Assembly (NCBI GenBank): GCA_022562795.1
Contig: JADFOP010000007.1
Coordinates: forward strand, 1-64,000
Direction of reading: 5' to 3'
DNA: 64,000 bases
Source of the DNA: Nitrospinota bacterium
GTDB taxonomy: Bacteria; JADFOP01
Under the pieces are notes generated by a model. That model did no database searches. It was not told where the DNA came from and worked only from the letters and a program-made list of their open reading frames with translations. Positions 1 through 64,000 of this stretch are shown in pieces (the stretch's first letter is position 1; every line of letters starts with the position of its first letter). The position numbers and the translations under genes were made by a program.

Positions 1-38
1 GAATGAGCCCAGAACTCATTGAATCCCGGGCTCTAAGA

Positions 39-114
39 TGGAGCGGGCAACGGGTCTCGAACCCGCGACCTCCGGCTTGGGAAGCCGACGCTCTACCAGC
101 TGAGCTATGCCCGC
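39..114 (-). tRNA. tRNA-Gly (anticodon CCC)
   Basis: The minus strand folds as a full cloverleaf: acceptor stem GCGGGCA/TGCCCGC, anticodon loop TTCCCAA (anticodon CCC, reads GGG) and a T arm with GGTTCGAGACC. The 3' CCA is encoded at 39-41. It stands alone upstream of purD's 3' end and has its own sigma70-type promoter. Confidence 0.95.
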
Positions 115-140
115 CCCTATTTCATCGCTCTTACAATTTT

Positions 141-170
141 AATATAGAGAAAGACGCGAAACCTTGTCAA
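141..170 (-). promoter_or_regulatory. sigma70 promoter of tRNA-Gly
   Basis: On the minus strand the -35 box is a perfect TTGACA (165-170), followed by an 18-nt spacer and the -10 box TATATT (141-146). The predicted start lies about 20 nt before the tRNA. Confidence 0.75.
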
Positions 171-214
171 CCTTTTTCCCGACTACAGGCTCGCAAGAGA
201 GCTTAGGTTGAACC

Positions 215-1534
215 TTACTTTATTGGCTTTATATCTTTTCGGTAATGAATTCCTTCGTATGAAATTTTCTCCATCTCCTGGTATACCCGTTGAGAGGCAT
301 TCTCCAGGCTAGGGCCTCCGACGACCACGGAGAGCACTCGCCCCCCGTCGGTGAGGAACTGGCTCCTCTCGTCATCCCAGCACGTGCCTGAATGGAAGAC
401 GAGGGTGTCGGCCGATATACGGTCAAGCCCCTCAATGGGCTTCTTGATCGCATACCGGCGGGGGTAGCCCTGATACCACCCCTTCTTGCCTTTGGTTCGC
501 CCGCTTGTGGCGCAAACGCAGATGTAGTAATCGTCGGTCCATTCGTACTCTAGAGCCTCCATCTGCTCGTTAACCATGGCCTGCGAAATATCGACAAAAT
601 CGGTAAGAAGCCGAGGATAGATGACCTGAGCCTCTGGGTCCCCCATGCGGACGTTAATCTCCAGCACATAGGGCTGCAGGCCGTCTCCCTCTTCCACCAG
701 CATAAGGCCGATGTAGAGAATGCCCCGGTAGACGACTCCGTGCCGCTCCTTGAACCCGTGGACGAGCGGCAGGGCGATCTCCCCCATGATGGTTTCAACG
801 AGGTTTGGGTCAACCTCGTCGTTGGGCGAATAGCCCCCCATCCCTCCGGTATTGGGGCCTTCGTCGTTGTCGAAGATTGGTTTGTAATCTCTGGCCCACG
901 CCATTGGTTTGACGGCGGCCCCGTCGGTGAAACAGAAAAAGGAGAGCTCCTGGCCGTAGAGACGCTTCTCCACCACCACGCGGTCGCCTGCCTCACCGAA
1001 CTTTCGCTCGACCATGCAGGTCTCGACGGCCTGTTCCGCCTCCTCCTCGGAGGAGCAGACGATGGAGCCCTTGCCCGCCGCCAGGCCGTCGGCCTTGACA
1101 ACGACCGGGTAGCCACATTGGGCTATGTAGGCCTTGGCTTTCTCGGGCTCGGTAAAATGGCGGTACGGCGCCACGGGAATGCCCAGGCCCGACATCACGT
1201 CCTTCGCGTAGGCCTTGCTCGACTCAAGCCGCGAAGCATCCTTTGTAGGGCCGACAATGGCCATGCCGTGGGACGTAAAGAGGTCTACGATCCCCTCTGA
1301 GAGGGGCCGCTCCGGGCCCACGAAGGTAATCTCAACGGACTTCTCCTTCGCCAGGGCCAGGAGCTCCTCATTGTCACGGACAGGCACCCTCTCCAGGCGA
1401 GGCTCGCTCTCAGCCAGATGCCCGATGCCGTCGTTACCGGGGGCGATGTAGAGTTTGTCAACCTGGGGGCTCTGGAGGAACTTCCAAACGGTTACGTGCT
1501 CCCGGCCTCCGCTTCCAACCACCAAGACCCTCAT
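215..1534 (-). CDS. purD: phosphoribosylamine--glycine ligase (GARS)
   Basis: Second step of de novo purine synthesis: joins glycine to 5-phosphoribosylamine with ATP in the cytoplasm. The protein opens with MRVLVVGSGGREH, the family's N-terminal signature. It carries the ATP-grasp core (GYPVVVKADGLAAGKG) and ends with the usual domain containing RMGDPEAQVI. The start is taken at the ATG at 1534, preceded by GGAGAGG; an upstream in-frame GTG at 1561 would add nine unlikely residues. About 439 residues, close to family length. It lies beside tRNA-Gly and a few kb from the glycine reductase cluster, but a shared glycine theme is only inference. Confidence 0.95.
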   Translation of the reverse strand: MRVLVVGSGGREHVTVWKFLQSPQVDKLYIAPGNDGIGHLAESEPRLERVPVRDNEELLALAKEKSVEITFVGPERPLSEGIVDLFTSHGMAIVGPTKDASRLESSKAYAKDVMSGLGIPVAPYRHFTEPEKAKAYIAQCGYPVVVKADGLAAGKGSIVCSSEEEAEQAVETCMVERKFGEAGDRVVVEKRLYGQELSFFCFTDGAAVKPMAWARDYKPIFDNDEGPNTGGMGGYSPNDEVDPNLVETIMGEIALPLVHGFKERHGVVYRGILYIGLMLVEEGDGLQPYVLEINVRMGDPEAQVIYPRLLTDFVDISQAMVNEQMEALEYEWTDDYYICVCATSGRTKGKKGWYQGYPRRYAIKKPIEGLDRISADTLVFHSGTCWDDERSQFLTDGGRVLSVVVGGPSLENASQRVYQEMEKISYEGIHYRKDIKPIK

Positions 1535-1741
1535 CGCCTCTCCTACGCCTCCCTGCGCCACACTACCCGCCTCGCCTCCCGCGGCAATTCTGACGGCGCT
1601 GGGTGAAGCATCGCCTCTCGTGGAACAGTCTGGAGCGGGCCCCAGTCCGTGAACCGGACCAAGAGAGACTTTCCTATTAGCTCTAAGCAGATATTCCTGA
1701 AGGAGTCGGGCCCAAAACCCGGTGATTCGCTAATCTAACAC

Positions 1742-2905
1742 CTAAGAAGCATTCGACGCAACCTGCCCCTCGTGGGGCTCGGGCGGCCCATCCAAGCACC
1801 GCACAATGCTAATCAGGGGGAGGGCCTGGAGCTCCATAATGGTTGGAGGATCAACAACACTGCCCTCGGTGTCTCGCAACACCTCCAGCACGGGCCGCAT
1901 CTGACTTTTCTCATTGACCTGGACTACGCGTCCCACCTCTCCCTTGCTGAGCTCCACATAGCTTCCAAGAGGATAGATTGTTATGCGGTTGAGAAATGTG
2001 CGCAGGAGATGCTCGTCGAAGGCCTCCTTCATTTCCGTGAGGATTGTCCTAACGGCTTGGTGGGGCGTTCTAGCCGGCCGATGAGGCCTGCCGTGGGTAA
2101 GAGCCTCGAAGACATCCGCTAAGCCGATAATTCTCGCAAGCTCTTCTATCTCAGGGCTTTTCAACCCCCTTGGGTATCCGCTACCGTCGGCCCGCTCGTG
2201 CTCCTGCCCTACGATGTCGGCGAGCTCCGACAAGGACCCCCCGAGCTTTGATACCCGTTCCCGCCCGACCTCCGTATGATGCTGGACCGCCTCCAGCTCC
2301 TTCGCCGTAAGAGGACGGTCATGCTCCCACGTCTCAGAGGGCACGAAGAGCATCCCGACATCGTGGAGCATGGCCGCCAGGCAGAGCCTCACGAGCTCTT
2401 CCTCGGAGGCGACTCGGTCCTGGGCAAGCATCACCCCCAATACGGCCACGTTGAGGCAGTTGTCTACAAGATCGGACGGCGTGCCGAAAGAATCATAAAG
2501 GCAAGAGACCAAAACGTTGGAGAACTGAGGTGACCGTAGGTCGTAGGAGCCAGGGGGCATTTCCAGGATGTTGGAGACGATTTGGCCCGCGAGCCGCTCC
2601 AGCTCTTCCGGCTCCACCTGTTCGTCGGCCCGGATGCTGGAGAAGACCGCACCCAAGGTGCGGCGGGCCTCCTCGTAGATTGACAAGGCATCAGGGGGAG
2701 GAAGGTCGGGCATATACTCTTCCCGAGAAAGGGCGTCGGCAAGGGGCGTTTCCGTCTCGCCCGTCTCAGGGAAGGCGGCCTTCTCGGTCGGATCAGAAAG
2801 GGCCTGGCCGCGGACCGAAGCCGCCAGGCGGGTAGAGAACCAGTAGCCCTCCTCCTGGTCTGGTTCAGAGCCGGCCTTGTGATCGTCCACCTTGTCGCTG
2901 ACCAT
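1742..2905 (-). CDS. HD-GYP-type domain protein, altered metal ligands
   Basis: Relative of cyclic-di-GMP phosphodiesterases. The HD pair is at about residues 181-182 (MLHDVGMLF), with HHTEVG near 209 and the GYP-type segment ERADGSGYPRGL near 237-248, then ADVFEALT. Two signature positions deviate: HDVGM replaces the usual HDxGK, and the helix that normally supplies the first metal histidine reads NCLNVA. Catalysis is therefore uncertain and a sensing role is possible. The first ~80 residues are acidic and low-complexity, with no receiver domain. A C-terminal PilZ-like extension (YVELSKGEVGRVV) resembles tails of other HD-GYP proteins. Start supported by GGAGG eight bases upstream. Probably cotranscribed with the upstream ATPase gene (39-bp gap). 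Confidence 0.8.
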   Translation of the reverse strand: MVSDKVDDHKAGSEPDQEEGYWFSTRLAASVRGQALSDPTEKAAFPETGETETPLADALSREEYMPDLPPPDALSIYEEARRTLGAVFSSIRADEQVEPEELERLAGQIVSNILEMPPGSYDLRSPQFSNVLVSCLYDSFGTPSDLVDNCLNVAVLGVMLAQDRVASEEELVRLCLAAMLHDVGMLFVPSETWEHDRPLTAKELEAVQHHTEVGRERVSKLGGSLSELADIVGQEHERADGSGYPRGLKSPEIEELARIIGLADVFEALTHGRPHRPARTPHQAVRTILTEMKEAFDEHLLRTFLNRITIYPLGSYVELSKGEVGRVVQVNEKSQMRPVLEVLRDTEGSVVDPPTIMELQALPLISIVRCLDGPPEPHEGQVASNAS

Positions 2906-2944
2906 CAGTAGCCTCCGGCCGACTACGAGCGATTGCCCCCAGCG

Positions 2945-3745
2945 CTATACCATGAGCTCGCGAATGTTCCGCACATCTTCCCTATCGATCCTTTCGCGTT
3001 TATTCCCGAATGCAATCAGCAAGCTCAGGTCGCAGACAGAATTGATGAGCCGGGGGACGCCGTTGCTTTGGCGATAGGCCTCCTCCATGCCCGAGGGGGA
3101 GAAGATCTCGCGCTCCCCGCCAGCGACTTTCATCCGGTGGAGGATGTAATTTTGCGTCTCGAGGAGGCTGAGCGGCTCGAGGTGAAACTTAATGGCGATA
3201 CGCTGGCGAAGCTGAGGAACTTTGGTGATGCTGCTCAGGAGCTCCGGCTGTCCTACGAGGATGAGGTTAAAGAGAAAGCGGTTCCGCTTCTGGTAGTTGA
3301 GGAGCATTCGAATCTCCTCATAGACGTCCGGGCGCTCCATGATGAGGTGGGCCTCATCGATGAGTATGACGATTTCCCGGCCTTCGCGAAGCTTGTTCTC
3401 GCTGCGCCTCGTCAAGGCTTGAAGCACCTCCCGCTTGCCCTGGGGGACCGGATCGCCACCAATGCCCTCGTAAATCTGTTTGAGGAAATCGAGCGCCGGA
3501 AGACAGGGGTTCGTGATGACGACCGAATCGTATTTCTCCTTCTTTAATTCTTCCAGGAGCATGAAGCACATGAGGGTCTTGCCGCAACCTACCTCTCCGG
3601 TGAGCATGGCCGATCCCTTGTTCCCCTTTACGACGTAGAGAAGCCGCATGAGAGCCTCCTGGTGTTTGGAGGTCTCCATAAAGTACTCGGTGTCGGGAAC
3701 ATTTTGAAATGGTTGGCGTTTCAGCCCCCAATACTTAAGGTACAA
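2945..3745 (-). CDS. ExeA/MshM-like AAA ATPase
   Basis: AAA+ ATPase of the ExeA/GspA/MshM type, which in known systems helps assemble secretion or pilus machines at the cell wall. The start is placed at a TTG (3743-3745) because GAGGGAGAGGG sits five bases before it and the family's opening motif (YLKYWGLKRQPF) follows directly; the longer ORF back to 3919 begins in unrelated sequence. Walker A is GEVGCGKT (residues 50-57), Walker B VILIDEAH near 125, and a sensor region GQPELL follows. At 266 residues it matches the ATPase core and lacks the peptidoglycan-binding tail of full ExeA. No secretion genes adjoin it; the downstream partner is the HD-GYP gene. Confidence 0.85.
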   Translation of the reverse strand: MYLKYWGLKRQPFQNVPDTEYFMETSKHQEALMRLLYVVKGNKGSAMLTGEVGCGKTLMCFMLLEELKKEKYDSVVITNPCLPALDFLKQIYEGIGGDPVPQGKREVLQALTRRSENKLREGREIVILIDEAHLIMERPDVYEEIRMLLNYQKRNRFLFNLILVGQPELLSSITKVPQLRQRIAIKFHLEPLSLLETQNYILHRMKVAGGEREIFSPSGMEEAYRQSNGVPRLINSVCDLSLLIAFGNKRERIDREDVRNIRELMV

Positions 3746-4137
3746 GGTTCCCTCTCCCTCAATGAAAAAATACAAGGACTGGATGACAAGCCCGTGGCGA
3801 CTATGGGTTGGGGAGATACCGACAACGATGGTGGCACCAATAGGGGGCTTGCGGAGTGGTTCTCGATGAAAATGCTGCCCCACAGCAGCGTCATTTTCAT
3901 ATGACAACTTGGGATGCAAAAAAAGCGGGACAAATTATCCTGTCGCTCGTCCATGTGCTGATTCAGGACAACGAGCGCTTAAGGCATGAATCCCTCCTCT
4001 CCCTCCGTACGTTGCATGGATTCTAGTGAAAACGTAAGACCCTGTCAATGACATTCTGGGGCCTGGGGGAGGCTCCCCACATCGGTAGGCAGCAGGGAGG
4101 TCCGTCTTCCATCAGGACGACCCCATCTTGTAAGGAG
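3746..4137. other. intergenic region without a recognised gene
   Basis: This stretch separates the divergent ATPase gene (minus) and the MmgE/PrpD gene (plus). The ORF upstream of the ATPase's TTG start continues here but has no family similarity. I see no RNA gene or repeat. Confidence 0.5.
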
Positions 4138-4166
4138 TTGGCCTCCAGGGTCAACAACCGTATAAT
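4138..4166 (+). promoter_or_regulatory. sigma70 promoter upstream of the MmgE/PrpD gene
   Basis: A -35 box TTGGCC (4138-4143), a 17-nt spacer and a perfect -10 TATAAT (4161-4166). The start codon of the MmgE/PrpD gene is 38 bases further on. Confidence 0.65.
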
Positions 4167-4204
4167 GGTAGTCTCCAATTCTCCGGCCTTGAGAAAGGGA
4201 ACCC

Positions 4205-5605
4205 ATGAGCTTGCCTCCCCTGACAGCGACCCTCGCTGATTTCTGCGTAAGCCTCGATGCGGGCTCGCTTGACCCCTCCGTGGTCACCCAGACGGGCCGC
4301 CTCCTGCTCGACTATTTAGGGGTCGCTTCGAGAGGCGCCCTTAGCCCAAGCACGCAGGCTCTCTTCCGCGCCCTTAAAGCCTTGGGATTGGTCGAAGGCG
4401 ATGAACCTCTCGCGGCCACTTGCTGGAACGCCCAGCCCCTCGCCTCCACTCTAATTCACGGCACCTCGGCTCACAGCCTGGAGCTCGACGACCTCCACAA
4501 CGCATCTTCGCTCCATCCGGGAGTGGTCATCTTTCCGGCTGCTCTCGCCGCCGCGCAACTCACCCAGGCCACTCCATTAGCCTTCGTTGGGGCCGCCGTG
4601 GTGGGCTACGAGGTAGCGACGCGCCTTGGGGCGGCCGTAAACCCGGCCACCCACTACGCGAGAGGCTTTCACCCGACCGCCACCTGCGGGCAATTCGGGG
4701 CCGCCGCCGCGGCGGGGCGGCTCTTAGGACTCTCGTCCGAAGGGCTCGCCCACGCCTGGGGTATATGCGGCAGCCAGGCAGCCGGCTCCATGGCTTTTCT
4801 CTCCGAAGGGGCCTGGACGAAGCACCTCCATGCTGGCCTGGCAGCCGAGGGCGGACTTAAAGCGGCAATGCTGGCCCGGGAGGGATTTCGCGCGCCAACC
4901 ACCATCTTCGAGGACCCGCTGGGCTTTTTCCATGCCTACGCGGTGGAGCCTGAAGTCGCCCCCATGGTCGAGGAGCTCGGTCAGCGTTGGGCCGTTTTAG
5001 ATACGAGCCTCAAGCCCCACGCTTGCTGCCGCTACATGCAGCCAGCGATCGACGGGCTCATCGCCCTGGCGGAGGAAAACAGCCTGGCCCCCGAAGAGGT
5101 GGCCGCCGTGACGGTCCACTGCCTCCCGGCGGGTTTCATGATTATCGCCGAGCCGTCTGAGCGTAAAGCCGATCCCCGGCGGACGACCGAAGCCCAGTTC
5201 AGCATGCCCTTCGGGGCCGCAGTGGCCCTGGCCCGCCGCCGGGCCGGGCTCGATGACTTTAGCGATGAGGCTCTCGGCGACCCGACCATCCGGGCGCTAA
5301 TACCAAAGGTCCAATGTGTAAAGGATGAGGAGCTAGGACGGGCGTGGCCCGAACGGTGGCCCGCCGTCGTGGTCGTTGAGACTCAAGACGGCCGTCGCCT
5401 CACCCTAAGAGTGGACGACCCCAAAGGGGACCCGGCCAATCCTTTGACGGACGCCGAGATTGTGGGGAAATTTACTGAGCTTACGACCCCTTGCTACTCC
5501 GCCGACCATCGCGCGCAGCTAATCGAAGCCGCGCTCGGGATTGGAAACTTTGAGAGCCTGGAGCCGCTCTGGGCCCTCCTTGCCGAAGAAACTAAGACGG
5601 CCTGA
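4205..5605 (+). CDS. MmgE/PrpD family protein
   Basis: Member of the 2-methylcitrate dehydratase (PrpD/MmgE) and cis-aconitate decarboxylase superfamily. The all-helical N-terminal domain shows the family segments HGTSAHSLELDD near residue 84 and GFHPTATCGQFGAAAAAGRLLG near 155, then LKPHACCRYMQPAID. It starts at an ATG behind GAGAAAGGG. At 466 residues it is near family length (440-490). No prpB, prpC or acnB adjoins, so methylcitrate use cannot be claimed. Many environmental paralogues have unknown substrates. Single-gene transcription unit with its own promoter, convergent with cca. Confidence 0.85.
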   Translation: MSLPPLTATLADFCVSLDAGSLDPSVVTQTGRLLLDYLGVASRGALSPSTQALFRALKALGLVEGDEPLAATCWNAQPLASTLIHGTSAHSLELDDLHNASSLHPGVVIFPAALAAAQLTQATPLAFVGAAVVGYEVATRLGAAVNPATHYARGFHPTATCGQFGAAAAAGRLLGLSSEGLAHAWGICGSQAAGSMAFLSEGAWTKHLHAGLAAEGGLKAAMLAREGFRAPTTIFEDPLGFFHAYAVEPEVAPMVEELGQRWAVLDTSLKPHACCRYMQPAIDGLIALAEENSLAPEEVAAVTVHCLPAGFMIIAEPSERKADPRRTTEAQFSMPFGAAVALARRRAGLDDFSDEALGDPTIRALIPKVQCVKDEELGRAWPERWPAVVVVETQDGRRLTLRVDDPKGDPANPLTDAEIVGKFTELTTPCYSADHRAQLIEAALGIGNFESLEPLWALLAEETKTA

Positions 5606-5780
5606 TGGAGGATCATAAAATAGTCTATCGGCGAGATGGTCCCTCGTATTTTCTGATGTAAACCAGCACAGGTTCCTTAGTATTTATGACCTGACCCCCA
5701 AAAATCGGTCCAGATTTTAAGGGAGTATAAAAGTAATATCTGGGATCAAAACCGAAAGGAGACCAGGAGATTCGCTTTAC

Positions 5781-7241
5781 TTAATCATCCCCGGCCCACT
5801 CGCTGCGGTGTGCGTCGAGGTAGGCGAGGGCTTCATCCTTCGTAGCGACCTCTCCCGCCGCCCTGGCCTCCTCGATCGAAGCGAGCATACGCCCCACGAC
5901 CGGCCCCTCCGAGAGGCCGTAGTGGGCCATAAGCTCCCTGCCCGATAGCAGCGGCGGGGCTGGAGCGACCGCCTGGGCCCTGCGGAAGGCGAGAAGCGTG
6001 CGTACAACACCCTCCACGTCGGTGGCGGCCTCACCGCCCTCGCGTGTGGCTCGGGCGTCGGCCACCGCCACCAGGCAGACCGCCGGGGCGGCGTCTTCGA
6101 GGTCGCGGAAGAAGCGATAACAGGCCCTGCGGGTGACGTCGGCGGCCTTGCTCAGATTGAGAGGACGGAGGTGATGGGCCACCACCCGGCTTAGGAAGGT
6201 CTTCGCCCGCCCGCCCAGGCGAAGCCGCCTCGATATGGCTTTGACGACCTCCGCTCCGACCTCCGCGTGGCCGAAAAAGTGGACCTCGCCGGCGGGGTCC
6301 ACCGTATGGGTGGCCGGCTTGCCGACGTCGTGCCAAAGGGCCGCCCACTTGGTCAGGGCCCGACGGGTGATATTCGCCCCCATTGGCTCAGCAAGGTGGA
6401 CCTCCAGGTATTCGGATTCCTCCGGAAGCTCCTTATTCAGGCGCCCGAAAGCCTCCTCCAGATGGCGAAGGGTCGCCAGGGAGTGGGCCCACAAGGTAGA
6501 GGTGTGGTGACGGCCCTGCTCAAGCCCCACCATCGAAGGCTGCTCCGGCACGAGGACCTCCAGCAGCCCAATCTGGTGCAACTCCTCGATCCACGGCCAG
6601 ACGGTCTCGACCGCAAGAAGGGCGAAGAGCTCCTCCCGGACCCTCTCCCCGGCCACTTCGGCCAAGCGCTCGGCTCGTTCGGCGATTGCCTCCCGGGTTT
6701 TCCCCTCAATGGAGAAATCGAGCTCAGCCGCCAACCGCACGGCCCGAAGGAGCCTGAGAGGATCGTCGTCCAGCACCCCCGGCGCCGGCGCCCTGACGAG
6801 CCGGGCCCGAAGGTCATCCAGCCCACCCGTAGGGTCGAGAACCTCGAGGGGGCGGGCCGTGGGCTGAAAGAGGTCTTTGAGCGAGACGGCGAGAGCGTTA
6901 ACGGTGAAATCGCGCCGACCGAGGTCCTCGCCCACCGAAGGGGCTCTGAGGCCCGCTACATCGATCTCCCGCCGCTCCCCTCCCTCCCCCACCACAACCC
7001 TAGCGATTTGGCGGTCCTCATCGAGGGCGACGAAGCTCCCTCCCAGGGCTGCAGCCACCCTCCGCGCAAAGCCGAAGGGATCGTCGGGGACGAGGAGATC
7101 TATCTCCAGCGGTCCCGGCCGACCGCGGAGGGTATCGCGGATCGCACCGCCCACGAGCCACCCCTCCGCCCCGTCGGCGACGAGCCGGCGGGCGACCGCG
7201 ACGAGGAGCTCGTCGTCTCCCAGGCGCTCTAACTCCTTCAT
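5781..7241 (-). CDS. cca: CCA tRNA nucleotidyltransferase / poly(A) polymerase family with HD domain
   Basis: Class II nucleotidyltransferase that adds or repairs the tRNA 3' CCA end, or a poly(A) polymerase relative. The N-terminal head domain has GWLVGGAIRDTLRGR and the metal-binding pair in LEIDLLVPDD (residues ~28-55), then RRDFTVNALAVS and LRLLRAVRLAAELDF. A C-terminal HD phosphohydrolase-like domain carries WHDVGKPATH and FFGHAEVGAEV, as in bacterial CCA enzymes with an HD tail. Start backed by GGAGAGG. Last gene of the leftward run that contains the glycine reductase genes, 68 bp after the ligase gene. The choice between CCA-adding and A-adding activity is not certain from sequence; local tRNA genes do encode CCA. 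Confidence 0.85.
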   Translation of the reverse strand: MKELERLGDDELLVAVARRLVADGAEGWLVGGAIRDTLRGRPGPLEIDLLVPDDPFGFARRVAAALGGSFVALDEDRQIARVVVGEGGERREIDVAGLRAPSVGEDLGRRDFTVNALAVSLKDLFQPTARPLEVLDPTGGLDDLRARLVRAPAPGVLDDDPLRLLRAVRLAAELDFSIEGKTREAIAERAERLAEVAGERVREELFALLAVETVWPWIEELHQIGLLEVLVPEQPSMVGLEQGRHHTSTLWAHSLATLRHLEEAFGRLNKELPEESEYLEVHLAEPMGANITRRALTKWAALWHDVGKPATHTVDPAGEVHFFGHAEVGAEVVKAISRRLRLGGRAKTFLSRVVAHHLRPLNLSKAADVTRRACYRFFRDLEDAAPAVCLVAVADARATREGGEAATDVEGVVRTLLAFRRAQAVAPAPPLLSGRELMAHYGLSEGPVVGRMLASIEEARAAGEVATKDEALAYLDAHRSEWAGDD

Positions 7242-7309
7242 GGCCTCTCCGTAAATGGCGGTCGGGGTAGTATAGCGAAAAGGGAAGGCTTATGCAGGGG
7301 GAGGCAGGC

Positions 7310-8134
7310 TCAGCGACGGTGCGTCCAGGCGGGGTCGGCGTACTTCTCTGCGGCCAGCGACTCGGCAAGGGCGCTCTCCTCCAGGCTGAGCTTCCCCTCC
7401 TTAAGAGTCACACCCAGATGGTCCTCAACGCCCTGGACGAGCGCTGAGGCCACCTTCTCCCAACCCAGCCTGCGCCCGGCCACCTCGCCGAGGCCCGCCA
7501 TCTCCCCGCGCCACCGGGCGATGAGGGCATCCTCGCGGCCTTCTTCCTTTTCCTCCGGATGCAGGCAGCGGTAGAGCAACGCGAGGTCGAGGGTCAACGG
7601 GAGGGAGCCGTGCTGGAGGAATGCGCGGCGGCTTCTGCGCTGAGCGCTGCCGAGGACCTTTCGGCCGTCCACCATCAGCTCATAGCTCGCCGGGACGGCG
7701 AAGCAGACAGGTGTCCTCGCCCGAAGGGAGCCTGGCTTCCGGGGAACGAGGGCCGCGGCGAGGCCGAGCTTCCCAAGCCCCACCGCGAACGCCTCGGTGA
7801 CGGTCCGATATACCTCCAGCAGGTCCTGCCAGCCGGGGAAGGCCCCATGGCGGGCCGCTAGGCTGTAGGTGACCTCGTCGTCGTGCAGGACCGCCTTTCC
7901 GGCCGTCGGCCTTCGGACGAGGTCGATCCCCTCCGCGGCCAGCAGATCGGGATTGACGCTCGACGCCGATGACTGACCGAAGCCCAAGGAGACGGCGGGG
8001 GGCGCCCACCTGTAGAGGCGCAAAGTCGGGGGGCCCGGGCTCGCCTCGACAGCCCGGAAGATGGCCTCATCGACGGCCATATTCCAGGCGCCCGGGGCGG
8101 GCCCGTCAATCAAAAGACGCCATTCTTCTGTCAT
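7310..8134 (-). CDS. lipoate-protein ligase A / octanoyltransferase (LipM-like)
   Basis: Member of the LplA/LipB/BirA fold that transfers lipoyl or octanoyl groups to lysines of carrier domains such as GcvH. Visible signatures are LRLYRWAPPAVSLGFGQ (residues ~38-54), RRPTAGKAVLHDDEVTYSL (~74-92, usually RRxTGGxxVxH) and the lysine-binding region VDGRKVLGSAQRRSRRAFLQHGS near 156-178. The Ala-Gly-Lys in the first motif replaces the common Gly-Gly-Arg/Gly, a conservative oddity. The length of 274 residues fits LipM/LplA without the accessory domain. It lies 100 bp downstream of grdD, in the same strand run as gcvH, so GcvH is the likely substrate (inference). Weak ribosome-binding site. Confidence 0.8.
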   Translation of the reverse strand: MTEEWRLLIDGPAPGAWNMAVDEAIFRAVEASPGPPTLRLYRWAPPAVSLGFGQSSASSVNPDLLAAEGIDLVRRPTAGKAVLHDDEVTYSLAARHGAFPGWQDLLEVYRTVTEAFAVGLGKLGLAAALVPRKPGSLRARTPVCFAVPASYELMVDGRKVLGSAQRRSRRAFLQHGSLPLTLDLALLYRCLHPEEKEEGREDALIARWRGEMAGLGEVAGRRLGWEKVASALVQGVEDHLGVTLKEGKLSLEESALAESLAAEKYADPAWTHRR

Positions 8135-8234
8135 GGGAATTCAACGATTGGTGAGAGAAGGCAAAAGCCGGCAATCAATCCGGGTAGAATCGAGAGCCGC
8201 AACGGGCGCTCCTCGGCATCGAAAATAAACCCTA

Positions 8235-9413
8235 TCAGATGACCGGCCCCTCATCGGGTAGGAGTCGCGCGCCGATAAGCTTCCCGACGGCAGCCGTCAC
8301 GTCCTCAGGGGCGACCATAATGACGGCGCCGGAGCAGCCCATGCCGCTTGTCGAGTAGATGCCGGCCTTCGATAGACAGCGGACGGCGTCTTCAATCTCT
8401 AGGACGTCCACCCCTCCAATCGACTCGGAGACGGCCTTAGGCTTAGGCTGAACTACGGGTTCGCCGGCTTCCTCCGTGGATGGTCTTACGAGCTCCTCAA
8501 GGATGGACTCCAGCCCTGCCGCCTTCGCCGCCTGGAACTCCTCCAATACCCGCTCCGGCAAGCGGGCCCGGACCATCTGGGCGATAAAGGCCACCGCCCC
8601 GGCAATTACCTCAGCACCGGAAGCCCTAGAGATAATACCGATAATCCGCTCAAACCCCTCTCCTACACCCGGGCCGTAGCCGAAACCGAAGGCCTCGTAA
8701 GAGCCGCCCGTGGTGAAGGCGCTGAAGAGCTTGACCAGCAGGTTCCCCGTAAGTGTGTCGCAGACGAGTACGTCGGCCGTCCCCCAGAGGCAATCGTTTC
8801 CCCTAAGAAGGGGCCCGCCGTCGGCCCGGATACTCTCAGCCAACCGGATTGGGTACCCACCGGCGGCCAGTGAACTCACGGCACGCTCGACCTGCCGGGC
8901 CCCGTCCACCGTGCAGAGCCCCACCGACGGGTCATCCCATCCAAGAGCCCGAGCCACAGCCCGGCCCAACAAGACGTTCTTGACCATGGCCCCCACGCGG
9001 TGGGAGTCGGCAGCCCCCGTGCACGAGGCGACGAGCATCTCCTTGCCGCGACCAGGCGTCACCACGCGGCCAACCGTAGCGACACCCATTGGAAAGGGGT
9101 AATGGAGGGTCACGGCGGCGTCTAGACGCCCATCCTCCAGGGCCTCTTCCAACGCTGCGTGGCCGGCCTCCTCGCTCTCGACGGCAATCGTGGGGAGGTC
9201 CGTGCCTCCCTCGGAACCTATGACTACCACCTCGAGGGCATCGTCCCGGCTGGCGGCGAGCTCCGCTCCGCGGATGGCCTCCTCAGGCCCAAGCTCGCTC
9301 CCAATAGCGGTCAGCCCTACCCTGACGAGCGGCGTTGTAGCCACCCCCTCTACCGCATCGGCGACCTCGGCCAAAACCTCGCCGACCATCCTTCTCAGGC
9401 CATCGGGACTCAT
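8235..9413 (-). CDS. grdD: glycine reductase complex protein C, GrdD-type subunit
   Basis: Subunit of component C, which receives the carboxymethyl/ketene group from selenoprotein A and releases acetyl phosphate. The fold is related to phosphate acetyl/butyryl transferases (MVKNVLLGRAVARALG, EGFERIIGIISRASGAEVI). The C-terminal STSGMGCSGAVIMV holds the conserved cysteine expected to carry the acetyl thioester. Length 392 matches the family. Its ATG overlaps the end of grdC by four bases (ATGA), so translation is probably coupled. Terminal gene of the grd cluster proper. Confidence 0.9.
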   Translation of the reverse strand: MSPDGLRRMVGEVLAEVADAVEGVATTPLVRVGLTAIGSELGPEEAIRGAELAASRDDALEVVVIGSEGGTDLPTIAVESEEAGHAALEEALEDGRLDAAVTLHYPFPMGVATVGRVVTPGRGKEMLVASCTGAADSHRVGAMVKNVLLGRAVARALGWDDPSVGLCTVDGARQVERAVSSLAAGGYPIRLAESIRADGGPLLRGNDCLWGTADVLVCDTLTGNLLVKLFSAFTTGGSYEAFGFGYGPGVGEGFERIIGIISRASGAEVIAGAVAFIAQMVRARLPERVLEEFQAAKAAGLESILEELVRPSTEEAGEPVVQPKPKAVSESIGGVDVLEIEDAVRCLSKAGIYSTSGMGCSGAVIMVAPEDVTAAVGKLIGARLLPDEGPVI

Positions 9414-10960
9414 AGAGCGCCCCCCTCGCCCAATCGTTCCGCCACCTCCCGGAGGGCCTCGGCCACCATTCGGCGGACCTCCTCTTTCGCAAGCCGGGGC
9501 TCTTCGGGCTCGGGGCGCCCGCCGTTCTCCTCCACGACGAACGAGAGCCCGTCGAAGAGGTTCGTCATCCGGCCGAGAAAGAGGCTCCCCTTACCGATCA
9601 CCATAACCCTTCGGAGGCGACCAGCCAGGATGTGGTCGCGGGCCGGCCCGAGATAGGGCACCCCCGAGGGGATATGGCCCTGCGTGGGGGCATAGCCGGG
9701 AAACCCATGGCGCGCGACGAAGGCGGGGAGGTCTTCCCGAGCAAGCTCGCCCCTCATGACGGCTAAGGCCCCGATTAGCCTTAGGTTGTTGTCGGTCACG
9801 TCCCCGGCCCCGGCCGGCACGGTGACCTCCGGGTTCTGGAGCTCCGGGGCGAACTTATCGACGTCGGCCACTTTAAGTCCGGCCCTACTCAGCGGCTCGG
9901 CGACAATCGCTTCGATGACCTTCTGGGGCGCGGCGGCAAGCCCGATTGTCTGGCGGCCCACCATATCGGTGCGGATCCACGGGCTCACTCCATCGTCGGC
10001 CGAAACCAGAACCGCGAAGGCGCCTAGCACATCTTCGAGCACGGGCAACCCCTTCTTGACGTGGTCCTTGCCGTTCATGCCCAGCTTGGCCACGCTCCCG
10101 CCGCCGACCACGGCCACCGAAGAGAAGACTCCGGCCTTGACGAGGCTCGCCGCCACCACAACCGAATGGACCGGGGCGGCGCAGAAATTGCGCAGGTCCG
10201 AGCCCGTGGCGTTAACGCATCCTGCGAACTCTCCTATTGCCTTGGCGAAGTTCCCCCCGCCTCGCTGGTTCATGTCGCCGCAGGCCTCCTCGGAGCACTC
10301 GATTAGGTATTCCACGCTGGCGGGCTCCACCCCGGCGTTCACAAAGAGTTGACGGAGCACCATGACCGCCGAGGCCTTCGCAACGAGGTTCTCCAAAATC
10401 ACGTGGGCGGTGAGGTTCGGGTCGAACTCGTGAGCCCTCTTGACGCAGCCCACGAGCTTTCCCCCCTGCCGGAGGGCCTCGGCCCTGCCCTCTTCCACCA
10501 GGGCGGCCACGGCCTCAGGCTCCTCACCCTCGCCGAGCCGCTCCAGATCCTCACTGCCAGCCATAGGATGGGACTTCAAAGCATCCCCGACATCGGCGGT
10601 GAAGGCCCGGGTGAGCAGAACGAGATCGAAGGTATCGACAATCTTCATCCAGGCCAAGAGCTTCGCCTCTGGCCAAATCTCCCCGTATTTGCCCGTCCGG
10701 GGGGCCTTGGAGATAGGGTTCTCAAGCCACGGCTTTTGCCCCTCGCCGAGCTCCTCTGGGGTGAGGTTCCCGATGTAGGTCTGGTTCGGCGGATAGGCGA
10801 GGACCTCTTCGTAGGTCCTAAGGGACTTTTCCAAATCCCGGAGGTAGGCGCTGTCCGGATCGAGGCGCCTCTCCACTGTCTGGGTCGATCCGTGGTCTCT
10901 GAGAACAGAGGGGGCGTGGATAAGGCTGTAAGCTGTTCCACGGAGAACGGGGAATGTCAT
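9410..10960 (-). CDS. grdC: glycine reductase complex protein C, GrdC-type subunit
   Basis: Large subunit of component C of glycine reductase, with a thiolase/FabH-like fold. Visible features: the N-terminal MTFPVLRGTAYSLIHAPS, the GSEDLERLGEGEEP region, and condensing-enzyme-like segments ECSEEACGDMNQRGGGNFAKAIGEFAG and LRNFCAAPVHSVVVAASLVKAG. Together with GrdD it converts the enzyme-bound C2 unit to acetyl phosphate, which acetate kinase can use to make ATP. 516 residues, typical length. GAGGAG precedes the ATG; grdB ends 44 bp upstream. Confidence 0.92.
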   Translation of the reverse strand: MTFPVLRGTAYSLIHAPSVLRDHGSTQTVERRLDPDSAYLRDLEKSLRTYEEVLAYPPNQTYIGNLTPEELGEGQKPWLENPISKAPRTGKYGEIWPEAKLLAWMKIVDTFDLVLLTRAFTADVGDALKSHPMAGSEDLERLGEGEEPEAVAALVEEGRAEALRQGGKLVGCVKRAHEFDPNLTAHVILENLVAKASAVMVLRQLFVNAGVEPASVEYLIECSEEACGDMNQRGGGNFAKAIGEFAGCVNATGSDLRNFCAAPVHSVVVAASLVKAGVFSSVAVVGGGSVAKLGMNGKDHVKKGLPVLEDVLGAFAVLVSADDGVSPWIRTDMVGRQTIGLAAAPQKVIEAIVAEPLSRAGLKVADVDKFAPELQNPEVTVPAGAGDVTDNNLRLIGALAVMRGELAREDLPAFVARHGFPGYAPTQGHIPSGVPYLGPARDHILAGRLRRVMVIGKGSLFLGRMTNLFDGLSFVVEENGGRPEPEEPRLAKEEVRRMVAEALREVAERLGEGGAL

Positions 10961-11004
10961 GGAGAGCTCCTCTGTACCCTTACGGGCCCCAACCTCATCG
11001 TATC

Positions 11005-12351
11005 TCAGGCTGTCTGGCTCACCAATTCACCACCCATCTCGAAGACCGTTTGGACCTCGATGGGCGTCTCGAGCGCCCTTAGGGCCGTCTCCACGAGGCG
11101 GCGACGGAGGGCCCGCTCATCCTCCAGTGACAAGGTAGGGTCGCCCAAGGGGTGAGGGATCGCGATGGCCGGGATGATTCGGTTGGCCCCCACAGTCTTG
11201 GATATGGGAACAATGGAGACGATGTGAGCTACTGGAATCCCAATCCTTTCAATCTCTTTGACTATCGTTGCCCCGCAACGAGCGCAGGTTCCTCACGTGG
11301 AGACGAGGAGGACTGCGTCGACTTCGCCCTCCTCTAGCTCCTTGGCGATTTCCTCGCCGAAACCTTTGGCATTTTTGACCGCCGTGCCGTTGCCCACAGT
11401 GGAGTAGTAGAAAGGATGGATATCCCCGATGATGCCCTCATCCTGGAGCTGACGAATGGTATCTATCGGAAGGACTCGGTCCGGGTCTTCGTTGGCGTAC
11501 CGGTTATCGTACCCCCCGTGCACCGTCTGGTGGCTCTCGCCCGTTAGGTCGTTCACCCCATCTAGGCTGTATCGACCGAACTTCGTGGCGTTGGAAGCCT
11601 CAATACGGTCGGGGTTGCCATGAGGGACGATGCCTCCGGATGTGACCAGCGCCAGCTTGATTGTTGAAAGATCGGTGATGGCCGGTGGAGGATCAATTCG
11701 ATCGAACACAGGCATCGGGTACTCGGTGACGAACGGTTCTCCCCGCATCTTCGCCAGCAGCATATCGACCGCACGCCTCGCCCCCCGCTCGCTTCGCTGG
11801 ATGTTGACTCTCAATCCACGGGGCAGATAACCCTCTTCTTCGGGGCTTCCGAGCGACTCCCCACGGGCGAGCTTGAGCCCCAGGCGCGTCATCGTCGCCA
11901 CCGCCTCGCGCATGCCGGCGGCGGAGTCCTCCGTCGGAACGATATAAGCGCTCTTGCGGTAGAGCTCCTCCCCGGGGTTCTCCTCGTACATCCCCGTCAC
12001 CGCCGGCAGGCCCAACGATTCCACAGCCAGCTCGCAGACGGCCCCGCAGGCCACCCCATATCGGCCCGCGTTGAAGGCGGGCCCGGCGATGAGGAGGTCG
12101 GGGCGAAAGGCCTCAATCAACCCCCTCGCCTCTTCCTGGGCGGCGCAGGCATTGGCCGCAAAGTAGTCGTCGCCGCAGATAACGGTCCCGACGATCTCGG
12201 CGGCCTCTCCGAAGGCCTCCTGGAAGGCGAGGCCGGGGCCTACAAAACCATCCCTGGTAGTGAAACCGACCCCCGCCTGCTCCTCGCCGCCCAGTTGTCC
12301 GAAGAACTGATTGAGGTAGTGCACGACCCGTATTTTCGTGCTCCCGCTCAT
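11005..12351 (-). CDS. grdB: glycine reductase component B selenoprotein subunit (contains Sec)
   Basis: Substrate-activating component B, gamma subunit. The frame is open from ATG 12351, preceded by GAGGGGAGG, through a TGA at 11293-11295, and continues in the same frame to the stop at 11005. The sequence around the TGA reads LLVST-U-GTCARCGATIV, the UxxCxxC active-site motif of GrdB, so the TGA is selenocysteine at codon 353 and not a stop. Including Sec the protein is 448 residues, the family length. With GrdE it binds glycine as a Schiff base and passes the C2 unit to GrdA. The sarcosine (GrdF) and betaine (GrdH) paralogues look similar; the single full set of genes favours glycine. Ordinary callers will split it into two ORFs. 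Confidence 0.93.
11272..11288 (-). promoter_or_regulatory. possible bacterial SECIS hairpin of grdB
   Basis: Four bases after the UGA the mRNA can form CCUGC-GCUCGUU-GCGGG, a 5-bp stem with a 7-nt loop containing GU. Bacterial SECIS elements lie just after the Sec codon, but this stem is short and closer to the UGA than in E. coli, so the call is tentative. Confidence 0.3.
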
Positions 12352-12372
12352 TCTACATCCTCCCCTCTGTTC

Positions 12373-12837
12373 TCAGTGCTTGGTTAAATCTCCCCGGATT
12401 CGGCTCACCGTCTCTCCGATCTCCTCTACGGGGAGCACCATCTCCATCATGGCGATCTGCTCCTCGTAGATGGAAGAATCCACGGCAGCCTTAAACTCAG
12501 GCTCCAGGACGTGATAGACGCGGAGCCCCAACTGAGCTCCAGCCAATGGACCCACATAGGTAGGGTCGCCCGCCGTCACCGTCTCGGCGTTGACGGCCAC
12601 GGCCCCACCATCCGCCCCGCCAAGGATGACGACCAGCTTGTCAGCTCCATGCTGCTCAGCGATCTCCTTGATCCGGGCCTGGTTCTCTAGGTCCATCGTC
12701 CCAGCAGCCGTTCAGACGAAACACTCGGTGGCTGAGAAAACCACCTCGGCGCCGGCGCCTTTAACACACGCCTCGATGGCGGGCGCCGGTATGCCATCTC
12801 GATCACCGATGACGATGACCTTTCTCTCGTTGAACAT
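12373..12837 (-). CDS. grdA: glycine reductase selenoprotein A (contains Sec)
   Basis: Small selenoprotein A, the carrier that takes the C2 unit as a Se-carboxymethyl group and is recycled by thioredoxin. The frame runs from ATG 12837 (GGAGG upstream; [17 protein letters not shown]) through an in-frame TGA at 12712-12714, then continues to 12373. The junction reads [16 protein letters not shown], the invariant GrdA signature, placing Sec at residue 42. Total 154 residues, close to the family's ~157. The stretch after the UGA could pair as CTGG/CCAG but I see no convincing SECIS. Without Sec readthrough the two halves look like unrelated short ORFs. Confidence 0.95.
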
Positions 12838-12868
12838 GGACCCTCCTTTCATCTGCAAGCTCTCTCCA

Positions 12869-14158
12869 TCACATGCCGATCGCCGAGAGCCGTTCGTATC
12901 CCAAGATGTTTGTAGCCCCCACGATGGCCTGCAGCTCCACCGTGATTGAGCCGTCATCCGCCAAGCAACCTGCATATCCGCCAGCCAAAACGTCTGCGCT
13001 CTCTATATGCCCGATTATCCGCTTCATGGGAGGCAGGGTGATCGTCGCATTTGCGTTTCCGGACGAGACCACCGCATCGGCCAGTTTGCTGGCATCGACA
13101 AGGCTCTGAGAGGCGCCGTCGCGGCCAGCGAACTCATCGGTCATCAAGACCGTCCTGATGCCCCGCTGCTCAACCTTATTGCAAATCATAATGAGGTCGG
13201 TGTCGGGGTTGCCAAAGCCCTCTTCAGAGATGATGGCGCCGTCGACGCCGAGCATCCCAACGAGCTTGGCCGCATAGTCGCTGGAGCGCTCCTTATCGGC
13301 GAGGGTGACGTTCTCGTTGGTTATGATCACGCCCACAAAGTTGAGCTCCTCGCCATGGCGCTCGTAGAGCTCCTCGATGACCGGGTTGTTCAGGTGGTGA
13401 TAGGTCGTATTCTTGTCACAGGCCGACACGCAGTTGCCGCTGACTATGGCTCCGTCCATGGCCTCCGTCGGGCTTATTATGCTCGGCAAAATGGTCTTCG
13501 CATCGACGCCGTATACGTAGGTATCGTGAAGGAGCCCCTGGCTCTGGAGCATGTAGACGAAGGCGACCTTTGGGAGCCCAGGAAAAGCCGTCAGGGCCTC
13601 AGACAAAGCAGGCGCTTCGTAGCCGGCCACCTCGTCTGGAGAAACTTCGCGCGCGGCCTCGCCCAGGTAAGCCGCCGCCCTGAGGCCCGCCAGCCGAACG
13701 GCCGTCTCTTTTTCGCTGGGCGCGATATCGTCCTTGAAATCGAACAGCAGGACGATGTTGTGGAGTTTCGAGAAAGAGGAGAGTTCCGCCCCAGGGCCCT
13801 CCATGTCGATGATGCCTTCCTGGAAGGCGATGATTTGACTTACAGTGACAACAGCGCAACCCTTTAGGGCCAGGGTCCTGCCGCTTCCTACGGTCTGAAC
13901 CCCCGAGACGAAGCCCGGGAAGACCCCTCCGGGTCCGTCCACCTTCACCCTGGGTTCGATTACATCTTTAACCGGCATGATGCGGGTGGACTCCCCCGGG
14001 TGGGCGAGCTCGACTCCGACGCCGAGGATGCGGTTGTCGTCCCCTTGAGCCTGGCGGCAGAGCTCTTCCCGGTCGATGATGAGCGTCCCGCCGATCACCT
14101 GAGTGTTGTCACCAAACTGGACATCTCGGATGTAAACCTTTCCTACCTCTAAGCGCAT
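12869..14158 (-). CDS. grdE: glycine reductase component B proprotein GrdE (pyruvoyl-type)
   Basis: Precursor of the alpha and beta subunits of component B. In studied GrdE proteins self-cleavage between Asn and Cys in the SGNC motif leaves a carbonyl group at the new N terminus that binds the amino group of glycine. Here the motif is at residues 240-243 ([17 protein letters not shown]), almost the same position as in characterised GrdE. Downstream features [20 protein letters not shown] and [18 protein letters not shown] complete the match. 429 residues. ATG preceded by GGGAGAGA; it overlaps the upstream grdX gene by ten bases and ends 31 bp before grdA. Confidence 0.93.
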
Positions 14159-14547
14159 GGATTGTCTCTCCCATTTGAAGTGGAATGAGAAGGGTGGAGG
14201 CGTCGAATGCCTGTTGAAAGGAGCTCGAAATCTATTGCCTGAAGGCCTGCCGTCACCCGCTCAGGCGGGGACGGCGGGGGTCCGAAACCCCGGAGCGCCT
14301 CCAGAGCGTTCTCGAGCATCGTAATGGAGGTGGGTTCTCCGTCGCCACCAGGGCGAGCGCTGAGGACGAAGGAGCGGAAAAAGGCCTGACTCGGCCTAAG
14401 GTTTCCGAGCTTTGGGTGGAGAAGAAAGCGGTGCCCCTTATGGACGGCGTCCCTGACGACCTCCAAGACGTTCATGGGCGGTCCCTCGAGCAGGCGGGCC
14501 TCGGGGTAGTGTTGGAGGACAAGAGGGTTGTTAGTGAAGATCCGCAC
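14149..14547 (-). CDS. grdX: GrdX family protein
   Basis: Small protein that accompanies glycine/sarcosine/betaine reductase genes; its molecular role is unknown. The N terminus RIFTNNPLVLQHYPEARLLEG has the TNNPLV signature of the family. At 132 residues it is family-sized. It starts with GTG at 14547 (GGCGGT upstream) and overlaps grdE by ten bases, which implies cotranscription. The C-terminal third is less conserved in appearance. Confidence 0.8.
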   Translation of the reverse strand: MRIFTNNPLVLQHYPEARLLEGPPMNVLEVVRDAVHKGHRFLLHPKLGNLRPSQAFFRSFVLSARPGGDGEPTSITMLENALEALRGFGPPPSPPERVTAGLQAIDFELLSTGIRRLHPSHSTSNGRDNPCA

Positions 14548-14600
14548 GGTTACCGCCGGAAAGGTTTCCAGGAAAAAGGCGCACCGGTTTGTAAGCGCGG

Positions 14601-14984
14601 TTACTCCTCTTCGATAAGGCTCTTGTACTGCTCAGCCGTCATCAGGTTTTTCAATTCGGCGTCATCGGCGATAGCAACCGCTATCATCCAGCCCCCGCCG
14701 TAGGGGTCGCTGTTAACGAGCTCCGGCCCATCCTCCAGAGCCCCATTGACTTCCAGAACCTCGCCCGAGATTGGCGCGTGTAGGTCGTTGACCGCCTTGA
14801 GCGATTCAACCACCCCAAACGAATTCCCTTCCTCGACATTATCGCCGAGCGCGGGAAGCTCAACATAGATAATCTCTCCGAGCTGGTCTTGAGCGTAGGC
14901 TGTAATCCCAACGAAACACTTTCCATTTCGATCCCGTGCCCATGTGTGTTCCTGGCTATAGAGCAGTTTTCCGGGAATTTCCAC
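14601..14984 (-). CDS. gcvH: glycine cleavage system H protein
   Basis: Lipoyl carrier protein, normally shuttling the aminomethyl group in the glycine cleavage system. The lipoyl hairpin GVVESLKAVNDLHAPISGEV places the modified lysine at residue 63; the C-terminal GGGWMIAVAI is also typical. 127 residues, standard length. Translation begins at GTG 14984, two codons before IPGKLLYS, with AGGTG overlapping the stop of the upstream isochorismatase gene. No gcvT or gcvP is in the window. Its place at the head of the grd cluster, with a lipoate-ligase gene at the other end, suggests a local glycine-related function, whether in cleavage or as a lipoyl relay (inference). Confidence 0.93.
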   Translation of the reverse strand: MEIPGKLLYSQEHTWARDRNGKCFVGITAYAQDQLGEIIYVELPALGDNVEEGNSFGVVESLKAVNDLHAPISGEVLEVNGALEDGPELVNSDPYGGGWMIAVAIADDAELKNLMTAEQYKSLIEEE

Positions 14985-15002
14985 TTAAGCGTAATTTTTC
15001 AC

Positions 15003-15647
15003 CTACTTTATCCAACGGAGCATAGTCTTGAAATCATCCGTGCCGACCCGCTCCAACATTTCGAAACAAACCATCTCGGTGGACTTGATTAGAGCCCCGG
15101 CTTGCCGGGCCAGAGCGATGCCGGCTTTACAGTCCTCCTCTCGCCGGGAGATTACGGCATCCTCCACCACATGGCAGACGTAACCTCGATGAATCAGATC
15201 GAGGGCCGTCTGGAGCACGCAGACATGGGCCTCCGCTCCAAGGACCACGAGGTCGGTGGCGCCGGTCTGTGAGATCGCCTCCAGCGTGGGAGCGTCTATC
15301 CCCGCCGAGAAGGTATCCTTGACCAAGGGCTCGTAGACGGGCAATGCCTCTGAGACGGTCTCCTCGGTTGGGCCGAGCCCCTGAGGGTACTGCTCGGTGA
15401 CGAGGATCGGTACGTTGAAAGTCTTGGCCAAGGCGATGAGCTTATGGACGTTGACCAGGCGCTCCTTGAGAAGCTGTTGGTCCATGGCTTTGATGAGGTT
15501 CGCCTGAAAATCGATGATAATGAAGGCGCTTCGCTCGGAAGATATGATAAAGGGGTGACGGTCCATGGACGGCGGGTCCCCCTCAGGGATTAGGGCTGGC
15601 GTCGGCGTTCCAGGCGAGGCAGGGATGAGAAGCTCTTTTCTTCTCAT
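15003..15647 (-). CDS. isochorismatase-family cysteine hydrolase
   Basis: Cysteine hydrolase of the isochorismatase/nicotinamidase superfamily. The catalytic Asp lies in AFIIIDFQANLIKAM, the Lys-region VTEQYPQGLGPT follows, and the nucleophile Cys is in VLGAEAHVCVLQTALDL. The start is placed at the ATG at 15647 because GGAGGAG is 9-18 bases upstream; an ATG further in, at MDRHPF, is possible. The closest general type is the YcaC-like group, whose substrates are mostly unknown. It lies 18 bp upstream of gcvH, so it may head the grd transcript. Confidence 0.8.
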   Translation of the reverse strand: MRRKELLIPASPGTPTPALIPEGDPPSMDRHPFIISSERSAFIIIDFQANLIKAMDQQLLKERLVNVHKLIALAKTFNVPILVTEQYPQGLGPTEETVSEALPVYEPLVKDTFSAGIDAPTLEAISQTGATDLVVLGAEAHVCVLQTALDLIHRGYVCHVVEDAVISRREEDCKAGIALARQAGALIKSTEMVCFEMLERVGTDDFKTMLRWIK

Positions 15648-15699
15648 AAATGTATCTCCTCCTCCGGGATCTGTCAACTGGTTTTTTCGTCCTCCGGCC

Positions 15700-17820
15700 C
15701 TAGGATGACCCGCTTGGGGGAGGGAGAACCACCACGTGGTCGCAGACCGACGCGACCGCCTCGTGGTGAGTGAAAAGAATGACCTGGCGCTGCTGGGCGA
15801 TGGAGGAGAGCAGCTTCATGGTAGCCCCGAGGCGCCTTTCATCAAAGGAGCCGAACGGCTCATCGAGCAGCAGCGGTGTCCGCTTATTGCCCGCCAATAG
15901 CTCCGTCAGCGTCAGGCGGGCAGCCAAGAGAAGCTGCTCGGCCGCGCCGAAACTAAGCTCCTGGGACCTCACGAAATCCTCCCGCTCGGGACCCAGCACT
16001 TCGAGGGCCGACAGGGTCGTCCCCAACCTGACCTCCGTATATCTCCCCACGCTCATTTTGGACACATAACGGCCGAGAATCTCCTGAAACCGTTTCGCGG
16101 CTGGCCCTATCGCCGCCTGGCGAGACTCCTCCAGGGCGGTTTTGGCCAACTCTCGCACCTGAAGGCTCCTTCGGTGACGATTGAACTCGCGTTCGGCCGC
16201 ATCAATGGCCTCCTCCAACTCGGCCAGGCCTTCGGACTGATCGAATGAGATCTCGAGTATCGTCATCAGGCGGTCAACCTGCTTCGTGAGCTTGTCCCGA
16301 CTGACAGCGAGTTTCTCAGATTCCATCCCAATTTCCGCAAATTTTTCCGGATCGAGGGCCGGCCCGCCGAAGCGCTCCTCACTCAATCGCTCCTCTAAAA
16401 CGGCCATCTTCCGTAGAAGCTCACTCCGCTCCGCCCCTAGGGCCTCCGCAGACCGTCCTCCGAGCAAACCTTCGCGTTCGCTGAGAAGTCTCTCCCGCTC
16501 ATCCCTGATGCGGGCCGCCTTCTCGGCCCGGCGGAGAGTCTCTTCGGGCGAGGTCACTCCCGCCCGGTGCGAGAGCTCGCCGAGCCTCTCTTCCACCTCC
16601 TCCAGCTCCGCCTCTCGCCTGGTCGCCTCAGCCCGACGGTCACCTAGCACCCGCCTTGCCACTGCTCTGCGGTACCAGAGCCAGGTGGCGACGGCCAGGG
16701 CAACGGCCCCCAGAACCGTTGCCCCTAGTTTCAGCCAAGGGCTCACCATGCTCGGAGCCAGCAGAGCAGCGATGCCTAAAACTCCCAAAAGCGCCTGGCC
16801 CCAGAGGCTCGGAACGGGCGTATCCTTGAGGGCTTTCCGGGCCTCTTTAAGCGAGGTGGTAAGGATGTCGCGACGTTCCAGCGCCCCCCGTAGCGCCGTG
16901 AGGCCTCCGGCCTCAAGAAGGGCAGCCGAGCCGAGCCCCTCGAGGGCCTTATCGGCCTCCCGGACTCCCTGGGCGTTTTTCTCAAAAGCCCAATGCCGCC
17001 TTTCGATTTCAGAATACCGCTCTTTGTGCTCATTAAGAGAGTCCTGGAGCTTCCGACGTTCGGTCTCAACGGCCAGCAGGGACTGCTTCGCATCGAGGGC
17101 GCCTGCAACCTCCAAGAGCTCCCGTTCGGCGGCCTTCAGGGCTCTTTGGTCCGAAACCCTCTGGGCGTAGATCAAAGCCACCTCTCTGTATCGCCCCTGG
17201 AGGCTTGCCAGCCGCTCCTCGGCCGCCTTAATCGGGCCGGGGGTCTTATAGGCCTTATCCTTCAGGCCTATAGTTAAGTTCTGAATATTCTTGTCGAGGA
17301 GCTCGATGGCCCGTTCTGCGCCGCCTCCTTCTCCTCCGCCGGTCATCGCATTAGCCAATGCCTCCTCCAGGGCCTTTCGACCCTTTCCTCGCTCCGGCAG
17401 GACGAGCTGGCCCTGGGCCACAGCGGCCGATGCGGCGAAGACCTCTGGGGTCTTCATGCCGAGGAGATCCTCGATTTGGCCGAGGGCCGACTTGGCATCC
17501 CGCCATACCTTTCCCGTCGGCTGCTCTTCGAGGAGGATCTCCTTGCTGTGGAAATCCTTCCAGAGCCGATAGTTGAGATCGCCTGAGCGGAAATGGAGTC
17601 GGATGGCGAAGGGCCTCTCGTCGCCCCAGGCGTAAAGCGAACGGACCTCCTCCCGCGAACTCTTTGGGTCCCAGAATAGGGCTGCCTCCAAGGATTTAAA
17701 GATGGTGGATTTGCCCGACTCGTTTGGGCCCACGACGGCGTTGAGCCCCGGCCCGAAGTTGCAGGCAAAGCGTGGGGAGAAGCGCCGCACCCTCTCCAGC
17801 TCCAGCCGCTCCAGAATCAC
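15700..17820 (-). CDS. SMC-like ATPase, SbcC/YhaN type
   Basis: ABC-type ATPase of the Rad50/SbcC family. The N terminus has FGPGLNAVVGPNESGKST (Walker A, residues ~24-40) and the C terminus has the ABC signature LSFGAAEQLLLAARL followed by TPLLLDEPFGSFD. Between them lie long coiled coils and a hydrophobic pair of segments near residue 345-385 (ALLGVLGIAALL, AVALAVATWLWY). Such central membrane-like segments are a feature of the YhaN branch and replace the Zn hook of SbcC. 706 residues, shorter than SbcC. It overlaps the nuclease gene by four bases; together they should form a DNA end-processing complex. Confidence 0.85.
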   Translation of the reverse strand: MILERLELERVRRFSPRFACNFGPGLNAVVGPNESGKSTIFKSLEAALFWDPKSSREEVRSLYAWGDERPFAIRLHFRSGDLNYRLWKDFHSKEILLEEQPTGKVWRDAKSALGQIEDLLGMKTPEVFAASAAVAQGQLVLPERGKGRKALEEALANAMTGGGEGGGAERAIELLDKNIQNLTIGLKDKAYKTPGPIKAAEERLASLQGRYREVALIYAQRVSDQRALKAAERELLEVAGALDAKQSLLAVETERRKLQDSLNEHKERYSEIERRHWAFEKNAQGVREADKALEGLGSAALLEAGGLTALRGALERRDILTTSLKEARKALKDTPVPSLWGQALLGVLGIAALLAPSMVSPWLKLGATVLGAVALAVATWLWYRRAVARRVLGDRRAEATRREAELEEVEERLGELSHRAGVTSPEETLRRAEKAARIRDERERLLSEREGLLGGRSAEALGAERSELLRKMAVLEERLSEERFGGPALDPEKFAEIGMESEKLAVSRDKLTKQVDRLMTILEISFDQSEGLAELEEAIDAAEREFNRHRRSLQVRELAKTALEESRQAAIGPAAKRFQEILGRYVSKMSVGRYTEVRLGTTLSALEVLGPEREDFVRSQELSFGAAEQLLLAARLTLTELLAGNKRTPLLLDEPFGSFDERRLGATMKLLSSIAQQRQVILFTHHEAVASVCDHVVVLPPPSGSS

Positions 17821-18968
17821 TCCAGTACCCCCTCTCGCCCATCGAGCAAGGCCAGGCCTACCTGTAACGCCTCCTCCACGACACGCCGCTCATCATCGCC
17901 TTTGGCTGAGCCGAGGCGCTTTGCCATGAACCGGACGAATCGGCCGGCCACCGTGGCCTCAGGATGGCGGTCGAGCGCCTCCGCCTCAAGGCGAGAATGC
18001 GCGCCATCCGTTATGCGCAAAAAGTAGAAATGGGGCGCAAGGACCTCCTCCATCTCTTCGAGCGTGTGGGTCGTCCAGGAGCAATCGAGGGGTTTCAGAC
18101 CAATGAGCCTGACGTCGAGCATGCTGTCCGGGTCGGCCAGGCTGCGAATGGCCGCCTCAAGAGTTGAAGCCTCGGGATGCTCCTCAATCGACAGGGTGAG
18201 GTTTTCGGTCCGACACCGGCCCACTTCTAGGGACTCGACGACAGTCTCTTGCTCATTGATGGTGACCAGGAGCACCCGACCGGCCCCGGCATCTTTGGGA
18301 TACAGCACCTCCGGGGAGCCGCAATACCAGGCGGTTACCCCGCCCCGGGAGTAGTCGGCCGGTTTATGCCAGTGGCCCAACGCCAGGTAGTTGAGGCCGC
18401 TCGAGGCAATCTCCCCCGGTGCGATTGGGAAGTCGCCCTCCCCAAGCAGGTCGCCAAGCGCCACCGAGCCGTGGGCCACGCCGACGACGAGCCCCTCTCG
18501 CCCCTTACCATTCACCCCTCTCATAGGACTCTCCGGCGAGGCGTTGGTCGTGTTGGGCCGGGCAATGAGGGTCAGCCCTAAAGCGGGAATCATCCGCTCC
18601 ACCACTTCCTCACCGATGAGGAGCTGGAGCCCCGGGACTTTCTCTTCAAAGGGCACAAGCCGCCAAATCGAGTCGGGCCCATCGTGGTCGTGAGTTCCGG
18701 GGGCCAGGGCTACGGTAATCCCCGCCTCTCCCAGACGTCTAAGCTCCGCCAGGGCTAGCTCCACGCTGCCCTTAGACGGGGCCGCCGAGTCGAAGAGGTC
18801 TCCCGCCACAAGAAAGAGATCCACCCGGCGCGACAGCGCCTCCTCCGCCATTCGCTTAAAGGTCTCCGAAACCTGGCGCCGGTGGTCTTTGCCCCTGGGC
18901 CCCAGGTAGGGGAAGGACGCCCCCAGGTGGACATCCGCCGTGTGGAGCAGGGTTATGGGTCGGCCCAT
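17817..18968 (-). CDS. DNA repair metallophosphoesterase, SbcD/YhaO type
   Basis: Mre11-like nuclease partner of the adjacent ATPase. The metal-binding motifs are visible in order: LLHTADVHLGASF (DxH), DLFLVAGDLFDSAAPS (GDxxD), LAPGTHDHDGPDS (GTHD, in place of GNHD), VGVAHGSV and LALGHWHKPADY (GHxH). 383 residues, with a C-terminal capping region. GTHD instead of GNHD is the one deviation in the catalytic set. Gene order helicase, nuclease, ATPase with 12-bp and -4-bp junctions marks a repair operon. Confidence 0.88.
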   Translation of the reverse strand: MGRPITLLHTADVHLGASFPYLGPRGKDHRRQVSETFKRMAEEALSRRVDLFLVAGDLFDSAAPSKGSVELALAELRRLGEAGITVALAPGTHDHDGPDSIWRLVPFEEKVPGLQLLIGEEVVERMIPALGLTLIARPNTTNASPESPMRGVNGKGREGLVVGVAHGSVALGDLLGEGDFPIAPGEIASSGLNYLALGHWHKPADYSRGGVTAWYCGSPEVLYPKDAGAGRVLLVTINEQETVVESLEVGRCRTENLTLSIEEHPEASTLEAAIRSLADPDSMLDVRLIGLKPLDCSWTTHTLEEMEEVLAPHFYFLRITDGAHSRLEAEALDRHPEATVAGRFVRFMAKRLGSAKGDDERRVVEEALQVGLALLDGREGVLE

Positions 18969-18980
18969 CTTTCTATCCCC

Positions 18981-21935
18981 TCACGTTGAGGCCGTGGCCG
19001 TATAGGGGCAGACCTCGTTGTAGGCGCAGAAGCGGCATGCCTGGAATGTGGGTGTGGCCTCGTAACGGCGGGCCCGAATGCCCCGGGCAGCCTCGTCAAT
19101 TTGCTCCTCTACCGCGGCAAGCTCCTCGTCGGTCTTCACCGCTCGGCCCACCAGGCCGCTCTCTAAAAAGTGGAACTCCACGGCATCGGACAATCGACCG
19201 AAGGCGGAGCGATAAGCCATAGCGTAGATGGAGAGCTGGAGGCTCTTAGCCGCCTGCTTGTCTGCCTTAGTCTGCTCACGGACCTGGGAGGACTTAAAAT
19301 CAATGATGACCGCCTCTTCGGGGGTCTCGTCCACCCGATCCCAGCGGCCGACGACACGTGTGGTCCCAAGCATGAAGCTGAACTCCTTTTCAACTAAGGT
19401 CGGCCTCCTGCCCCTAGCCTCCTCGTCGGCGAAGAAGCGCTGGAGAGTCCGGCGGCCCTCGTCCAGACGGAGCTCTTCGTGCTCCAGGGTCAAGAACCCC
19501 TCGCTCGACCACGCTCCCTCGAAGGCCCTGATGAGGTCGTCCGGCTCCACAGGGCGCCCCGCCGCTTTGCGGCGGTTGTATTCGGCCACGCCAGCGTGGA
19601 TTGCCGTACCGTAGGCGACCGCATGGTGCCGCAAGATAGGCACCCGTAAGATATTGACGTACTTGTACTTAAGCGGACATGTAAGGTAATCGTCGATCTG
19701 CCTGAAGCTCAGCTTGATGACCTCATCATCGGGAATCGGGCTCAGGGCCACCGGCTCTGCCGTCTCACCGGGCGCGTGCTGTTGAATGGCCTCCAAGGGA
19801 TCAACCCGGGTGACGGCGACCGTGTCGCGCGCAAGGTCGAGGGCTTCGAGAACGAAACGGCTCACCTTCCTGCGGCGCACCCCCCCGTAGTCCTCGGCGC
19901 TGGTCAAATGTAGCTCGTCCCTGGCCCTCGTCATTCCCACGTAGAAGAGGCGGCGCTCCTCTTGAATATGAAAATCCCCCTCGGGCAGGAGGTCTTTCAC
20001 CAGGGCGTCGGGCAGCGGGATGGCCTCCGAGCGCCGGGACCATGGAAAACGCCCTTCTACGAGGCTCACCAAAAAAACGACGGGAAACTCCAAGCCCTTG
20101 GCCCGATGGACGGTCAGGACGTTGACGGCGTCGGCGTCAGAGTCGGCCTCGGCTGTTGCGGGGTCATCGCCCGCTTCCATCAGAAGGTCCAGGTGTTTGA
20201 CGAACTGGGGCACCCGGTTTTCCCTGAGAACCCCTTCGGCGCTACGTACGATGTTGAAGAAGCGAGCCAGGTTGCCGAGCTCCTCCTCGGCTGAGGCGGA
20301 GGCGCGGCGGGCCAAGCGACGTATCCAGCCGCTCTCTTGGAGAAAAGCGTAAAGGACCTCGCCCGGAGACCGCCTTAGAGCGAGCTCTACGTAGCCCGAG
20401 AGGTCTTTGAGGAGTTCCGCGATCGTGGCCCTGCTCTCATGCGAGACCTCCTCCAGATTAGGCTCCGCCTCCAGCCGCTCTAAGATGGTATGGAGAGGCC
20501 GGTTGATCCGCTTCGCATAGTTCATGCACCTGGAAAGGTCTACGGCTGAGAGGCTGTAAGCCTCGGAGCTCGCCAGATAATAGAGGGCCATGGAGTCGGT
20601 CACGTCGGCCACGGCGCGAAGGAAATTGATGGCCATCCGCACCTCCGGGCGTCCATAGAGGCCCCGGGTGCCGCTAAACCGGTGCGGGATGGCCCTTGCG
20701 TTTAAGGCTCGTATGAAGGGGTCGGCGTTGTTATTGGAGCGGACGAGGATAGCGAAGTCCCTGTAGCTAAGCTCACCCCCCTCAACAGCCTCATCAATGG
20801 TGCGGGCTACGAAGTCGCTTTCGGACGAGAGGGTGTCGAAGTTGTGGTGACGGATAGCCGCCCCACCGCCCCGGCCGGCGACGATGCGTTTGTCCACCCC
20901 CTGCCTGACCTCCAGCCGGTCGGGGTCGTTGTGGCGGATGAGACGGTAGGCCCCGTCGAGGATCGGCTCGTAGGAACGATAGTTTTCGGCGAGGACGACG
21001 GTCGTGGCCTCGGGGTAGTGGTCCATGAAGCCTAGGATGTTGCTGATGGCCGCCCCGCGAAACTTGTAGATGGACTGGTCGTCGTCGCCAACGACGGTCA
21101 CGTTGCGGTGGCCCGCCGCCAGAAGCTTCACAAGCTCGAACTGGCCGTAGTTTGTATCCTGAAACTCATCTACCAGGATGTAGCGGAAGCGCTCTTGATA
21201 GGCCTGGAGCGCCGTCGGGTGCGTCCGAAGAAGTGCCAGGGGGAGGGCCACCTGGTCGCCGAAGTCTATGCACCCGGCCTCGGCCTTGAGCTCGTAATAG
21301 GCGGCGTAGGTGCGGGAGAGCTCGTCCTCGCGCCGGGCCGACTCGGCGAGGGCCTCGTCTTCGGGATTTGCGGCGCTTTGCCCGCGAAGGCCCTCAGCGT
21401 ATTCGAGGTATTCATCGGGCGAGACGTCTTCGTCGCGGCATCGGCTGAATAAGGTCACCAGGGCCTGGAGGTAACGGGTGGGGTCCCCCAGCGGCCGAAA
21501 GTAATCCAGAGGAAGCCTAAAGAGGCGTTCTTTGAGGAAGATGACCTGCTCGGCCTGCGTCATCAGGCGGACGTCGGGGGGTAGGCCGAGCTCCAGGGCG
21601 TGTTCTCGGAGCAGCCGGTCCCCAAAGGCATGGAAGGTCGAAATCGAGACGTTGGTGAAGCCGTACGGCAGCAGAACATCGACCCGCTCCTCCATCTCGG
21701 CGGCGGCCTTCTCTGTGAAGGTAAGGGCCAAAATCTCCTCTGGCCGGGCCCGCTTGGTGGCGATGAGGTGGGCGATTCGGTGCGTGATGACGCGGGTTTT
21801 GCCCGTCCCGGCCCCGGCGATGATGAGCAGCGGGCCCTCGCCGTGCGTCACCGCTTGGAGTTGGGCGTCGTTGAGATCGGCGAGGGTGCGCTCCTCGGCG
21901 GGGCTGACAGGAGCGGTCTCTTCAGCCACGTTCAT
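18981..21935 (-). CDS. UvrD/PcrA-type helicase with C-terminal Cas4-like nuclease domain
   Basis: SF1A DNA helicase. Walker A is IIAGAGTGKTRVITHRIA; other motifs include ALTFTEKAAAEMEERV (Ia), VDEFQDTNYGQFELVKLL (II), GDDDQSIYKFRGA (III), LAENYRS (IV) and VLTVHRAKGLEFPVVFL (V). A C-terminal PD-(D/E)XK domain is shown by SFRQIDDYLTCPLKYKY, VIIDFKSSQ and a cysteine set ending CRFCAYNEVCPY, an iron-sulfur signature of Cas4/AddB-type nucleases. The start chosen is the ATG at 21935 (TAAGGAA upstream); the ATG at 21956 would overlap the preceding gene. The helicase-nuclease fusion resembles AddA without an AddB neighbour. Confidence 0.88.
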   Translation of the reverse strand: MNVAEETAPVSPAEERTLADLNDAQLQAVTHGEGPLLIIAGAGTGKTRVITHRIAHLIATKRARPEEILALTFTEKAAAEMEERVDVLLPYGFTNVSISTFHAFGDRLLREHALELGLPPDVRLMTQAEQVIFLKERLFRLPLDYFRPLGDPTRYLQALVTLFSRCRDEDVSPDEYLEYAEGLRGQSAANPEDEALAESARREDELSRTYAAYYELKAEAGCIDFGDQVALPLALLRTHPTALQAYQERFRYILVDEFQDTNYGQFELVKLLAAGHRNVTVVGDDDQSIYKFRGAAISNILGFMDHYPEATTVVLAENYRSYEPILDGAYRLIRHNDPDRLEVRQGVDKRIVAGRGGGAAIRHHNFDTLSSESDFVARTIDEAVEGGELSYRDFAILVRSNNNADPFIRALNARAIPHRFSGTRGLYGRPEVRMAINFLRAVADVTDSMALYYLASSEAYSLSAVDLSRCMNYAKRINRPLHTILERLEAEPNLEEVSHESRATIAELLKDLSGYVELALRRSPGEVLYAFLQESGWIRRLARRASASAEEELGNLARFFNIVRSAEGVLRENRVPQFVKHLDLLMEAGDDPATAEADSDADAVNVLTVHRAKGLEFPVVFLVSLVEGRFPWSRRSEAIPLPDALVKDLLPEGDFHIQEERRLFYVGMTRARDELHLTSAEDYGGVRRRKVSRFVLEALDLARDTVAVTRVDPLEAIQQHAPGETAEPVALSPIPDDEVIKLSFRQIDDYLTCPLKYKYVNILRVPILRHHAVAYGTAIHAGVAEYNRRKAAGRPVEPDDLIRAFEGAWSSEGFLTLEHEELRLDEGRRTLQRFFADEEARGRRPTLVEKEFSFMLGTTRVVGRWDRVDETPEEAVIIDFKSSQVREQTKADKQAAKSLQLSIYAMAYRSAFGRLSDAVEFHFLESGLVGRAVKTDEELAAVEEQIDEAARGIRARRYEATPTFQACRFCAYNEVCPYTATAST

Positions 21936-21939
21936 TTCC

Positions 21940-22521
21940 TTACCGCTTGGACACATATGGGCTCTCCGCCAGATAGCACCGCCAGGGCCTCTCCGTGGCG
22001 TGGCGGATGCCGATGCGGCCCGTCCATACGACCTCAGCCTCCGTTGGGGGGCGATCCTGGTAGATGTAAATAGGCCCCGCCGCGAGGTCGGAGCCGTTTT
22101 GAGCCTTGGTGATGCCGAATGCCTGAGTGAGGCGGGCCGGGCCGCTGGTCAGCAGACGGACGTTTTTTGCGCTGCCGCGGCGGGCCGCCATGAGCTCCAG
22201 GCCCTCCAGGGGCTCGACCGCCCGAATGAGAACCGCCGCCGGAAAACCCTCTGGCTCGGTTACGGCATTTAGAAGGTAGTGCATTCCGTAGGTGAAGTAG
22301 ACGTAGGCAAGCCCGGGCGGGCCGTACATGATTCCGTTTCTGGCCGTCCGGCCACGGGAGGCGTGGCAGGCGGGATCGTCCTCGCCTATATAGGCCTCGC
22401 ACTCAACGATGCGTCCGGACACCCTCCCCTCCTCCGTCTCATGGACGAGAACCGACCCCAAGAGCCCCTCGGCCACCTTGAGAGTCTCCCCCTGGTAAAA
22501 GGAGCTAGACAATTGCTTCAT
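21940..22521 (-). CDS. 3-methyladenine (alkyl-purine) DNA glycosylase, AAG/MPG family
   Basis: Base-excision glycosylase that removes alkylated purines. Matches: [36 protein letters not shown] (catalytic Glu region), [25 protein letters not shown] and [14 protein letters not shown]. Nearly 200 residues, as in bacterial Mpg. ATG at 22521 is preferred to the TTG at 22551; neither has a strong ribosome-binding site. Its stop lies four bases before the helicase start, placing alkylation repair in the same transcript as the helicase-nuclease and the SbcCD-like pair. Confidence 0.9.
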
Positions 22522-22693
22522 GCGAGATAATCCAGCGACTGCCGGAGGCAATGTAAACCAGCGAGCCGCAAGCTGGCCCCCGCCTAGAGGAACATCTGCT
22601 CATCGGATAGCCTGTCGCTAACTATAAGTATTTTCAAAATCTTACCACCTATTTTTTCGTAGATTCCTTGAAGCGCTGGCGTCTCCCCCACAA

Positions 22694-23269
22694 TCAGGCC
22701 AGCGGCTCGTAAACGAACTGCCGGCCTCCTTCCTCGAGATGAGCCTCCCGGCGGGCCATAATACGCAGCTTGTAGCCGTTGAAAAGCCGAGTGGAGGCCG
22801 TAGTAAGCTCGATCCCCTCAAGGGTCGCCAGGTGGCGGGCCGTCAAAGAACCACGTTCATGGAGATTCCGGAGCGTCTCCAGCAGATAGGGCTGAAGAAC
22901 GCCTACGAGCCCCAGCTTCCCGCCGTCGAAAACCTCCACGATACATAGCCTTTTGCGCTCAAGAGCGACTTCGATGTTCTCCCGCTTGGTGAGATCCAAG
23001 CCCTGCAGGCGAAGGAACTTCTCACCGTATTCCTGGCCCTGGAGTCGAGTGATGAGCTTGGCGACGACCTCATCTGCACAGGAATAGTCAATGATACCCA
23101 CCGCTGAGAAGTCGAGGGTCACCATCGTGCGTGGCCCCAGGCTTCGCAGGCGCTCCTCAATCATCTCCCGCACCGAACGACCCGTCTGCCGGGTTACAAG
23201 ATTGTTAGAGGCGCCTTGTTCCTGGGAGAGCTTGCCCAGGTCGATGTCTACGCTAATCAGGGCCGACAA
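22694..23269 (-). CDS. STAS-like (DUF4325-type) domain protein
   Basis: The first ~110 residues resemble the STAS-like DUF4325 fold: RTMVTLDFSAVGIIDYSCADEVVAKLI, the position where anti-sigma antagonists carry their phosphorylatable serine (IDYSCADE). The second half (VLQPYLLETLRNLHERGSL, LEGIELTTASTRLFNGYKL) looks like a winged-helix with a possible regulatory role. No kinase or sigma factor is adjacent. It starts at TTG 23269 with GGAG upstream at a loose spacing. Function unknown; a regulatory switch is inference. Confidence 0.65.
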   Translation of the reverse strand: MSALISVDIDLGKLSQEQGASNNLVTRQTGRSVREMIEERLRSLGPRTMVTLDFSAVGIIDYSCADEVVAKLITRLQGQEYGEKFLRLQGLDLTKRENIEVALERKRLCIVEVFDGGKLGLVGVLQPYLLETLRNLHERGSLTARHLATLEGIELTTASTRLFNGYKLRIMARREAHLEEGGRQFVYEPLA

Positions 23270-23601
23270 TATTTAATATTCTCCATTGAGTTATATGCTA
23301 CAATGTTTTGTATTATATATGAATACCACGATTACTATAGATGGTTTCAACGTTTTCAATTGAAACCGTTTCCCATTCTAGAGGGTCCCTATTTATATGT
23401 CAAGGGAAGAAATGAAAAAAGTTCGTCTAAATTATGAAAAGCGGAAAAATCGTACCAATCACAGCTTAGTGGAGGGGATGATTATGAAAATGCGGCCTAC
23501 CGGTTGGTGTCAGACCTCGGAGGCAATGGGAGTGCGGGCCCGAGGCGGTGTGACCCAGAGCTCAGCCCTTCTCGCCCTGCCGCCGCCTCTTGTCACCTCC
23601 G
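23270..23601. other. AT-rich intergenic region between STAS-like and Lrp genes
   Basis: About 330 bp with no convincing gene; a plus-strand frame beginning near 23412 runs into the Lrp gene's end and looks accidental. It contains the inverted repeat listed separately. The AT-rich part (23275-23480) probably holds the promoter of the STAS-like gene, but I cannot fix its boxes. Confidence 0.5.
23343..23367. repeat. inverted repeat GGTTTCAA-N9-TTGAAACC
   Basis: Perfect 8-bp arms (23343-23350 and 23360-23367) around nine bases, about 75 bp upstream of the STAS-like start. Size and symmetry suit an operator for a dimeric regulator, such as the nearby Lrp protein or the STAS/winged-helix protein itself (inference). 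Confidence 0.5.
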
Positions 23602-24072
23602 CTAATCGACCCCAGGTCCTACACCGCTTAAGTCGAGGGCCGTCTCCTCCTTGACCGTTCCCAAGACGACATAGGTCCGGGTGCCCGTGACCCCTTCGAT
23701 GGAGCGAATATGGTTGGAGATGACCTCGCCGAGCGAGTCGGTGTCGCAAGTTCGGACTTTAAGGAGGTAAGAGTACTCCCCGGTGATGTGGTGGCATTCC
23801 AGGACCTCGGCCAGGCCCTCGATCGCCTCAATGAATCTCTGGGCGTAAGTGGGCTGGGAAATCATCACACTAATAAAGGCTGTGGTATCCCTATGGACCA
23901 ATTTGGGGTCTAGGAGCGCCACGTAGCGCTTGATGTACCCCTTCTGGGTAAGCTTTTTAATTCTTTCGGAGACGGATGGAGCGGATAGACCGACCGATTG
24001 TGCAATGTCGAGGTTCGTCCGGCGCCCATCTTGCTGGAGAATCTCGAGAATCTGGCGATCGATTCGGTCCAT
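23602..24072 (-). CDS. Lrp/AsnC family transcriptional regulator
   Basis: Begins MDRIDRQILEILQQDGRRTN, the family opening, followed by the helix-turn-helix IAQSVGLSAPSVSERIKKL and the RAM ligand-binding domain with ECHHITGEYSYLLKVRT. The ATG at 24072 is chosen because it gives this standard N terminus; in-frame upstream starts at 24090 and 24105 are possible. 156 residues. It likely senses an amino acid. Its own promoter is at 24138-24166. The adjacent genes are the STAS-like protein and dapF on the same strand, but separated by gaps that suggest independent units. Confidence 0.92.
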   Translation of the reverse strand: MDRIDRQILEILQQDGRRTNLDIAQSVGLSAPSVSERIKKLTQKGYIKRYVALLDPKLVHRDTTAFISVMISQPTYAQRFIEAIEGLAEVLECHHITGEYSYLLKVRTCDTDSLGEVISNHIRSIEGVTGTRTYVVLGTVKEETALDLSGVGPGVD

Positions 24073-24137
24073 GAGCAAATACCCCATGGAGTAAATGTCG
24101 TACAATCAAAGATGATAGTCAGAAAATGCAATTCAAA

Positions 24138-24166
24138 TTAATAGAGCATTTGCTGAAGAATGTCAA
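24138..24166 (-). promoter_or_regulatory. promoter of the Lrp-family gene
   Basis: Minus strand: perfect -35 TTGACA (24161-24166), 17-nt spacer, -10 TATTAA (24138-24143), about 60 nt before the chosen start codon in AT-rich sequence. Confidence 0.6.
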
Positions 24167-24254
24167 GGGATGGAGTACGAATAAGGTAAAAATGGCGAAT
24201 AAAAAAAACCGATAGGCTCAAATTACCAAAAAATGTTAGCCCATAGAGGGGCTC

Positions 24255-25118
24255 TCACTTATCGCCTCGCCGGCGCGAACGTCGGCCCCCGGTGGGCCAC
24301 TCCCCCGTGAAGACCTCCTCTGCGGGCCCCGTCATGTAGACGTGGTCGTCCTCTGCCCACTCAAGCTCCAGGTAACCTCCAAGTAGGTTTACGTTGACGG
24401 CCCGCTCGGTCTTTCCCGTCAATGCCCCGGCCACGCAGACGGCGCTCGCCCCCGTGCCGCAGGCAAGCGTCTCACCGGCTCCCCGTTCCCATGTGCGCAT
24501 TGAGACTTCGCCCCGGGAGAGGACCTGGACGAACTCGGTATTGGTCCGCTGCGGGAAGCGACGGTGGCTCTCGATCTTCGGCCCGACTTCGGCCACCGGG
24601 AACTCATCCACCTCGTCTACGAAGATGACGCAATGTGGATTGCCCATGGAAAGCGCTGTAATTTCATACGTTACGCCATCGACGGCCAACGGCTCCCCCA
24701 CGACTCGCCCGGCCCGGCCCCGCATGGGAATCTGACGCCGATCCAGCCCCGGGCTACCCATATCGACCCTCACTTTCCGCCATTTTCCGTTTATGACGGT
24801 ATTTTCGAGGGCGTGGACGCCGGCTTTGCTCTCCACCGTAATAACTCTCTCGCGGGCCAGACCGTGCTCATAGGCGTATTTGGCGAGGCACCTGATGCCG
24901 TTTCCGCACATTTCGGCCTCCGAGCCGTCTGCGTTGAACATCCTCATCCTAAGGTCGGCCCGCTTCGAGGGCAGAATGAGAATGAGCCCGTCGCCGCCTA
25001 CCCCAAAGTGTCGATCGCTCATCCGGCGGGCCAGTCTCGCGGGATTTGCCACCCGCTCGTTGAGGCCGTCAATGAAGATGTAATCGTTCCCTAAGCCGTG
25101 CATTTTGGTGAAACGCAT
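24255..25118 (-). CDS. dapF: diaminopimelate epimerase
   Basis: Interconverts LL- and meso-diaminopimelate for peptidoglycan and lysine. Both catalytic cysteines are visible, in DGSEAEMCGNGIRCLAKY (near 70-77) and ETLACGTGASAVCVAG (near 218). The N terminus FTKMHGLGNDYIFID is the family signature. 287 residues; a basic tail GGRRSRRRGDK extends slightly beyond the usual end. The upstream HAD gene ends 14 bp before it. Confidence 0.96.
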   Translation of the reverse strand: MRFTKMHGLGNDYIFIDGLNERVANPARLARRMSDRHFGVGGDGLILILPSKRADLRMRMFNADGSEAEMCGNGIRCLAKYAYEHGLARERVITVESKAGVHALENTVINGKWRKVRVDMGSPGLDRRQIPMRGRAGRVVGEPLAVDGVTYEITALSMGNPHCVIFVDEVDEFPVAEVGPKIESHRRFPQRTNTEFVQVLSRGEVSMRTWERGAGETLACGTGASAVCVAGALTGKTERAVNVNLLGGYLELEWAEDDHVYMTGPAEEVFTGEWPTGGRRSRRRGDK

Positions 25119-25132
25119 TCGTATTCTACTCC

Positions 25133-26212
25133 TTAGTCGGAACCCTCCGCTTTCGATACGGCCCCGCCGAAGATGTCGAGGTATTGCAGACCGTCAGGAT
25201 GGCCCAGGATGATGTCGACCCCGACATTCCGGAAAACGGCCGAGGCCCATTTGTACTCCTCTAGCGTTTGGGCCGTCCCGATAGCGAGGAATGGAACTGT
25301 AGCATCGGCCGCCCTTGCCGCCAGGAGGTCGTCGGGGGTATCGCCAACGTAGGCAGCCCTGACCGGCCGCCCCTCAGCGATTCGCCGGACCGCCTCCAGG
25401 AGGCTCCAGGGATGGGGCTTGCTCAACCGCTCAGGCTCGCCCCCCTTGTCGCGCTCGGCCGCCTCGGCCTGGAGCACGTCCTCGTCGTCCACAACCGTGG
25501 AGAAGTAATCAGCGATTTCGTGCCTACTAAGAGCGTGGGCGGCCTCGGCACGGGGACGTCCTGTCGCGATACCGAGAGGCACTTGTGAAGCCAGACGCTC
25601 CAGAACGGAGCGGTCGATGAGGAGCTCCTCGCGCTCGATGAGCCCCGGTTCCTTAAGGACCAGAGGCGCCTCGCCGTATGTAGTCTCAAAAAGCTCCGGG
25701 CCCAGATACATCTCTTGGAAGAGCCGCATGATGACGTTTCCCTCGGTCAGGGATCCAAATGCGACGGGAAAGAGCTCCTCGGAGAGGGCGGCGGCGGCTA
25801 GGGCAGAGGCAAGCCCACCAGCGTCCTCAGACACCTGCTCGGCCAGGCCCATGAGGTCCGCACGGCGGGCGAGCTCCTCAACGCCCACACCCTGGAGGGG
25901 CCCCCACTCGCCTAAGATCTCCAAGTACGAGGCCATCCCCCCTGAATCGGGGTGCGGGGGCAAGGGCTCAGGTAAACTCGCGGCGAACGCCGCCGTCACT
26001 GCAGCCGTACACTCCCAGTCATTGTTGAGCCCACCCGCCAACTTGAAGGCATCCACCTCCTCGGGGCTTACTAGCTCTTCCTCCATCGGCTTGAGCCGAC
26101 AGATAACCTCGAAGAAGACCTGGGGCACACGTCGGATGGCTTCCCGGTAGCTTCCCGAAACATCCACCAGAACACCGTCCATGTCGAAAATGAGGACATC
26201 TATCTTGGTCAT
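25133..26212 (-). CDS. HAD-superfamily hydrolase, subfamily IA
   Basis: Phosphatase-like HAD protein. Motif I is LIFDMDGVLVDVSGSYREAI (catalytic Asp at ~10), motif II is GIATGRPRAEAAHAL, and motif IV is AAYVGDTPDDLLAARAA. An unusually long cap insert (residues ~50-210) raises the length to 359, against ~220 for typical IA enzymes. This architecture is known from an unassigned HAD-IA group. Substrate unknown. Upstream of dapF by 14 bp on the same strand, so cotranscription is likely. Confidence 0.8.
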   Translation of the reverse strand: MTKIDVLIFDMDGVLVDVSGSYREAIRRVPQVFFEVICRLKPMEEELVSPEEVDAFKLAGGLNNDWECTAAVTAAFAASLPEPLPPHPDSGGMASYLEILGEWGPLQGVGVEELARRADLMGLAEQVSEDAGGLASALAAAALSEELFPVAFGSLTEGNVIMRLFQEMYLGPELFETTYGEAPLVLKEPGLIEREELLIDRSVLERLASQVPLGIATGRPRAEAAHALSRHEIADYFSTVVDDEDVLQAEAAERDKGGEPERLSKPHPWSLLEAVRRIAEGRPVRAAYVGDTPDDLLAARAADATVPFLAIGTAQTLEEYKWASAVFRNVGVDIILGHPDGLQYLDIFGGAVSKAEGSD

Positions 26213-26458
26213 GAGAGCGCCCCTGGCTTTAGGATCACCCGATTAAGAAACCGGGGCATTTTAGCGCGGTGGGCAACCCAACGCAACGGCTCCGAGGAGG
26301 AAAGCGAGTTTATGGCGTCAGCGCTCTGGAGGAGGGCTTGCCTGCGCCTTTAAAACTTCAAAGGTTAGATTATTGTGTTGTATATAAATTTATACATATT
26401 TAGTGATGTATATTTACAATTATCAATTGGACCTATATATTAATTCGCGATTATATAC

Positions 26459-26487
26459 TTGACACAAGGCCCACTATGACCTATATT
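26459..26487 (+). promoter_or_regulatory. near-consensus plus-strand promoter in the AT-rich island
   Basis: TTGACA (26459-26464), a 17-nt spacer and TATATT (26482-26487). It fires across the two small minus-strand ORFs and toward the transposase gene, and is followed by AGGAGG at 26495-26500. Confidence 0.65.
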
Positions 26488-26623
26488 ATACTTTAGGAGG
26501 CTTATCACGATGCTTTTCATCCATAACCTCTCGGACCTTTTTAATGACCTTCTTAGGGAAAAGGCTCTCCATGAGCTCCTCCGTGGTCATTTCGTCGGCC
26601 CGCTTTTTTTTCTTCTTACTCAT
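26486..26623 (-). CDS. small lysine-rich hypothetical protein (45 aa)
   Basis: A 45-residue frame opening MSKKKKKRADEMTTEELME and followed by a helical FPKKVIKKVREVMDEKH. It begins eight bases after the stop of the 49-residue membrane ORF, an operon-like spacing. No domain is recognised. The charged, helical composition looks like a real small protein rather than random frame, but a strong promoter and ribosome-binding site run in the opposite direction over the same bases, so the coding call is uncertain. It may be a passenger gene of the adjacent transposase region. Confidence 0.45.
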   Translation of the reverse strand: MSKKKKKRADEMTTEELMESLFPKKVIKKVREVMDEKHRDKPPKV

Positions 26624-26731
26624 ACCGGCAGCTATTTCCAAAAGGCGAGATATTCAATGACCAACATTGCCCACCCGCCTACGATGAATATCAATGTGTC
26701 TTTTGTGTCCCAAGGAAATGTGGTGAAATAG
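26510..26731 (+). CDS. candidate short ORF behind a strong promoter (73 aa)
   Basis: ATG 26510 lies nine bases after AGGAGG, directly downstream of the promoter at 26459. The predicted 73-residue protein has no recognised domain. It is antisense to two small minus-strand ORFs that look more protein-like, so either this frame or those may be spurious. An antisense transcript is an alternative explanation for the promoter. Confidence 0.3.
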   Translation: MLFIHNLSDLFNDLLREKALHELLRGHFVGPLFFLLTHTGSYFQKARYSMTNIAHPPTMNINVSFVSQGNVVK

Positions 26732-26781
26732 ACATAGAGACTAACAAGGCCCATGAATATTAGGAAAGTTAGAAAGTGCAT
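26632..26781 (-). CDS. small two-helix membrane protein (49 aa)
   Basis: Predicted peptide with two hydrophobic helices (FLTFLIFMGLVSLYVYFTTF and TLIFIVGGWAMLVIEYLAFW) joined by the polar turn PWDTKD. The ATG at 26781 has GGGAG eight bases upstream. Followed after eight bases by the 45-residue ORF. Function unknown; small hydrophobic peptides under an antisense promoter sometimes act as type I toxins, but this is only an idea here. Confidence 0.45.
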   Translation of the reverse strand: MHFLTFLIFMGLVSLYVYFTTFPWDTKDTLIFIVGGWAMLVIEYLAFWK

Positions 26782-26817
26782 ATTTAGGCTCCCAATGAAG
26801 GGAAAGGAGTCCTCGCT

Positions 26818-27738
26818 ATGAGCAAAGAGGCCAAATTCAAAAAGCCCGAAATAAACCTCGTTGAACTCATCGAGCAATACCAGGATGAGGATAAGTGTCG
26901 TGCCGCCCTTGAAAGTCTACGCTGGCCCGACGGTGTTGAGTGTCCACGGTGTCACCACAAGGGAATCTCAAAAGTAAAGAAGCGCGGACAGTTCGATTGT
27001 AACTCATGCCGCTACCAATTCTCTGTAACGGCAGGCACCATCTTTCACGATAGTCACCTGCCCCTGTGGAAGTGGTTTCTCACGATCTACATGATGATTG
27101 AGTCCAAAAAGGGTGTCTCTGCCAATCAAGTCAAGCGAACCATCGGAGTCTCGTACAAGACCGCGTGGTATCTCTGCCAACGAATCCGCAATGCCATGAC
27201 TGAACCCGACCCCCCGAAGCTGAGGGGCATCGTTGAGGTAGATGAAACGTGGGTAGGCGGCAAGAGAAAGGGCGTCGGGCATGGGTATAAGGGGAACAAG
27301 ACCGTCGTTGTCGGGGTAGCTCAACGTGGCGGCAAGGTGAGGCTCCAGGTCGTCCATGCAAGGGACAGAAAGACCCTTCACAAGTTCATTAAAGAGCATA
27401 CCGCGCCCGATACCGAAGCCATCTACACCGACGACTGGCCACCCTACAGGGGAATAGCAGACCATGACACAAGGCATGAGACCGTCACTCACCGGAAAGA
27501 GGAATGGGTTAGAGATGATGTCCATACTAACTCCATCGAAAACGTTTGGAGCCTCTTGAAGCGTTCCATTATGGGTACTTACCACAAAATCAGCGCAAAA
27601 CATCTTGACGCTTACCTCGACGAGCTTGAGTGGCGGTTCAATAACCGAGACAATCCATACCTTTTCCGGGATACGCTGCGTAAACTCATTGGAGCCAACA
27701 ACCTCACCTACAAGAAATTGGTGGAACAACAAAACTAA
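26818..27738 (+). mobile_element. IS1595-family (ISXO2-like) transposase gene
   Basis: 306-residue DDE transposase. An N-terminal zinc ribbon is shown by CPRCHHKGISKVKKRGQFDCNSC written across residues ~40-65 (four cysteines in two CxxC pairs). The catalytic core has VEVDETWVGGKRKG (first Asp), YTDDWPPYRGI (second Asp) and HTNSIENVWSLLKRSI, where an N-x-x-E segment replaces the third acidic residue as usual for IS1595/ISXO2. GGAAAGGAG precedes the ATG. The frame is intact, so it may be active. I could not define terminal inverted repeats or a target duplication, so only the gene is delimited. Confidence 0.9.
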
Positions 27739-27983
27739 TCTTCTAGCTCAATTTCAAACTCAGTTATCATTTTCTTATCTTGATGAAGATGTCCAAAGGC
27801 GTCTCCCAGGAGAGATAATCCCTCATAAACATAATCCGGATATTCTTTCTTACAAGCAGGACATTCAACTATTTTTACATATTTGTCTAGGTCATATTGT
27901 ATCCGTGTCTTACAGTACGGACAGGAAATATCTACGGTTTTAATTTCATAAAGTCCTATGCGGATTGTCTTTCTAACCATCAT
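27735..27983 (-). CDS. zinc-ribbon hypothetical protein
   Basis: 82-residue protein with CPYC and CPAC pairs (DISCPYCKTRIQYD, IVECPACKKEYPD) that would bind one zinc. A polar C terminus follows. GGAGGAAG lies before the ATG pair at 27983. Its stop overlaps the transposase stop, convergent. Function unknown; the AT-rich composition matches the island and not the surrounding chromosome. Confidence 0.65.
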   Translation of the reverse strand: MMVRKTIRIGLYEIKTVDISCPYCKTRIQYDLDKYVKIVECPACKKEYPDYVYEGLSLLGDAFGHLHQDKKMITEFEIELED

Positions 27984-28002
27984 AAATCTTCCTCCCCCAA
28001 GC

Positions 28003-28830
28003 TCATTGGCTCTGAGAACCCTCCATATCAGGAGGCAACGGATAAATAGGAATATCTTGGTCTATTCCTATATGCTCAACACGAAAACGGAGTCTATACA
28101 AATCCGAATATTGAACAATTTTATTGAGTTGGTATCTAAGCCTATAATCCTTCCTTCCCCATTCTTTAAATTGTTCTCCATCAGCAAATGGTTGGCCTGT
28201 AATCTCTACTCCCCTTCCTAACCATTGTACCATTTGTCTATAATTATCAAACAAATCTCCGAATAGGTTTTGTAATTGCTCTGAATCAAGCTTTAGCTTG
28301 CTATCTGGCCTTAAGGCACGAACCAAATTGTTGTGAGCTTTCCTAGCCTGTGGAATAAGATTCTCTTTAAGAAATACTCCAATATTGTGTTTAGCAATGT
28401 CATTATCACTATGGAGCACCATTGCGGTTTTTTCCAGATATTTATCTGTTTGCGTAAATGCTGGCCTGGCAAAATCTTTGTATATATTCCACAGTTTATC
28501 CTTGGCTGGTCTAACAAGCTCTTCTGCAATTTTTTCCCTCACGGGTTCTTCTGCCTTTTCAGCTTCTCCTAATTCTAAAAATACCTCTCCCTGTCGAATT
28601 AGCTCAGGCTTCTCAGTTTTTAAGGCCTGGAGTTCCCTTTGTTGTCCTAATACAAGTCCGATAACCGAAGCAAAAAATATTCCCAGACCAATAGCGACTT
28701 GAATCTTTAAGGGGAGACCAAGAGAGAAAACACCCCAAGCGTCCATGACTATTGACCCAACCGTCCAGATTGGGCCAATGACCAGGCCCGCCTGCAAAAG
28801 CAGTCTACGGATTGTTCTAAGCTTTCCCAC
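28003..28830 (-). CDS. membrane-anchored hypothetical protein
   Basis: 275 residues with two N-terminal hydrophobic segments (AGLVIGPIWTVGSIVMDAW and IQVAIGLGIFFASVIGLVLG) and a long soluble, mainly helical region rich in charged residues. No family recognised. It begins with GTG 28830; the spacing to the nearest purine-rich sequence is poor, so the start is uncertain. Lies 19 bp upstream of the zinc-ribbon gene, probably one unit. AT-rich like the rest of the island. Confidence 0.6.
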   Translation of the reverse strand: MGKLRTIRRLLLQAGLVIGPIWTVGSIVMDAWGVFSLGLPLKIQVAIGLGIFFASVIGLVLGQQRELQALKTEKPELIRQGEVFLELGEAEKAEEPVREKIAEELVRPAKDKLWNIYKDFARPAFTQTDKYLEKTAMVLHSDNDIAKHNIGVFLKENLIPQARKAHNNLVRALRPDSKLKLDSEQLQNLFGDLFDNYRQMVQWLGRGVEITGQPFADGEQFKEWGRKDYRLRYQLNKIVQYSDLYRLRFRVEHIGIDQDIPIYPLPPDMEGSQSQ

Positions 28831-28992
28831 CCCTTAATTCTAGCATGGCTCTTACCTTGTAGCAAGGTGATAAGCGCGTATTAATTATAGAATGTATGCC
28901 TCCCAACGCCTACGTTTATATTATATGTGGGCTTTAGGGTGTTCAATCGGAAGGTCATCAATTCTGATGTTTCATGCATAGAAGGACGTGAT

Positions 28993-29265
28993 ATGCCTGC
29001 GAGACCTACAATTCCGAGGGAGAACACAAAGATAAACCTTCAGGTGCCAAAAGACCTTTTAAGGGAAATTGATGAATATGCTGCCGAGGCATCAAAAAGC
29101 CGTAGTAGCGTCATTCGAGAGGCCATGGCTAAGCTTTTGGAATTCAAAAAGCAAAGAGAGCTTGAAGAACTATTGCACGAAGGTTATGAGGCCACAGCAG
29201 AGTTGACCCTTAAAATACACAGGGAATTTAAACCCACAGAACACGAGCTTGATTGGGAATATTAA
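28993..29265 (+). CDS. ribbon-helix-helix antitoxin (MazE-like role)
   Basis: 90-residue protein with a CopG-type RHH domain: KINLQVPKDLLREIDEYAAE followed by SRSSVIREAMAKLLEF. The acidic C terminus (HREFKPTEHELDWEY) is of the kind that wraps a toxin. The ATG at 28993 has AAGGA upstream; an earlier in-frame start at 28927 is unlikely. It precedes the MazF gene by 21 bp. Expected to neutralise the toxin and repress its own promoter. Confidence 0.8.
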   Translation: MPARPTIPRENTKINLQVPKDLLREIDEYAAEASKSRSSVIREAMAKLLEFKKQRELEELLHEGYEATAELTLKIHREFKPTEHELDWEY

Positions 29266-29286
29266 ATTTAGGTTAAAATTATCAAA

Positions 29287-29643
29287 ATGGCCGGACATGA
29301 AATAAGACGTGGAGAAGTATGGTTAGTTAACCTAGAACCTGTTGTTGGCAAGGAAATCGGGAAAGTTAGGCCCTGTCTAATTATTCAGAATGATATTGGA
29401 AATGAAAGGTCTCCATTAACGATTTTTGCCCCAATCACTGGAGTCAAGCATTTAGAGAGACATTATCCCTTTCAGGTTTTTGTACCATCTGGCGAAGGTG
29501 GATTAACAAAAGACTGCATAATATTGTTAGATCAAATACGAACAAGAGATAAACCAAGGATTATCGAATATGTGGGTAAACTCTCTTCCTCTACAATGGC
29601 TCAAGTTGACCAAGCCATAAAAATTAGCCTGCAACTACAATAG
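29287..29643 (+). CDS. MazF/PemK-family endoribonuclease toxin
   Basis: 118-residue toxin that cuts mRNA. Family features: IRRGEVWLVNLEPVVGKEIGK near the N terminus (substrate loop), RPCLIIQND, SPLTIFAPITG and KDCIILLDQIRTRDK, which contains the conserved D-Q-x-R set. Intact, so probably functional. With the RHH gene it forms a type II toxin-antitoxin pair in the AT-rich island, likely stabilising it. Confidence 0.9.
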   Translation: MAGHEIRRGEVWLVNLEPVVGKEIGKVRPCLIIQNDIGNERSPLTIFAPITGVKHLERHYPFQVFVPSGEGGLTKDCIILLDQIRTRDKPRIIEYVGKLSSSTMAQVDQAIKISLQLQ

Positions 29644-29692
29644 CTTATCTAATAATTTTCATATTCAAACCAGGACAATACCCAGGCAGGTA

Positions 29693-31825
29693 TCACTTTC
29701 GGACTGGCCGGGCCAGGATGAAGTCGATCCGCCGGCGGGCTATATCGACGTCGGAGACCTCCACCCGAACCTTATCTCCCAGCCGGAAGCTCTTGCCCGT
29801 GCGGTCTCCGATGTGGGTGTGGGTCTTCTCGTCGAAGATGAAGTAGTCGCCGGGGATGTCGCTTAGGCGCACGAGCCCCTCGACAAAAAGCTCCTCCAGC
29901 TCCACGAAAAAGCCGAAGGGCACCACCCCGGAGACGTAGCCGTCGAAGCGCTCACCGATGTGTCCGAGCATATAGTGGCACTTTTTGAGGTCCACCATCT
30001 CCCGCTCGGCGGATTCGGCGATCCGCTCCCGCTCGGAGCATTTCTCTGCAATTGCCGGCAGGCGGCTTGCCCAGCCATCGGCCCGCCGGCCGCTCATTCG
30101 GCCTTTCGGTAGGGTATCCTTGAGGAGCCTATGGACGACGAGGTCGGGGTAGCGCCGGATGGGCGAGGTAAAGTGTGTGTAGCAGTCGAAAGCGAGACCG
30201 AAGTGGCCGAGATTTTTCTCAGAGTAGCGAGCCTGCATCATGCTTCGGAGCATGACAGTCGAGATGAGCCGCTCTTCGGGCCGGCCGCGGACGGCCTCTA
30301 GAAGACCCTGAAGCGTAGCCGGCTTTACGGTTGCAGTCGCCGGCAGGATATGGCCGAAGGTCAGGCATAGGTCGGCGAAACGGCTCATCTTCTCCGGGTC
30401 GGGTGGCTCGTGAACCCGGTATATCATGGGCACCTCGAGACCCGTAAGGTGCCTGGCCACCGTCTGGTTGGCCAGGAGCATGAACTCCTCAATCATCTGA
30501 TGGGCTTCCGTCCGCTCGGCCTTTAGGATGGCCTCGATCCGGCCGGCGTCATCGAGGATGATATCGGCCTCGGGCAGGTCGAAATCGATCCCTCCGGCCT
30601 CGAGGCGACGGGCCCTGAGAACCCGGGCGCACTCCGCCATAGCGAGCAGGCTCTCCATGACATGGGCGTATCGAAGCTCGAGCCGCTCCTCCTCGCCCTC
30701 CAAGAGCTTCGCCACGTCCTCGTAAACCATTCGCTCGTCGCTTTTGATGACCGATTCGGCTATCTCATAGCCCTCAAGCTCCCCAGCAGCCGAAAGCTCC
30801 ATGGTGACGGTCACGGCAAGCTTCTCTTCATCGGAGCTCAATGTGCATCGTTCGGTGGAGAGGGCGTGGGGTAGCATGGGAATCGCCCTATCGGGAAAGT
30901 AGACCGTGCAAGCCCGCTCGAGGGCCTCATCATCCATCGGACCGTCCTCGGCGACGTAGTAGGAGACGTCGGCTATGTGTACGAAGAGCCTCCAGCCGCC
31001 TCCAGGCCGGGGCTCAACAGAGATGGCGTCGTCATAGTCCCTGGCGGTAAAGGGATCGATGGTAACCGTGATAAGTCCTGTTAAATCAACGCGGCGGGCC
31101 CGCTCGTCAGACGGGATGGCGGAGGGAGTCGCATCGGCTTCAGCTTCGGCTTCGGGAGAGAATTCCTCGGCCAGCCCGTGCTTGGCCACTATGACGGCCA
31201 CCTCGACATCGGGGTCCTCGGGCCAACCCAGGACAGCCACGACACGTCCCCGGGCGTCGCGACCGGCCAGGGGGTAGCGGGTTATCTCTGCGAGCACCAC
31301 CTGGCCCGACTTTGCCCCGCCGGCCTCGGCGGGAGGGATGTAGATTTCCTGGAGGATGCGGGGCTCATCGGGCACCACCCGGGAGACGGCCCCGGCTCGA
31401 ACGTAGCGGCCCGCCACGGTCGTGTGGGCCCTCTCCAGAACGTCTATCAAGGAACCCGACCTGCGGCCGTCTGGCTTTTCGTCATCAATACTGACCTCCA
31501 CCCTATCGCCGTGCATGGCATCCCCCATGGCCCGGCGGCTTAGGTAGACATCGGGCTCCTCAGCAGCCTCGGGGACGACGAAGCCGTAGCCATCTGGGTG
31601 GCATGTAAGCCGGCCTACCGTGTGGCGTACGACATCTGGCAGGCCGTAACGGTTGCCTCTGAGGCGAACGAGGCTGCCCTTCTCGGCAAGGGATTTTATC
31701 TTCCTACGAACCGTGGGCCGGCTGCGGGCGGGCACTTTGAGCGTCTTAAGAAGCTGGCGTATCGGCAGGGACCTGCCACCCCCCGTACGGAGTGCCATGA
31801 AAATCTGTTCGTCGGTGATGGCCAT
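29693..31825 (-). CDS. rnr: ribonuclease R
   Basis: 3'-5' exoribonuclease that degrades structured RNA. Domain order: N-terminal winged helix (~1-70), cold-shock-like domains with GFVVPEAAEEPDVYLSRRAM, the RNB catalytic domain with TIDPFTARDYDDAIS (acidic metal-binding residues) and YTHFTSPIRRYPDLVVHRLL, and a C-terminal S1 domain (FDGYVSGVVPFGFFVEL). Length ~710. ATG at 31825 with GAGGCG upstream; an earlier in-frame start at 31843 is possible. No lysine-rich tail. A promoter and a hairpin with a U run lie in its leader. Confidence 0.95.
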   Translation of the reverse strand: MAITDEQIFMALRTGGGRSLPIRQLLKTLKVPARSRPTVRRKIKSLAEKGSLVRLRGNRYGLPDVVRHTVGRLTCHPDGYGFVVPEAAEEPDVYLSRRAMGDAMHGDRVEVSIDDEKPDGRRSGSLIDVLERAHTTVAGRYVRAGAVSRVVPDEPRILQEIYIPPAEAGGAKSGQVVLAEITRYPLAGRDARGRVVAVLGWPEDPDVEVAVIVAKHGLAEEFSPEAEAEADATPSAIPSDERARRVDLTGLITVTIDPFTARDYDDAISVEPRPGGGWRLFVHIADVSYYVAEDGPMDDEALERACTVYFPDRAIPMLPHALSTERCTLSSDEEKLAVTVTMELSAAGELEGYEIAESVIKSDERMVYEDVAKLLEGEEERLELRYAHVMESLLAMAECARVLRARRLEAGGIDFDLPEADIILDDAGRIEAILKAERTEAHQMIEEFMLLANQTVARHLTGLEVPMIYRVHEPPDPEKMSRFADLCLTFGHILPATATVKPATLQGLLEAVRGRPEERLISTVMLRSMMQARYSEKNLGHFGLAFDCYTHFTSPIRRYPDLVVHRLLKDTLPKGRMSGRRADGWASRLPAIAEKCSERERIAESAEREMVDLKKCHYMLGHIGERFDGYVSGVVPFGFFVELEELFVEGLVRLSDIPGDYFIFDEKTHTHIGDRTGKSFRLGDKVRVEVSDVDIARRRIDFILARPVRK

Positions 31826-31847
31826 GATTGTAAGGCGCCTCACATAA

Positions 31848-31875
31848 CAAAAAAACCCGTCGAGGCCCGACGGGT
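31848..31875 (-). terminator. hairpin plus U run upstream of rnr
   Basis: On the minus strand ACCCGTCG/CGACGGGT forms an 8-bp stem with a 5-nt loop, followed at once by seven T. A classic Rho-independent terminator. It ends the dnaX-side transcript, and because a promoter lies just before it, it may also act as an attenuator in the rnr leader. Confidence 0.8.
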
Positions 31876-31894
31876 GTTCGGTTCTCTAAAGACC

Positions 31895-31922
31895 ACTATA
31901 TCACCGCGGTTCCAAAAGGCAA
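31895..31922 (-). promoter_or_regulatory. promoter upstream of rnr leader
   Basis: Minus strand: -35 TTGCCT (31917-31922), 16-nt spacer, -10 TATAGT (31895-31900). The predicted start (~31888) lies just before the terminator hairpin, giving a ~60-nt leader. Confidence 0.5.
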
Positions 31923-31924
31923 GG

Positions 31925-32233
31925 TCACGCCGAAGATGCGGACCTCAGATGCTCAGTCAGGGGGACACCGCTGCCTGGAGGCTCCCCGACAAGGGGCTCG
32001 GTCTCAATTTCCTTGAAGTAGACATCGAGGATGGACCGCTCGGCCCTAAGTGGCGTCGAGCAGTAGCAGGTCTCGACCCAGCGCACTGCCTCCCCCTCCA
32101 CCAGCGCCTCTCCCAGCGCCCGTTGCATCTCGTCCTCGTAGACTTCGCCCGCGGCCAGCCTGCCAGTCTCCAAGGCCTCAAGGAGCGCCCCGGCCTGCTC
32201 TGCGCGTAAATTTGCCGTCACAAGATATTCCAT
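31925..32233 (-). CDS. hypothetical protein
   Basis: 102-residue, acidic protein with no recognised domain; it opens MEYLVTANLRAEQAGALLEAL and contains VRWVETCYCSTPLRAERSILD. An isolated CYC motif is the only cysteine feature. It follows the methyltransferase gene by 11 bp and ends just before the terminator, so it is the last gene of the dnaX-ybaB-recR-methyltransferase run. Codon use matches neighbours. Confidence 0.65.
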   Translation of the reverse strand: MEYLVTANLRAEQAGALLEALETGRLAAGEVYEDEMQRALGEALVEGEAVRWVETCYCSTPLRAERSILDVYFKEIETEPLVGEPPGSGVPLTEHLRSASSA

Positions 32234-32244
32234 ACGAAACTCTC

Positions 32245-33045
32245 CTAGTCAGGCCTGGCGGCGTGGATGGCGACCACCTCGACCTGGCTTCTCAGGGGCT
32301 TTTCGCCCCAAACGCGAAAGAATTGCTCATCGACGAGGGGCGAGGCGGCCTCCCTCTCCGTGGCCGAGAGCCCGCCTAGGAAGCGGCCCTCAGTGGCTGA
32401 CTCCCAGTAAGCTACAAGCGACGACGGGGTGTCGAAAGCCATCTGGGCCACGATGCGTTGAGCGGACACCCCTGCAAAGCCGGCCCCCCGTGCGAGGTCA
32501 AGCCAATCTTCCAGGGACCGGCGGGACCAGGTCGCCAACCCGCTCGCCCCGTCCCGGTGGGTGGCGAAGGTCGAATGACTGAAAATCGCCTCCTCCAGGG
32601 CTTCTACGAGCGGCGGGTGACTCAAAGGAAAGGTAAACGCCAAGGGCCCACCGGGCTTGAGCGACCGGAAGACGGCGCCAAGCGCCTGAGCCGGATCGTC
32701 AATGCGGTGGAGTAACAGGTTGGAGTATACCAGGTCGACGGCCGAGTCCCCGAGGGCCTCCAGCTCCGCCGGGCCGCCTTGCTGGAATGTCACATTGCCA
32801 GCCCTGTAGAAGCGCCGGGCCAACTGAACCCTCCCCTCCGACGGCTCAAGGCCGATTACCTGACCATCGGGAACGACCAGATGGGCGGCATCGATGGCGA
32901 GCCGGCCGGTGGCGCTCCCGAACTCCAAAACCCGCATCCCCGGGCCAATGGCTAGGCTGCGGAGCAACGCCGTCCCGCAGTCATAGTCCCAATCGCCGGT
33001 GCGGTGATAGGTCTCGGCCAGCTCCAGCGCCCCCATGATCGTCAC
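32245..33045 (-). CDS. class I SAM-dependent methyltransferase
   Basis: Rossmann-type methyltransferase resembling BioC/UbiE proteins. SAM-binding motif I is MRVLEFGSATGRLAIDAA (residues ~37-54); motif II-like QVIGLEPSEGRV and motif IV DLVYSNLLLHRIDDP follow. A C-terminal BioC-like portion (LEDWLDLARGAGFAGVSAQ) is visible. 266 residues; starts at GTG 33045 or the ATG three codons on. Substrate unknown; no biotin genes are nearby. Confidence 0.82.
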   Translation of the reverse strand: MTIMGALELAETYHRTGDWDYDCGTALLRSLAIGPGMRVLEFGSATGRLAIDAAHLVVPDGQVIGLEPSEGRVQLARRFYRAGNVTFQQGGPAELEALGDSAVDLVYSNLLLHRIDDPAQALGAVFRSLKPGGPLAFTFPLSHPPLVEALEEAIFSHSTFATHRDGASGLATWSRRSLEDWLDLARGAGFAGVSAQRIVAQMAFDTPSSLVAYWESATEGRFLGGLSATEREAASPLVDEQFFRVWGEKPLRSQVEVVAIHAARPD

Positions 33046-33094
33046 CCGCGAAACGATCCAAGCCTTCTAGATAACCGTTTCGATATCAATGGTT

Positions 33095-33697
33095 TTATCG
33101 CAAAGCACTCCGGCCTTCGATTGCTTTGCCCAGAGTCAATTTGTCGGCGTATTGAATGTCTCCACCCATCGGGACCCCTCTCGCAATACGGGTGATCTCG
33201 ACATCCAGGGGTCTGAGCCGACGAGCTAGGTACAATGCTGTGGCCTCCCCCTCGGTGGTTGGGCTGGTGGCCAGGATGACCTCCCGAACGTCTCCCGACC
33301 GGCACCGCTCCTCGAGCGGTCCGATCTGGAGCTCCTCCGGGCCAACGCCGTCAAGCGGAGATATGACTCCCTGGAGGACGTGATAGTGGCCGTTGAATAC
33401 CCCGGTCCGCTCTATGGCATACAGGTCGTCGGGAGCCTCGACCACACATACAACAGCGGGGTCGCGCTTGGGGTCGGAGCAGAGAGCGCAGAGCGTCTCA
33501 TCGGCCAGACCCCCGCAAATCGAACAGAAGCGGATCGCCTCTTTGATCTCGGCGATGGCCCCGGCCAGCCCTAATACATCGTCCTTGGGGGCCTTCAGGA
33601 GCCAGAAGGCGAGCCGCTCCGCCGTCCTCTCTCCGATTCCAGGGAGTTTCTTTAAGTAAGCGATAAGGTTTGAGAGGCTCTTAGGACGCCGGGTCAT
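33095..33697 (-). CDS. recR: recombination protein RecR
   Basis: Works with RecF and RecO at gaps to load RecA. N-terminal helix-hairpin-helix (LKKLPGIGERTAERLAFWLL), zinc finger (CSICGGLADETLCALC), Toprim domain with VVEAPDDLYAIER and LATSPTTEGEATALYL, and C-terminal Walker-like ITRIARGVPMGGDIQYADKLT. 200 residues, standard. Follows ybaB by 12 bp in the conserved dnaX-ybaB-recR operon. Confidence 0.97.
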   Translation of the reverse strand: MTRRPKSLSNLIAYLKKLPGIGERTAERLAFWLLKAPKDDVLGLAGAIAEIKEAIRFCSICGGLADETLCALCSDPKRDPAVVCVVEAPDDLYAIERTGVFNGHYHVLQGVISPLDGVGPEELQIGPLEERCRSGDVREVILATSPTTEGEATALYLARRLRPLDVEITRIARGVPMGGDIQYADKLTLGKAIEGRSALR

Positions 33698-33709
33698 GCT
33701 ATCCCTTCT

Positions 33710-34039
33710 TCATCGACCGAGGAGGCCCATCAGGTCAAAAGGGAGTCCAAGGCTACCCGTCAGCCTCTTCATTTCCTCGGTCTCGAGGGCCTGAGCCTTT
33801 CGAAGCGCTTCGTTTACGGCAGCGCAGATGAGGTCCTGGAGCATTTCGACGTCAGCCGAGTCCACCACCTGTGTGTCTACGTCCACCGATAGAATTTCTC
33901 GCCGCCCGTTTGCCACTACTTTGACCATCCCGCCGCCGACAGTAGCCTCCACGGTTCGGCCGGCAAGCTTTTCCTGGAGCTTGGAGAGCTCGGCCTGCAT
34001 ATTTTGGGCCGTCTTCATAAGATCGATGAGGCCTTTCAC
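33710..34039 (-). CDS. YbaB/EbfC nucleoid-associated protein
   Basis: Small DNA-binding dimer. The N-terminal helix LMKTAQNMQAELSKLQEKLA and the sheet segment VEATVGGGMVKVVANGRREILSV match the family, as does its place between dnaX and recR. 109 residues. Confidence 0.95.
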   Translation of the reverse strand: MKGLIDLMKTAQNMQAELSKLQEKLAGRTVEATVGGGMVKVVANGRREILSVDVDTQVVDSADVEMLQDLICAAVNEALRKAQALETEEMKRLTGSLGLPFDLMGLLGR

Positions 34040-34073
34040 GCGATTTCTCCTTTTGATGAGGCGGGTAGAGCCC

Positions 34074-35798
34074 TCAATCCTCTGTTGCGGGGAGAATGCC
34101 TTCCTCGATAATCGTGCCGCCTAAGGTCTCCATAGCCTCCTGGACCATACCATCATGGTGGTCCTCGCCAGGGTGGCCAGGGGGGGCAGGGGAGCCCGTC
34201 CCCGGGGCCGCTTTATGGAGATCAGGGCTTGGTGGGCTCGCCTGGTCGTCAGCCCGGACGACCTGGAGCCTCAAGGAGCGACCTGCCAGGCGCCCGGCCT
34301 CCTCTTCAACGAGGCGTCGGTGCTCGTCCTCTTCGAAATAGGTTGCGCAAAAGGGCGCGACAAAGCTGACGGCGAGGTTACGCTGGTCAAGGGAGACAGG
34401 GTGGCCCTCCTTGAGGAGCTGCGCCACCCGGAAGGCCCGTTGTTCGACGGCTATGATAAGCCGCTCCCAGAGGCCCTCCAGGGTATCGGGTGGAGTCCTT
34501 ACCGAAGGGGCCGGCAATGTGGGGCTTGCATCGAGATCTGTCGGCTCGGAGACGACCTCGGGAGTCTCTACAACAGCCTCCGCCACGCTCCCTTCCATCT
34601 CGAAGAGGGTCGGCTCCCTGGGAGCCTCCGTCCCCGAAACTCCTTGCGAGCTGCGGGTCGCCTCCTCCAGAACGGCAAGTTTGGAGAGAATATCCTCCAT
34701 GGGGGTCACCGGCTCCAAGGAGGCCAGCCTGAGCAAAGCAGCTTCGAGGACCCACTGGGGCGCGTCGGCACCGCGCACGGCCAGCTCAGCCTGGTGCAGC
34801 CCCTCGAAGAGGCGATGTAGGCTCTCGGCGGAGAACTGGCGGGCCTGCGCCTGCACCTCTGCCACAACTGCTTCGGAGTATGGAACGAGGCCCGCAGGCT
34901 CCTTCACCGAACGACATACCAGGAGATGTCGGATGTATTCCAGCAGGTCTCGGCAGAAAACCCGAAGGTCTTGCCCGTGGGCGACCAGGTCCGCAACAAC
35001 TTCCAAGAGTTTGGCGGCACCACCCGTCCGGACGGCCTCCACCACACGAGCCAGCAACACCTGGTCGGCCCGGCCCAACAGGACAGCCACATCACCAGCC
35101 TCGACAGTTTTGCCAGCTAGGGCCACGAGTTGATCCAAGAGGCCAAGGGCATCCCGGATGCTTCCCTCTGCCGCCCGGGCAATGAGGGCGACCCCTTCAT
35201 CGGGGATCGTGAAGTCCTCTTTAGCACAGACTCGCTTGATGTGGGCCGCGATCTCGGTCGGGGAGAGCTGACGAAAGTCGAATCGCTGGCAACGCGAGAG
35301 AACGGTTTCGGGGATTTTGTGGGGCTCGGTCGTGGCGAAGACGAAGTGTACGTGGGAGGGCGGCTCTTCCAGTGTCTTCAGTAATGCGTTAAAGGCTTCC
35401 TTAGTAAACATATGGACTTCGTCAATAATGTATACCTTGCAGGGGCTCTTAGCAGGTATGTACTGGAGCTTCTCCTGGAGTTCACGTACATTTTCAATGC
35501 GGCGGTAAGTAGCCCCGTCGATCTCGACCACATCGGGACTCGTCCCGGCGCGAATCTCCTTACAGTTCTCGCAGGAGTCACACGGCGTAGGCGTAGGGCC
35601 CTCCCGGCAGTTGAGGGCCTTGGCGAGGATGCGGGCGGTGGTGGTCTTCCCCACACCCCGGGCCCCGCTGAAGCAGTAGGCGTGGGCGACTCGGCTATCG
35701 GTTATTGCGTTTTTCAACGTCTGCGTAACATGGTCTTGGCCAACGACGTCTTCAAATTTCTGGGGACGCCAAGTGCGGGCTAGGACCTGGTAGCTCAC
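34074..35798 (-). CDS. dnaX: DNA polymerase III subunits gamma/tau
   Basis: Clamp loader ATPase. Starts MSYQVLARTWRPQKFEDVVGQ; Walker A FSGARGVGKTTTARI; zinc module C-x8-C-x2-C-x2-C (CREGPTPTPCDSCENC); DEVHMFTKEAFNALLKTLEEP; arginine finger region FVFATTEPHKIPETVLSRCQRF. 574 residues, with a variable linker and a C-terminal tau-like domain. First gene of the dnaX-ybaB-recR transcript, just downstream of the serine tRNA cluster, from which it may be read through. I did not identify a programmed frameshift site. Confidence 0.97.
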   Translation of the reverse strand: MSYQVLARTWRPQKFEDVVGQDHVTQTLKNAITDSRVAHAYCFSGARGVGKTTTARILAKALNCREGPTPTPCDSCENCKEIRAGTSPDVVEIDGATYRRIENVRELQEKLQYIPAKSPCKVYIIDEVHMFTKEAFNALLKTLEEPPSHVHFVFATTEPHKIPETVLSRCQRFDFRQLSPTEIAAHIKRVCAKEDFTIPDEGVALIARAAEGSIRDALGLLDQLVALAGKTVEAGDVAVLLGRADQVLLARVVEAVRTGGAAKLLEVVADLVAHGQDLRVFCRDLLEYIRHLLVCRSVKEPAGLVPYSEAVVAEVQAQARQFSAESLHRLFEGLHQAELAVRGADAPQWVLEAALLRLASLEPVTPMEDILSKLAVLEEATRSSQGVSGTEAPREPTLFEMEGSVAEAVVETPEVVSEPTDLDASPTLPAPSVRTPPDTLEGLWERLIIAVEQRAFRVAQLLKEGHPVSLDQRNLAVSFVAPFCATYFEEDEHRRLVEEEAGRLAGRSLRLQVVRADDQASPPSPDLHKAAPGTGSPAPPGHPGEDHHDGMVQEAMETLGGTIIEEGILPATED

Positions 35799-35906
35799 GG
35801 CCGGGCCTCCCGGATGGCGGGGAAATGGTTTAGTAGTCGTGAGTCTATCACTTGAATAGGGTCAGGGCCGCCATTGATTCAGACGGCGGCCCCCCAACTC
35901 AACGAT

Positions 35907-35998
35907 TGGCGGAGAGAGTGGGATTCGAACCCACGAGGGGGTTTGACCCCCCTACACGCTTTCCAGGCGTGCCCCTTCAGCCTCTCGGGCATCTCTCC
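35907..35998 (-). tRNA. tRNA-Ser (anticodon GGA)
   Basis: Type II cloverleaf with long variable arm, acceptor GGAGAGA/TCTCTCC, anticodon loop CTGGAAA (GGA) and encoded CCA. Last of the five-tRNA cluster before dnaX. Confidence 0.95.
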
Positions 35999-36037
35999 AT
36001 GCGATCGCCATCGGCCCACCAGCGACCTAATTTCTGC

Positions 36038-36131
36038 TGGCGGAGAGTGAGGGATTCGAACCCCCGGTACCGGTCGCCCGGTACACCAGATTTCGAATCT
36101 GGCGCCTTCAACCTGACTCGGCCAACTCTCC
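36038..36131 (-). tRNA. tRNA-Ser (anticodon CGA)
   Basis: Acceptor GGAGAGT/ACTCTCC, anticodon loop TTCGAAA (CGA), long variable arm with GTACCGG/CCGGTAC pairing, and encoded CCA. Confidence 0.95.
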
Positions 36132-36144
36132 GCGGGTAATTCAA

Positions 36145-36221
36145 TGGCGCGCCCAGTAGGACTCGAACCTACGGCCTCCGGATCCGCAATCCGACGCTCT
36201 ATCCTCCTGAGCTATGGGCGC
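36145..36221 (-). tRNA. tRNA-Arg (anticodon GCG)
   Basis: Acceptor GCGCCCA/TGGGCGC, D arm GCTC/GAGC, anticodon stem TCGGA/TCCGG with loop TTGCGGA, so the anticodon reads GCG. T arm TAGGTTCGAGTCCTA and encoded CCA. Most bacteria read CGN with an ACG (inosine) tRNA, so the GCG anticodon is unusual. Confidence 0.93.
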
Positions 36222-36271
36222 ACCAAATGTTAAATCATTGAGCCTATCAGGAGCCGTTCTCGAATTAAGTT

Positions 36272-36362
<91 letters not shown>

Positions 36363-36385
36363 CAAACACTTTGGCGAATAGAGGG

Positions 36386-36477
36386 TGGCGGAGGGAGTAG
36401 GATTCGAACCTACGGTCCCAGTTCCCCGGGACAGCGGTTTTCAAGACCGCCGCCTTAAGCCACTCGGCCATCCCTCC
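36386..36477 (-). tRNA. tRNA-Ser (anticodon TGA)
   Basis: Acceptor GGAGGGA/TCCCTCC, anticodon stem GCGGT/ACCGC with loop CTTGAAA (TGA), long variable arm, encoded CCA. First of the cluster in the direction of transcription. Confidence 0.95.
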
Positions 36478-36543
36478 AATGATTTGCGCCTCTACATGGG
36501 TTGGCTACCCGGTCGATTTAAATCCAACGCGGACCTCGGCCTA

Positions 36544-36572
36544 TCTCTACCATCCGTCCTGTTCAATGTCAA
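36544..36572 (-). promoter_or_regulatory. promoter of the serine tRNA cluster
   Basis: Minus strand: perfect -35 TTGACA (36567-36572), 17-nt spacer, -10 TAGAGA (36544-36549), about 65 nt before tRNA-Ser(TGA). Confidence 0.55.
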
Positions 36573-36657
36573 CCCGAGGGTCCTCAAGCAAAAGGCTGGA
36601 AACGGCCTCTTCGGAGTGCTAAATTAGAGTGTATGGCAAATCAAAAAGGGGGGCTAC

Positions 36658-36861
36658 ATGCCTTACTGTCTAAATTGCGACAATTCAAATAAATTCGTAT
36701 ACGAGTGTCACACGCACGAACTGGTCACCTTCGACGACCTGGGTCGCCTCTCTACCCAAAACGTTTTGGCTAGCACGACGCTTAAGATAAAGTGCTACCT
36801 CTGCAACAGCGAAGAGGTGGATGGATCGCAGGCGTCGGAAGAAAGGGCCTGGGAGGGTTGA
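36658..36861 (+). CDS. small cysteine-rich, probably zinc-binding protein
   Basis: 67-residue protein opening MPYCLNCDNSNKFVYECHTHE, with a second pair CYLCNSEEVDG. The two CxxC pairs suggest one zinc site. AAGGGGGG lies before the ATG. The C-terminal tail is acidic. No family recognised. Stands alone on the plus strand between the tRNA cluster and the XRE regulator gene. Confidence 0.6.
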   Translation: MPYCLNCDNSNKFVYECHTHELVTFDDLGRLSTQNVLASTTLKIKCYLCNSEEVDGSQASEERAWEG

Positions 36862-36876
36862 TGGGACGGGCCGTCT

Positions 36877-37218
36877 CTACGACAGCTTCTTGAGCAAAGC
36901 CAAGGCCTCTTTGTTGTCGGGAAAGACCTCTCTCAGTACGCGGATGGCCTGCCGCCGCTTTCTCTGGCTTAAACCTTTCATGTGAGTTTCCAGCGTCTTG
37001 GCGGGGCGCCGAGGCGTGCGCTGAAAGAACCCATGGAGCCGCATCTTATAGCAGCCCGCCAGCTTCTCCAGCGTCTCCACGTTGACACGCCTCTTGTTGT
37101 TCTCCAGCATTGAGAGATACGAAACCCCCACCCCCGTCCTGCTGGAAACTTCACTAAGCGATAATTTGCGCTCTTTGCGAATTTCCTTCAATCGCTTACC
37201 TATGTCATATGACTTCAT
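36877..37218 (-). CDS. XRE-family transcriptional regulator
   Basis: 113-residue protein with an N-terminal Cro/CI helix-turn-helix: IGKRLKEIRKERKLSLSEVSSRTGVGVSYLSMLENNKRRV. The C terminus is basic, helical and of unknown function (LSQRKRRQAIRVLREVFPDNKEAL). Start ATG at 37218, with GGAGGGGGAGG upstream; an in-frame ORF start at 37248 lacks one. A promoter with flanking inverted repeats upstream suggests autoregulation. Confidence 0.88.
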   Translation of the reverse strand: MKSYDIGKRLKEIRKERKLSLSEVSSRTGVGVSYLSMLENNKRRVNVETLEKLAGCYKMRLHGFFQRTPRRPAKTLETHMKGLSQRKRRQAIRVLREVFPDNKEALALLKKLS

Positions 37219-37563
37219 AAGATTATCCTCCCCCTCCGTGGAGACCACCCCTGGGGCGGCGCCTCTGATGAGCAGCCAGGGCTCGCCCTCGGCGTTTGTG
37301 CCAAATGTGTCTTTTCCCAGAGTGGAAAAAATACCACCTTACCTCGAAACAGTCAAGTCTTTTTCCTCTTGTGGAGCCGCTCACCGCCCCCAATTATGAA
37401 ACTCCCCGGCTGAATTGAGCATCCGGCGCGCTAATGGCCGTAAGTGGGGACCGGGAGGGCACCACGCGAGAGGTTCTCCCCGGGGCGGCCCAACACCCAT
37501 ATGATGGTGGATGCGGTACTTGTCACGCCTAATATGTTTCTGGCGACGAGAGGTGAATTCTGC
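37219..37563. other. intergenic region with XRE promoter/operators
   Basis: No gene seen. The right-hand part (37380-37563) is unremarkable; the left part carries the promoter and inverted repeats described separately. Confidence 0.5.
37312..37366 (-). promoter_or_regulatory. XRE gene promoter with two operator-like sites
   Basis: Minus-strand promoter TTGACT (37351-37356), 17-nt spacer, TATTTT (37328-37333). A perfect inverted repeat TTTTCC-CAGAGT-GGAAAA (37312-37329) overlaps the -10 box and a second TTTTCC half-site (37361-37366, again followed six bases later by GG) sits just upstream of the -35. The layout suits autorepression. Confidence 0.5.
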
Positions 37564-38265
37564 TTACGGCGATTTAGGAGCCATCTGGCTCAGGGCTTTG
37601 GTGAAGGCGGGATTGACCTTGTAGCCTAGACGTTCGGCCTCCTCCACCGATTGCCAGGCGAGGGTGAAGTTCTTTACCCCAAAGTAGGCGACGGCAAGCA
37701 AGTAATGGGCCTCAGGCAAGAAAGGGGCCTCGGCGTTGCTGGCATTTAAGGCGATGGATTTCGTGAGTTCTTCTATGGCTTCGGGGTAGCGCCCCTGCTC
37801 GCGGCCATAGAGTTTGCCTAAGTACAAATGAGCCAAGGCTTGGGCGGGGTCGAGGTCGACGGTCTTCTGATAATGCTCTATCGCCTTAGGGTAATTCTTC
37901 GTTAGTTGGTAAGCTCTGGCCAAGTTGAATTGGAACGTTGCCGAGGTGGGCCGTAAAGCTACGGCCTTCTCGAAGGGGTCGATGGCGTCGCGGAATCGCC
38001 CCATCCTCATGTAGGTAACCCCCAAGTAATTGAAGGCGAAGGAGTTGTCAGGGTCGATGGTGCTGGCTTCCTTGAATGCTTGCACGGCCTCGGGCAGACG
38101 GCCCTCCTTGGAAGCCCGAAGCCCCTCTTGAAGGTATCCTTCGGCTTTGGCGGAAGCCTTTTCCTCTCCTCCTGAAGTCCCTGACCCTATGATGAGCGTA
38201 AGGAACCCCACCCCAAGACACAGGGCAACAATAAATAAGGCTCTGTGAGAGCGGTTGGGTCCCAT
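37564..38265 (-). CDS. membrane-anchored TPR-repeat protein
   Basis: Signal anchor at the N terminus (ALFIVALCLGVGFLTLIIGSG, residues ~9-29) followed by about four TPR units, e.g. AEGYLQEGLRASKEGRLPEA, SFAFNYLGVTYMRMGRFRDA, ATFQFNLARAYQLTKNYPKA and ALAHLYLGKLYGREQGRYPEA. 233 residues. Likely a periplasmic scaffold. Follows the lipoprotein gene by 11 bp, so the two probably act together. Confidence 0.8.
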   Translation of the reverse strand: MGPNRSHRALFIVALCLGVGFLTLIIGSGTSGGEEKASAKAEGYLQEGLRASKEGRLPEAVQAFKEASTIDPDNSFAFNYLGVTYMRMGRFRDAIDPFEKAVALRPTSATFQFNLARAYQLTKNYPKAIEHYQKTVDLDPAQALAHLYLGKLYGREQGRYPEAIEELTKSIALNASNAEAPFLPEAHYLLAVAYFGVKNFTLAWQSVEEAERLGYKVNPAFTKALSQMAPKSP

Positions 38266-38276
38266 CGAGATTAACC

Positions 38277-39248
38277 TTAGGGGAGCCTATATTTCTTGTA
38301 AGCGCTTTGTTTGAAGTCCACCCCGCCGCCGCGTCGAAGAGCGTAGGACTCCAGGTCGCCGGTTGGAGCCTCAGCACACCCGGCTCCCGGCCAGAAGGAG
38401 AGCCCTGATTCGCACCGCTTTTGGTTCTCGAAGAAGATATACGGGTGCTCCTCCTGTGGTCTATAGATATACCAGACGTATCGAATCCTCAGGGGCCTGC
38501 CGCCTCGAACGGCCGACTCGCTAAGAAAAGGACCCGATAGAACACCATCCTCATCGACCCCGAACCAATTCTTCTTGACCGCGTAGTAGTCCTTGAATTG
38601 ACGTTCGAGGGTGGCTTCCCGCTCCTCCAGACGGTCGAGCGTATCCAGGAGCCGCCCCAAGATTGTGTCTACATGTCGAAGGGGCTTACTGTGCATCTCG
38701 CTGATTCTTCCCTCCAGTTGCTTCGTCTCCTGGTACACCTCCTCAACGGCAAGCACATACTGCGCGACGCGAAAGCGAGGGGCTTCGGGCCGATCCAGGA
38801 CATGGGAAAACCCGCGGAGATCGGATACCGAGCGAATCTGGATTAGAAAGTCGTCGTTGATGTCATCTGCATGAGCGTAGATTATACCGCTTACGGCCTC
38901 CCGGAGCGCATTTGCCCGCTGTTGAGCTTCTCGAATCCCCTCTAAATTTGGGCTTTTCGGAGGCGGGACGTCGTTACACTCGCATCCGCCGGCATAGTGG
39001 GGCTCGAAGCGGTATAGTTTCTTCCAGCCGGCTAGAGCATGGTGGCGGGCGGCTTGGCAATCAGCCAGGGAAAGGCCTTCGCGATCGACTCCCTGGTTTC
39101 CCAACGAAGTGCCGCCACTCGTCGTCTCTTCCCAATGCCACCAGCCCTGGCACATCTGTGTTTCCGGCGGCGGCCCTTGGGCTACAAATCCGCATCCTGC
39201 CAGTCCAAGCAGGAGGGCAAGGAGCCCAATCAGGCTTAATTGGCGCAA
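38277..39248 (-). CDS. hypothetical lipoprotein
   Basis: Type II signal peptide MRQLSLIGLLALLLGLAGC with lipobox LAGC (Cys at residue 19). The mature part has paired cysteines (GGCECNDVPPP and others), a helical mid-section (~110-235) and a C-terminal Ig-like stretch RIRYVWYIYRPQEEHPYIF. No family recognised. 323 residues. Exported to the envelope and encoded just upstream of the TPR protein. Confidence 0.75.
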   Translation of the reverse strand: MRQLSLIGLLALLLGLAGCGFVAQGPPPETQMCQGWWHWEETTSGGTSLGNQGVDREGLSLADCQAARHHALAGWKKLYRFEPHYAGGCECNDVPPPKSPNLEGIREAQQRANALREAVSGIIYAHADDINDDFLIQIRSVSDLRGFSHVLDRPEAPRFRVAQYVLAVEEVYQETKQLEGRISEMHSKPLRHVDTILGRLLDTLDRLEEREATLERQFKDYYAVKKNWFGVDEDGVLSGPFLSESAVRGGRPLRIRYVWYIYRPQEEHPYIFFENQKRCESGLSFWPGAGCAEAPTGDLESYALRRGGGVDFKQSAYKKYRLP

Positions 39249-39422
39249 GGCAATTCCTCCTCAAATGATTTTTGTGATGGTAGCACAGGCCCATCTTAGG
39301 AGGCAACCGGGCGGGGTAAGATCAGCGCTCGTCGGGCCTTTACGGGCGGGCGGGAGCGGCGAAACACAACACCCCAGGCCCCACAGCCTCCATCATACCG
39401 AGTCAGCCCCCTTCCACAGGAA

Positions 39423-40640
39423 CTACGTCACCCGACTGGCCGCAAGGCTCCGACGGATGGGTTTACGCATAGCGAGGAATGCTGCTGCAGTTGCTACCAT
39501 CATCGCACCGTTCAGGATGAAGCCGACACCATGACCCCACGGCTGGCTGACGACCCCCGCCAGGTAGGCGAACAGCCCCGACGAAAACATATTGATGGTT
39601 AAGATGAAGCCAAAGTGGCCTCCCATTCGAGTATTGGGAAAGATGAGGCTCAAGAGGATGGGGTTCAGGATGAAGAAGAAGGCATCCCCCAATGTGTGGA
39701 GGAGCCTGATGGCCACCAGGCCTGCGAAGGAGCCGGCGAAGGCGGTCGCAGCCTGGAAGATGCCCGACCAAGCCAGGCCAAGGCTCAAAACGACAACCAC
39801 CCGTCGGGTACGGTCGAAGGCGTGGCCGGCCAACAGGCCGATGCCGGCGATCCAGACCCCCACACAGGCGTATACGAGGCCGACCTGGGATGAGCCTAAC
39901 CCAATCATCTCTGTCATCAGAAGCGTCAGGGAGGTCCGCTCCACACCGGCGTGGGAAGCGACCACAAAGGTGGAGGCTACGAGGAATAGTACGGCTGGGC
40001 GCTTCAGGTCGTCGCGGTAGCGGGCGATTTCGAAGCGAATCGGTCTGGTGTCGGGAAGGTAGGCTACCAACAAGCCTAGGAGGGCAAAGCCGCCCAAAGC
40101 GATTGCAAAGAGGGTCTCCATAGGAAAGCGGGTCAAAAGCAGCCCACCCAGGAGGGGACCAAAGCCGTAGCCCAGAACCGTCCCGGCGAAGATGGTTGCG
40201 ATTCTTACCCCCCGCTGCTCATCTCCCAAGAGTTTGAAATAGAGAGTGTTTAAGGGAATGTAGAAGCAGGTGAAGCCAACTCCGCCGATGATAAAGACTG
40301 CGATCAGGCCTACCGTGCCATTGAAGAGAGCCAAGCCCCCGGCAAACGCCATGTTGAGCCCGACACCAACAAACATGAGGCGCTTAGGAGAAAAGCGGTC
40401 GGAGACGATGCCGAAGGGTGCCACAAGAAGGCAGGTCGAAAGGGCGAGGATAGCCATGAAGCCTCCTATCGCGTGGCTTCCAAACCCCAACGCCCGTAGG
40501 TGCACTGGCAGGTAAGCCAGCAGCATCCAATCGGTAAGGTTAAAGAAAAAGACGCACGAGGCGAAGAGAAGACTCTTGCGGGTCGGTAATAAAGGACGGG
40601 GTTCGGTCGTCCCCCGCACCCCTGGCCCTGAGGGTCTCAC
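39423..40640 (-). CDS. MFS transporter
   Basis: 405 residues with about twelve hydrophobic segments and the loop 2-3 motif GIVSDRFSPKRLMFVGVG (G-x3-D-R-x-x-R/K type), plus the corresponding GHAFDRTRRVVVVLSLGLAW in the second half. Substrate unknown. Starts at GTG 40640; a GTG eight codons on is an alternative. Located 22 bp downstream of the small membrane protein gene. Confidence 0.85.
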   Translation of the reverse strand: MRPSGPGVRGTTEPRPLLPTRKSLLFASCVFFFNLTDWMLLAYLPVHLRALGFGSHAIGGFMAILALSTCLLVAPFGIVSDRFSPKRLMFVGVGLNMAFAGGLALFNGTVGLIAVFIIGGVGFTCFYIPLNTLYFKLLGDEQRGVRIATIFAGTVLGYGFGPLLGGLLLTRFPMETLFAIALGGFALLGLLVAYLPDTRPIRFEIARYRDDLKRPAVLFLVASTFVVASHAGVERTSLTLLMTEMIGLGSSQVGLVYACVGVWIAGIGLLAGHAFDRTRRVVVVLSLGLAWSGIFQAATAFAGSFAGLVAIRLLHTLGDAFFFILNPILLSLIFPNTRMGGHFGFILTINMFSSGLFAYLAGVVSQPWGHGVGFILNGAMMVATAAAFLAMRKPIRRSLAASRVT

Positions 40641-40662
40641 CAGACAATATCCACCTTATCGA

Positions 40663-40995
40663 CTAGCCCTGTTTCTTAAACCTGGGGGGCTTGTACTCAA
40701 TAAACGGACGGTAGACGAGATAGGGAACGAGCGCGGCACCGACAACATCTTCTACGACGATCGTGGGTCGTATGTACAAGAAGCCAGGCAGGAAATGGTT
40801 GGCCGTCATGAAGCTGAAGAAGATGTCGAACGCGAAGGAGCCCATAACGCCCAGGAGCATGAATCGCAGGACGAAGGCGCTCTTCTTCAAGTTCATCGTC
40901 TCATACATCAGCCCTAAAATCCCTCCCACAACCAGGCCTATTACTACGGCCATGGTTAAGTGGAGCACGCTCATGGAAAAAAACTGAAAGAGCAT
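40663..40995 (-). CDS. small integral membrane protein
   Basis: 110 residues, three to four hydrophobic segments (LTMAVVIGLVVGGILGLMYE, FVLRFMLLGVMGSFAFDIFF, TIVVEDVVGAALVPYLVY). The glycine-rich first helix resembles the transglycosylase-associated GlsB/YeaQ type, but similarity is weak. Follows the lytic transglycosylase gene by 17 bp. Confidence 0.65.
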   Translation of the reverse strand: MLFQFFSMSVLHLTMAVVIGLVVGGILGLMYETMNLKKSAFVLRFMLLGVMGSFAFDIFFSFMTANHFLPGFLYIRPTIVVEDVVGAALVPYLVYRPFIEYKPPRFKKQG

Positions 40996-41012
40996 CGAGC
41001 TAAACTCCCTGG

Positions 41013-41900
41013 CTAGGGTCGCTGTCGGAGTCTATCGGCATAACCCAAGATGGTCAAGGCGTAGAGGCGGCTGTTGTTGTAGGTCCTAAGGACCTTATAC
41101 TTCTGAGGCCGGTCAAGGCCCGGCCGCCACCCATGGCGCTGGAGGTACGCTCCTACGCTGGCGGCGGCATCAGGGAGGATATCGAGGTCTACCTGCCCGT
41201 CGCTGTTTCCATCAACGGCGTAAGTAAGAAAGCTGGAGGGGATGAATTGGGGTATGCCGAACGCCCCAGCCCACGACCCTCTCAGCTCGTGGACGTCCAA
41301 GCCCTGCCTGTCCGCCAGCTGGAGCAGGGCCTTGAGCTCACCGTATGCCCACAACGCTTTTTTACGGGCACGGCCGCGGATTTCGGCCTTGGTTGTGCCG
41401 GGATAGCGGGCCTGGAGTCGTCGGAGAGCCAATTCAATGTGATTCGGCTTCTCCGCTACGGCCAGCGAGGAGTAGACATTAAAGACCCTGTAGCGGCCCA
41501 CGTCGCGACCGAAACGGCTCTCCACAAAGAGGATGGCCACGAGAACTTCGGCGGGGACTCCGAATCGCCCTGTCACGCTCTCTAGAAGAAGACGGTGGCG
41601 ATTTAGAAAGTCCATGCCTTGACGGACGGACTTCACGGAGAGGAAATGGTTATAGTCGGCGGGCCGCTCTATGCGCTTAAGATTGGTGGCCACCGCCCCG
41701 CTAAGATAGGCCGTTCGCGGATCGGCATAGAGGCGCTCCAGGACCTCCCCGTCGAACCCATCATTGGTGAGCCTCTCCAGCAGGGGTCGGAATGCCTCAG
41801 GGACCGGCCCACCGTGGGCTCCCGCAGTATGATTTGAGCCGGGCCACAGAACAATCCCCGCTATTGCCAAGGCCGCCAGAAGGGCTCGTCCTTCGGTCAT
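41013..41900 (-). CDS. lytic murein transglycosylase, MltB type
   Basis: Cleaves glycan strands of peptidoglycan. Catalytic Glu is in VLVAILFVESRFGRDVG; the family's AGAFGIPQFIPSSFLTYAVDGNSDGQVDL (split here, residues ~214-242) and NSRLYALTILGYADRL follow. An N-terminal hydrophobic segment (ALAIAGIVLWPG) acts as a signal or anchor; no lipobox Cys is seen. 295 residues. The ATG overlaps the CPBP gene by four bases. Confidence 0.88.
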   Translation of the reverse strand: MTEGRALLAALAIAGIVLWPGSNHTAGAHGGPVPEAFRPLLERLTNDGFDGEVLERLYADPRTAYLSGAVATNLKRIERPADYNHFLSVKSVRQGMDFLNRHRLLLESVTGRFGVPAEVLVAILFVESRFGRDVGRYRVFNVYSSLAVAEKPNHIELALRRLQARYPGTTKAEIRGRARKKALWAYGELKALLQLADRQGLDVHELRGSWAGAFGIPQFIPSSFLTYAVDGNSDGQVDLDILPDAAASVGAYLQRHGWRPGLDRPQKYKVLRTYNNSRLYALTILGYADRLRQRP

Positions 41901-42763
41901 GACGTCAACACCGCCTCGGCCCTAAGCTCGGCCGAAGCCCGCTGGAGAAACCTCATTATCTGCCACCCCATATAAGCGACCGCAGCCGACATTAGAGCCA
42001 GAGAAACGGCGCTCAGCCGCTCAGTGTCGTAGCCCGGAAGGAGGTTGAGCACCAATAGATTGACCGAATTATTAGCGAAATGGAATACAACGGCCGGCCA
42101 CACGCTCCGGTAGCGAATAACAATGTAGCCCATTATGTAGCTCACAAGGAGGTCGAAGGGTACCCGAAGTATGCCCAAGTGAACGAAGGCGAAGAGAGCC
42201 GCCGTGATCCAAATGCCCCGCCGGGCCCCCAGGCGTCCGACAAGGGTTGACTGGACATAGCCCCGAAAGAGCAGCTCTTCGACGAGGGCTGGCGCAATGC
42301 ACACTACCCAAATCTGGCCCGCCACGGGCAGAGAAAGGATTGTTTTAGTGAAGGTCTCGTAGCCGAAATATGAGTTTAGGTCTATGTAGCGGACGATTTC
42401 CGGCACCAACCTGCTGGCCAGAGCCAGAATGAATACCTGGAAAGCCACCAGGACACAGCCCGCAGCACCGAAAAGGGGAAGGCTGCTCCAGGCGACCCTC
42501 CTAAGCTGGAGTGTGTCCCGTACATCGAGTCGGAAGAAGAGCATCACCAACCCCAAGGGGATGAGGAAAAAGATGATCTCATCCATATAAAGGTCCCATA
42601 CAAGGGGCAGACCCGCAAAGACCTTGAACCGAAGGGCCAGGTATATGGCGCCCACTATGATGATCAGGAAAAAATAGACGAGAAGGCTCTTTAAGGGTGG
42701 GGCCATCTCTCCAGGCTTAAGCGTCGCTATTCTCTCCACTCCCCTCTCCAGACATAGGCGCAC
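41897..42763 (-). CDS. CPBP family intramembrane glutamic endopeptidase (Abi/CAAX protease-like)
   Basis: Multi-pass membrane protein with the CPBP motifs EELLFRGYVQSTL (EExxxR) and LFAFVHLG (FxxxH); a third motif is HFANNSVN. Some such proteins process prenylated or bacteriocin-related peptides; most substrates are unknown. 288 residues. The first start is GTG 42763, but an ATG at MAPPLKSLLVYF 19 codons on is a better-looking N terminus although its GGAGAG is too close. Overlaps the next gene, so likely cotranscribed with mltB. Confidence 0.82.
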   Translation of the reverse strand: MRLCLERGVERIATLKPGEMAPPLKSLLVYFFLIIIVGAIYLALRFKVFAGLPLVWDLYMDEIIFFLIPLGLVMLFFRLDVRDTLQLRRVAWSSLPLFGAAGCVLVAFQVFILALASRLVPEIVRYIDLNSYFGYETFTKTILSLPVAGQIWVVCIAPALVEELLFRGYVQSTLVGRLGARRGIWITAALFAFVHLGILRVPFDLLVSYIMGYIVIRYRSVWPAVVFHFANNSVNLLVLNLLPGYDTERLSAVSLALMSAAVAYMGWQIMRFLQRASAELRAEAVLTS

Positions 42764-42930
42764 AACGTTTCGTTCCGCATTCTACCGACCAATGACTCGA
42801 AGGCGCAATGGGGACCCTAGTGAGCTGATTGAGGAGGGACTCACACGGGTCGTCTCAGACGTTTAAGGAAAAGTCTCTCAAACAAAAAATCCGCACCCAG
42901 ATTCTCCCAGAGCAAATAAAACCCGTCCCA

Positions 42931-44124
42931 CTATTTTATGTAAATGAGCAGGCGTTCACCCGCGTAGATTGGCTCGCCCTTGCGTATGCTGTTCCACTTG
43001 CGCAGCGCCTTGATTGTAACCCCGTAGCGTTCGGAGATAGCCCAAAGGCTGTCACCCTTCTTGACCCGATATTTGACAGCCTTGCGCCCTTTGAGGGCAG
43101 CCATGGTCTGGCGCCTGTTACGCTGGCGGATGGCTTTGAGGTTGGCTTGAAAGTCCTTCGCCGCCCCGGCGGGAACGCGGATACGATGGACCCCACGGGG
43201 CAGGCTATCGCGGCGCAACTGGGGGTTCAGTTTCTTGATGTGGCGGAAGTAGGTCCCGCCCGCCTCGGCCACATCCCTTAGGTGAAGCTTACTGCCGCGC
43301 ACCCTCAAATTAATCCAAGTGGTGGCCAAAGGCTCGTAGAGCTCGGCCGCTTCAAGTGCAAATCCATACTTCGCAGGGTTCTCAAGGATAATTTTGGCTG
43401 CGATGATTCGGAAGACATACCGTTCGGTCTCCCTGGGCAGGGCGAGCTGATAGTAGTTGACGACCCTCTGGGTGAGCATCGCCTCGCGCACCCGTTCGGC
43501 CCCGGAGTTGTACGCGGCCAGGGCCAGGGGCCAGCTCTGAAAATCCTCAAAGAGGTCCTTGAGGTACCGGAGCGCCCCATCGGTGGCCTTCTCAAAGTCG
43601 CGCCGCTCGTCCAACCAGTAGGTATGGCTCATGCCGTAACTCCGTCCCGTCGAACGGATGAACTGCCACATTCCAACAGCCCCGGCCCCACTGCGGGCCT
43701 GGGGGTTGAGGCTCGACTCAACAACCGTCATGTACTTCACATCATCCGGCAGACCTGCAAGACGAATGTGGCTCTCGATGTGGGGGAAGTAACGGTTAGC
43801 CCGCTTTAGCCAGAGAATGACAAGCGGCTCACCCGAAAGGATGGAAAGAAATTCCCGCTCTAGGCGCTCTTTTACGTCCCAAAGCTCTATGGGAACGTGC
43901 TCGCCGCAAAATACGATGGCCTTCGGGAGCTTGTATGAAGCCAGAGGGAGGCGGTGATTGGCGGCATGGAATTCACTTAGTAAATCGCTGGTGGCATCGC
44001 CCGAGGATTCTTGGGCCTGTGCCGAAACGGCCACGAGGCATATAAGGACAAGAGCAATGGAGAACAGCGCCCGAAGGATGGGGACCCCGCCTGCCGAAAC
44101 CCCCGCCATCGAACGGCTATTCAT
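42931..44124 (-). CDS. membrane-bound lytic transglycosylase, MltD-like, with LysM
   Basis: A signal peptide (LRALFSIALVLICLVAVSAQAQ) is followed by an SLT domain: catalytic Glu in YMTVVESSLNPQARSGAGAVGMWQF, then TGRSYGMSHTYWLDERRDFEKA and LALAAYNSGAERVREAM, and one C-terminal LysM (YRVKKGDSLWAISERYGVT) for peptidoglycan binding. The ATG at 44124 is chosen because it puts the signal peptide at the N terminus; the frame is open to 44229. About 397 residues. It is divergent from the symporter gene. Confidence 0.9.
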   Translation of the reverse strand: MNSRSMAGVSAGGVPILRALFSIALVLICLVAVSAQAQESSGDATSDLLSEFHAANHRLPLASYKLPKAIVFCGEHVPIELWDVKERLEREFLSILSGEPLVILWLKRANRYFPHIESHIRLAGLPDDVKYMTVVESSLNPQARSGAGAVGMWQFIRSTGRSYGMSHTYWLDERRDFEKATDGALRYLKDLFEDFQSWPLALAAYNSGAERVREAMLTQRVVNYYQLALPRETERYVFRIIAAKIILENPAKYGFALEAAELYEPLATTWINLRVRGSKLHLRDVAEAGGTYFRHIKKLNPQLRRDSLPRGVHRIRVPAGAAKDFQANLKAIRQRNRRQTMAALKGRKAVKYRVKKGDSLWAISERYGVTIKALRKWNSIRKGEPIYAGERLLIYIK

Positions 44125-44234
44125 AATCGACTCATGGCACACGGAGAAAAAACCCTCCCGAGCAAAGCACTCTTGACCCCAACATTTTAAGCTAACCCAT
44201 TCGGCAGAACCTTTGCAACCATTTTCCACATTTC

Positions 44235-44263
44235 TTGGAAGTATTCATCGGCTGTGGTATGAT
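44235..44263 (+). promoter_or_regulatory. promoter of the symporter gene
   Basis: TTGGAA (44235-44240), 17-nt spacer, TATGAT (44258-44263). The leader to the ATG is about 145 nt; I recognise no riboswitch in it. Confidence 0.5.
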
Positions 44264-44415
44264 TTCGCATCCCGAGCCCTCCTGGCGCTGGGGTAAAAAA
44301 CAGCTTGTCCCCCAAGGACGCCATCGGTGCCGGCCAGCTTTGAGGGCCGTCCATCCCGCGGGCTTGCTTCGTAGCCAAAAACCCCTTTCCAAGCCTGGAG
44401 ACCGCCACGAAAGAG

Positions 44416-45918
44416 ATGAGCGCCGGCAGAGAACAGTGGCGAACCCGTCGTGGTTTCCTCTTTGCTGCCATAGGCAGCGCCATCGGCCTGGGCAACATCT
44501 GGCGCTTCTCCTACATGACTTACACCAACGGCGGGGCGGCTTTTCTTATCCCATACGCACTGGCCCTCATTACGGCTGGCATCCCCATCCTCATCCTTGA
44601 GTTCGGCCTGGGCCACCGTATGGGGGTAGCCGCGCCCCTAGCCTTCCGACGCATCGATAGACGGTGGGAGCTTCTGGGCTGGTGGCCTATTATCTTTATC
44701 ATGATCGGAATCGAGCTCTACTATACAGTCATCCTCGGATGGTGCGTGAATTACCTAGCCTACGCCACCCGGCTGACCTGGGGCGCCGACGCCAACGCCT
44801 TCTTTTTCAAGGAGTTTCTGCAACTCTCCGGAGGGCCCTGGGAGGTGGGCAAGCCCGTGGGCGTGATAGTAATCGGGCTGGCCATCGTGTGGGCGGCCAA
44901 CTGGTTCATCTGCACCAAAGGCATCCAGAAGGGTGTGGAGCGCGCCTGCCTCGTATTCATGCCGCTGTTGGTCTTCCTCATCGCCATGCTCATAATCCGG
45001 GGCTTCACCCTCCCCGGCGCCAAGCAGGGGCTCACTTGGTACCTGAAGCCCGACTTCTCCAAACTCACAAACCTGGCCGTCTGGCGAAGCGCCTATAGCC
45101 AAACTTTCTTCAGCCTCTCCATCGCATTCGGCATCATGATTACCTACGCCAGTTATCTGCCGCGCAAGGCCGACATAACCGCAAGCGCCATCATCACCGG
45201 CTGCGCCGACTTCGCCTTCAGTATCTTCGCAGGCTTAGCGGTCTTTGCGACCATGGGATTCATGGCGCACACCTCCGGGTTGCCCTTCGATAAGGTCGTC
45301 ACCGAGGGAATCGGGCTCGCCTTCGTCGCCTACCCAAAGGCCATCAACGCCATGCCCTACTTGCCGGCGGCCTTCGGGATTGCCTTCTTCCTCGCCCTCA
45401 TCATCGCAGGACTCTCCTCATCGGTCTCAATAGTCGAGGCCTTCGCATCGAGCCTCATGGACGAGTACGGCATAAGCCGCGGCGTGACTATCACCCTAAG
45501 CTGCATCGCGGGCTTCATCCTAAGCCTCATCTTCACGACCCGTGGAGGCCTCTTCTGGCTCGATATCGTAGACCACTACATCCTGGAGTACGGGCTCATT
45601 GTGGTGGGCCTGCTGGAGTGTCTCGTGATCGGGTGGGTTTTCGGGGCCGGAAACATGCGGAAACATGTCAACGCCACCAGCTCCATCAAGATTGGGCGCG
45701 TTTGGGAGTTCTTCATCAAGTATTTGACGCCCGCCATCCTGGGCTTCATCCTCGTGGCTACCCTCATCGAAGAGGTTCAGGCCCCCTACGGTGGATACCC
45801 CCGGTTGGCAACTCTTCTTATAGGCGGTGGGTGGCTGGTAATGACTCTCCTGGTGGCCTGGTTCCTCACCACCCGCCGAAAACGGATCGACGTCCAGCAT
45901 CTTCCGGAAAGCCCCTGA
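44416..45918 (+). CDS. sodium:neurotransmitter symporter family (NSS/SNF) transporter
   Basis: LeuT-type Na+-coupled transporter, usually for amino acids. TM1 carries the signature FLFAAIGSAIGLGNIWRFSYM with the unwound segment that binds substrate and sodium; TGGAAFLIPY-like NGGAAFLIPYALAL follows. About 12 hydrophobic segments in 500 residues. Substrate unknown; amino-acid uptake would fit the glycine reductase genes elsewhere in the window, but they are 30 kb away. Its own promoter lies 150 bp upstream. Confidence 0.9.
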   Translation: MSAGREQWRTRRGFLFAAIGSAIGLGNIWRFSYMTYTNGGAAFLIPYALALITAGIPILILEFGLGHRMGVAAPLAFRRIDRRWELLGWWPIIFIMIGIELYYTVILGWCVNYLAYATRLTWGADANAFFFKEFLQLSGGPWEVGKPVGVIVIGLAIVWAANWFICTKGIQKGVERACLVFMPLLVFLIAMLIIRGFTLPGAKQGLTWYLKPDFSKLTNLAVWRSAYSQTFFSLSIAFGIMITYASYLPRKADITASAIITGCADFAFSIFAGLAVFATMGFMAHTSGLPFDKVVTEGIGLAFVAYPKAINAMPYLPAAFGIAFFLALIIAGLSSSVSIVEAFASSLMDEYGISRGVTITLSCIAGFILSLIFTTRGGLFWLDIVDHYILEYGLIVVGLLECLVIGWVFGAGNMRKHVNATSSIKIGRVWEFFIKYLTPAILGFILVATLIEEVQAPYGGYPRLATLLIGGGWLVMTLLVAWFLTTRRKRIDVQHLPESP

Positions 45919-45937
45919 GGCTGCCTTATACTGTTTC

Positions 45938-47191
45938 TCATTCCGACGGAACGTACCGGTGTAAGATTACCAGGCCCGCCCCCACCATGACGGCCAGCAC
46001 CGCAACGGCTATCCGATACCGGAGCGCCCCTGGCAAGCCGGCGGCCGCCCACACGATGCCGCCCCAGACCAGCGGCCCCACGATGGCGGCGGCTTTGCCG
46101 CTCATCGCATAGAGGCCGAAGAACTCCGCCAGCTCGTCCCCAGGGACAAGCCTTACGAGCAGGGGCCGCGCGGCCGTCCACGTCCCGCCGAGACAGATCC
46201 CGATGGCCGAGCCAAGCACCCACGCCACGAGCCCGTGGCTGGCCAGGGCGAGAACCACCAGGCAGACGAGCCACCCGACCAGCACCCCCTCGAGGGTCCG
46301 CTTCGGCCCCACCCTGTCGACCAGCCGACCCAATACCAAAGAGCCCGCGACGGCCGAGACGGTCGATAGGATGAAGAAGGGGGTGAGCTCACTGTCGGTG
46401 AAACCCCATACCCGATGGGCGTAGACGGCCATGAAGATTATCACCGTGGCGATGGCCTCCTCGTAGAGGAACTTTGCTACGAGGAAGGCCCTAAGGCCGG
46501 GGTAGAGGCGGGCGTTGGTAAGGGTCTCACGCACCTTCCCGAAGGCCTCCATCCAGGAGGGACCTCGGGCCGGGGCGGGACGGGGCTCCGATGCCTCGGT
46601 CACCCAGAGAAGACAAGGCACGGCGAAAAGAGCGAAGAGGACGGCTGTGGGCAGGAACGTCGCAGCGCGGCCGGCGCCCGTGATGAATGGGACGTTCCAG
46701 CCGAAGAGGCTGCCGGTGGCGAAGGGCAGCACGAATATCATCCCGGCTATCGCACCCAAGTAGCCAAGAGCCACTCCGTAGCCCGATATGCGCCCCACTT
46801 CGGCCGGGCCGGCCACGGCCGGCAGGAGGGCGTTGTAGAAGACGAGGCCTCCCTGGTAGGCGTAGTTGGCCGCTATGAAGGCAACGACGGCGGCTGCCGG
46901 TGAGACGCGCCCCCCCATCCCGATGAGAGCAGTGAAGGCGCAGGCGACGGCCGTAAAGACGACAAGGAAGGCTCTACGGCGCCGGCCGTGGTCAGCCAGG
47001 ACCCCAAGGAGTGGCATGGAGAGGGCCACAAGGGCCATGGAGCCGCTGTTGGCCAGACTCACCCACAGGTCAGATGCTCCCAGGTCGGCCGTCAACCAGA
47101 GGGGAAAGTAGAGGGAGACGACGTTCATCGAGAAGATTGTGTTTGCGAAATCGTAGAAGCACCAAGAAGCAACCGTGCGGCGGGAGGACAT
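45938..47191 (-). CDS. MFS transporter, UMF1/Atg22-like
   Basis: N terminus SWCFYDFANTIFSMNVVSLYFPLWL is characteristic of the UMF1/Atg22 branch, whose fungal members export amino acids from vacuoles. About twelve hydrophobic segments, loop motif PLLGVLADHGRRRRAFLVVF, and the second-half GRLVDRVGPKRTLEGVLVG. 417 residues. Substrate unknown. Convergent with the symporter gene, 19 bp apart. Confidence 0.85.
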   Translation of the reverse strand: MSSRRTVASWCFYDFANTIFSMNVVSLYFPLWLTADLGASDLWVSLANSGSMALVALSMPLLGVLADHGRRRRAFLVVFTAVACAFTALIGMGGRVSPAAAVVAFIAANYAYQGGLVFYNALLPAVAGPAEVGRISGYGVALGYLGAIAGMIFVLPFATGSLFGWNVPFITGAGRAATFLPTAVLFALFAVPCLLWVTEASEPRPAPARGPSWMEAFGKVRETLTNARLYPGLRAFLVAKFLYEEAIATVIIFMAVYAHRVWGFTDSELTPFFILSTVSAVAGSLVLGRLVDRVGPKRTLEGVLVGWLVCLVVLALASHGLVAWVLGSAIGICLGGTWTAARPLLVRLVPGDELAEFFGLYAMSGKAAAIVGPLVWGGIVWAAAGLPGALRYRIAVAVLAVMVGAGLVILHRYVPSE

Positions 47192-47316
47192 TGTGGAGGC
47201 TAGTCGACGGGACGACTCAGGATCAGGATAATCACAGAGAGGCGGACCTCATATTGCGATGAGGGGCTCTGGTAGGCCATCGCCGCCGAGCCCACATGAG
47301 GTTCTAGCTACCGGCG

Positions 47317-47880
47317 TCAGTCGGCGCCCGACCACCGCTCGAAGAGCTTGTGAGCGACCCCCAGCCGGTCGCAGATCTTGCCCACCACATGGTTTACGAG
47401 GTCGTCCAAAGATTGGGGACGGTGGTAGAAGCCGGGGCTGGCCGGGAGGACGACGGCCCCGATCCGGGCGACTTTCAAGAGGTTCTCCAGGTGTCCCACG
47501 TGGAGCGGCGACTCCCTGGGTACGACGATGAGGGGCCGGCCCTCCTTGAGCATGACGTCAGCCGCCCGGTGGATGAGGTTCGTAGTCAACCCCGCTGCCA
47601 CGGTAGCCAGGGTGGAGGCGGAGCAGGGGCATATCACCATGGCCTCGAGGCCCGCGGTGCCACTGGCCGGAGTCGCCCCTATATCCCCAGGATCGTAGCA
47701 GGTGTAGGCCCTGGGGGCGATGTCGTCTACGGTGAGGTCGAGCTCGTGACCCATGACTTTAGCCCCGGAGCCAGAGACGATGAGATGAATCTCGGAGCCG
47801 GCGGCCGCCAGGGCCTCGACGAGCTTGACGCCGTAGATAGCCCCTGATGCGCCGGTTATCGCGACAACGATTCGCTGCAC
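47317..47880 (-). CDS. ubiX: flavin prenyltransferase UbiX
   Basis: Makes prenylated FMN, the cofactor of UbiD-type decarboxylases. N-terminal IVVAITGASGAIYGVKLVEAL (FMN loop), CPCSASTLATVAAGLTTNLIHRAADVMLKE and VVPRESPLHVGHLENLL are diagnostic. 187 residues; starts at GTG 47880. No ubiD is in the window. Confidence 0.95.
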   Translation of the reverse strand: MQRIVVAITGASGAIYGVKLVEALAAAGSEIHLIVSGSGAKVMGHELDLTVDDIAPRAYTCYDPGDIGATPASGTAGLEAMVICPCSASTLATVAAGLTTNLIHRAADVMLKEGRPLIVVPRESPLHVGHLENLLKVARIGAVVLPASPGFYHRPQSLDDLVNHVVGKICDRLGVAHKLFERWSGAD

Positions 47881-47961
47881 GGGGGATTGCTCCTCAGGGG
47901 GTCTGTGCCATATGTGGGAATCTTAGGCCCAGATCGGGGGAAAGTCAACGCGCAAAAAGGT

Positions 47962-48486
47962 TTACCCCCCCAGGGCTTTCACCAGCTCTCGGCAAAACGC
48001 CGGCAGGTCGGAGGGCATGCGGGAGGTGACCAGCGTTCCGTCCACCACCACCTCCTTATCAACCCACGTCGCCCCGGCGTTGACCATATCGTCTTTGATG
48101 GCGAAGAAGCTCGTCAGCGTCTTGCCCTGGAGAATCCCCGCGGAGACGAGCATCCAGCCGGCGTGGCAAATGGCGGCCACCACCTTGCCCTCATCGTGCA
48201 TGGCACGAACGAAGTCAACGAGCTCGGGGCTGCGTCGCATGTGGTCGGGGGCGTAACCGCCGGGGATGACGACGGCGTCGTATGTGGCGGCCTGAGCCTC
48301 CTTGGCCTCCACGGTGGCCTCCACCGGGTATCCGTACTTGCTGGTGAATTTCCCCTTCTTGGCGGCAACGATGTCAACCTGGGCCCCTTCTTCGATGAGC
48401 CGATAGTATGGGACCCATAGCTCCGTATCCTCGTAGAAGTTGTCCGCCAGAACGGCTACCCTCTTGCCCGTCAGATGATGAGACAT
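47962..48486 (-). CDS. DJ-1/PfpI family protein
   Basis: Glutamine amidotransferase-like fold. The nucleophile cysteine is in VVAAICHAGWMLVSAG, the elbow Glu in LADNFYEDTELWVP and the pattern VVIPGGYAPDHMRR is typical of PfpI proteins, which act as proteases, deglycases or stress proteins. ATG at 48486 gives MSHHLTGKRVAVL; an in-frame ATG at 48510 is possible. 174 residues. Confidence 0.85.
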   Translation of the reverse strand: MSHHLTGKRVAVLADNFYEDTELWVPYYRLIEEGAQVDIVAAKKGKFTSKYGYPVEATVEAKEAQAATYDAVVIPGGYAPDHMRRSPELVDFVRAMHDEGKVVAAICHAGWMLVSAGILQGKTLTSFFAIKDDMVNAGATWVDKEVVVDGTLVTSRMPSDLPAFCRELVKALGG

Positions 48487-48587
48487 CAGCTCTATCTCCT
48501 TATTTATCAAAATGTTTACCAGGAATATCTAAAGCATTGCTTTAATCATGTTCCCTCATCCCGGAAGGGAGATACGCCTCCTTCCCC

Positions 48588-49901
48588 TCAAGGTGTGATC
48601 CGCCCCATGAGACGCGGGAATGGGATCGCCTCCCTGATGTGCCTGAGGCCGCAGAGCCACCCGACGGTGCGCTCGATCCCCAGGCCGAAGCCCCCGTGGG
48701 GCACGCTCCCGTAGCGACGAAGGTCCAAGTACCAATCGAAGGCCTCCTTCGGGAGATCGTGCGCGCCGATCTTCTCTTCGAGACGGGCGAGGTCGTCTTC
48801 GCGCTGGCCGCCTCCGATAATCTCCCCGTAGCCCTCCGGGGCCAGCATATCGCAACAGAGGGCGAGCTCGGGCCGCTCCGGGTCGTTCTTCATGTAGAAG
48901 GCCTTAACTTGGGTCGGATAGCGATGGATAAGGAGCGGCTTATCAAAGAGTTCCGAGAGGACCGTCTCCTCGTCGCCGCCGAAATCATCCCCCCACGTCA
49001 TGGCGACATCTCGGGCCTTGAGGCTTTCGACGGCCTCGTCGTAGCTTATGCGCGGGTAAGGTTTCTCGGCCGCCGGCTCGAGCGCCGCGACGTCCCTCCC
49101 CAACGTCTCAAGCTCCCGGCCGCACTCGCTTATAGCCCGGCCGACAATGGTCGCCACGTAGTCCTCGGCCAGGTCCATGACGGCATCGAGGTCGGCGTAG
49201 GCGACCTCCGGCTCGATCATCCAGAACTCCGTGAGGTGGCGTCGGGTCTTCGACTTCTCGGCGCGGAAAGTCGGCCCAAAGCAGTAGACCCGGCCGAAAG
49301 CCATCGCGGCCGCCTCCATGTAGAGCTGGCCGCTTTGAGTCAGGAAAGCCGTCTCGCCGAAGTAGTCGGTGGCGAAGAGCGTCGAGGTGCCTTCGCACGC
49401 CGCAGGGGTGAAGATGGGGGCGTCTATGAGGGTGAAGCCCCGCTCGTCGAAGTAGTCCCGGCTGGCCTTAATCACGGCGCCTCTGACCTTAAGTATGGCG
49501 TGCTGGCGGGCCGAGCGCAGCCAGAGGTGGCGGTTGTCCATGAGGAAGGCCACCCCGTGCTCCTTGGGACCGATGGGGTAGCCCGGGGCGAGCTGGACCA
49601 CATCGAGCGTCTCGACCCCCAGCTCGTAGCCGATGGGGCTTCGGGCATCGGCCCGAACGTTGCCGACCACCACGAGGCTCGACTCCTGAGTGACGGCGTC
49701 GGAGCGCTCAAAGACCTCCGGGCTCACGTCGGCCCTGGAGACCACGCACTGGATCGTCCCCGTGCCGTCCCGCACCTGGAGAAAGTGGAGCTTTCCCGAG
49801 GAGCGCTTGCTATAGAGCCAGCCTTTGAGGGTGATGGTCCGGCCCTCGTGGCGGGCTATGTCGGCTACGTAGACGTGCTCGGACAACGTAGATCCCCCCA
49901 C
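48588..49901 (-). CDS. asnS: asparagine--tRNA ligase
   Basis: Class IIb synthetase. N-terminal OB-fold anticodon domain ([26 protein letters not shown]); motif 2 region [28 protein letters not shown] and motif 3 [26 protein letters not shown]. The FWMIEPE sequence and the N-terminal domain separate it from AspRS. 437 residues. GTG 49901 is the first start; a TTG at 49886 with GGGGGGAT before it is a plausible alternative. Confidence 0.95.
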
Positions 49902-50082
49902 TCAAGGCCCATGCACTTCAATTCCTTAACCGCATGGCGACGGTACCATAGCTGCCCAGGTGAGACAAGGCTTCCGGGTATCGTCGTAAAGGTGGTGTCG
50001 GGGTGATCCGCCTGAGGTCCGCCTGAGGCGGGACTACCCGATGTGGTAACAACCTTGCCGGAAGTGGGTCGACCAAAAGAGC

Positions 50083-50111
50083 TTGCTCTGTTTCACCGAA
50101 TCTTGTATCAT
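50083..50111 (+). promoter_or_regulatory. promoter of the pyk leader
   Basis: TTGCTC (50083-50088), 17-nt spacer, TATCAT (50106-50111). Predicted start near 50118, about 230 nt before the pyk start codon. Confidence 0.6.
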
Positions 50112-50117
50112 TTTGTA

Positions 50118-50275
50118 GATCTCATTTTCGTTAGCAAGGTGTAGGGACAGCCTTTATGGCTGTCAGCCCGGACTACATCCTGCAGAACGCCTCGAAGGTG
50201 ACCGGGAGGGGGAAAGTCAGTGTACGGAGTTGTAAGCCGAGTTGCCCGTTTAAGGGGCAAGCTCGGCTTTTTTCA
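50118..50275 (+). ncRNA. structured leader RNA / possible riboswitch or attenuator upstream of pyk
   Basis: The leader contains a 7-bp hairpin GACAGCC-TTTAT-GGCTGTC (50146-50164), a CCCGG (50167-50171) pairing with CCGGG (50202-50206), a G-rich segment and then an intrinsic terminator before pyk. I cannot match it to a named riboswitch family. A short ORF (ATG 50156) overlaps the structure but looks accidental. It may equally be a free small RNA ending at the terminator. Confidence 0.4.
50234..50273 (+). terminator. intrinsic terminator within the pyk leader
   Basis: AGCCGAG-T-TGCCC pairs with GGGCA-A-GCTCGGCT (one bulged G) around a short loop and is followed by six T. Lies 73 bp before the pyk start, so it would stop transcripts before pyk unless read through. 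Confidence 0.85.
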
Positions 50276-50345
50276 TTATGGCTGGATTTATATAAGCAAC
50301 AGACGCGCGGCTCAAAAGTTGAGGTTTTCAGAATAGAGAATAAAC

Positions 50346-51788
50346 TTGAAGCTACCCAATCATAAAACAAAGATCGTGTGCACGATCGGGCCGGCTTCCC
50401 GCTCAGAGTCTGTCCTGAAGAAACTGGTCAAGAGTGGCATGAGTGTGGCCCGGCTCAATTTTTCTCACGGCACCCTTGAGGGTCACAGGGAAAATATCCG
50501 GCGCATACGCTCTGTAGCGGCCCAGTTAGATCGAGTAGTTACGACTCTTATTGATCTCCCCGGTCCCAAAATCCGCGTTGGCAAACTGCAGAACGAACCG
50601 CTTGTGCTTAAGAGAGGTGACAACGTGACCCTCACCACTAAGGATGTTCTTGGTACGACCTCCCTTATATCTGTCAATTACGACAGGTTACCAGAGAGCG
50701 TGTCTAAGGGTAGCCTCATCTTTCTCAACGATGGTTTTGTGGAATTGAAAGTACAGGAGGTATTAAGCAATGAGGTGAGGTGTAAGGTTACGATTGGTGG
50801 GCAATTACTATCCTACAAAGGCCTGAACCTTCCGAATGTAAAATTATTGATAGATGTAGTAACAGACAAAGATCTCGATTTTGTTGATTTTGGATTGAAG
50901 GAGGGGGTGGATGCCTTTAGCGTTTCGTTTGTAGAAAAGGCAGAGGATATCGTCAAGGTCAAGGAATTTGCAAGAAAAAAGGGCAAACCTATTTACGTGG
51001 TGGCAAAGATTGAGCGGGAAGAGGCAGTCAATAACTTCGATGAAATACTGAATGTGGCGGATGCGATTATGATCGCTCGTGGAGACCTTGGGGTGCAGAT
51101 ACCTCTAGAAGAGGTGCCTGCGGTCCAGAAAAAGCTCATCCACAAGTCAAATCTCTTGGGGCGTCCGGTCATCACCGCTACGCAAATGTTGGAATCCATG
51201 ACAGAGAACGTACGCCCAACTCGGGCTGAAGTAACAGATGTGGCAAACGCAATTTTGGATGGGACCGATGCCGTGATGCTGTCTGGAGAAACTGCGATTG
51301 GCCGATATCCTGTGGAGACGGTAAGAATGATGGCCAGAATCGCGGTGTCTATTGAACGTCAGCGGCTAAGCATAAGTCCATCATCGAACGTCGAAGAGTC
51401 CTTTCTGAGTGGTGTGGGTCAGAAGACCGTGTCGATTGAGGATGTTGTATCCCTGAATGTGATCGAAGCCATGCGCGCATTAAATGCACGCTTTATTTTG
51501 ACACCTACCGATACGGGCAATACACCTCGTCGTATCTCCAGATTTAAGCCCGATTGTTGGATTCTAGCTTTTAGTAAATGTGAGAGAACACACAGATTTT
51601 TATCATTGTCTTATGGAGTTTACCCATTTTTGATAGAGAACAAGGCTGATAGTTGGCATGATCTGGTAATGAAATTAATGAAAGATGCCAGATTAGGAAA
51701 AAGAGGTGACAAGGTGATATTAACTGAGGGCTTATCTTCTGGACAGGCTGGTGGTACCGATTCGCTTAGAATAATTACGTTGGTATGA
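50346..51788 (+). CDS. pyk: pyruvate kinase
   Basis: Makes ATP and pyruvate from phosphoenolpyruvate in glycolysis. Signatures: KIVCTIGPASRS, ARLNFSHGTLEGH, IDLPGPKIRVG, KIEREEAVNNFDEIL, IMIARGDLGVQIPLEEVP and TATQMLESM. 480 residues with the C-terminal domain. Starts at TTG 50346, with only a weak GAGAA before it. Noticeably AT-richer and differently coded than neighbours, which suggests acquisition. The stretch up to the terminator would control its expression. Confidence 0.95.
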   Translation: MKLPNHKTKIVCTIGPASRSESVLKKLVKSGMSVARLNFSHGTLEGHRENIRRIRSVAAQLDRVVTTLIDLPGPKIRVGKLQNEPLVLKRGDNVTLTTKDVLGTTSLISVNYDRLPESVSKGSLIFLNDGFVELKVQEVLSNEVRCKVTIGGQLLSYKGLNLPNVKLLIDVVTDKDLDFVDFGLKEGVDAFSVSFVEKAEDIVKVKEFARKKGKPIYVVAKIEREEAVNNFDEILNVADAIMIARGDLGVQIPLEEVPAVQKKLIHKSNLLGRPVITATQMLESMTENVRPTRAEVTDVANAILDGTDAVMLSGETAIGRYPVETVRMMARIAVSIERQRLSISPSSNVEESFLSGVGQKTVSIEDVVSLNVIEAMRALNARFILTPTDTGNTPRRISRFKPDCWILAFSKCERTHRFLSLSYGVYPFLIENKADSWHDLVMKLMKDARLGKRGDKVILTEGLSSGQAGGTDSLRIITLV

Positions 51789-52061
51789 CGACCGAGAACT
51801 ATCGTTTCTTTTTCACTTTACCGCATATCCGTAAAGGGTTCTGGTTCCCAGCTTCCCGGACATTTGATCCGAGTGAGGCCGCCTGGCACCACTGAGGAGG
51901 CGGTCGGCGGCCCAGCGTCTCTCCCTCCCCGCACCAGACCCCTCTGCCCGGCGTCCACAGGTCGTGTCGGGGTTCCGCCTTAGGCTGGAGCCGCCCTTGA
52001 CTTCCCTGCCTGCCGCCGATAGGATGGACGCCTATCTACAAGAAGACCATACCGTGAATTC
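51789..52061. other. intergenic region, pyk to phzF-like gene
   Basis: Contains the promoter at 51997-52025 and no gene I can recognise. No clear terminator after pyk was seen. Confidence 0.5.
51997..52025 (+). promoter_or_regulatory. promoter of the PhzF-family gene
   Basis: TTGACT (51997-52002), 17-nt spacer, TAGGAT (52020-52025); ATG is 37 bases after the -10 box. Confidence 0.55.
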
Positions 52062-52970
52062 ATGCCTACATACCGCGTTCTCCAGGCCGATGTATTTACC
52101 GACCGCCCCTTCGGGGGCAACCCCGTTGCGGTGCTGCCCGACGCCGAGGGGTTGGACGAGGCGACGATGCAGGCCATCGCCCGGGAGATGAACCTCTCGG
52201 AGACGGCCTTCGTCTTTCCGCCGACTGACGCCGAGGCCGACGTACATGTCCGCTTCTTCACCCCCAATCAAGAGATCCCCTTCGCGGGACACCCTACCCT
52301 GGGCACCCACTACCTCCTCGCGCTGGAGGGCCGCTACGAGCTCGACGAGCCCGTGACCCGCATCCACCAGGAGATCGGCCTCGGAGTGCTCCCCGTGGAC
52401 CTCCACGTGGCCGAAGGAAGGGTGACCCACGTGGTCATGACCCAGGGGCTTCCGGTCTTCGGCCCAGAAGTAAGTGACCGCCGCCTGGTCGCCAGAGCCG
52501 TCGGCATGCCGCCGGAGGCCCTCGCCCCGGGGCTTCCCGTCCAGGTCGTCTCGACGGGGCTGCCCCATCTCATCATCCCCGTAGCCAGCCTCAAGGACGT
52601 GGAGGCCGCCTGCGTGGAGCGGGCCGCGATGGACGAGCTTGCAGAAGCCGTGGGGGTGGACTGCTTCATGCCCTTCAGCCTGGAGACGGCGGACCCGGAC
52701 AAGACCGTCCACGTCCGGATGTTCGCCCCGCGCATGGGAGTTTTAGAAGACCCGGCCACGGGAAGCGGCTCGGGGGCCCTTGGGGCCTACCTCGTCCGCT
52801 ACCGTCTGGTGGAGGTGAGCCTGCCCACAACGGTCATCGTCTCGGAGCAGGGGCTCGAGGCGGGCCGTCCCTCCACGCTCCTAATTGAGGTTGACGGGTC
52901 AGACGAGATTTTAGGCGTCAGGGTGGGCGGACAGGTGGTCAAGGTGATGGAAGGGACTCTTACATTTTGA
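52062..52970 (+). CDS. PhzF family isomerase/epimerase-like protein
   Basis: Two-domain fold of diaminopimelate-epimerase type. N terminus VLQADVFTDRPFGGNPVAVLPDAEGLD; catalytic Glu in REMNLSETAFVFPP; FFTPNQEIPFAGHPTLGTHYLL; second-domain EDPATGSGSGALGAYLV. About 302 residues. Relatives isomerise phenazine precursors or have unknown substrates; no phenazine genes are here. The alkyltransferase gene follows 10 bp later, so they are likely cotranscribed. Confidence 0.88.
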   Translation: MPTYRVLQADVFTDRPFGGNPVAVLPDAEGLDEATMQAIAREMNLSETAFVFPPTDAEADVHVRFFTPNQEIPFAGHPTLGTHYLLALEGRYELDEPVTRIHQEIGLGVLPVDLHVAEGRVTHVVMTQGLPVFGPEVSDRRLVARAVGMPPEALAPGLPVQVVSTGLPHLIIPVASLKDVEAACVERAAMDELAEAVGVDCFMPFSLETADPDKTVHVRMFAPRMGVLEDPATGSGSGALGAYLVRYRLVEVSLPTTVIVSEQGLEAGRPSTLLIEVDGSDEILGVRVGGQVVKVMEGTLTF

Positions 52971-52980
52971 GGAGAAGACC

Positions 52981-53526
52981 ATGGAGCCTATTATTTACAA
53001 ATCGGAGGTTCTCTCACCCGCGGGCGCGATACGCCTGGCATGCACCGACCGGGGGGCCTGCGCGCTGGTCCTGCCCGGGGTGGTGAATCCCAAGGAGAAG
53101 GTCGCCCGGTCGTTCGCGCTTGCTAGGCCGGGCCCGGCCGACCACCCGATCCTCCGGCCACTCATCGAGGCCTGCTCGCGCTACTTCGGCGGCGAGCCGG
53201 ATGCTCTTGAGGGCCAGCCCGTGGACTTCTCTTTCGTAACGGACTTTCAAGCCCGCGTCTTAGAGGCGGCCCGGACCATCCCTCCGGGAATGGTCCGCTC
53301 CTACGGGTGGGTCGCCCGCAAGTTGGGAAACCCTAAGTCGGCCAGGGCCGTGGGCGGGGCGCTGGCGGCGAATCCGGTTCCGCTGATCGTGCCCTGCCAC
53401 CGGGTGGTCGCGGCCAACGGCTCCCTTGGAGGTTTCACGGGAGGAATTGCGTGGAAACGCAGGCTCCTGGCGATTGAAGGAGAGATTTCCGGCCATTCTC
53501 TCAAAAAATCGCAAAAAAACCCTTGA
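52981..53526 (+). CDS. methylated-DNA--protein-cysteine methyltransferase
   Basis: Removes O6-alkyl groups from guanine by suicide transfer. The acceptor Cys is in VPLIVPCHRVVAANGSLGGF and the DNA-binding helix-turn-helix in IPPGMVRSYGWVARKLGNPKSARAVGGALAANP. 181 residues, Ogt type. RBS GAGGAGAAG just before the ATG. Confidence 0.93.
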   Translation: MEPIIYKSEVLSPAGAIRLACTDRGACALVLPGVVNPKEKVARSFALARPGPADHPILRPLIEACSRYFGGEPDALEGQPVDFSFVTDFQARVLEAARTIPPGMVRSYGWVARKLGNPKSARAVGGALAANPVPLIVPCHRVVAANGSLGGFTGGIAWKRRLLAIEGEISGHSLKKSQKNP

Positions 53527-53551
53527 CATTTTCCAAACATGGTTTTATATT
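53523..53551 (+). promoter_or_regulatory. near-consensus promoter of the structured RNA
   Basis: TTGACA (53523-53528), 17-nt spacer, TATATT (53546-53551), overlapping the stop of the alkyltransferase gene. There is no protein-coding frame behind it. Confidence 0.75.
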
Positions 53552-53557
53552 GTTCTT

Positions 53558-53667
53558 GGGTCCGAAAGAGTCGAACGAACGCGCGACCTGCAAAGGGAGC
53601 GTGGCCCGGAGCAATCCGGGGCTCCTCGCAAGAGGGGTTCGGAAGGGTCTTTCGGGCCCACTACTTT
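53558..53667 (+). ncRNA. candidate structured small RNA with three GCAA tetraloops
   Basis: From the predicted start, 53557-53569 pairs with 53648-53660 as a 13-bp closing helix (one G-U). Inside it, CCCGGA-GCAA-TCCGGG (53605-53620) and CTCCTC-GCAA-GAGGGG (53622-53637) are 6-bp hairpins with GCAA tetraloops, and CCT-GCAA-AGG (53587-53596) is a third, short one. The tail is ACTACTTTT, a weak terminator. About 105 nt. It lacks the SRP, 6S and tRNA signatures I looked for. Identity unknown. Confidence 0.5.
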
Positions 53668-53744
53668 TCCCCGATTTTCCGGGATTTTCCGAATATCCTC
53701 GCCCAACACGCCTAGAGCCACCACGACCCATCTCACTTTGGCCC

Positions 53745-54743
53745 TTAGACCGCCTCCAGGCGGCGGGCTTCAACCTGCCGCTCCAGCCATCCGAGAACCT
53801 CTCGCTCCAGCCTTAGGCCCAACATAGCATTAAGCCTGGGAATACCCCCCGGCGAGACGACGTTTACCTCGATAAGCCAGGGGCCGATGACGTCGAGGCC
53901 AATGAAGGCAAGGCCCTCCGCCGCGAGCTCGCTGGCCAACGCTTCCCATCGTCCACGAGCAGAGGTGGAGAGCTCCACTGGGGCCACCTGAGCGCCCATG
54001 GCCACGTTTGCGCGAAACTCGCCCGCCGGGGGAATCCGCCGCATGGCTCCGAGCAGGCGCCCTTCAAGACAGAGAATGCGCACATCTCCCGGCATTGGCC
54101 CGTGGACCTCCTGCTGGAGGAGCACCCCCTGCCCGGATGTCAGGCTCTCGGCCAAGGCAGGCTCAGCGGCGATGAGGCTCTCCAGGCGTGAGCGCTCGTC
54201 GGCCGGCACTCTGATGATTCCCAGACCTCCCCTCCCCTCTAGCGGCTTGACGATCAACGAGCCTGGGATCGACGAGGCCGCCTTGCCAAGCCCCTTCGCC
54301 GAGCTTACTATCGCCGATGGAGGCATCAGATGACCAAACCGCTCGACCACGTTGGCCTTCGATGCCCATCGTAGCAGGGCTCTTGGACCGTTGAGGCATG
54401 GAATCGTCCCGGCCAGGCGGGCCAGTAGCTCCGCCGCACCTCGATGAACCGGAGGGTCTTTGCGCCAAATAAGGGCGTCGAGGGTCTTTATATCTAAGGG
54501 CACGGACGGACGGCTGACCACCCGAGCCTGGAGGCGGCGCCAAAAAATCCCCAGATCGTCTGTGATGGGAAAGTCGATGTCATAGGCCAGGCCGACCAGG
54601 CCTCCTGCCTCCTCGCTGATGCTCTCGGGAGGTAGACACCATAGGCGGTGGCCCCTGAGATGGGCAGCGTGGAGAAGACAAGCGCCCGTTCTTCTATCAG
54701 CGGGAAATAGGATGGGGGAGGACATAACAACTGCGAGACGCAT
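53745..54743 (-). CDS. glutathione-synthetase-like ATP-grasp ligase (paralogue 1)
   Basis: 332-residue ATP-grasp enzyme of the prokaryotic GshB type. Begins MRLAVVMSSPILFPADRRTG; LDALIWRKDPPVHRG matches the GshB IFMRKDPP segment; SLIVKPLEGRGGLGIIRV is the ATP-grasp loop; FIGLDVIGPWLIEVNVVSPGGIPRLNAM is the metal/substrate end. ATG 54743 follows GGAG; the longer frame to 55061 overlaps the plus-strand small gene and is rejected. The final SPGG replaces the SPTC of E. coli GshB, so the amino-acid substrate may differ. No gshA seen. Confidence 0.8.
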   Translation of the reverse strand: MRLAVVMSSPILFPADRRTGACLLHAAHLRGHRLWCLPPESISEEAGGLVGLAYDIDFPITDDLGIFWRRLQARVVSRPSVPLDIKTLDALIWRKDPPVHRGAAELLARLAGTIPCLNGPRALLRWASKANVVERFGHLMPPSAIVSSAKGLGKAASSIPGSLIVKPLEGRGGLGIIRVPADERSRLESLIAAEPALAESLTSGQGVLLQQEVHGPMPGDVRILCLEGRLLGAMRRIPPAGEFRANVAMGAQVAPVELSTSARGRWEALASELAAEGLAFIGLDVIGPWLIEVNVVSPGGIPRLNAMLGLRLEREVLGWLERQVEARRLEAV

Positions 54744-54917
54744 GAAAGCTCCGGCGTGATGAGCTTGAAGGCTTGGCGCAGATTGTATCAGAGGCCCCTT
54801 CTCCGCAACAAGGCGGGGATAGCCCAAGGAGGCGGGGAAATGGACACGACGGACCCCCTGCTTTATATTGGCGCTGTCGGCCCACCTCACGCATCTACGA
54901 ATAGGAGGAAACCGGGT

Positions 54918-55244
54918 ATGGCCAGACGCTCTCTCATTGCCATCATGCTCCTTGGGTTCATCGGGGCCGTTGCCGTTCCCGCAGCACAAGCCTTTGAGTG
55001 TCCCACACGCCAGAAAGAGGCCCGAAAATTTCTGTATAAAGCCCGGGCCGCATCCCGGCAAGTCACAGACCCTGCAAAGCTGGGAACGATCGAAGAGCTT
55101 CTTGAACGGGCGGAGGAAAAACTTAACCAGTCAGAGACGACCCACTACGGGGCGAAAAGCACTGCCGACCACGCAACCAGCGTTCGGCTGGCTTATGAGG
55201 CCTTAGGCGATTCTAAGGAGGCGTACTACCTGGCCACGAAGTAG
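54918..55244 (+). CDS. small secreted protein, function unknown
   Basis: 108 residues. Signal peptide RRSLIAIMLLGFIGAVAVPAAQA, cut before FECPTRQ. The mature part is helical with many charged residues and no recognised family. ATG 54918 follows AGGAGG at 54903-54908 with good spacing. Flanked by two minus-strand genes of the ATP-grasp/HEAT region, but transcribed the other way. Confidence 0.65.
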   Translation: MARRSLIAIMLLGFIGAVAVPAAQAFECPTRQKEARKFLYKARAASRQVTDPAKLGTIEELLERAEEKLNQSETTHYGAKSTADHATSVRLAYEALGDSKEAYYLATK

Positions 55245-55264
55245 GAGAAACCCCGCGGTTAGAA

Positions 55265-58200
55265 TTAAGGAGCCTGGCGTCGAGCCGTCTCGGTGACTTC
55301 AAGAGCCTCTTGAGCCCGCCTGTTGTATGGGTCGAGGGCAAGGGAGCGCTGGTAGGCTTCGCGGGCGGCTTCTGAATCCCCAAGCGCTTTGAGGACATCG
55401 CCGATGGCGGCATGGAGCTTAGCCTTTCTCCCAGGAGTCTCAGCCAATCCGAGGGCCGCCTTGTACAGGGTCAGGGCCCGCCGCCACTGCATGTGTTCGA
55501 CATATCGGTCCGCGACGGCGGCAAGCTGCGTGGGGCTCCGCCTGTTGATCTTGGCGTCCAGGGAAACTGAGACGTCATAGAGCTCTTCGGCCACGGGATC
55601 GGACGGCATCTCCAAAGCCAGGACAGCCTCCAGGGCCGGCAAAGCTAGAGGGCCGACTCTCTTCAGGCTCCGGGCCGCTTCGGCCCGGATTGACGGGTCG
55701 GCCTCCACAAGCCGCTCCAACAGAACAGAAACCGCACGCTCCTCCCCAATCAGCCCGAGCACCCTAACGATCTCCCGCCGCGCGAAGGGGTCCGGGTCGG
55801 CCGCATGTGCTATGAGCGCTGCAATCGCTTTAGACGATGGGTATCGCTCTAAGGCAGCGGCCGAGCTGTAGCGAACCCCAGGGTCGGGGTCGTCGAGCGC
55901 TCGGATGAAGAGATCTTCCTGGGCTCTATCAGGCCTGGCAGCATACGCGCCCAGGGCCGCCGCCCTCACCTCCGCCACCTCGTCGACGACAAGCCGAGCG
56001 AGGACGCCATCGGTCGCATCACCCCCAATCCTCCCAAGAGCTTCGGCTGTCACCCGTCGGACCTCAGCATCACCGTCGGTGGCACACATAGCCACAGAAT
56101 TCCTCGCCGCGTGGTCCGCCAGGTCACCGAGACCCTGGACGGCCTCGGCTCGGATGAGGTGGTCAGGGTCTGTCAGGAGACCCTTCAACGTCGGGATGGC
56201 CCGTCGGTCGCGAAGACGTCGGAGCGTGGCGGCCGCCTCGCGTCGGACTGAGACATCCATCCCCTGGAGGGCCTCCGTCAATACCTCTACTGAGCGGGGG
56301 CCGCTCATCCGGCCAAGGGCTTGAACCGCGGCGCTCTGGACCACCGGAGCCCCATTGGCCAGCAACCTCTGTAGCGTTTGTTGGGCCTCGGAGCTTCGCG
56401 CCCGCCCAAGCGCGATCGCCAAACCCCGCTGTTCCAAGACAGACGAGCCGTTGAGGGCATTCCCAATGGCCGCCACTGCGTCCTTCGTCCCTACCTCCCC
56501 CAGGGCCTCGGCCGCCGCCTGCCTAACCCGGAGGGACTCATCCCCCAATGCCTCCCGCAAGGGGGCAACCGCGCTGGAGGCCTTCATGGCCCCTAAGGCA
56601 TGAGCCGCTTCTGCCCTAACTGCCACATCTGAATCCTTAAGGAGACGGCTCAGGGCGGCCTGGGATTCGGGTCGAGCCAGCTTGCCCAGGGCGCGGGCCG
56701 CGAACCTCCGGACCAGACGATTCTCATCCGCGAGAGCCTTCTCAAGGGCGACTGTCGCTCCCCGACCGCCGACCTGCCCGAGCACGGTCACGACGCGAGT
56801 CCTTAGAGCCGGGGCCTCGCCGTCCATGAGGGCATCCAACGCGGGGACCACCCGGTCCCTTGGCGCCAGGGCCAGGGCTGCCGCCGCCCCGGCCTGGACC
56901 GAGGGGTCCTTATCTTTGAGGGCGGCCACCAATGGTCCAACCGCTTCAGCCCCGCCGCCACGTTGAAGCCCTACCACCGCCGCCCGCCGAACTCGAGCAT
57001 CGCGGTCCCGGAGTCCTTCAAGAAGGGCTGAGTGGGCTGCAGAATTACGGACGTAGCCGAGAACCTTCAAGGCACGCTCCCGGTCAGATGTGAAGGAGGC
57101 CTCCCGGGCCTGAGCGACCAGCTCCTCGGTCAGCTCATCCACGGTGGCACCATCGACCCCCATCGCGCTCGGAAGAAGTCGCGCCGACAGCCGTAGGTAG
57201 CGGCGGGAGGCCTTTGGGAACTCCTCGGACATGGCACGACGGAGACGGGCGAGAAGAAGATCGAAGATGATCGTCGCATCCTCAACCAGTCCCACTAGAA
57301 AGCTTGCGGCATACTGCATGGCAGGGTCATCCAGGAAGGGCGCCAGCTCTGCCTCAGCCTTCCCCTCTCGCTCGGCGCCGGGGAGACGGCGGGCCACAGC
57401 CGTCGCATGAAAGTATTCGCGGAAGGACGGCAAGAGAAAGCGCACCTGGTAGCCTGAACTCCACGAAGTCGCGGACGAATCCGCCACAATGAGGTCGGTC
57501 TGCAACAAGACCTCCATGGCCTTAGAAGCTTTTGATATTACCGACACTGAGGGCTCTTTGAGCCGACCCTTCAGGGTCTGGGCGAGGGCCGCCTCAGCCT
57601 CAAAGCGTGGGAGGGTCTCACGCCTCGGACCTATGGTTTCAGCCAGCTTGCCCAGTAGGTACTCCTTGGCCTGTGGGGACAGGGCCTCACCCTCCTCGTC
57701 CTCAGTACGAGAGGAACTCAATGCCTCGAGCGTGACGGCACGGTAGAACGATCCCAGACGATGCGGCACCGTCCGGTTACGCCGATATTGTTTGAGGAAC
57801 ATGGCCATGACGAGTGGGTTGCGAAGTGCCCGGGCAACCCGTGGAGTTCTTCGAAGATCGGCCACAACGGCGTCGGGGGCTTGAGGAATAGCATCCCGGA
57901 CCACACCAGCCAGCTCAGCTTCCTGAAACTTGGCGACCCAGACTTCCGTGAGCGGACTCAGGGATGGCCGGAGAGAGCGGCGAGCGAATTCGATCCGGTA
58001 GCCGACCCACCAGCGGTTATTTCTCCAGGATACATCGGATATCAGGGAGCGCACCGCCTCAGCGGTCCTAATCGGATCGCCGCTCGCTTCCAAGCGGGTC
58101 ACGACCAGCAGGAAGCCGCCTTCGGCAGCCCGCTGACGGACAACCCTCCCGGGAATCTCAACCCCATGGGATTGAGAGGATGCACGGAGGGTGGCCACTA

Positions 58201-59221
58201 TATGGTTGGCCAGATCGTCGGCATCCCCAACAAAATCGGCCAAGTCCACCACAACCGGAATTGTTCCGAAGCGGGGGTGGGGCCTCTTTCGTAGAGCCCT
58301 CCACGCCCAGACCTCAAGGATCACCGTCTGGAGGGCGCCATCCGAGCTCAAGAGGGCGAGGCCCGGCTTGTGCGCCATAAGGTCGCGGGCCGGAGTAGGC
58401 TGGTCATTCCACCTCACCTCGTCCTGGTGCTCCTCCAAGGAGAGATCGAGCAGACTGATACCGGGCAGGTCGGTGAATAAAGCAATCCGTTCACCCAGGC
58501 GGGCCAACTCTCCTTCCTCGTAAGCGCCGAAGGAGACCTGTTCTTCCATGAGCCGGCCGAAGGCAGGCCTAAGCCAGAATGCTTCCAGGGGATTAAAGGC
58601 GTGGATGCGGCTTAGGAAGGACTCCTCCAGGACGGCGGCGGCCTGCTGGGCCGCCTCAAACTGACGGGCGTCCAGGGCATTTACCACCGCGCGGTAGCGC
58701 AGAGCGTTGGTCCCCCACCCTCCTACAAAGACGGCCGCTATAAGCACAAACACGTACTTGAGTTTGATGACGGGGAAGAGGGTGCCGAGCAGGCCTCGGA
58801 CAGCGAGGGGAATGCCGCGGGGTAGCGACTCAGCCTTGAGCTCCGCAGCCCAGAGGTGGCGAAACCAATCGAGCAAGGATTTCCAGAAGCCCAAGATGTT
58901 CGAGCCGACCACAGCAAGCAAGCCCGTCGGCTGGCTCGGCTTAAAGACCTCCTCCCGAACCTCCTCCATACGTCGAGCGAAGGCCTCCTCGCCCTCCTCA
59001 TGATAGAGGGCTTTGAGCTCTTCTAAGAAGGAGCCTAGAGCGTTTCGCTGGGCGGGGTCGTCAGCCAGGTCGCCCAGCCCCGTAGCGGCAACCTCCTCGG
59101 CCAGGAACTTCTCCCAATTGGAGTGCGCCCACTCCCCTTTGAAGGCGACGACGAAGCCGTAGGCGGCCAGGCATACCGAGGGCCTGAATTGCGGGTCTAA
59201 AAATGCGAGGGCCTCATCCAC
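55265..59221 (-). CDS. degenerate NACHT-like membrane protein with HEAT and TPR repeats
   Basis: 1318-residue protein. A transmembrane helix (YVFVLIAAVFVGGWG, residues ~156-171) follows a helical N-terminal region. Residues ~280-615 look like a STAND/NACHT module: TIPVVVDLADF, NPLVMAMFLKQYRRNRTVPHRL and VRFLLPSFREYFHATAVA match the usual NPLLL and FQEYF segments. The P-loop position reads LALLSSDGALQT and the Walker B/DGLDE position GGFLLVVTRLE, so nucleotide binding is probably lost. From ~735 to 1235 are about a dozen HEAT repeats (LLEGLRDRDARVRRAAVVGL, LVAALKDKDPSVQAGAAAAL), then TPRs (AAREAYQRSLALDPYNRRAQEAL). It ends where the small plus-strand gene begins. Function unknown; a signalling or assembly scaffold is inferred. 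Confidence 0.7.
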   Translation of the reverse strand: MDEALAFLDPQFRPSVCLAAYGFVVAFKGEWAHSNWEKFLAEEVAATGLGDLADDPAQRNALGSFLEELKALYHEEGEEAFARRMEEVREEVFKPSQPTGLLAVVGSNILGFWKSLLDWFRHLWAAELKAESLPRGIPLAVRGLLGTLFPVIKLKYVFVLIAAVFVGGWGTNALRYRAVVNALDARQFEAAQQAAAVLEESFLSRIHAFNPLEAFWLRPAFGRLMEEQVSFGAYEEGELARLGERIALFTDLPGISLLDLSLEEHQDEVRWNDQPTPARDLMAHKPGLALLSSDGALQTVILEVWAWRALRKRPHPRFGTIPVVVDLADFVGDADDLANHIVATLRASSQSHGVEIPGRVVRQRAAEGGFLLVVTRLEASGDPIRTAEAVRSLISDVSWRNNRWWVGYRIEFARRSLRPSLSPLTEVWVAKFQEAELAGVVRDAIPQAPDAVVADLRRTPRVARALRNPLVMAMFLKQYRRNRTVPHRLGSFYRAVTLEALSSSRTEDEEGEALSPQAKEYLLGKLAETIGPRRETLPRFEAEAALAQTLKGRLKEPSVSVISKASKAMEVLLQTDLIVADSSATSWSSGYQVRFLLPSFREYFHATAVARRLPGAEREGKAEAELAPFLDDPAMQYAASFLVGLVEDATIIFDLLLARLRRAMSEEFPKASRRYLRLSARLLPSAMGVDGATVDELTEELVAQAREASFTSDRERALKVLGYVRNSAAHSALLEGLRDRDARVRRAAVVGLQRGGGAEAVGPLVAALKDKDPSVQAGAAAALALAPRDRVVPALDALMDGEAPALRTRVVTVLGQVGGRGATVALEKALADENRLVRRFAARALGKLARPESQAALSRLLKDSDVAVRAEAAHALGAMKASSAVAPLREALGDESLRVRQAAAEALGEVGTKDAVAAIGNALNGSSVLEQRGLAIALGRARSSEAQQTLQRLLANGAPVVQSAAVQALGRMSGPRSVEVLTEALQGMDVSVRREAAATLRRLRDRRAIPTLKGLLTDPDHLIRAEAVQGLGDLADHAARNSVAMCATDGDAEVRRVTAEALGRIGGDATDGVLARLVVDEVAEVRAAALGAYAARPDRAQEDLFIRALDDPDPGVRYSSAAALERYPSSKAIAALIAHAADPDPFARREIVRVLGLIGEERAVSVLLERLVEADPSIRAEAARSLKRVGPLALPALEAVLALEMPSDPVAEELYDVSVSLDAKINRRSPTQLAAVADRYVEHMQWRRALTLYKAALGLAETPGRKAKLHAAIGDVLKALGDSEAAREAYQRSLALDPYNRRAQEALEVTETARRQAP

Positions 59222-59328
59222 GGAGCGCTCCCTCGGCCATATTGGCAGATTGTGCCTTCAAGATGTAAAACTATACAGGAAACCCGTTAAAATCCAACGC
59301 AGTGGCTGGGTTCAGATAACAAGAGCGC

Positions 59329-60177
59329 TCAGGCCGGCCGTTCGAGGAGGTAGAATGAACGTCGTACATCATCGAGGATAGTTGTAAAGCACTCGGTCAC
59401 AGCATACCCGTCAATATTGACATACTTTTCTAGAAGTAGCCCCACCCCACGTCGCCAGTCGTTCAGAACTTCCGGGTATTCTCTGTAAGGTGGTAGATCG
59501 AGCGGTATCTCCATCATAAGCCGAGTATCAGCCTTATCCAAGAAGGTCTCGGCCAACCGGGGAAGGCTGCCTTCATCGACGACCCTAGTGACCCAGGTCC
59601 CCTCCGGCGGCTTCGGACGCTCTCCCGCGAGACGGGCCTCAACACGCTTGGAGGTGAGGTCCCAGGAGACGAGAAGCCGCTCATTGGTCAAGAGATGGTC
59701 CTCACGACCCTCTGCCGAATCGAAATAGTCGGCCTTGTAGGCCCGGCAGATAGCCCCTATGGCGGTGCAATGGAAGTGGGCCGTTCTGGCAAGGAGAGGA
59801 GCGAAGGTCCAGCCCATTCGGGTGAGACCCTGGGCGAGGACGTGGTCTTTCTGGGCCATCTTTAGCAGGCGTCCGAGGCCCAAATTGCGATGGCCGCGGC
59901 GCACCGCCAAGGCCACGCCGAAGAGGTAGGGCCCATCGCTGTCGGATGAGGAGACGGCCACGGCGAATGCGACGAGATTATCCCCTAAGAACCCACCAAG
60001 AACCAGGCCTCCGGTGCGGCTTATTTCGAGAAGCTCCTGTGGGTTGTAAGGTTTAGGGCGCCGCAGTATTTGGCGCTGGGTGGCCTCGACGGCCACCATT
60101 TCACTGTAACGAGTGAGGGTCTTGACCGAAGGGTCCAGGGTTCCCTCAAGATGGGAGACGGCCTCGACGCTCTCCAT
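59329..60177 (-). CDS. GNAT-like acetyltransferase, COG3375 type
   Basis: 282 residues resembling the predicted GNAT-superfamily group COG3375: LVLGGFLGDNLVAFAVAVSSS, LFGVALAVRRGHRNLGLGRLLKMAQKD (acetyl-CoA loop RRGHRNLGLG) and the C-terminal VNIDGYAVTECFTTI. It starts 14 bp downstream of the second ATP-grasp gene, so it is probably cotranscribed. Acceptor unknown; it may acetylate the product of that ligase (inference). Confidence 0.75.
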   Translation of the reverse strand: MESVEAVSHLEGTLDPSVKTLTRYSEMVAVEATQRQILRRPKPYNPQELLEISRTGGLVLGGFLGDNLVAFAVAVSSSDSDGPYLFGVALAVRRGHRNLGLGRLLKMAQKDHVLAQGLTRMGWTFAPLLARTAHFHCTAIGAICRAYKADYFDSAEGREDHLLTNERLLVSWDLTSKRVEARLAGERPKPPEGTWVTRVVDEGSLPRLAETFLDKADTRLMMEIPLDLPPYREYPEVLNDWRRGVGLLLEKYVNIDGYAVTECFTTILDDVRRSFYLLERPA

Positions 60178-60191
60178 GATGCTCGCCTGGC

Positions 60192-61199
60192 TCAGGGGCT
60201 CGCGGCCACTTGCTTGGCCATCAACGCCCGCGCGCGAGCTTCGACGAAGTCTATGACCGCCACTTCTAGCCGCTTGCCTGAGAGGGAATTAATCCGTGGG
60301 ATTCCACCGGGGGAGATGACGTTTATCTCGATGAGCTTATCCTCGATGACATCTATCCCGACGAAGTGGAGGCCGTCGGCCTGGAGCTTCGGCTTAAGGA
60401 TGTCGATAATATCGAGGTCCACTGCCGTCACGTCACACTGCAGGAATGCGGCCCCCACGTGGATATTGGCCCGGATCTCGCCCTTCTTGGGGATTCGCCG
60501 CATGGCCCCCAGAACCTCGCCGTCGAGCAGCAAAATCCGCTTATCGCCCTGCCTGGCAGCGCTTAGAAACTCCTGGACGATGACGCTGTTTCTCTCCCGG
60601 TAGGGACGGAGATCGTCCACATAGTAATGGAGCAGGGAGTCGAGGTTTTCCTCGTCGCGGGTGGAGACTTTGATGACGCCGTGGCCTCCGTGGCCGGCGT
60701 AAGGCTTCATAACCATATCCCCCCCGAACTCCTCTATGACCCGCCTGAGCCGTTTCGGGTCTCGGGAGACGTGGGTTTCGGGGATGACGTCGGGGAAGTT
60801 GAGGTTGTAGAGCTTATTCGAGGCTTTCACAACCCCCATAGGGTCGTTAATGAGGAATACCCGGTCCCGGAGGATCTGGAGGTGACCCGCCATCTCGAGG
60901 TTGAGCGGCGGATCTTTCCGCATGAAGATGACATCGAGGTCCTCAAGGGGTAGGGAGTCAGGGGCCTGAGAGAGCCATGCCTGCTCGACCGCTTCCCAAT
61001 AAGCCTGCACCCCGAAGGCTCGGGGAACGGTTACCCGCCACATCCGGGCCATGACCCGGTTCGCCCGAACGTAGAGGTCGTGGGGCTCCAGAAAGAAAAC
61101 ACCATGGCCCCGTTCGTTGCACTCGGCCATGAGGGCCACGGTGGTCTCGAAACGGGGGTCGATCGATTCCAGGGGGTCCATGATGAAGGCAATTTCCAC
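60192..61199 (-). CDS. glutathione synthetase (GshB-like)
   Basis: 335 residues. The N-terminal EIAFIMDPLESIDPRFETTVALM and VIFMRKDPPLNLEMA are classic GshB segments; the ATP-grasp loop is DMVMKPYAGHGGHGVIKV, and the end reads HFVGIDVIEDKLIEINVISPGG. It likely ligates glycine to gamma-glutamylcysteine or a relative. Starts at GTG 61199 behind GAGAGGTAA. No gshA in the window, and a paralogue lies 6 kb away. Confidence 0.85.
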   Translation of the reverse strand: MEIAFIMDPLESIDPRFETTVALMAECNERGHGVFFLEPHDLYVRANRVMARMWRVTVPRAFGVQAYWEAVEQAWLSQAPDSLPLEDLDVIFMRKDPPLNLEMAGHLQILRDRVFLINDPMGVVKASNKLYNLNFPDVIPETHVSRDPKRLRRVIEEFGGDMVMKPYAGHGGHGVIKVSTRDEENLDSLLHYYVDDLRPYRERNSVIVQEFLSAARQGDKRILLLDGEVLGAMRRIPKKGEIRANIHVGAAFLQCDVTAVDLDIIDILKPKLQADGLHFVGIDVIEDKLIEINVISPGGIPRINSLSGKRLEVAVIDFVEARARALMAKQVAASP

Positions 61200-61400
61200 G
61201 AGCAGGTTACCTCTCAGGCAGTAGAGGTATAAATAGCCGCACCTCTCAACTCCTTGAAATACATGGGAATAGTATTATCGGTGCGCTCAATACCTGTTGT
61301 GGTGTTCATGTTATTGCACTAGAAAAGATAACATGTTTCAACGCTTATGGCAAATCCCGCCGGGCCTTTCAGGGCCCAACTATCTGGAATGAAAAGGCCC
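61200..61400. other. intergenic region upstream of the GshB-like gene
   Basis: AT-rich leader. A weak minus-strand promoter candidate is TTGAAA, 17 bases, TGCAAT, but I would not fix it. No gene or RNA recognised. Confidence 0.4.
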
Positions 61401-62198
61401 TCACCCTCCCCCGGGCTGACTCAACTCATCCAGGAAGGTCTCCCAGGCGCTAAGGTAGTCCTCGCCGCCGACGAAGTAGGTGTCGTTGTGGCGTGCGCCC
61501 TCGATGGCGTAGAAGCGCTTGGGCTCGTTCGCCGCCTCAAAAAGCTCCCGTCCCTGGGCGAATGGGACAATCTCGTCGGCCGTGCCGTGGAGGACAAGCA
61601 GTGGGACGCGGAGCGCCCCTATTTTGGCCAAGGAATCATACTTGGTCGAGAGCAGGGAGCCCACCGGCAGCCACGGAAAGATGGCCCGGGCCATGGCTCG
61701 AATGCTCGTCATAGGGCTCTCGAGGATAAGCGCCGCCGGGGCACGGCGCCTGGCAAGCTCCACAGCCACAGCGGCGCCGACTGAGCGGCCGAAGTAGACC
61801 AGCCGAGAGGAATCCAAATCAGGCCGGCTCATCAAATATGCCAAGGCTCCATCGGCGTCGGTGTAGGTCCCCTCCTCGCTCACCTCGCCCTGGCTGAGGC
61901 CGTACTCGCGATAGTCAAAGAGGAAGATGTTGACGTCGAGACGGTCGTGGAGGAGGCGGGCGTTGTGGAGTCGGTGGGAGATGTTGCCTGCGTTTCCGTG
62001 CATCCATAGAATGGTGGGGCGAGCGGCGCCGCCGCCCCCGGCCGGTATCCACCAGCCGTGGAGCTCCATCCCGTCAGAAGTGAGGAAGAAGACCTCCTCG
62101 AAGGCGAGTCCGTACTCGGCCGGGGTCGCCTCGATGTACTTATCGGGATAATAGATGAGGGTCTTTTCCAGGGGCCACACGCAACCTCCAAGAGCCAT
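61401..62198 (-). CDS. alpha/beta hydrolase (possible lipoprotein)
   Basis: Serine hydrolase fold. Oxyanion region TILWMHGNAGNISHRL, nucleophile elbow LVYFGRSVGAAVAVELA (GRSVG) and catalytic region LLVLHGTADEIVPFAQG with a downstream His (EGARHNDTYF). 265 residues from ATG 62198. Five residues after that Met is a lipobox-like LGGC, and the frame stays open upstream through LLLRLCVPTLVFIVSLP, which looks like a lipoprotein signal. But no ATG, GTG or TTG begins it; only a CTG (62268-62270) does. Confidence 0.8.
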   Translation of the reverse strand: MALGGCVWPLEKTLIYYPDKYIEATPAEYGLAFEEVFFLTSDGMELHGWWIPAGGGGAARPTILWMHGNAGNISHRLHNARLLHDRLDVNIFLFDYREYGLSQGEVSEEGTYTDADGALAYLMSRPDLDSSRLVYFGRSVGAAVAVELARRRAPAALILESPMTSIRAMARAIFPWLPVGSLLSTKYDSLAKIGALRVPLLVLHGTADEIVPFAQGRELFEAANEPKRFYAIEGARHNDTYFVGGEDYLSAWETFLDELSQPGGG

Positions 62199-62278
62199 CG
62201 GAAGCGAAACGATGAAGACGAGGGTTGGGACGCAAAGACGAAGGAGAAGGAATTGCGATGATGGGCTCAGGGCGCGCC

Positions 62279-63190
62279 CTACCTTAACTCATCGGGAGCC
62301 TCGCCGTCAGGCTGCTCCTCTACCCCTTCGCTCTCATCCTCCTCCACACGACCCAGAACAGCCATGTAGTCCTCCATCAGGCTGACCTCCAACAGGGCCT
62401 CCCGCTGGAGGTAAATCTCGCGGAGGTTCCGGACCATCCGCATCAGCATCTCCCGGTTCGTGGAAGGGCTTAGGTAGTCCTCCCGGAAAATGAAGCCCGC
62501 CTGGCGGCACAAAGCCGCGGAGTCTTCGCGGGTCAGGAGGCGACCGTTATGGAAAGGGTCGAAATAGACCCCTCCCTCTTCTGACCCGAAGCGGCAAAGG
62601 AAGTGGCCCGGCAGCCCGATTCCCGCAAGAGGGAGCCCCAAGCGATGGCCGACGAGAAGACATAGGGCGCTCAACGTTATCGGGATTCCACGGCGACTAT
62701 CCAGTACCTTGTGAAAGAAGCCGTTGTCCGGGTCGTAGTAGTCGGCTACGTTCCCTCGGAATCCTTCATCATCGAAAAGGGTTTTAACGAAGCCCTTGAA
62801 CGCCTGCAGGGGGGGCTCGACCCGGCCTGTCCGGCTCCGGACCGCCTCAGCCAGGCGCTCCAGCTCTCTGGTGTAGGGTGCGGTCACCAGGTCGGGGTCG
62901 CGAAAGCGGGCCAGACACCAAAGGCCCGCCTCCAGGTCCACCTCATCGCCACCGGTCTCCACGAGGCGAGCGAGATCCTCCACCGGGGCCCGCCGGGGAG
63001 CTAGGAAGGCAAGCTCCTCGATGCGCCGAGCCACCTCAGGAGCAGCCCGGCCGCTCGCGCCTCGAAGCTGGTCCAGGGCGGCCTGGTCAAGGGAGGCGAG
63101 GCTCATCTCCGCCCACGCCCGGGTCGAGGAGTCGGGGTCTTCCAGAAGCTTAAGGAGAGCCGAAAGCTCGCCATCGGTCATGGTCGGCAT
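62279..63190 (-). CDS. SirB1-like transglutaminase-fold protein
   Basis: 303 residues. The core is YYDPDNGFFHKVLDSRRGIP, ITLSALCLLVGHRLGLPLAGIGLPGHFLCRF and VYFDPFHNGRLLTREDSAAL, as in the transglutaminase-like SirB1 family, whose function is unclear. Helical N-terminal half, acidic C-terminal tail. First gene upstream of the hydrolase on the same strand. Confidence 0.8.
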   Translation of the reverse strand: MPTMTDGELSALLKLLEDPDSSTRAWAEMSLASLDQAALDQLRGASGRAAPEVARRIEELAFLAPRRAPVEDLARLVETGGDEVDLEAGLWCLARFRDPDLVTAPYTRELERLAEAVRSRTGRVEPPLQAFKGFVKTLFDDEGFRGNVADYYDPDNGFFHKVLDSRRGIPITLSALCLLVGHRLGLPLAGIGLPGHFLCRFGSEEGGVYFDPFHNGRLLTREDSAALCRQAGFIFREDYLSPSTNREMLMRMVRNLREIYLQREALLEVSLMEDYMAVLGRVEEDESEGVEEQPDGEAPDELR

Positions 63191-63192
63191 GG

Positions 63193-64000
63193 CTAGTTAT
63201 GATCCTGGAGACACTTTGCCAGGGCGCCGGGAAGTTCTTCGAGGCTCTTAGCGAAGGAATACGTTCCCTTGCCTTCCCGGGCAAGTTTATCCACTTGGGT
63301 CCATTCCCTATACATCGCAGGGACTCTAAACTCGTAGTCCATGATGTAGCGTGCCGGGTCCTCGAGTCCGATGACGTGAAGCCGACTGTAGAGACGACAT
63401 ATCTCAAGTGGGCTTCCGCCGTGGGTCCAATCGCCGTCGCTCAACAGAATTCCAAGCTTTTTCGAATAGCCCTGCATCTCCTGAACCCCAATCAAGAGAG
63501 CGTCTCGAATATTCGTGTAGCCGACAGCCGAGAGGCTCAGGACCTCCTCCGCCACCTTCAGGGGCGACATGTGGGCCCGCAAGGGTTTTAGCAAATGGGC
63601 CTTCGTGTTGAAGACCACGACCCCGAAGTGCTCACGAAAGTGGAGGGCGATGGTCGCGGCGGCCAGGGCCGCCATTGAGACCTTGATGCCCCGCATGGAA
63701 GATGAGTGGTCCAAGAAAACCATGCAGGCGGTCTCTTCGGGCTTGCGCGCCAGCACCAGGATGTTCTCCTCCAGCTCCCCCGTGGGGTTATCGATAATGC
63801 GGGCCAGCGTTCCGTCGATTTCCACCTCATCGCTCGCATTGATATCGTTGACCGCTTGGAGGGGGCCCGCCTTAAGGCCCAGGTTGGCGACCTGGCGGGC
63901 CATCTTCATGATGAGACGGCCCGCGTACTTGAGCGCGAGGTCCCTAAGCTCCTCATCGAGATCATCCTTAATGTAGCTGTAAAGGTCGAGGATGAGAGGG
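63193..64000 (-). CDS. VWA-domain protein, 5' end beyond the window
   Basis: The frame is open through ATG 63909 to the edge (PLILDLYSYIKDDLDEELRD upstream), so the gene begins past 64000. A von Willebrand A domain shows the MIDAS residues in MVFLDHSSSMRG (DxSxS), a second metal-site segment GYTNIRDAL and ILLSDGDWTHGG. It resembles the VWA partners of MoxR-type ATPases. Stops two bases before the SirB1-like gene. Partner ATPase unseen. Confidence 0.8.
   Translation of the reverse strand, partial: PLILDLYSYIKDDLDEELRDLALKYAGRLIMKMARQVANLGLKAGPLQAVNDINASDEVEIDGTLARIIDNPTGELEENILVLARKPEETACMVFLDHSSSMRGIKVSMAALAAATIALHFREHFGVVVFNTKAHLLKPLRAHMSPLKVAEEVLSLSAVGYTNIRDALLIGVQEMQGYSKKLGILLSDGDWTHGGSPLEICRLYSRLHVIGLEDPARYIMDYEFRVPAMYREWTQVDKLAREGKGTYSFAKSLEELPGALAKCLQDHN

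Follow-up and report, generated by a model that had tools for sequence, protein, structure and literature searches.

A glycine reductase cluster with two in-frame UGA codons

The 64,000-nucleotide stretch of DNA analysed here (hereafter the window) represents contig C7 (JADFOP010000007.1, positions 1 to 64,000) of a draft genome of a Nitrospinota bacterium, which comprises 2.15 Mb in 84 contigs and is 97.1% complete. On its minus strand lies a complete glycine reductase gene set in the order grdX-E-A-B-C-D, with gcvH directly upstream of grdX and an lplA-like gene directly after grdD. Within this set, grdA (12373..12837) and grdB (11005..12351) are each interrupted by an in-frame TGA. The sequence-only reading of this DNA had placed these codons at 12712-12714 in grdA and 11293-11295 in grdB, with the frame and the active-site patterns CFV-U-TAAG and ST-U-GTCARCG continuing beyond them, and both the codons and the patterns are indeed found there on the minus strand; its expectation that standard tools would call the two genes as broken holds for a simple ORF caller. 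When TGA is translated as selenocysteine (Sec, U), grdA, whose start at 12837 reads AAAGGAGGGTCC-ATG, encodes glycine reductase selenoprotein A of 154 residues with Sec at residue 42, in the context ECFV-U-TAAG. The grdB gene, which also has a TGA as its terminal stop, likewise encodes a selenoprotein B subunit of 448 residues with Sec at residue 353, in the context LVST-U-GTCARCG (read through from 12351 to 11005 as ...VLLVST-U-GTCARCGATIVKE...).

Both read-through products score above the cut-offs of their NCBIfam models, GrdA with NF040748 (239.2 bits, cut-off 130) and an exact CFV-U-TAAG motif, and GrdB with TIGR01917 (619 bits, cut-off 602.2); at the level of sequence, these matches are well beyond chance. 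The remaining genes on the same strand complete the system. The grdE-type subunit of protein B (12869..14158) is a pyruvoyl-type proprotein with its best NCBIfam matches in the GrdG/FarE/PrdA family and a Cys cleavage-site motif that is identical in 70 of the 73 homologues compared. It is accompanied by grdX (14149..14547; NF038093, 78.7 bits, cut-off 40) and by both protein C subunits, namely the beta subunit GrdC (9410..10960; NF040746, 733 bits, cut-off 450) and the alpha subunit GrdD (8235..9413; NF040747, 494 bits, cut-off 350). Of the flanking genes, gcvH (14601..14984) codes for the lipoyl carrier protein of glycine cleavage (TIGR00527, 152.6 bits, cut-off 115.85), and the lplA-like gene (7310..8134) for a lipoate-protein ligase recognised by NCBIfam lipoate-ligase matches below cut-off. 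In G001, a genome from the same genus, the copy of grdD is 83.7% identical to that of the window, and the gene neighbouring it is 70% identical to the lplA-like gene.

Conservation and RNA context of the UGA codons

Across the genome collection, all 80 of the closest GrdB homologues have a TGA at the Sec site, 77 of them in the motif T-U-GTC.RCG and 3 in T-U-GSC.RCG, and CFV-UGA-TAAG is present in every GrdA motif found (about 60) in the loci of those homologues; the two UGAs of the window thus stand where the homologues have theirs. Identity to homologues does not collapse past the UGA in either gene, amounting to 67.0% before and 57.1% after it in grdA, and to 58.9% before and 68.4% after it in grdB. 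In grdB, the codon is followed from the very next base by a SECIS element (11255..11292, minus strand): the match to SECIS_4 (Rfam RF01990; 46.9 bits, gathering threshold 38, E 8.4e-8 for the whole window) spans exactly the 38 bases 3' of the UGA and folds into a CGUUGC-GGG-GCAACG hairpin common to 79 distinct homologous sequences. For grdA, no SECIS was detected and the homologues yielded no consensus RNA hairpin, so that such an element can there only be inferred. A scan by codon usage that covered all TGAs of the window ranked that of grdB fifth, behind those at 12375, 18983, 33712 and 7445, of which 12375 and 18983 are gene ends with the next gene in frame behind them; the grdA codon was absent among the top candidates listed.

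Selenocysteine machinery in the draft genome

The sequence-only reading had further held that the genome must carry SelA, SelB, SelC and SelD. This proved right for selC and for a Sec-type selD, but neither selA nor selB is in the assembly. The tRNA-Sec gene (selC) lies on contig C37 (77.6 bits) and differs from the copy in G001 at a single acceptor-stem position, which is still paired as G-U. Most of selD is present, split over two contigs: the piece on C27 (307 bits) is interrupted by the contig end and reads UGA at the active site (SHGGG-U-ACK), with a stable hairpin (z -3.2) after it, and C45 holds the C-terminal part. At 3926-5041 of C45, this C-terminal part is fused in frame to a PAS/histidine-kinase sequence at the contig end; the joining is most likely a misjoin, given that this selD end recurs in G001, where the sequence downstream of it is similar. 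Searches of the draft for selA and selB, using family models and G001 proteins as queries, found neither gene, and the matches to the SelB query were EF-Tu and other translation GTPases.

The same-genus genome itself contains selA-selB, a near-identical tRNA-Sec, a part of selD and the end of the cluster, the latter as CCA-transferase-lplA-grdD on a contig of 3.5 kb that breaks off within grdD. Hence, the genus has selA, selB and selC together with parts of selD and of the grd cluster. Both in this genome and in one of the same class (G002), selA-selB is divergent and lies beside scpA-scpB. In our draft, scpA-scpB and the following genes on C34 align collinearly with G001 (DNA identity 80%) as far as C34:1805, just short of the expected selA start; the sequence beyond is unrelated, and no selA remnant was found upstream of scpA/scpB on this contig. 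The usual scpA/scpB neighbourhood is therefore rejected as the site of selAB, as is the vicinity of the dehydrogenase gene that lies close to selB in G001, which is intact on C78 with other neighbours. With selAB missing from the ancestral position, either the genes have moved to a stretch that falls into a gap, or they have been lost, or else C34 is misjoined there.

The conservation described above bears directly on the possibility that the TGAs are sequencing errors or real nonsense mutations in ordinary Cys-type genes. The draft does have visible misjoins, but each of the two stops coincides exactly with a Sec site that is universally conserved, in one case accompanied by a SECIS_4 element, and in a published survey Cys homologues were not found for GrdA and were few or absent for GrdB (PMC1794560). 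We consider this explanation vanishingly improbable and reject it on the strength of the conserved sites, the SECIS and the lack of decay. A true loss of selA and selB, which would leave grdA, grdB, selD and selC as recent relics of a reductase that is no longer made, is a more substantial contender in view of the 97.1% completeness of an assembly that misses both genes and of the unrelated sequence found in the ancestral position of selAB, the remaining locus being collinear with the same-genus genome. However, grdA, grdB, selC and the available pieces of selD contain no other lesion, the parts of the genes beyond the UGAs are conserved, the one-base difference in selC keeps its pairing, and the assembly is fragmented, with gaps exactly at selD and at the end of a second grdB. 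Thus, loss is highly improbable; absence from the draft does not prove absence from the organism, and with no damage seen in the grd genes, selC or selD, an assembly gap is far likelier, though proof is lacking. Taken with the family models, the grdB SECIS_4, the conservation of the UGAs and the conserved flanks on both sides of them, this upholds the earlier proposal that grdA and grdB encode Sec: they are very probably the two selenoproteins of glycine reductase, with UGA decoded as Sec and selAB residing in the unassembled part of the genome. Judged by sequence, the in-frame UGAs are confirmed as an ordinary case of UGA used for selenocysteine in a known enzyme.

Several further observations concern the same contigs and the search for other selenoproteins. 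A second 'tRNA-SeC' prediction at C37:15724-15811 was rejected as a gene, as it corresponds to the selC 3' part inside a 239-bp direct repeat. The two copies of this repeat (C37 1727-1965 and 15741-15979; 97% identical), which contain the selC 3' part, flank some 14 kb of sequence that carries urease genes and apparent urea-transport genes; the stretch resembles a genomic island inserted at the tRNA-Sec gene, and no integrase was recognised in it. Contig C4 opens (1-120) within the 3' end of another grdB-like gene, the remainder of which is not in the assembly, and the same stretch repeats on C4 at about 2188-2331, roughly 2.2 kb further on. Molybdopterin oxidoreductases were rejected as further selenoproteins: no TGA falls inside any matched domain, and the frames inspected held no selenoprotein candidate.

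Predicted function and substrate

Glycine reductase converts glycine to acetyl phosphate and ammonia. In the organism studied here, the tRNA-Sec from C37 would carry selenocysteine, which the ribosome would insert at each internal UGA of grdA and grdB, directed by a SECIS hairpin just 3' of the codon; the required Sec synthase (SelA) and elongation factor (SelB) would most likely be encoded in the genome part missing from the draft. If the enzyme follows the established family mechanism, protein B (GrdE/GrdB) would bind glycine, the selenol of GrdA would accept the carboxymethyl group, and protein C (GrdC/GrdD) would release acetyl phosphate, possibly yielding ATP through acetate kinase.

Whether the substrate is glycine can be approached through the family models and the published motifs, which for GrdB are AHGGxD[QTAP] and TxGNxTxV in glycine-type proteins and TTGTGT in sarcosine-type ones (PMC9751293). 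A sarcosine or betaine reductase, or one acting on some other small molecule, might be suspected because the sarcosine GrdF model NF040794 gives the top raw score for GrdB and NF040793 that for the GrdE-type subunit, both below cut-off, and because VHGGYDN stands in place of AHGGxD[QTAP], so that the exact pattern is not matched. Against this, GrdB exceeds the cut-off of the glycine equivalog TIGR01917 but not those of the sarcosine and betaine models; the other parts of the glycine motif fit by eye, TxGNxTxV being retained and the sarcosine TTGTGT missing. Moreover, 13 of the 80 homologues likewise depart from the strict pattern, which is consequently not a firm boundary. A different substrate therefore appears unlikely, and glycine is the likely, if not certain, one.

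Organisation of the gcv and grd genes

The surroundings of the cluster invite comparison with the glycine-cleavage operon of the same-class genome. The order in the window is sbcD, sbcC-like, isochorismatase-like, gcvH, grdX, E, A, B, C, D and lplA, and that on contig C120 of G002 is sbcD, sbcC-like, gcvT, gcvH, gcvPA, gcvPB and lplA. Accordingly, sbcD, the sbcC-like gene, gcvH and lplA occur in the same order in both, whereas G002 has gcvT, gcvPA and gcvPB where the window has the isochorismatase-like gene and grdXEABCD. The shared genes are 53.5% (gcvH), 36.5% (lplA) and 24.7% (SbcD) identical, and the sbcC-like proteins have family-level similarity only. On its face, the arrangement looks as if reductase genes had replaced cleavage genes, with gcvH and lplA being kept. 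Two loci from Firmicutes MAGs (L083 and L084) also have gcvH near grd genes and establish the grd-gcv association in outline; unlike the window, where gcvH is the only gcv gene at the locus, they are combined grdE-grdB-gcvT-H-PA-PB clusters with all four gcv genes. A locus keeping gcvH alone of the gcv genes was not seen among the 80 examined.

It is conceivable that a glycine-cleavage operon was remodelled in place, with gcvT, gcvPA and gcvPB giving way to grd genes and gcvH and lplA staying, and that lipoylated GcvH came to serve glycine reduction directly, for example as a dithiol re-reducing GrdA in place of thioredoxin. The flanks and order shared with the same-class genome and the lack of visible thioredoxin genes in the cluster are consistent with such an exchange, which, if confirmed, would mean that the fate of glycine was changed by a gene swap inside one operon. 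However, gcvP and gcvT may lie elsewhere in the genome, in which case gcvH would serve them (as in a reductive glycine pathway), and the order may stem from loss of gcv genes from a combined cluster like those of the Firmicutes. We regard the combination of in-place remodelling with a direct role of GcvH in glycine reduction as very unlikely.

Relationship to known glycine reductases

The selenoprotein glycine reductase predicted here shares with that of Clostridia (for example Peptoclostridium acidaminophilum and Clostridium sticklandii) its subunits, the X-E-A-B-C-D order, the Sec sites and the grdB SECIS_4 hairpin, with GrdB being at most 65% identical. It differs from the clostridial system in that no thioredoxin or thioredoxin-reductase gene is visible in the cluster, which is flanked instead by gcvH and lplA. 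That GrdA and GrdB contain Sec, and that a Sec UGA is misread as a stop, is already known, and glycine reductase has already been reported from uncultured lineages; those of serpentinite sites are, like the present one, instances of the selenoprotein enzyme outside cultured Firmicutes (PMC9751293, PMC9469722). In most Lost City MAGs with grd, these genes are clustered with selA, selB and trxA (PMC9469722), whereas none of the three stands beside grd in the window. A tree built from 81 GrdB proteins joins the window protein to Thermodesulfobacteriota/Myxococcota-type sequences (97/92), on a long branch (0.7) that makes its placement unsure. Of the 40 relatives listed, only one belongs to the same genus and only one other to the same class. 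These findings add glycine reductase and the use of selenocysteine to a sparsely sampled bacterial lineage, turn two seemingly broken genes into members of an intact energy-yielding pathway and, through the missing selA and selB, urge caution when the Sec trait is called from draft genomes. As a separate observation, contig C73 of G002 (3033-3689, minus strand) encodes a distant GrdB relative with one in-frame TGA, perhaps the D-proline reductase subunit PrdB.

Other features of the window

Elsewhere in the window, the stretch 26818-29643 is of low GC content (0.44-0.47 versus about 0.60), with an IS-type transposase-like gene at 26818-27738 and a ribbon-helix-helix/MazF-like toxin-antitoxin pair at 28927-29643, both judged by eye from their translations. 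A pyruvate kinase-like gene (50346-51788) also lies in a low-GC stretch (0.49) and was possibly acquired. Finally, a tight tRNA cluster at 35907-36477 comprises four tRNA-Ser genes (gga, cga, gct and tga) and one tRNA-Arg gene.
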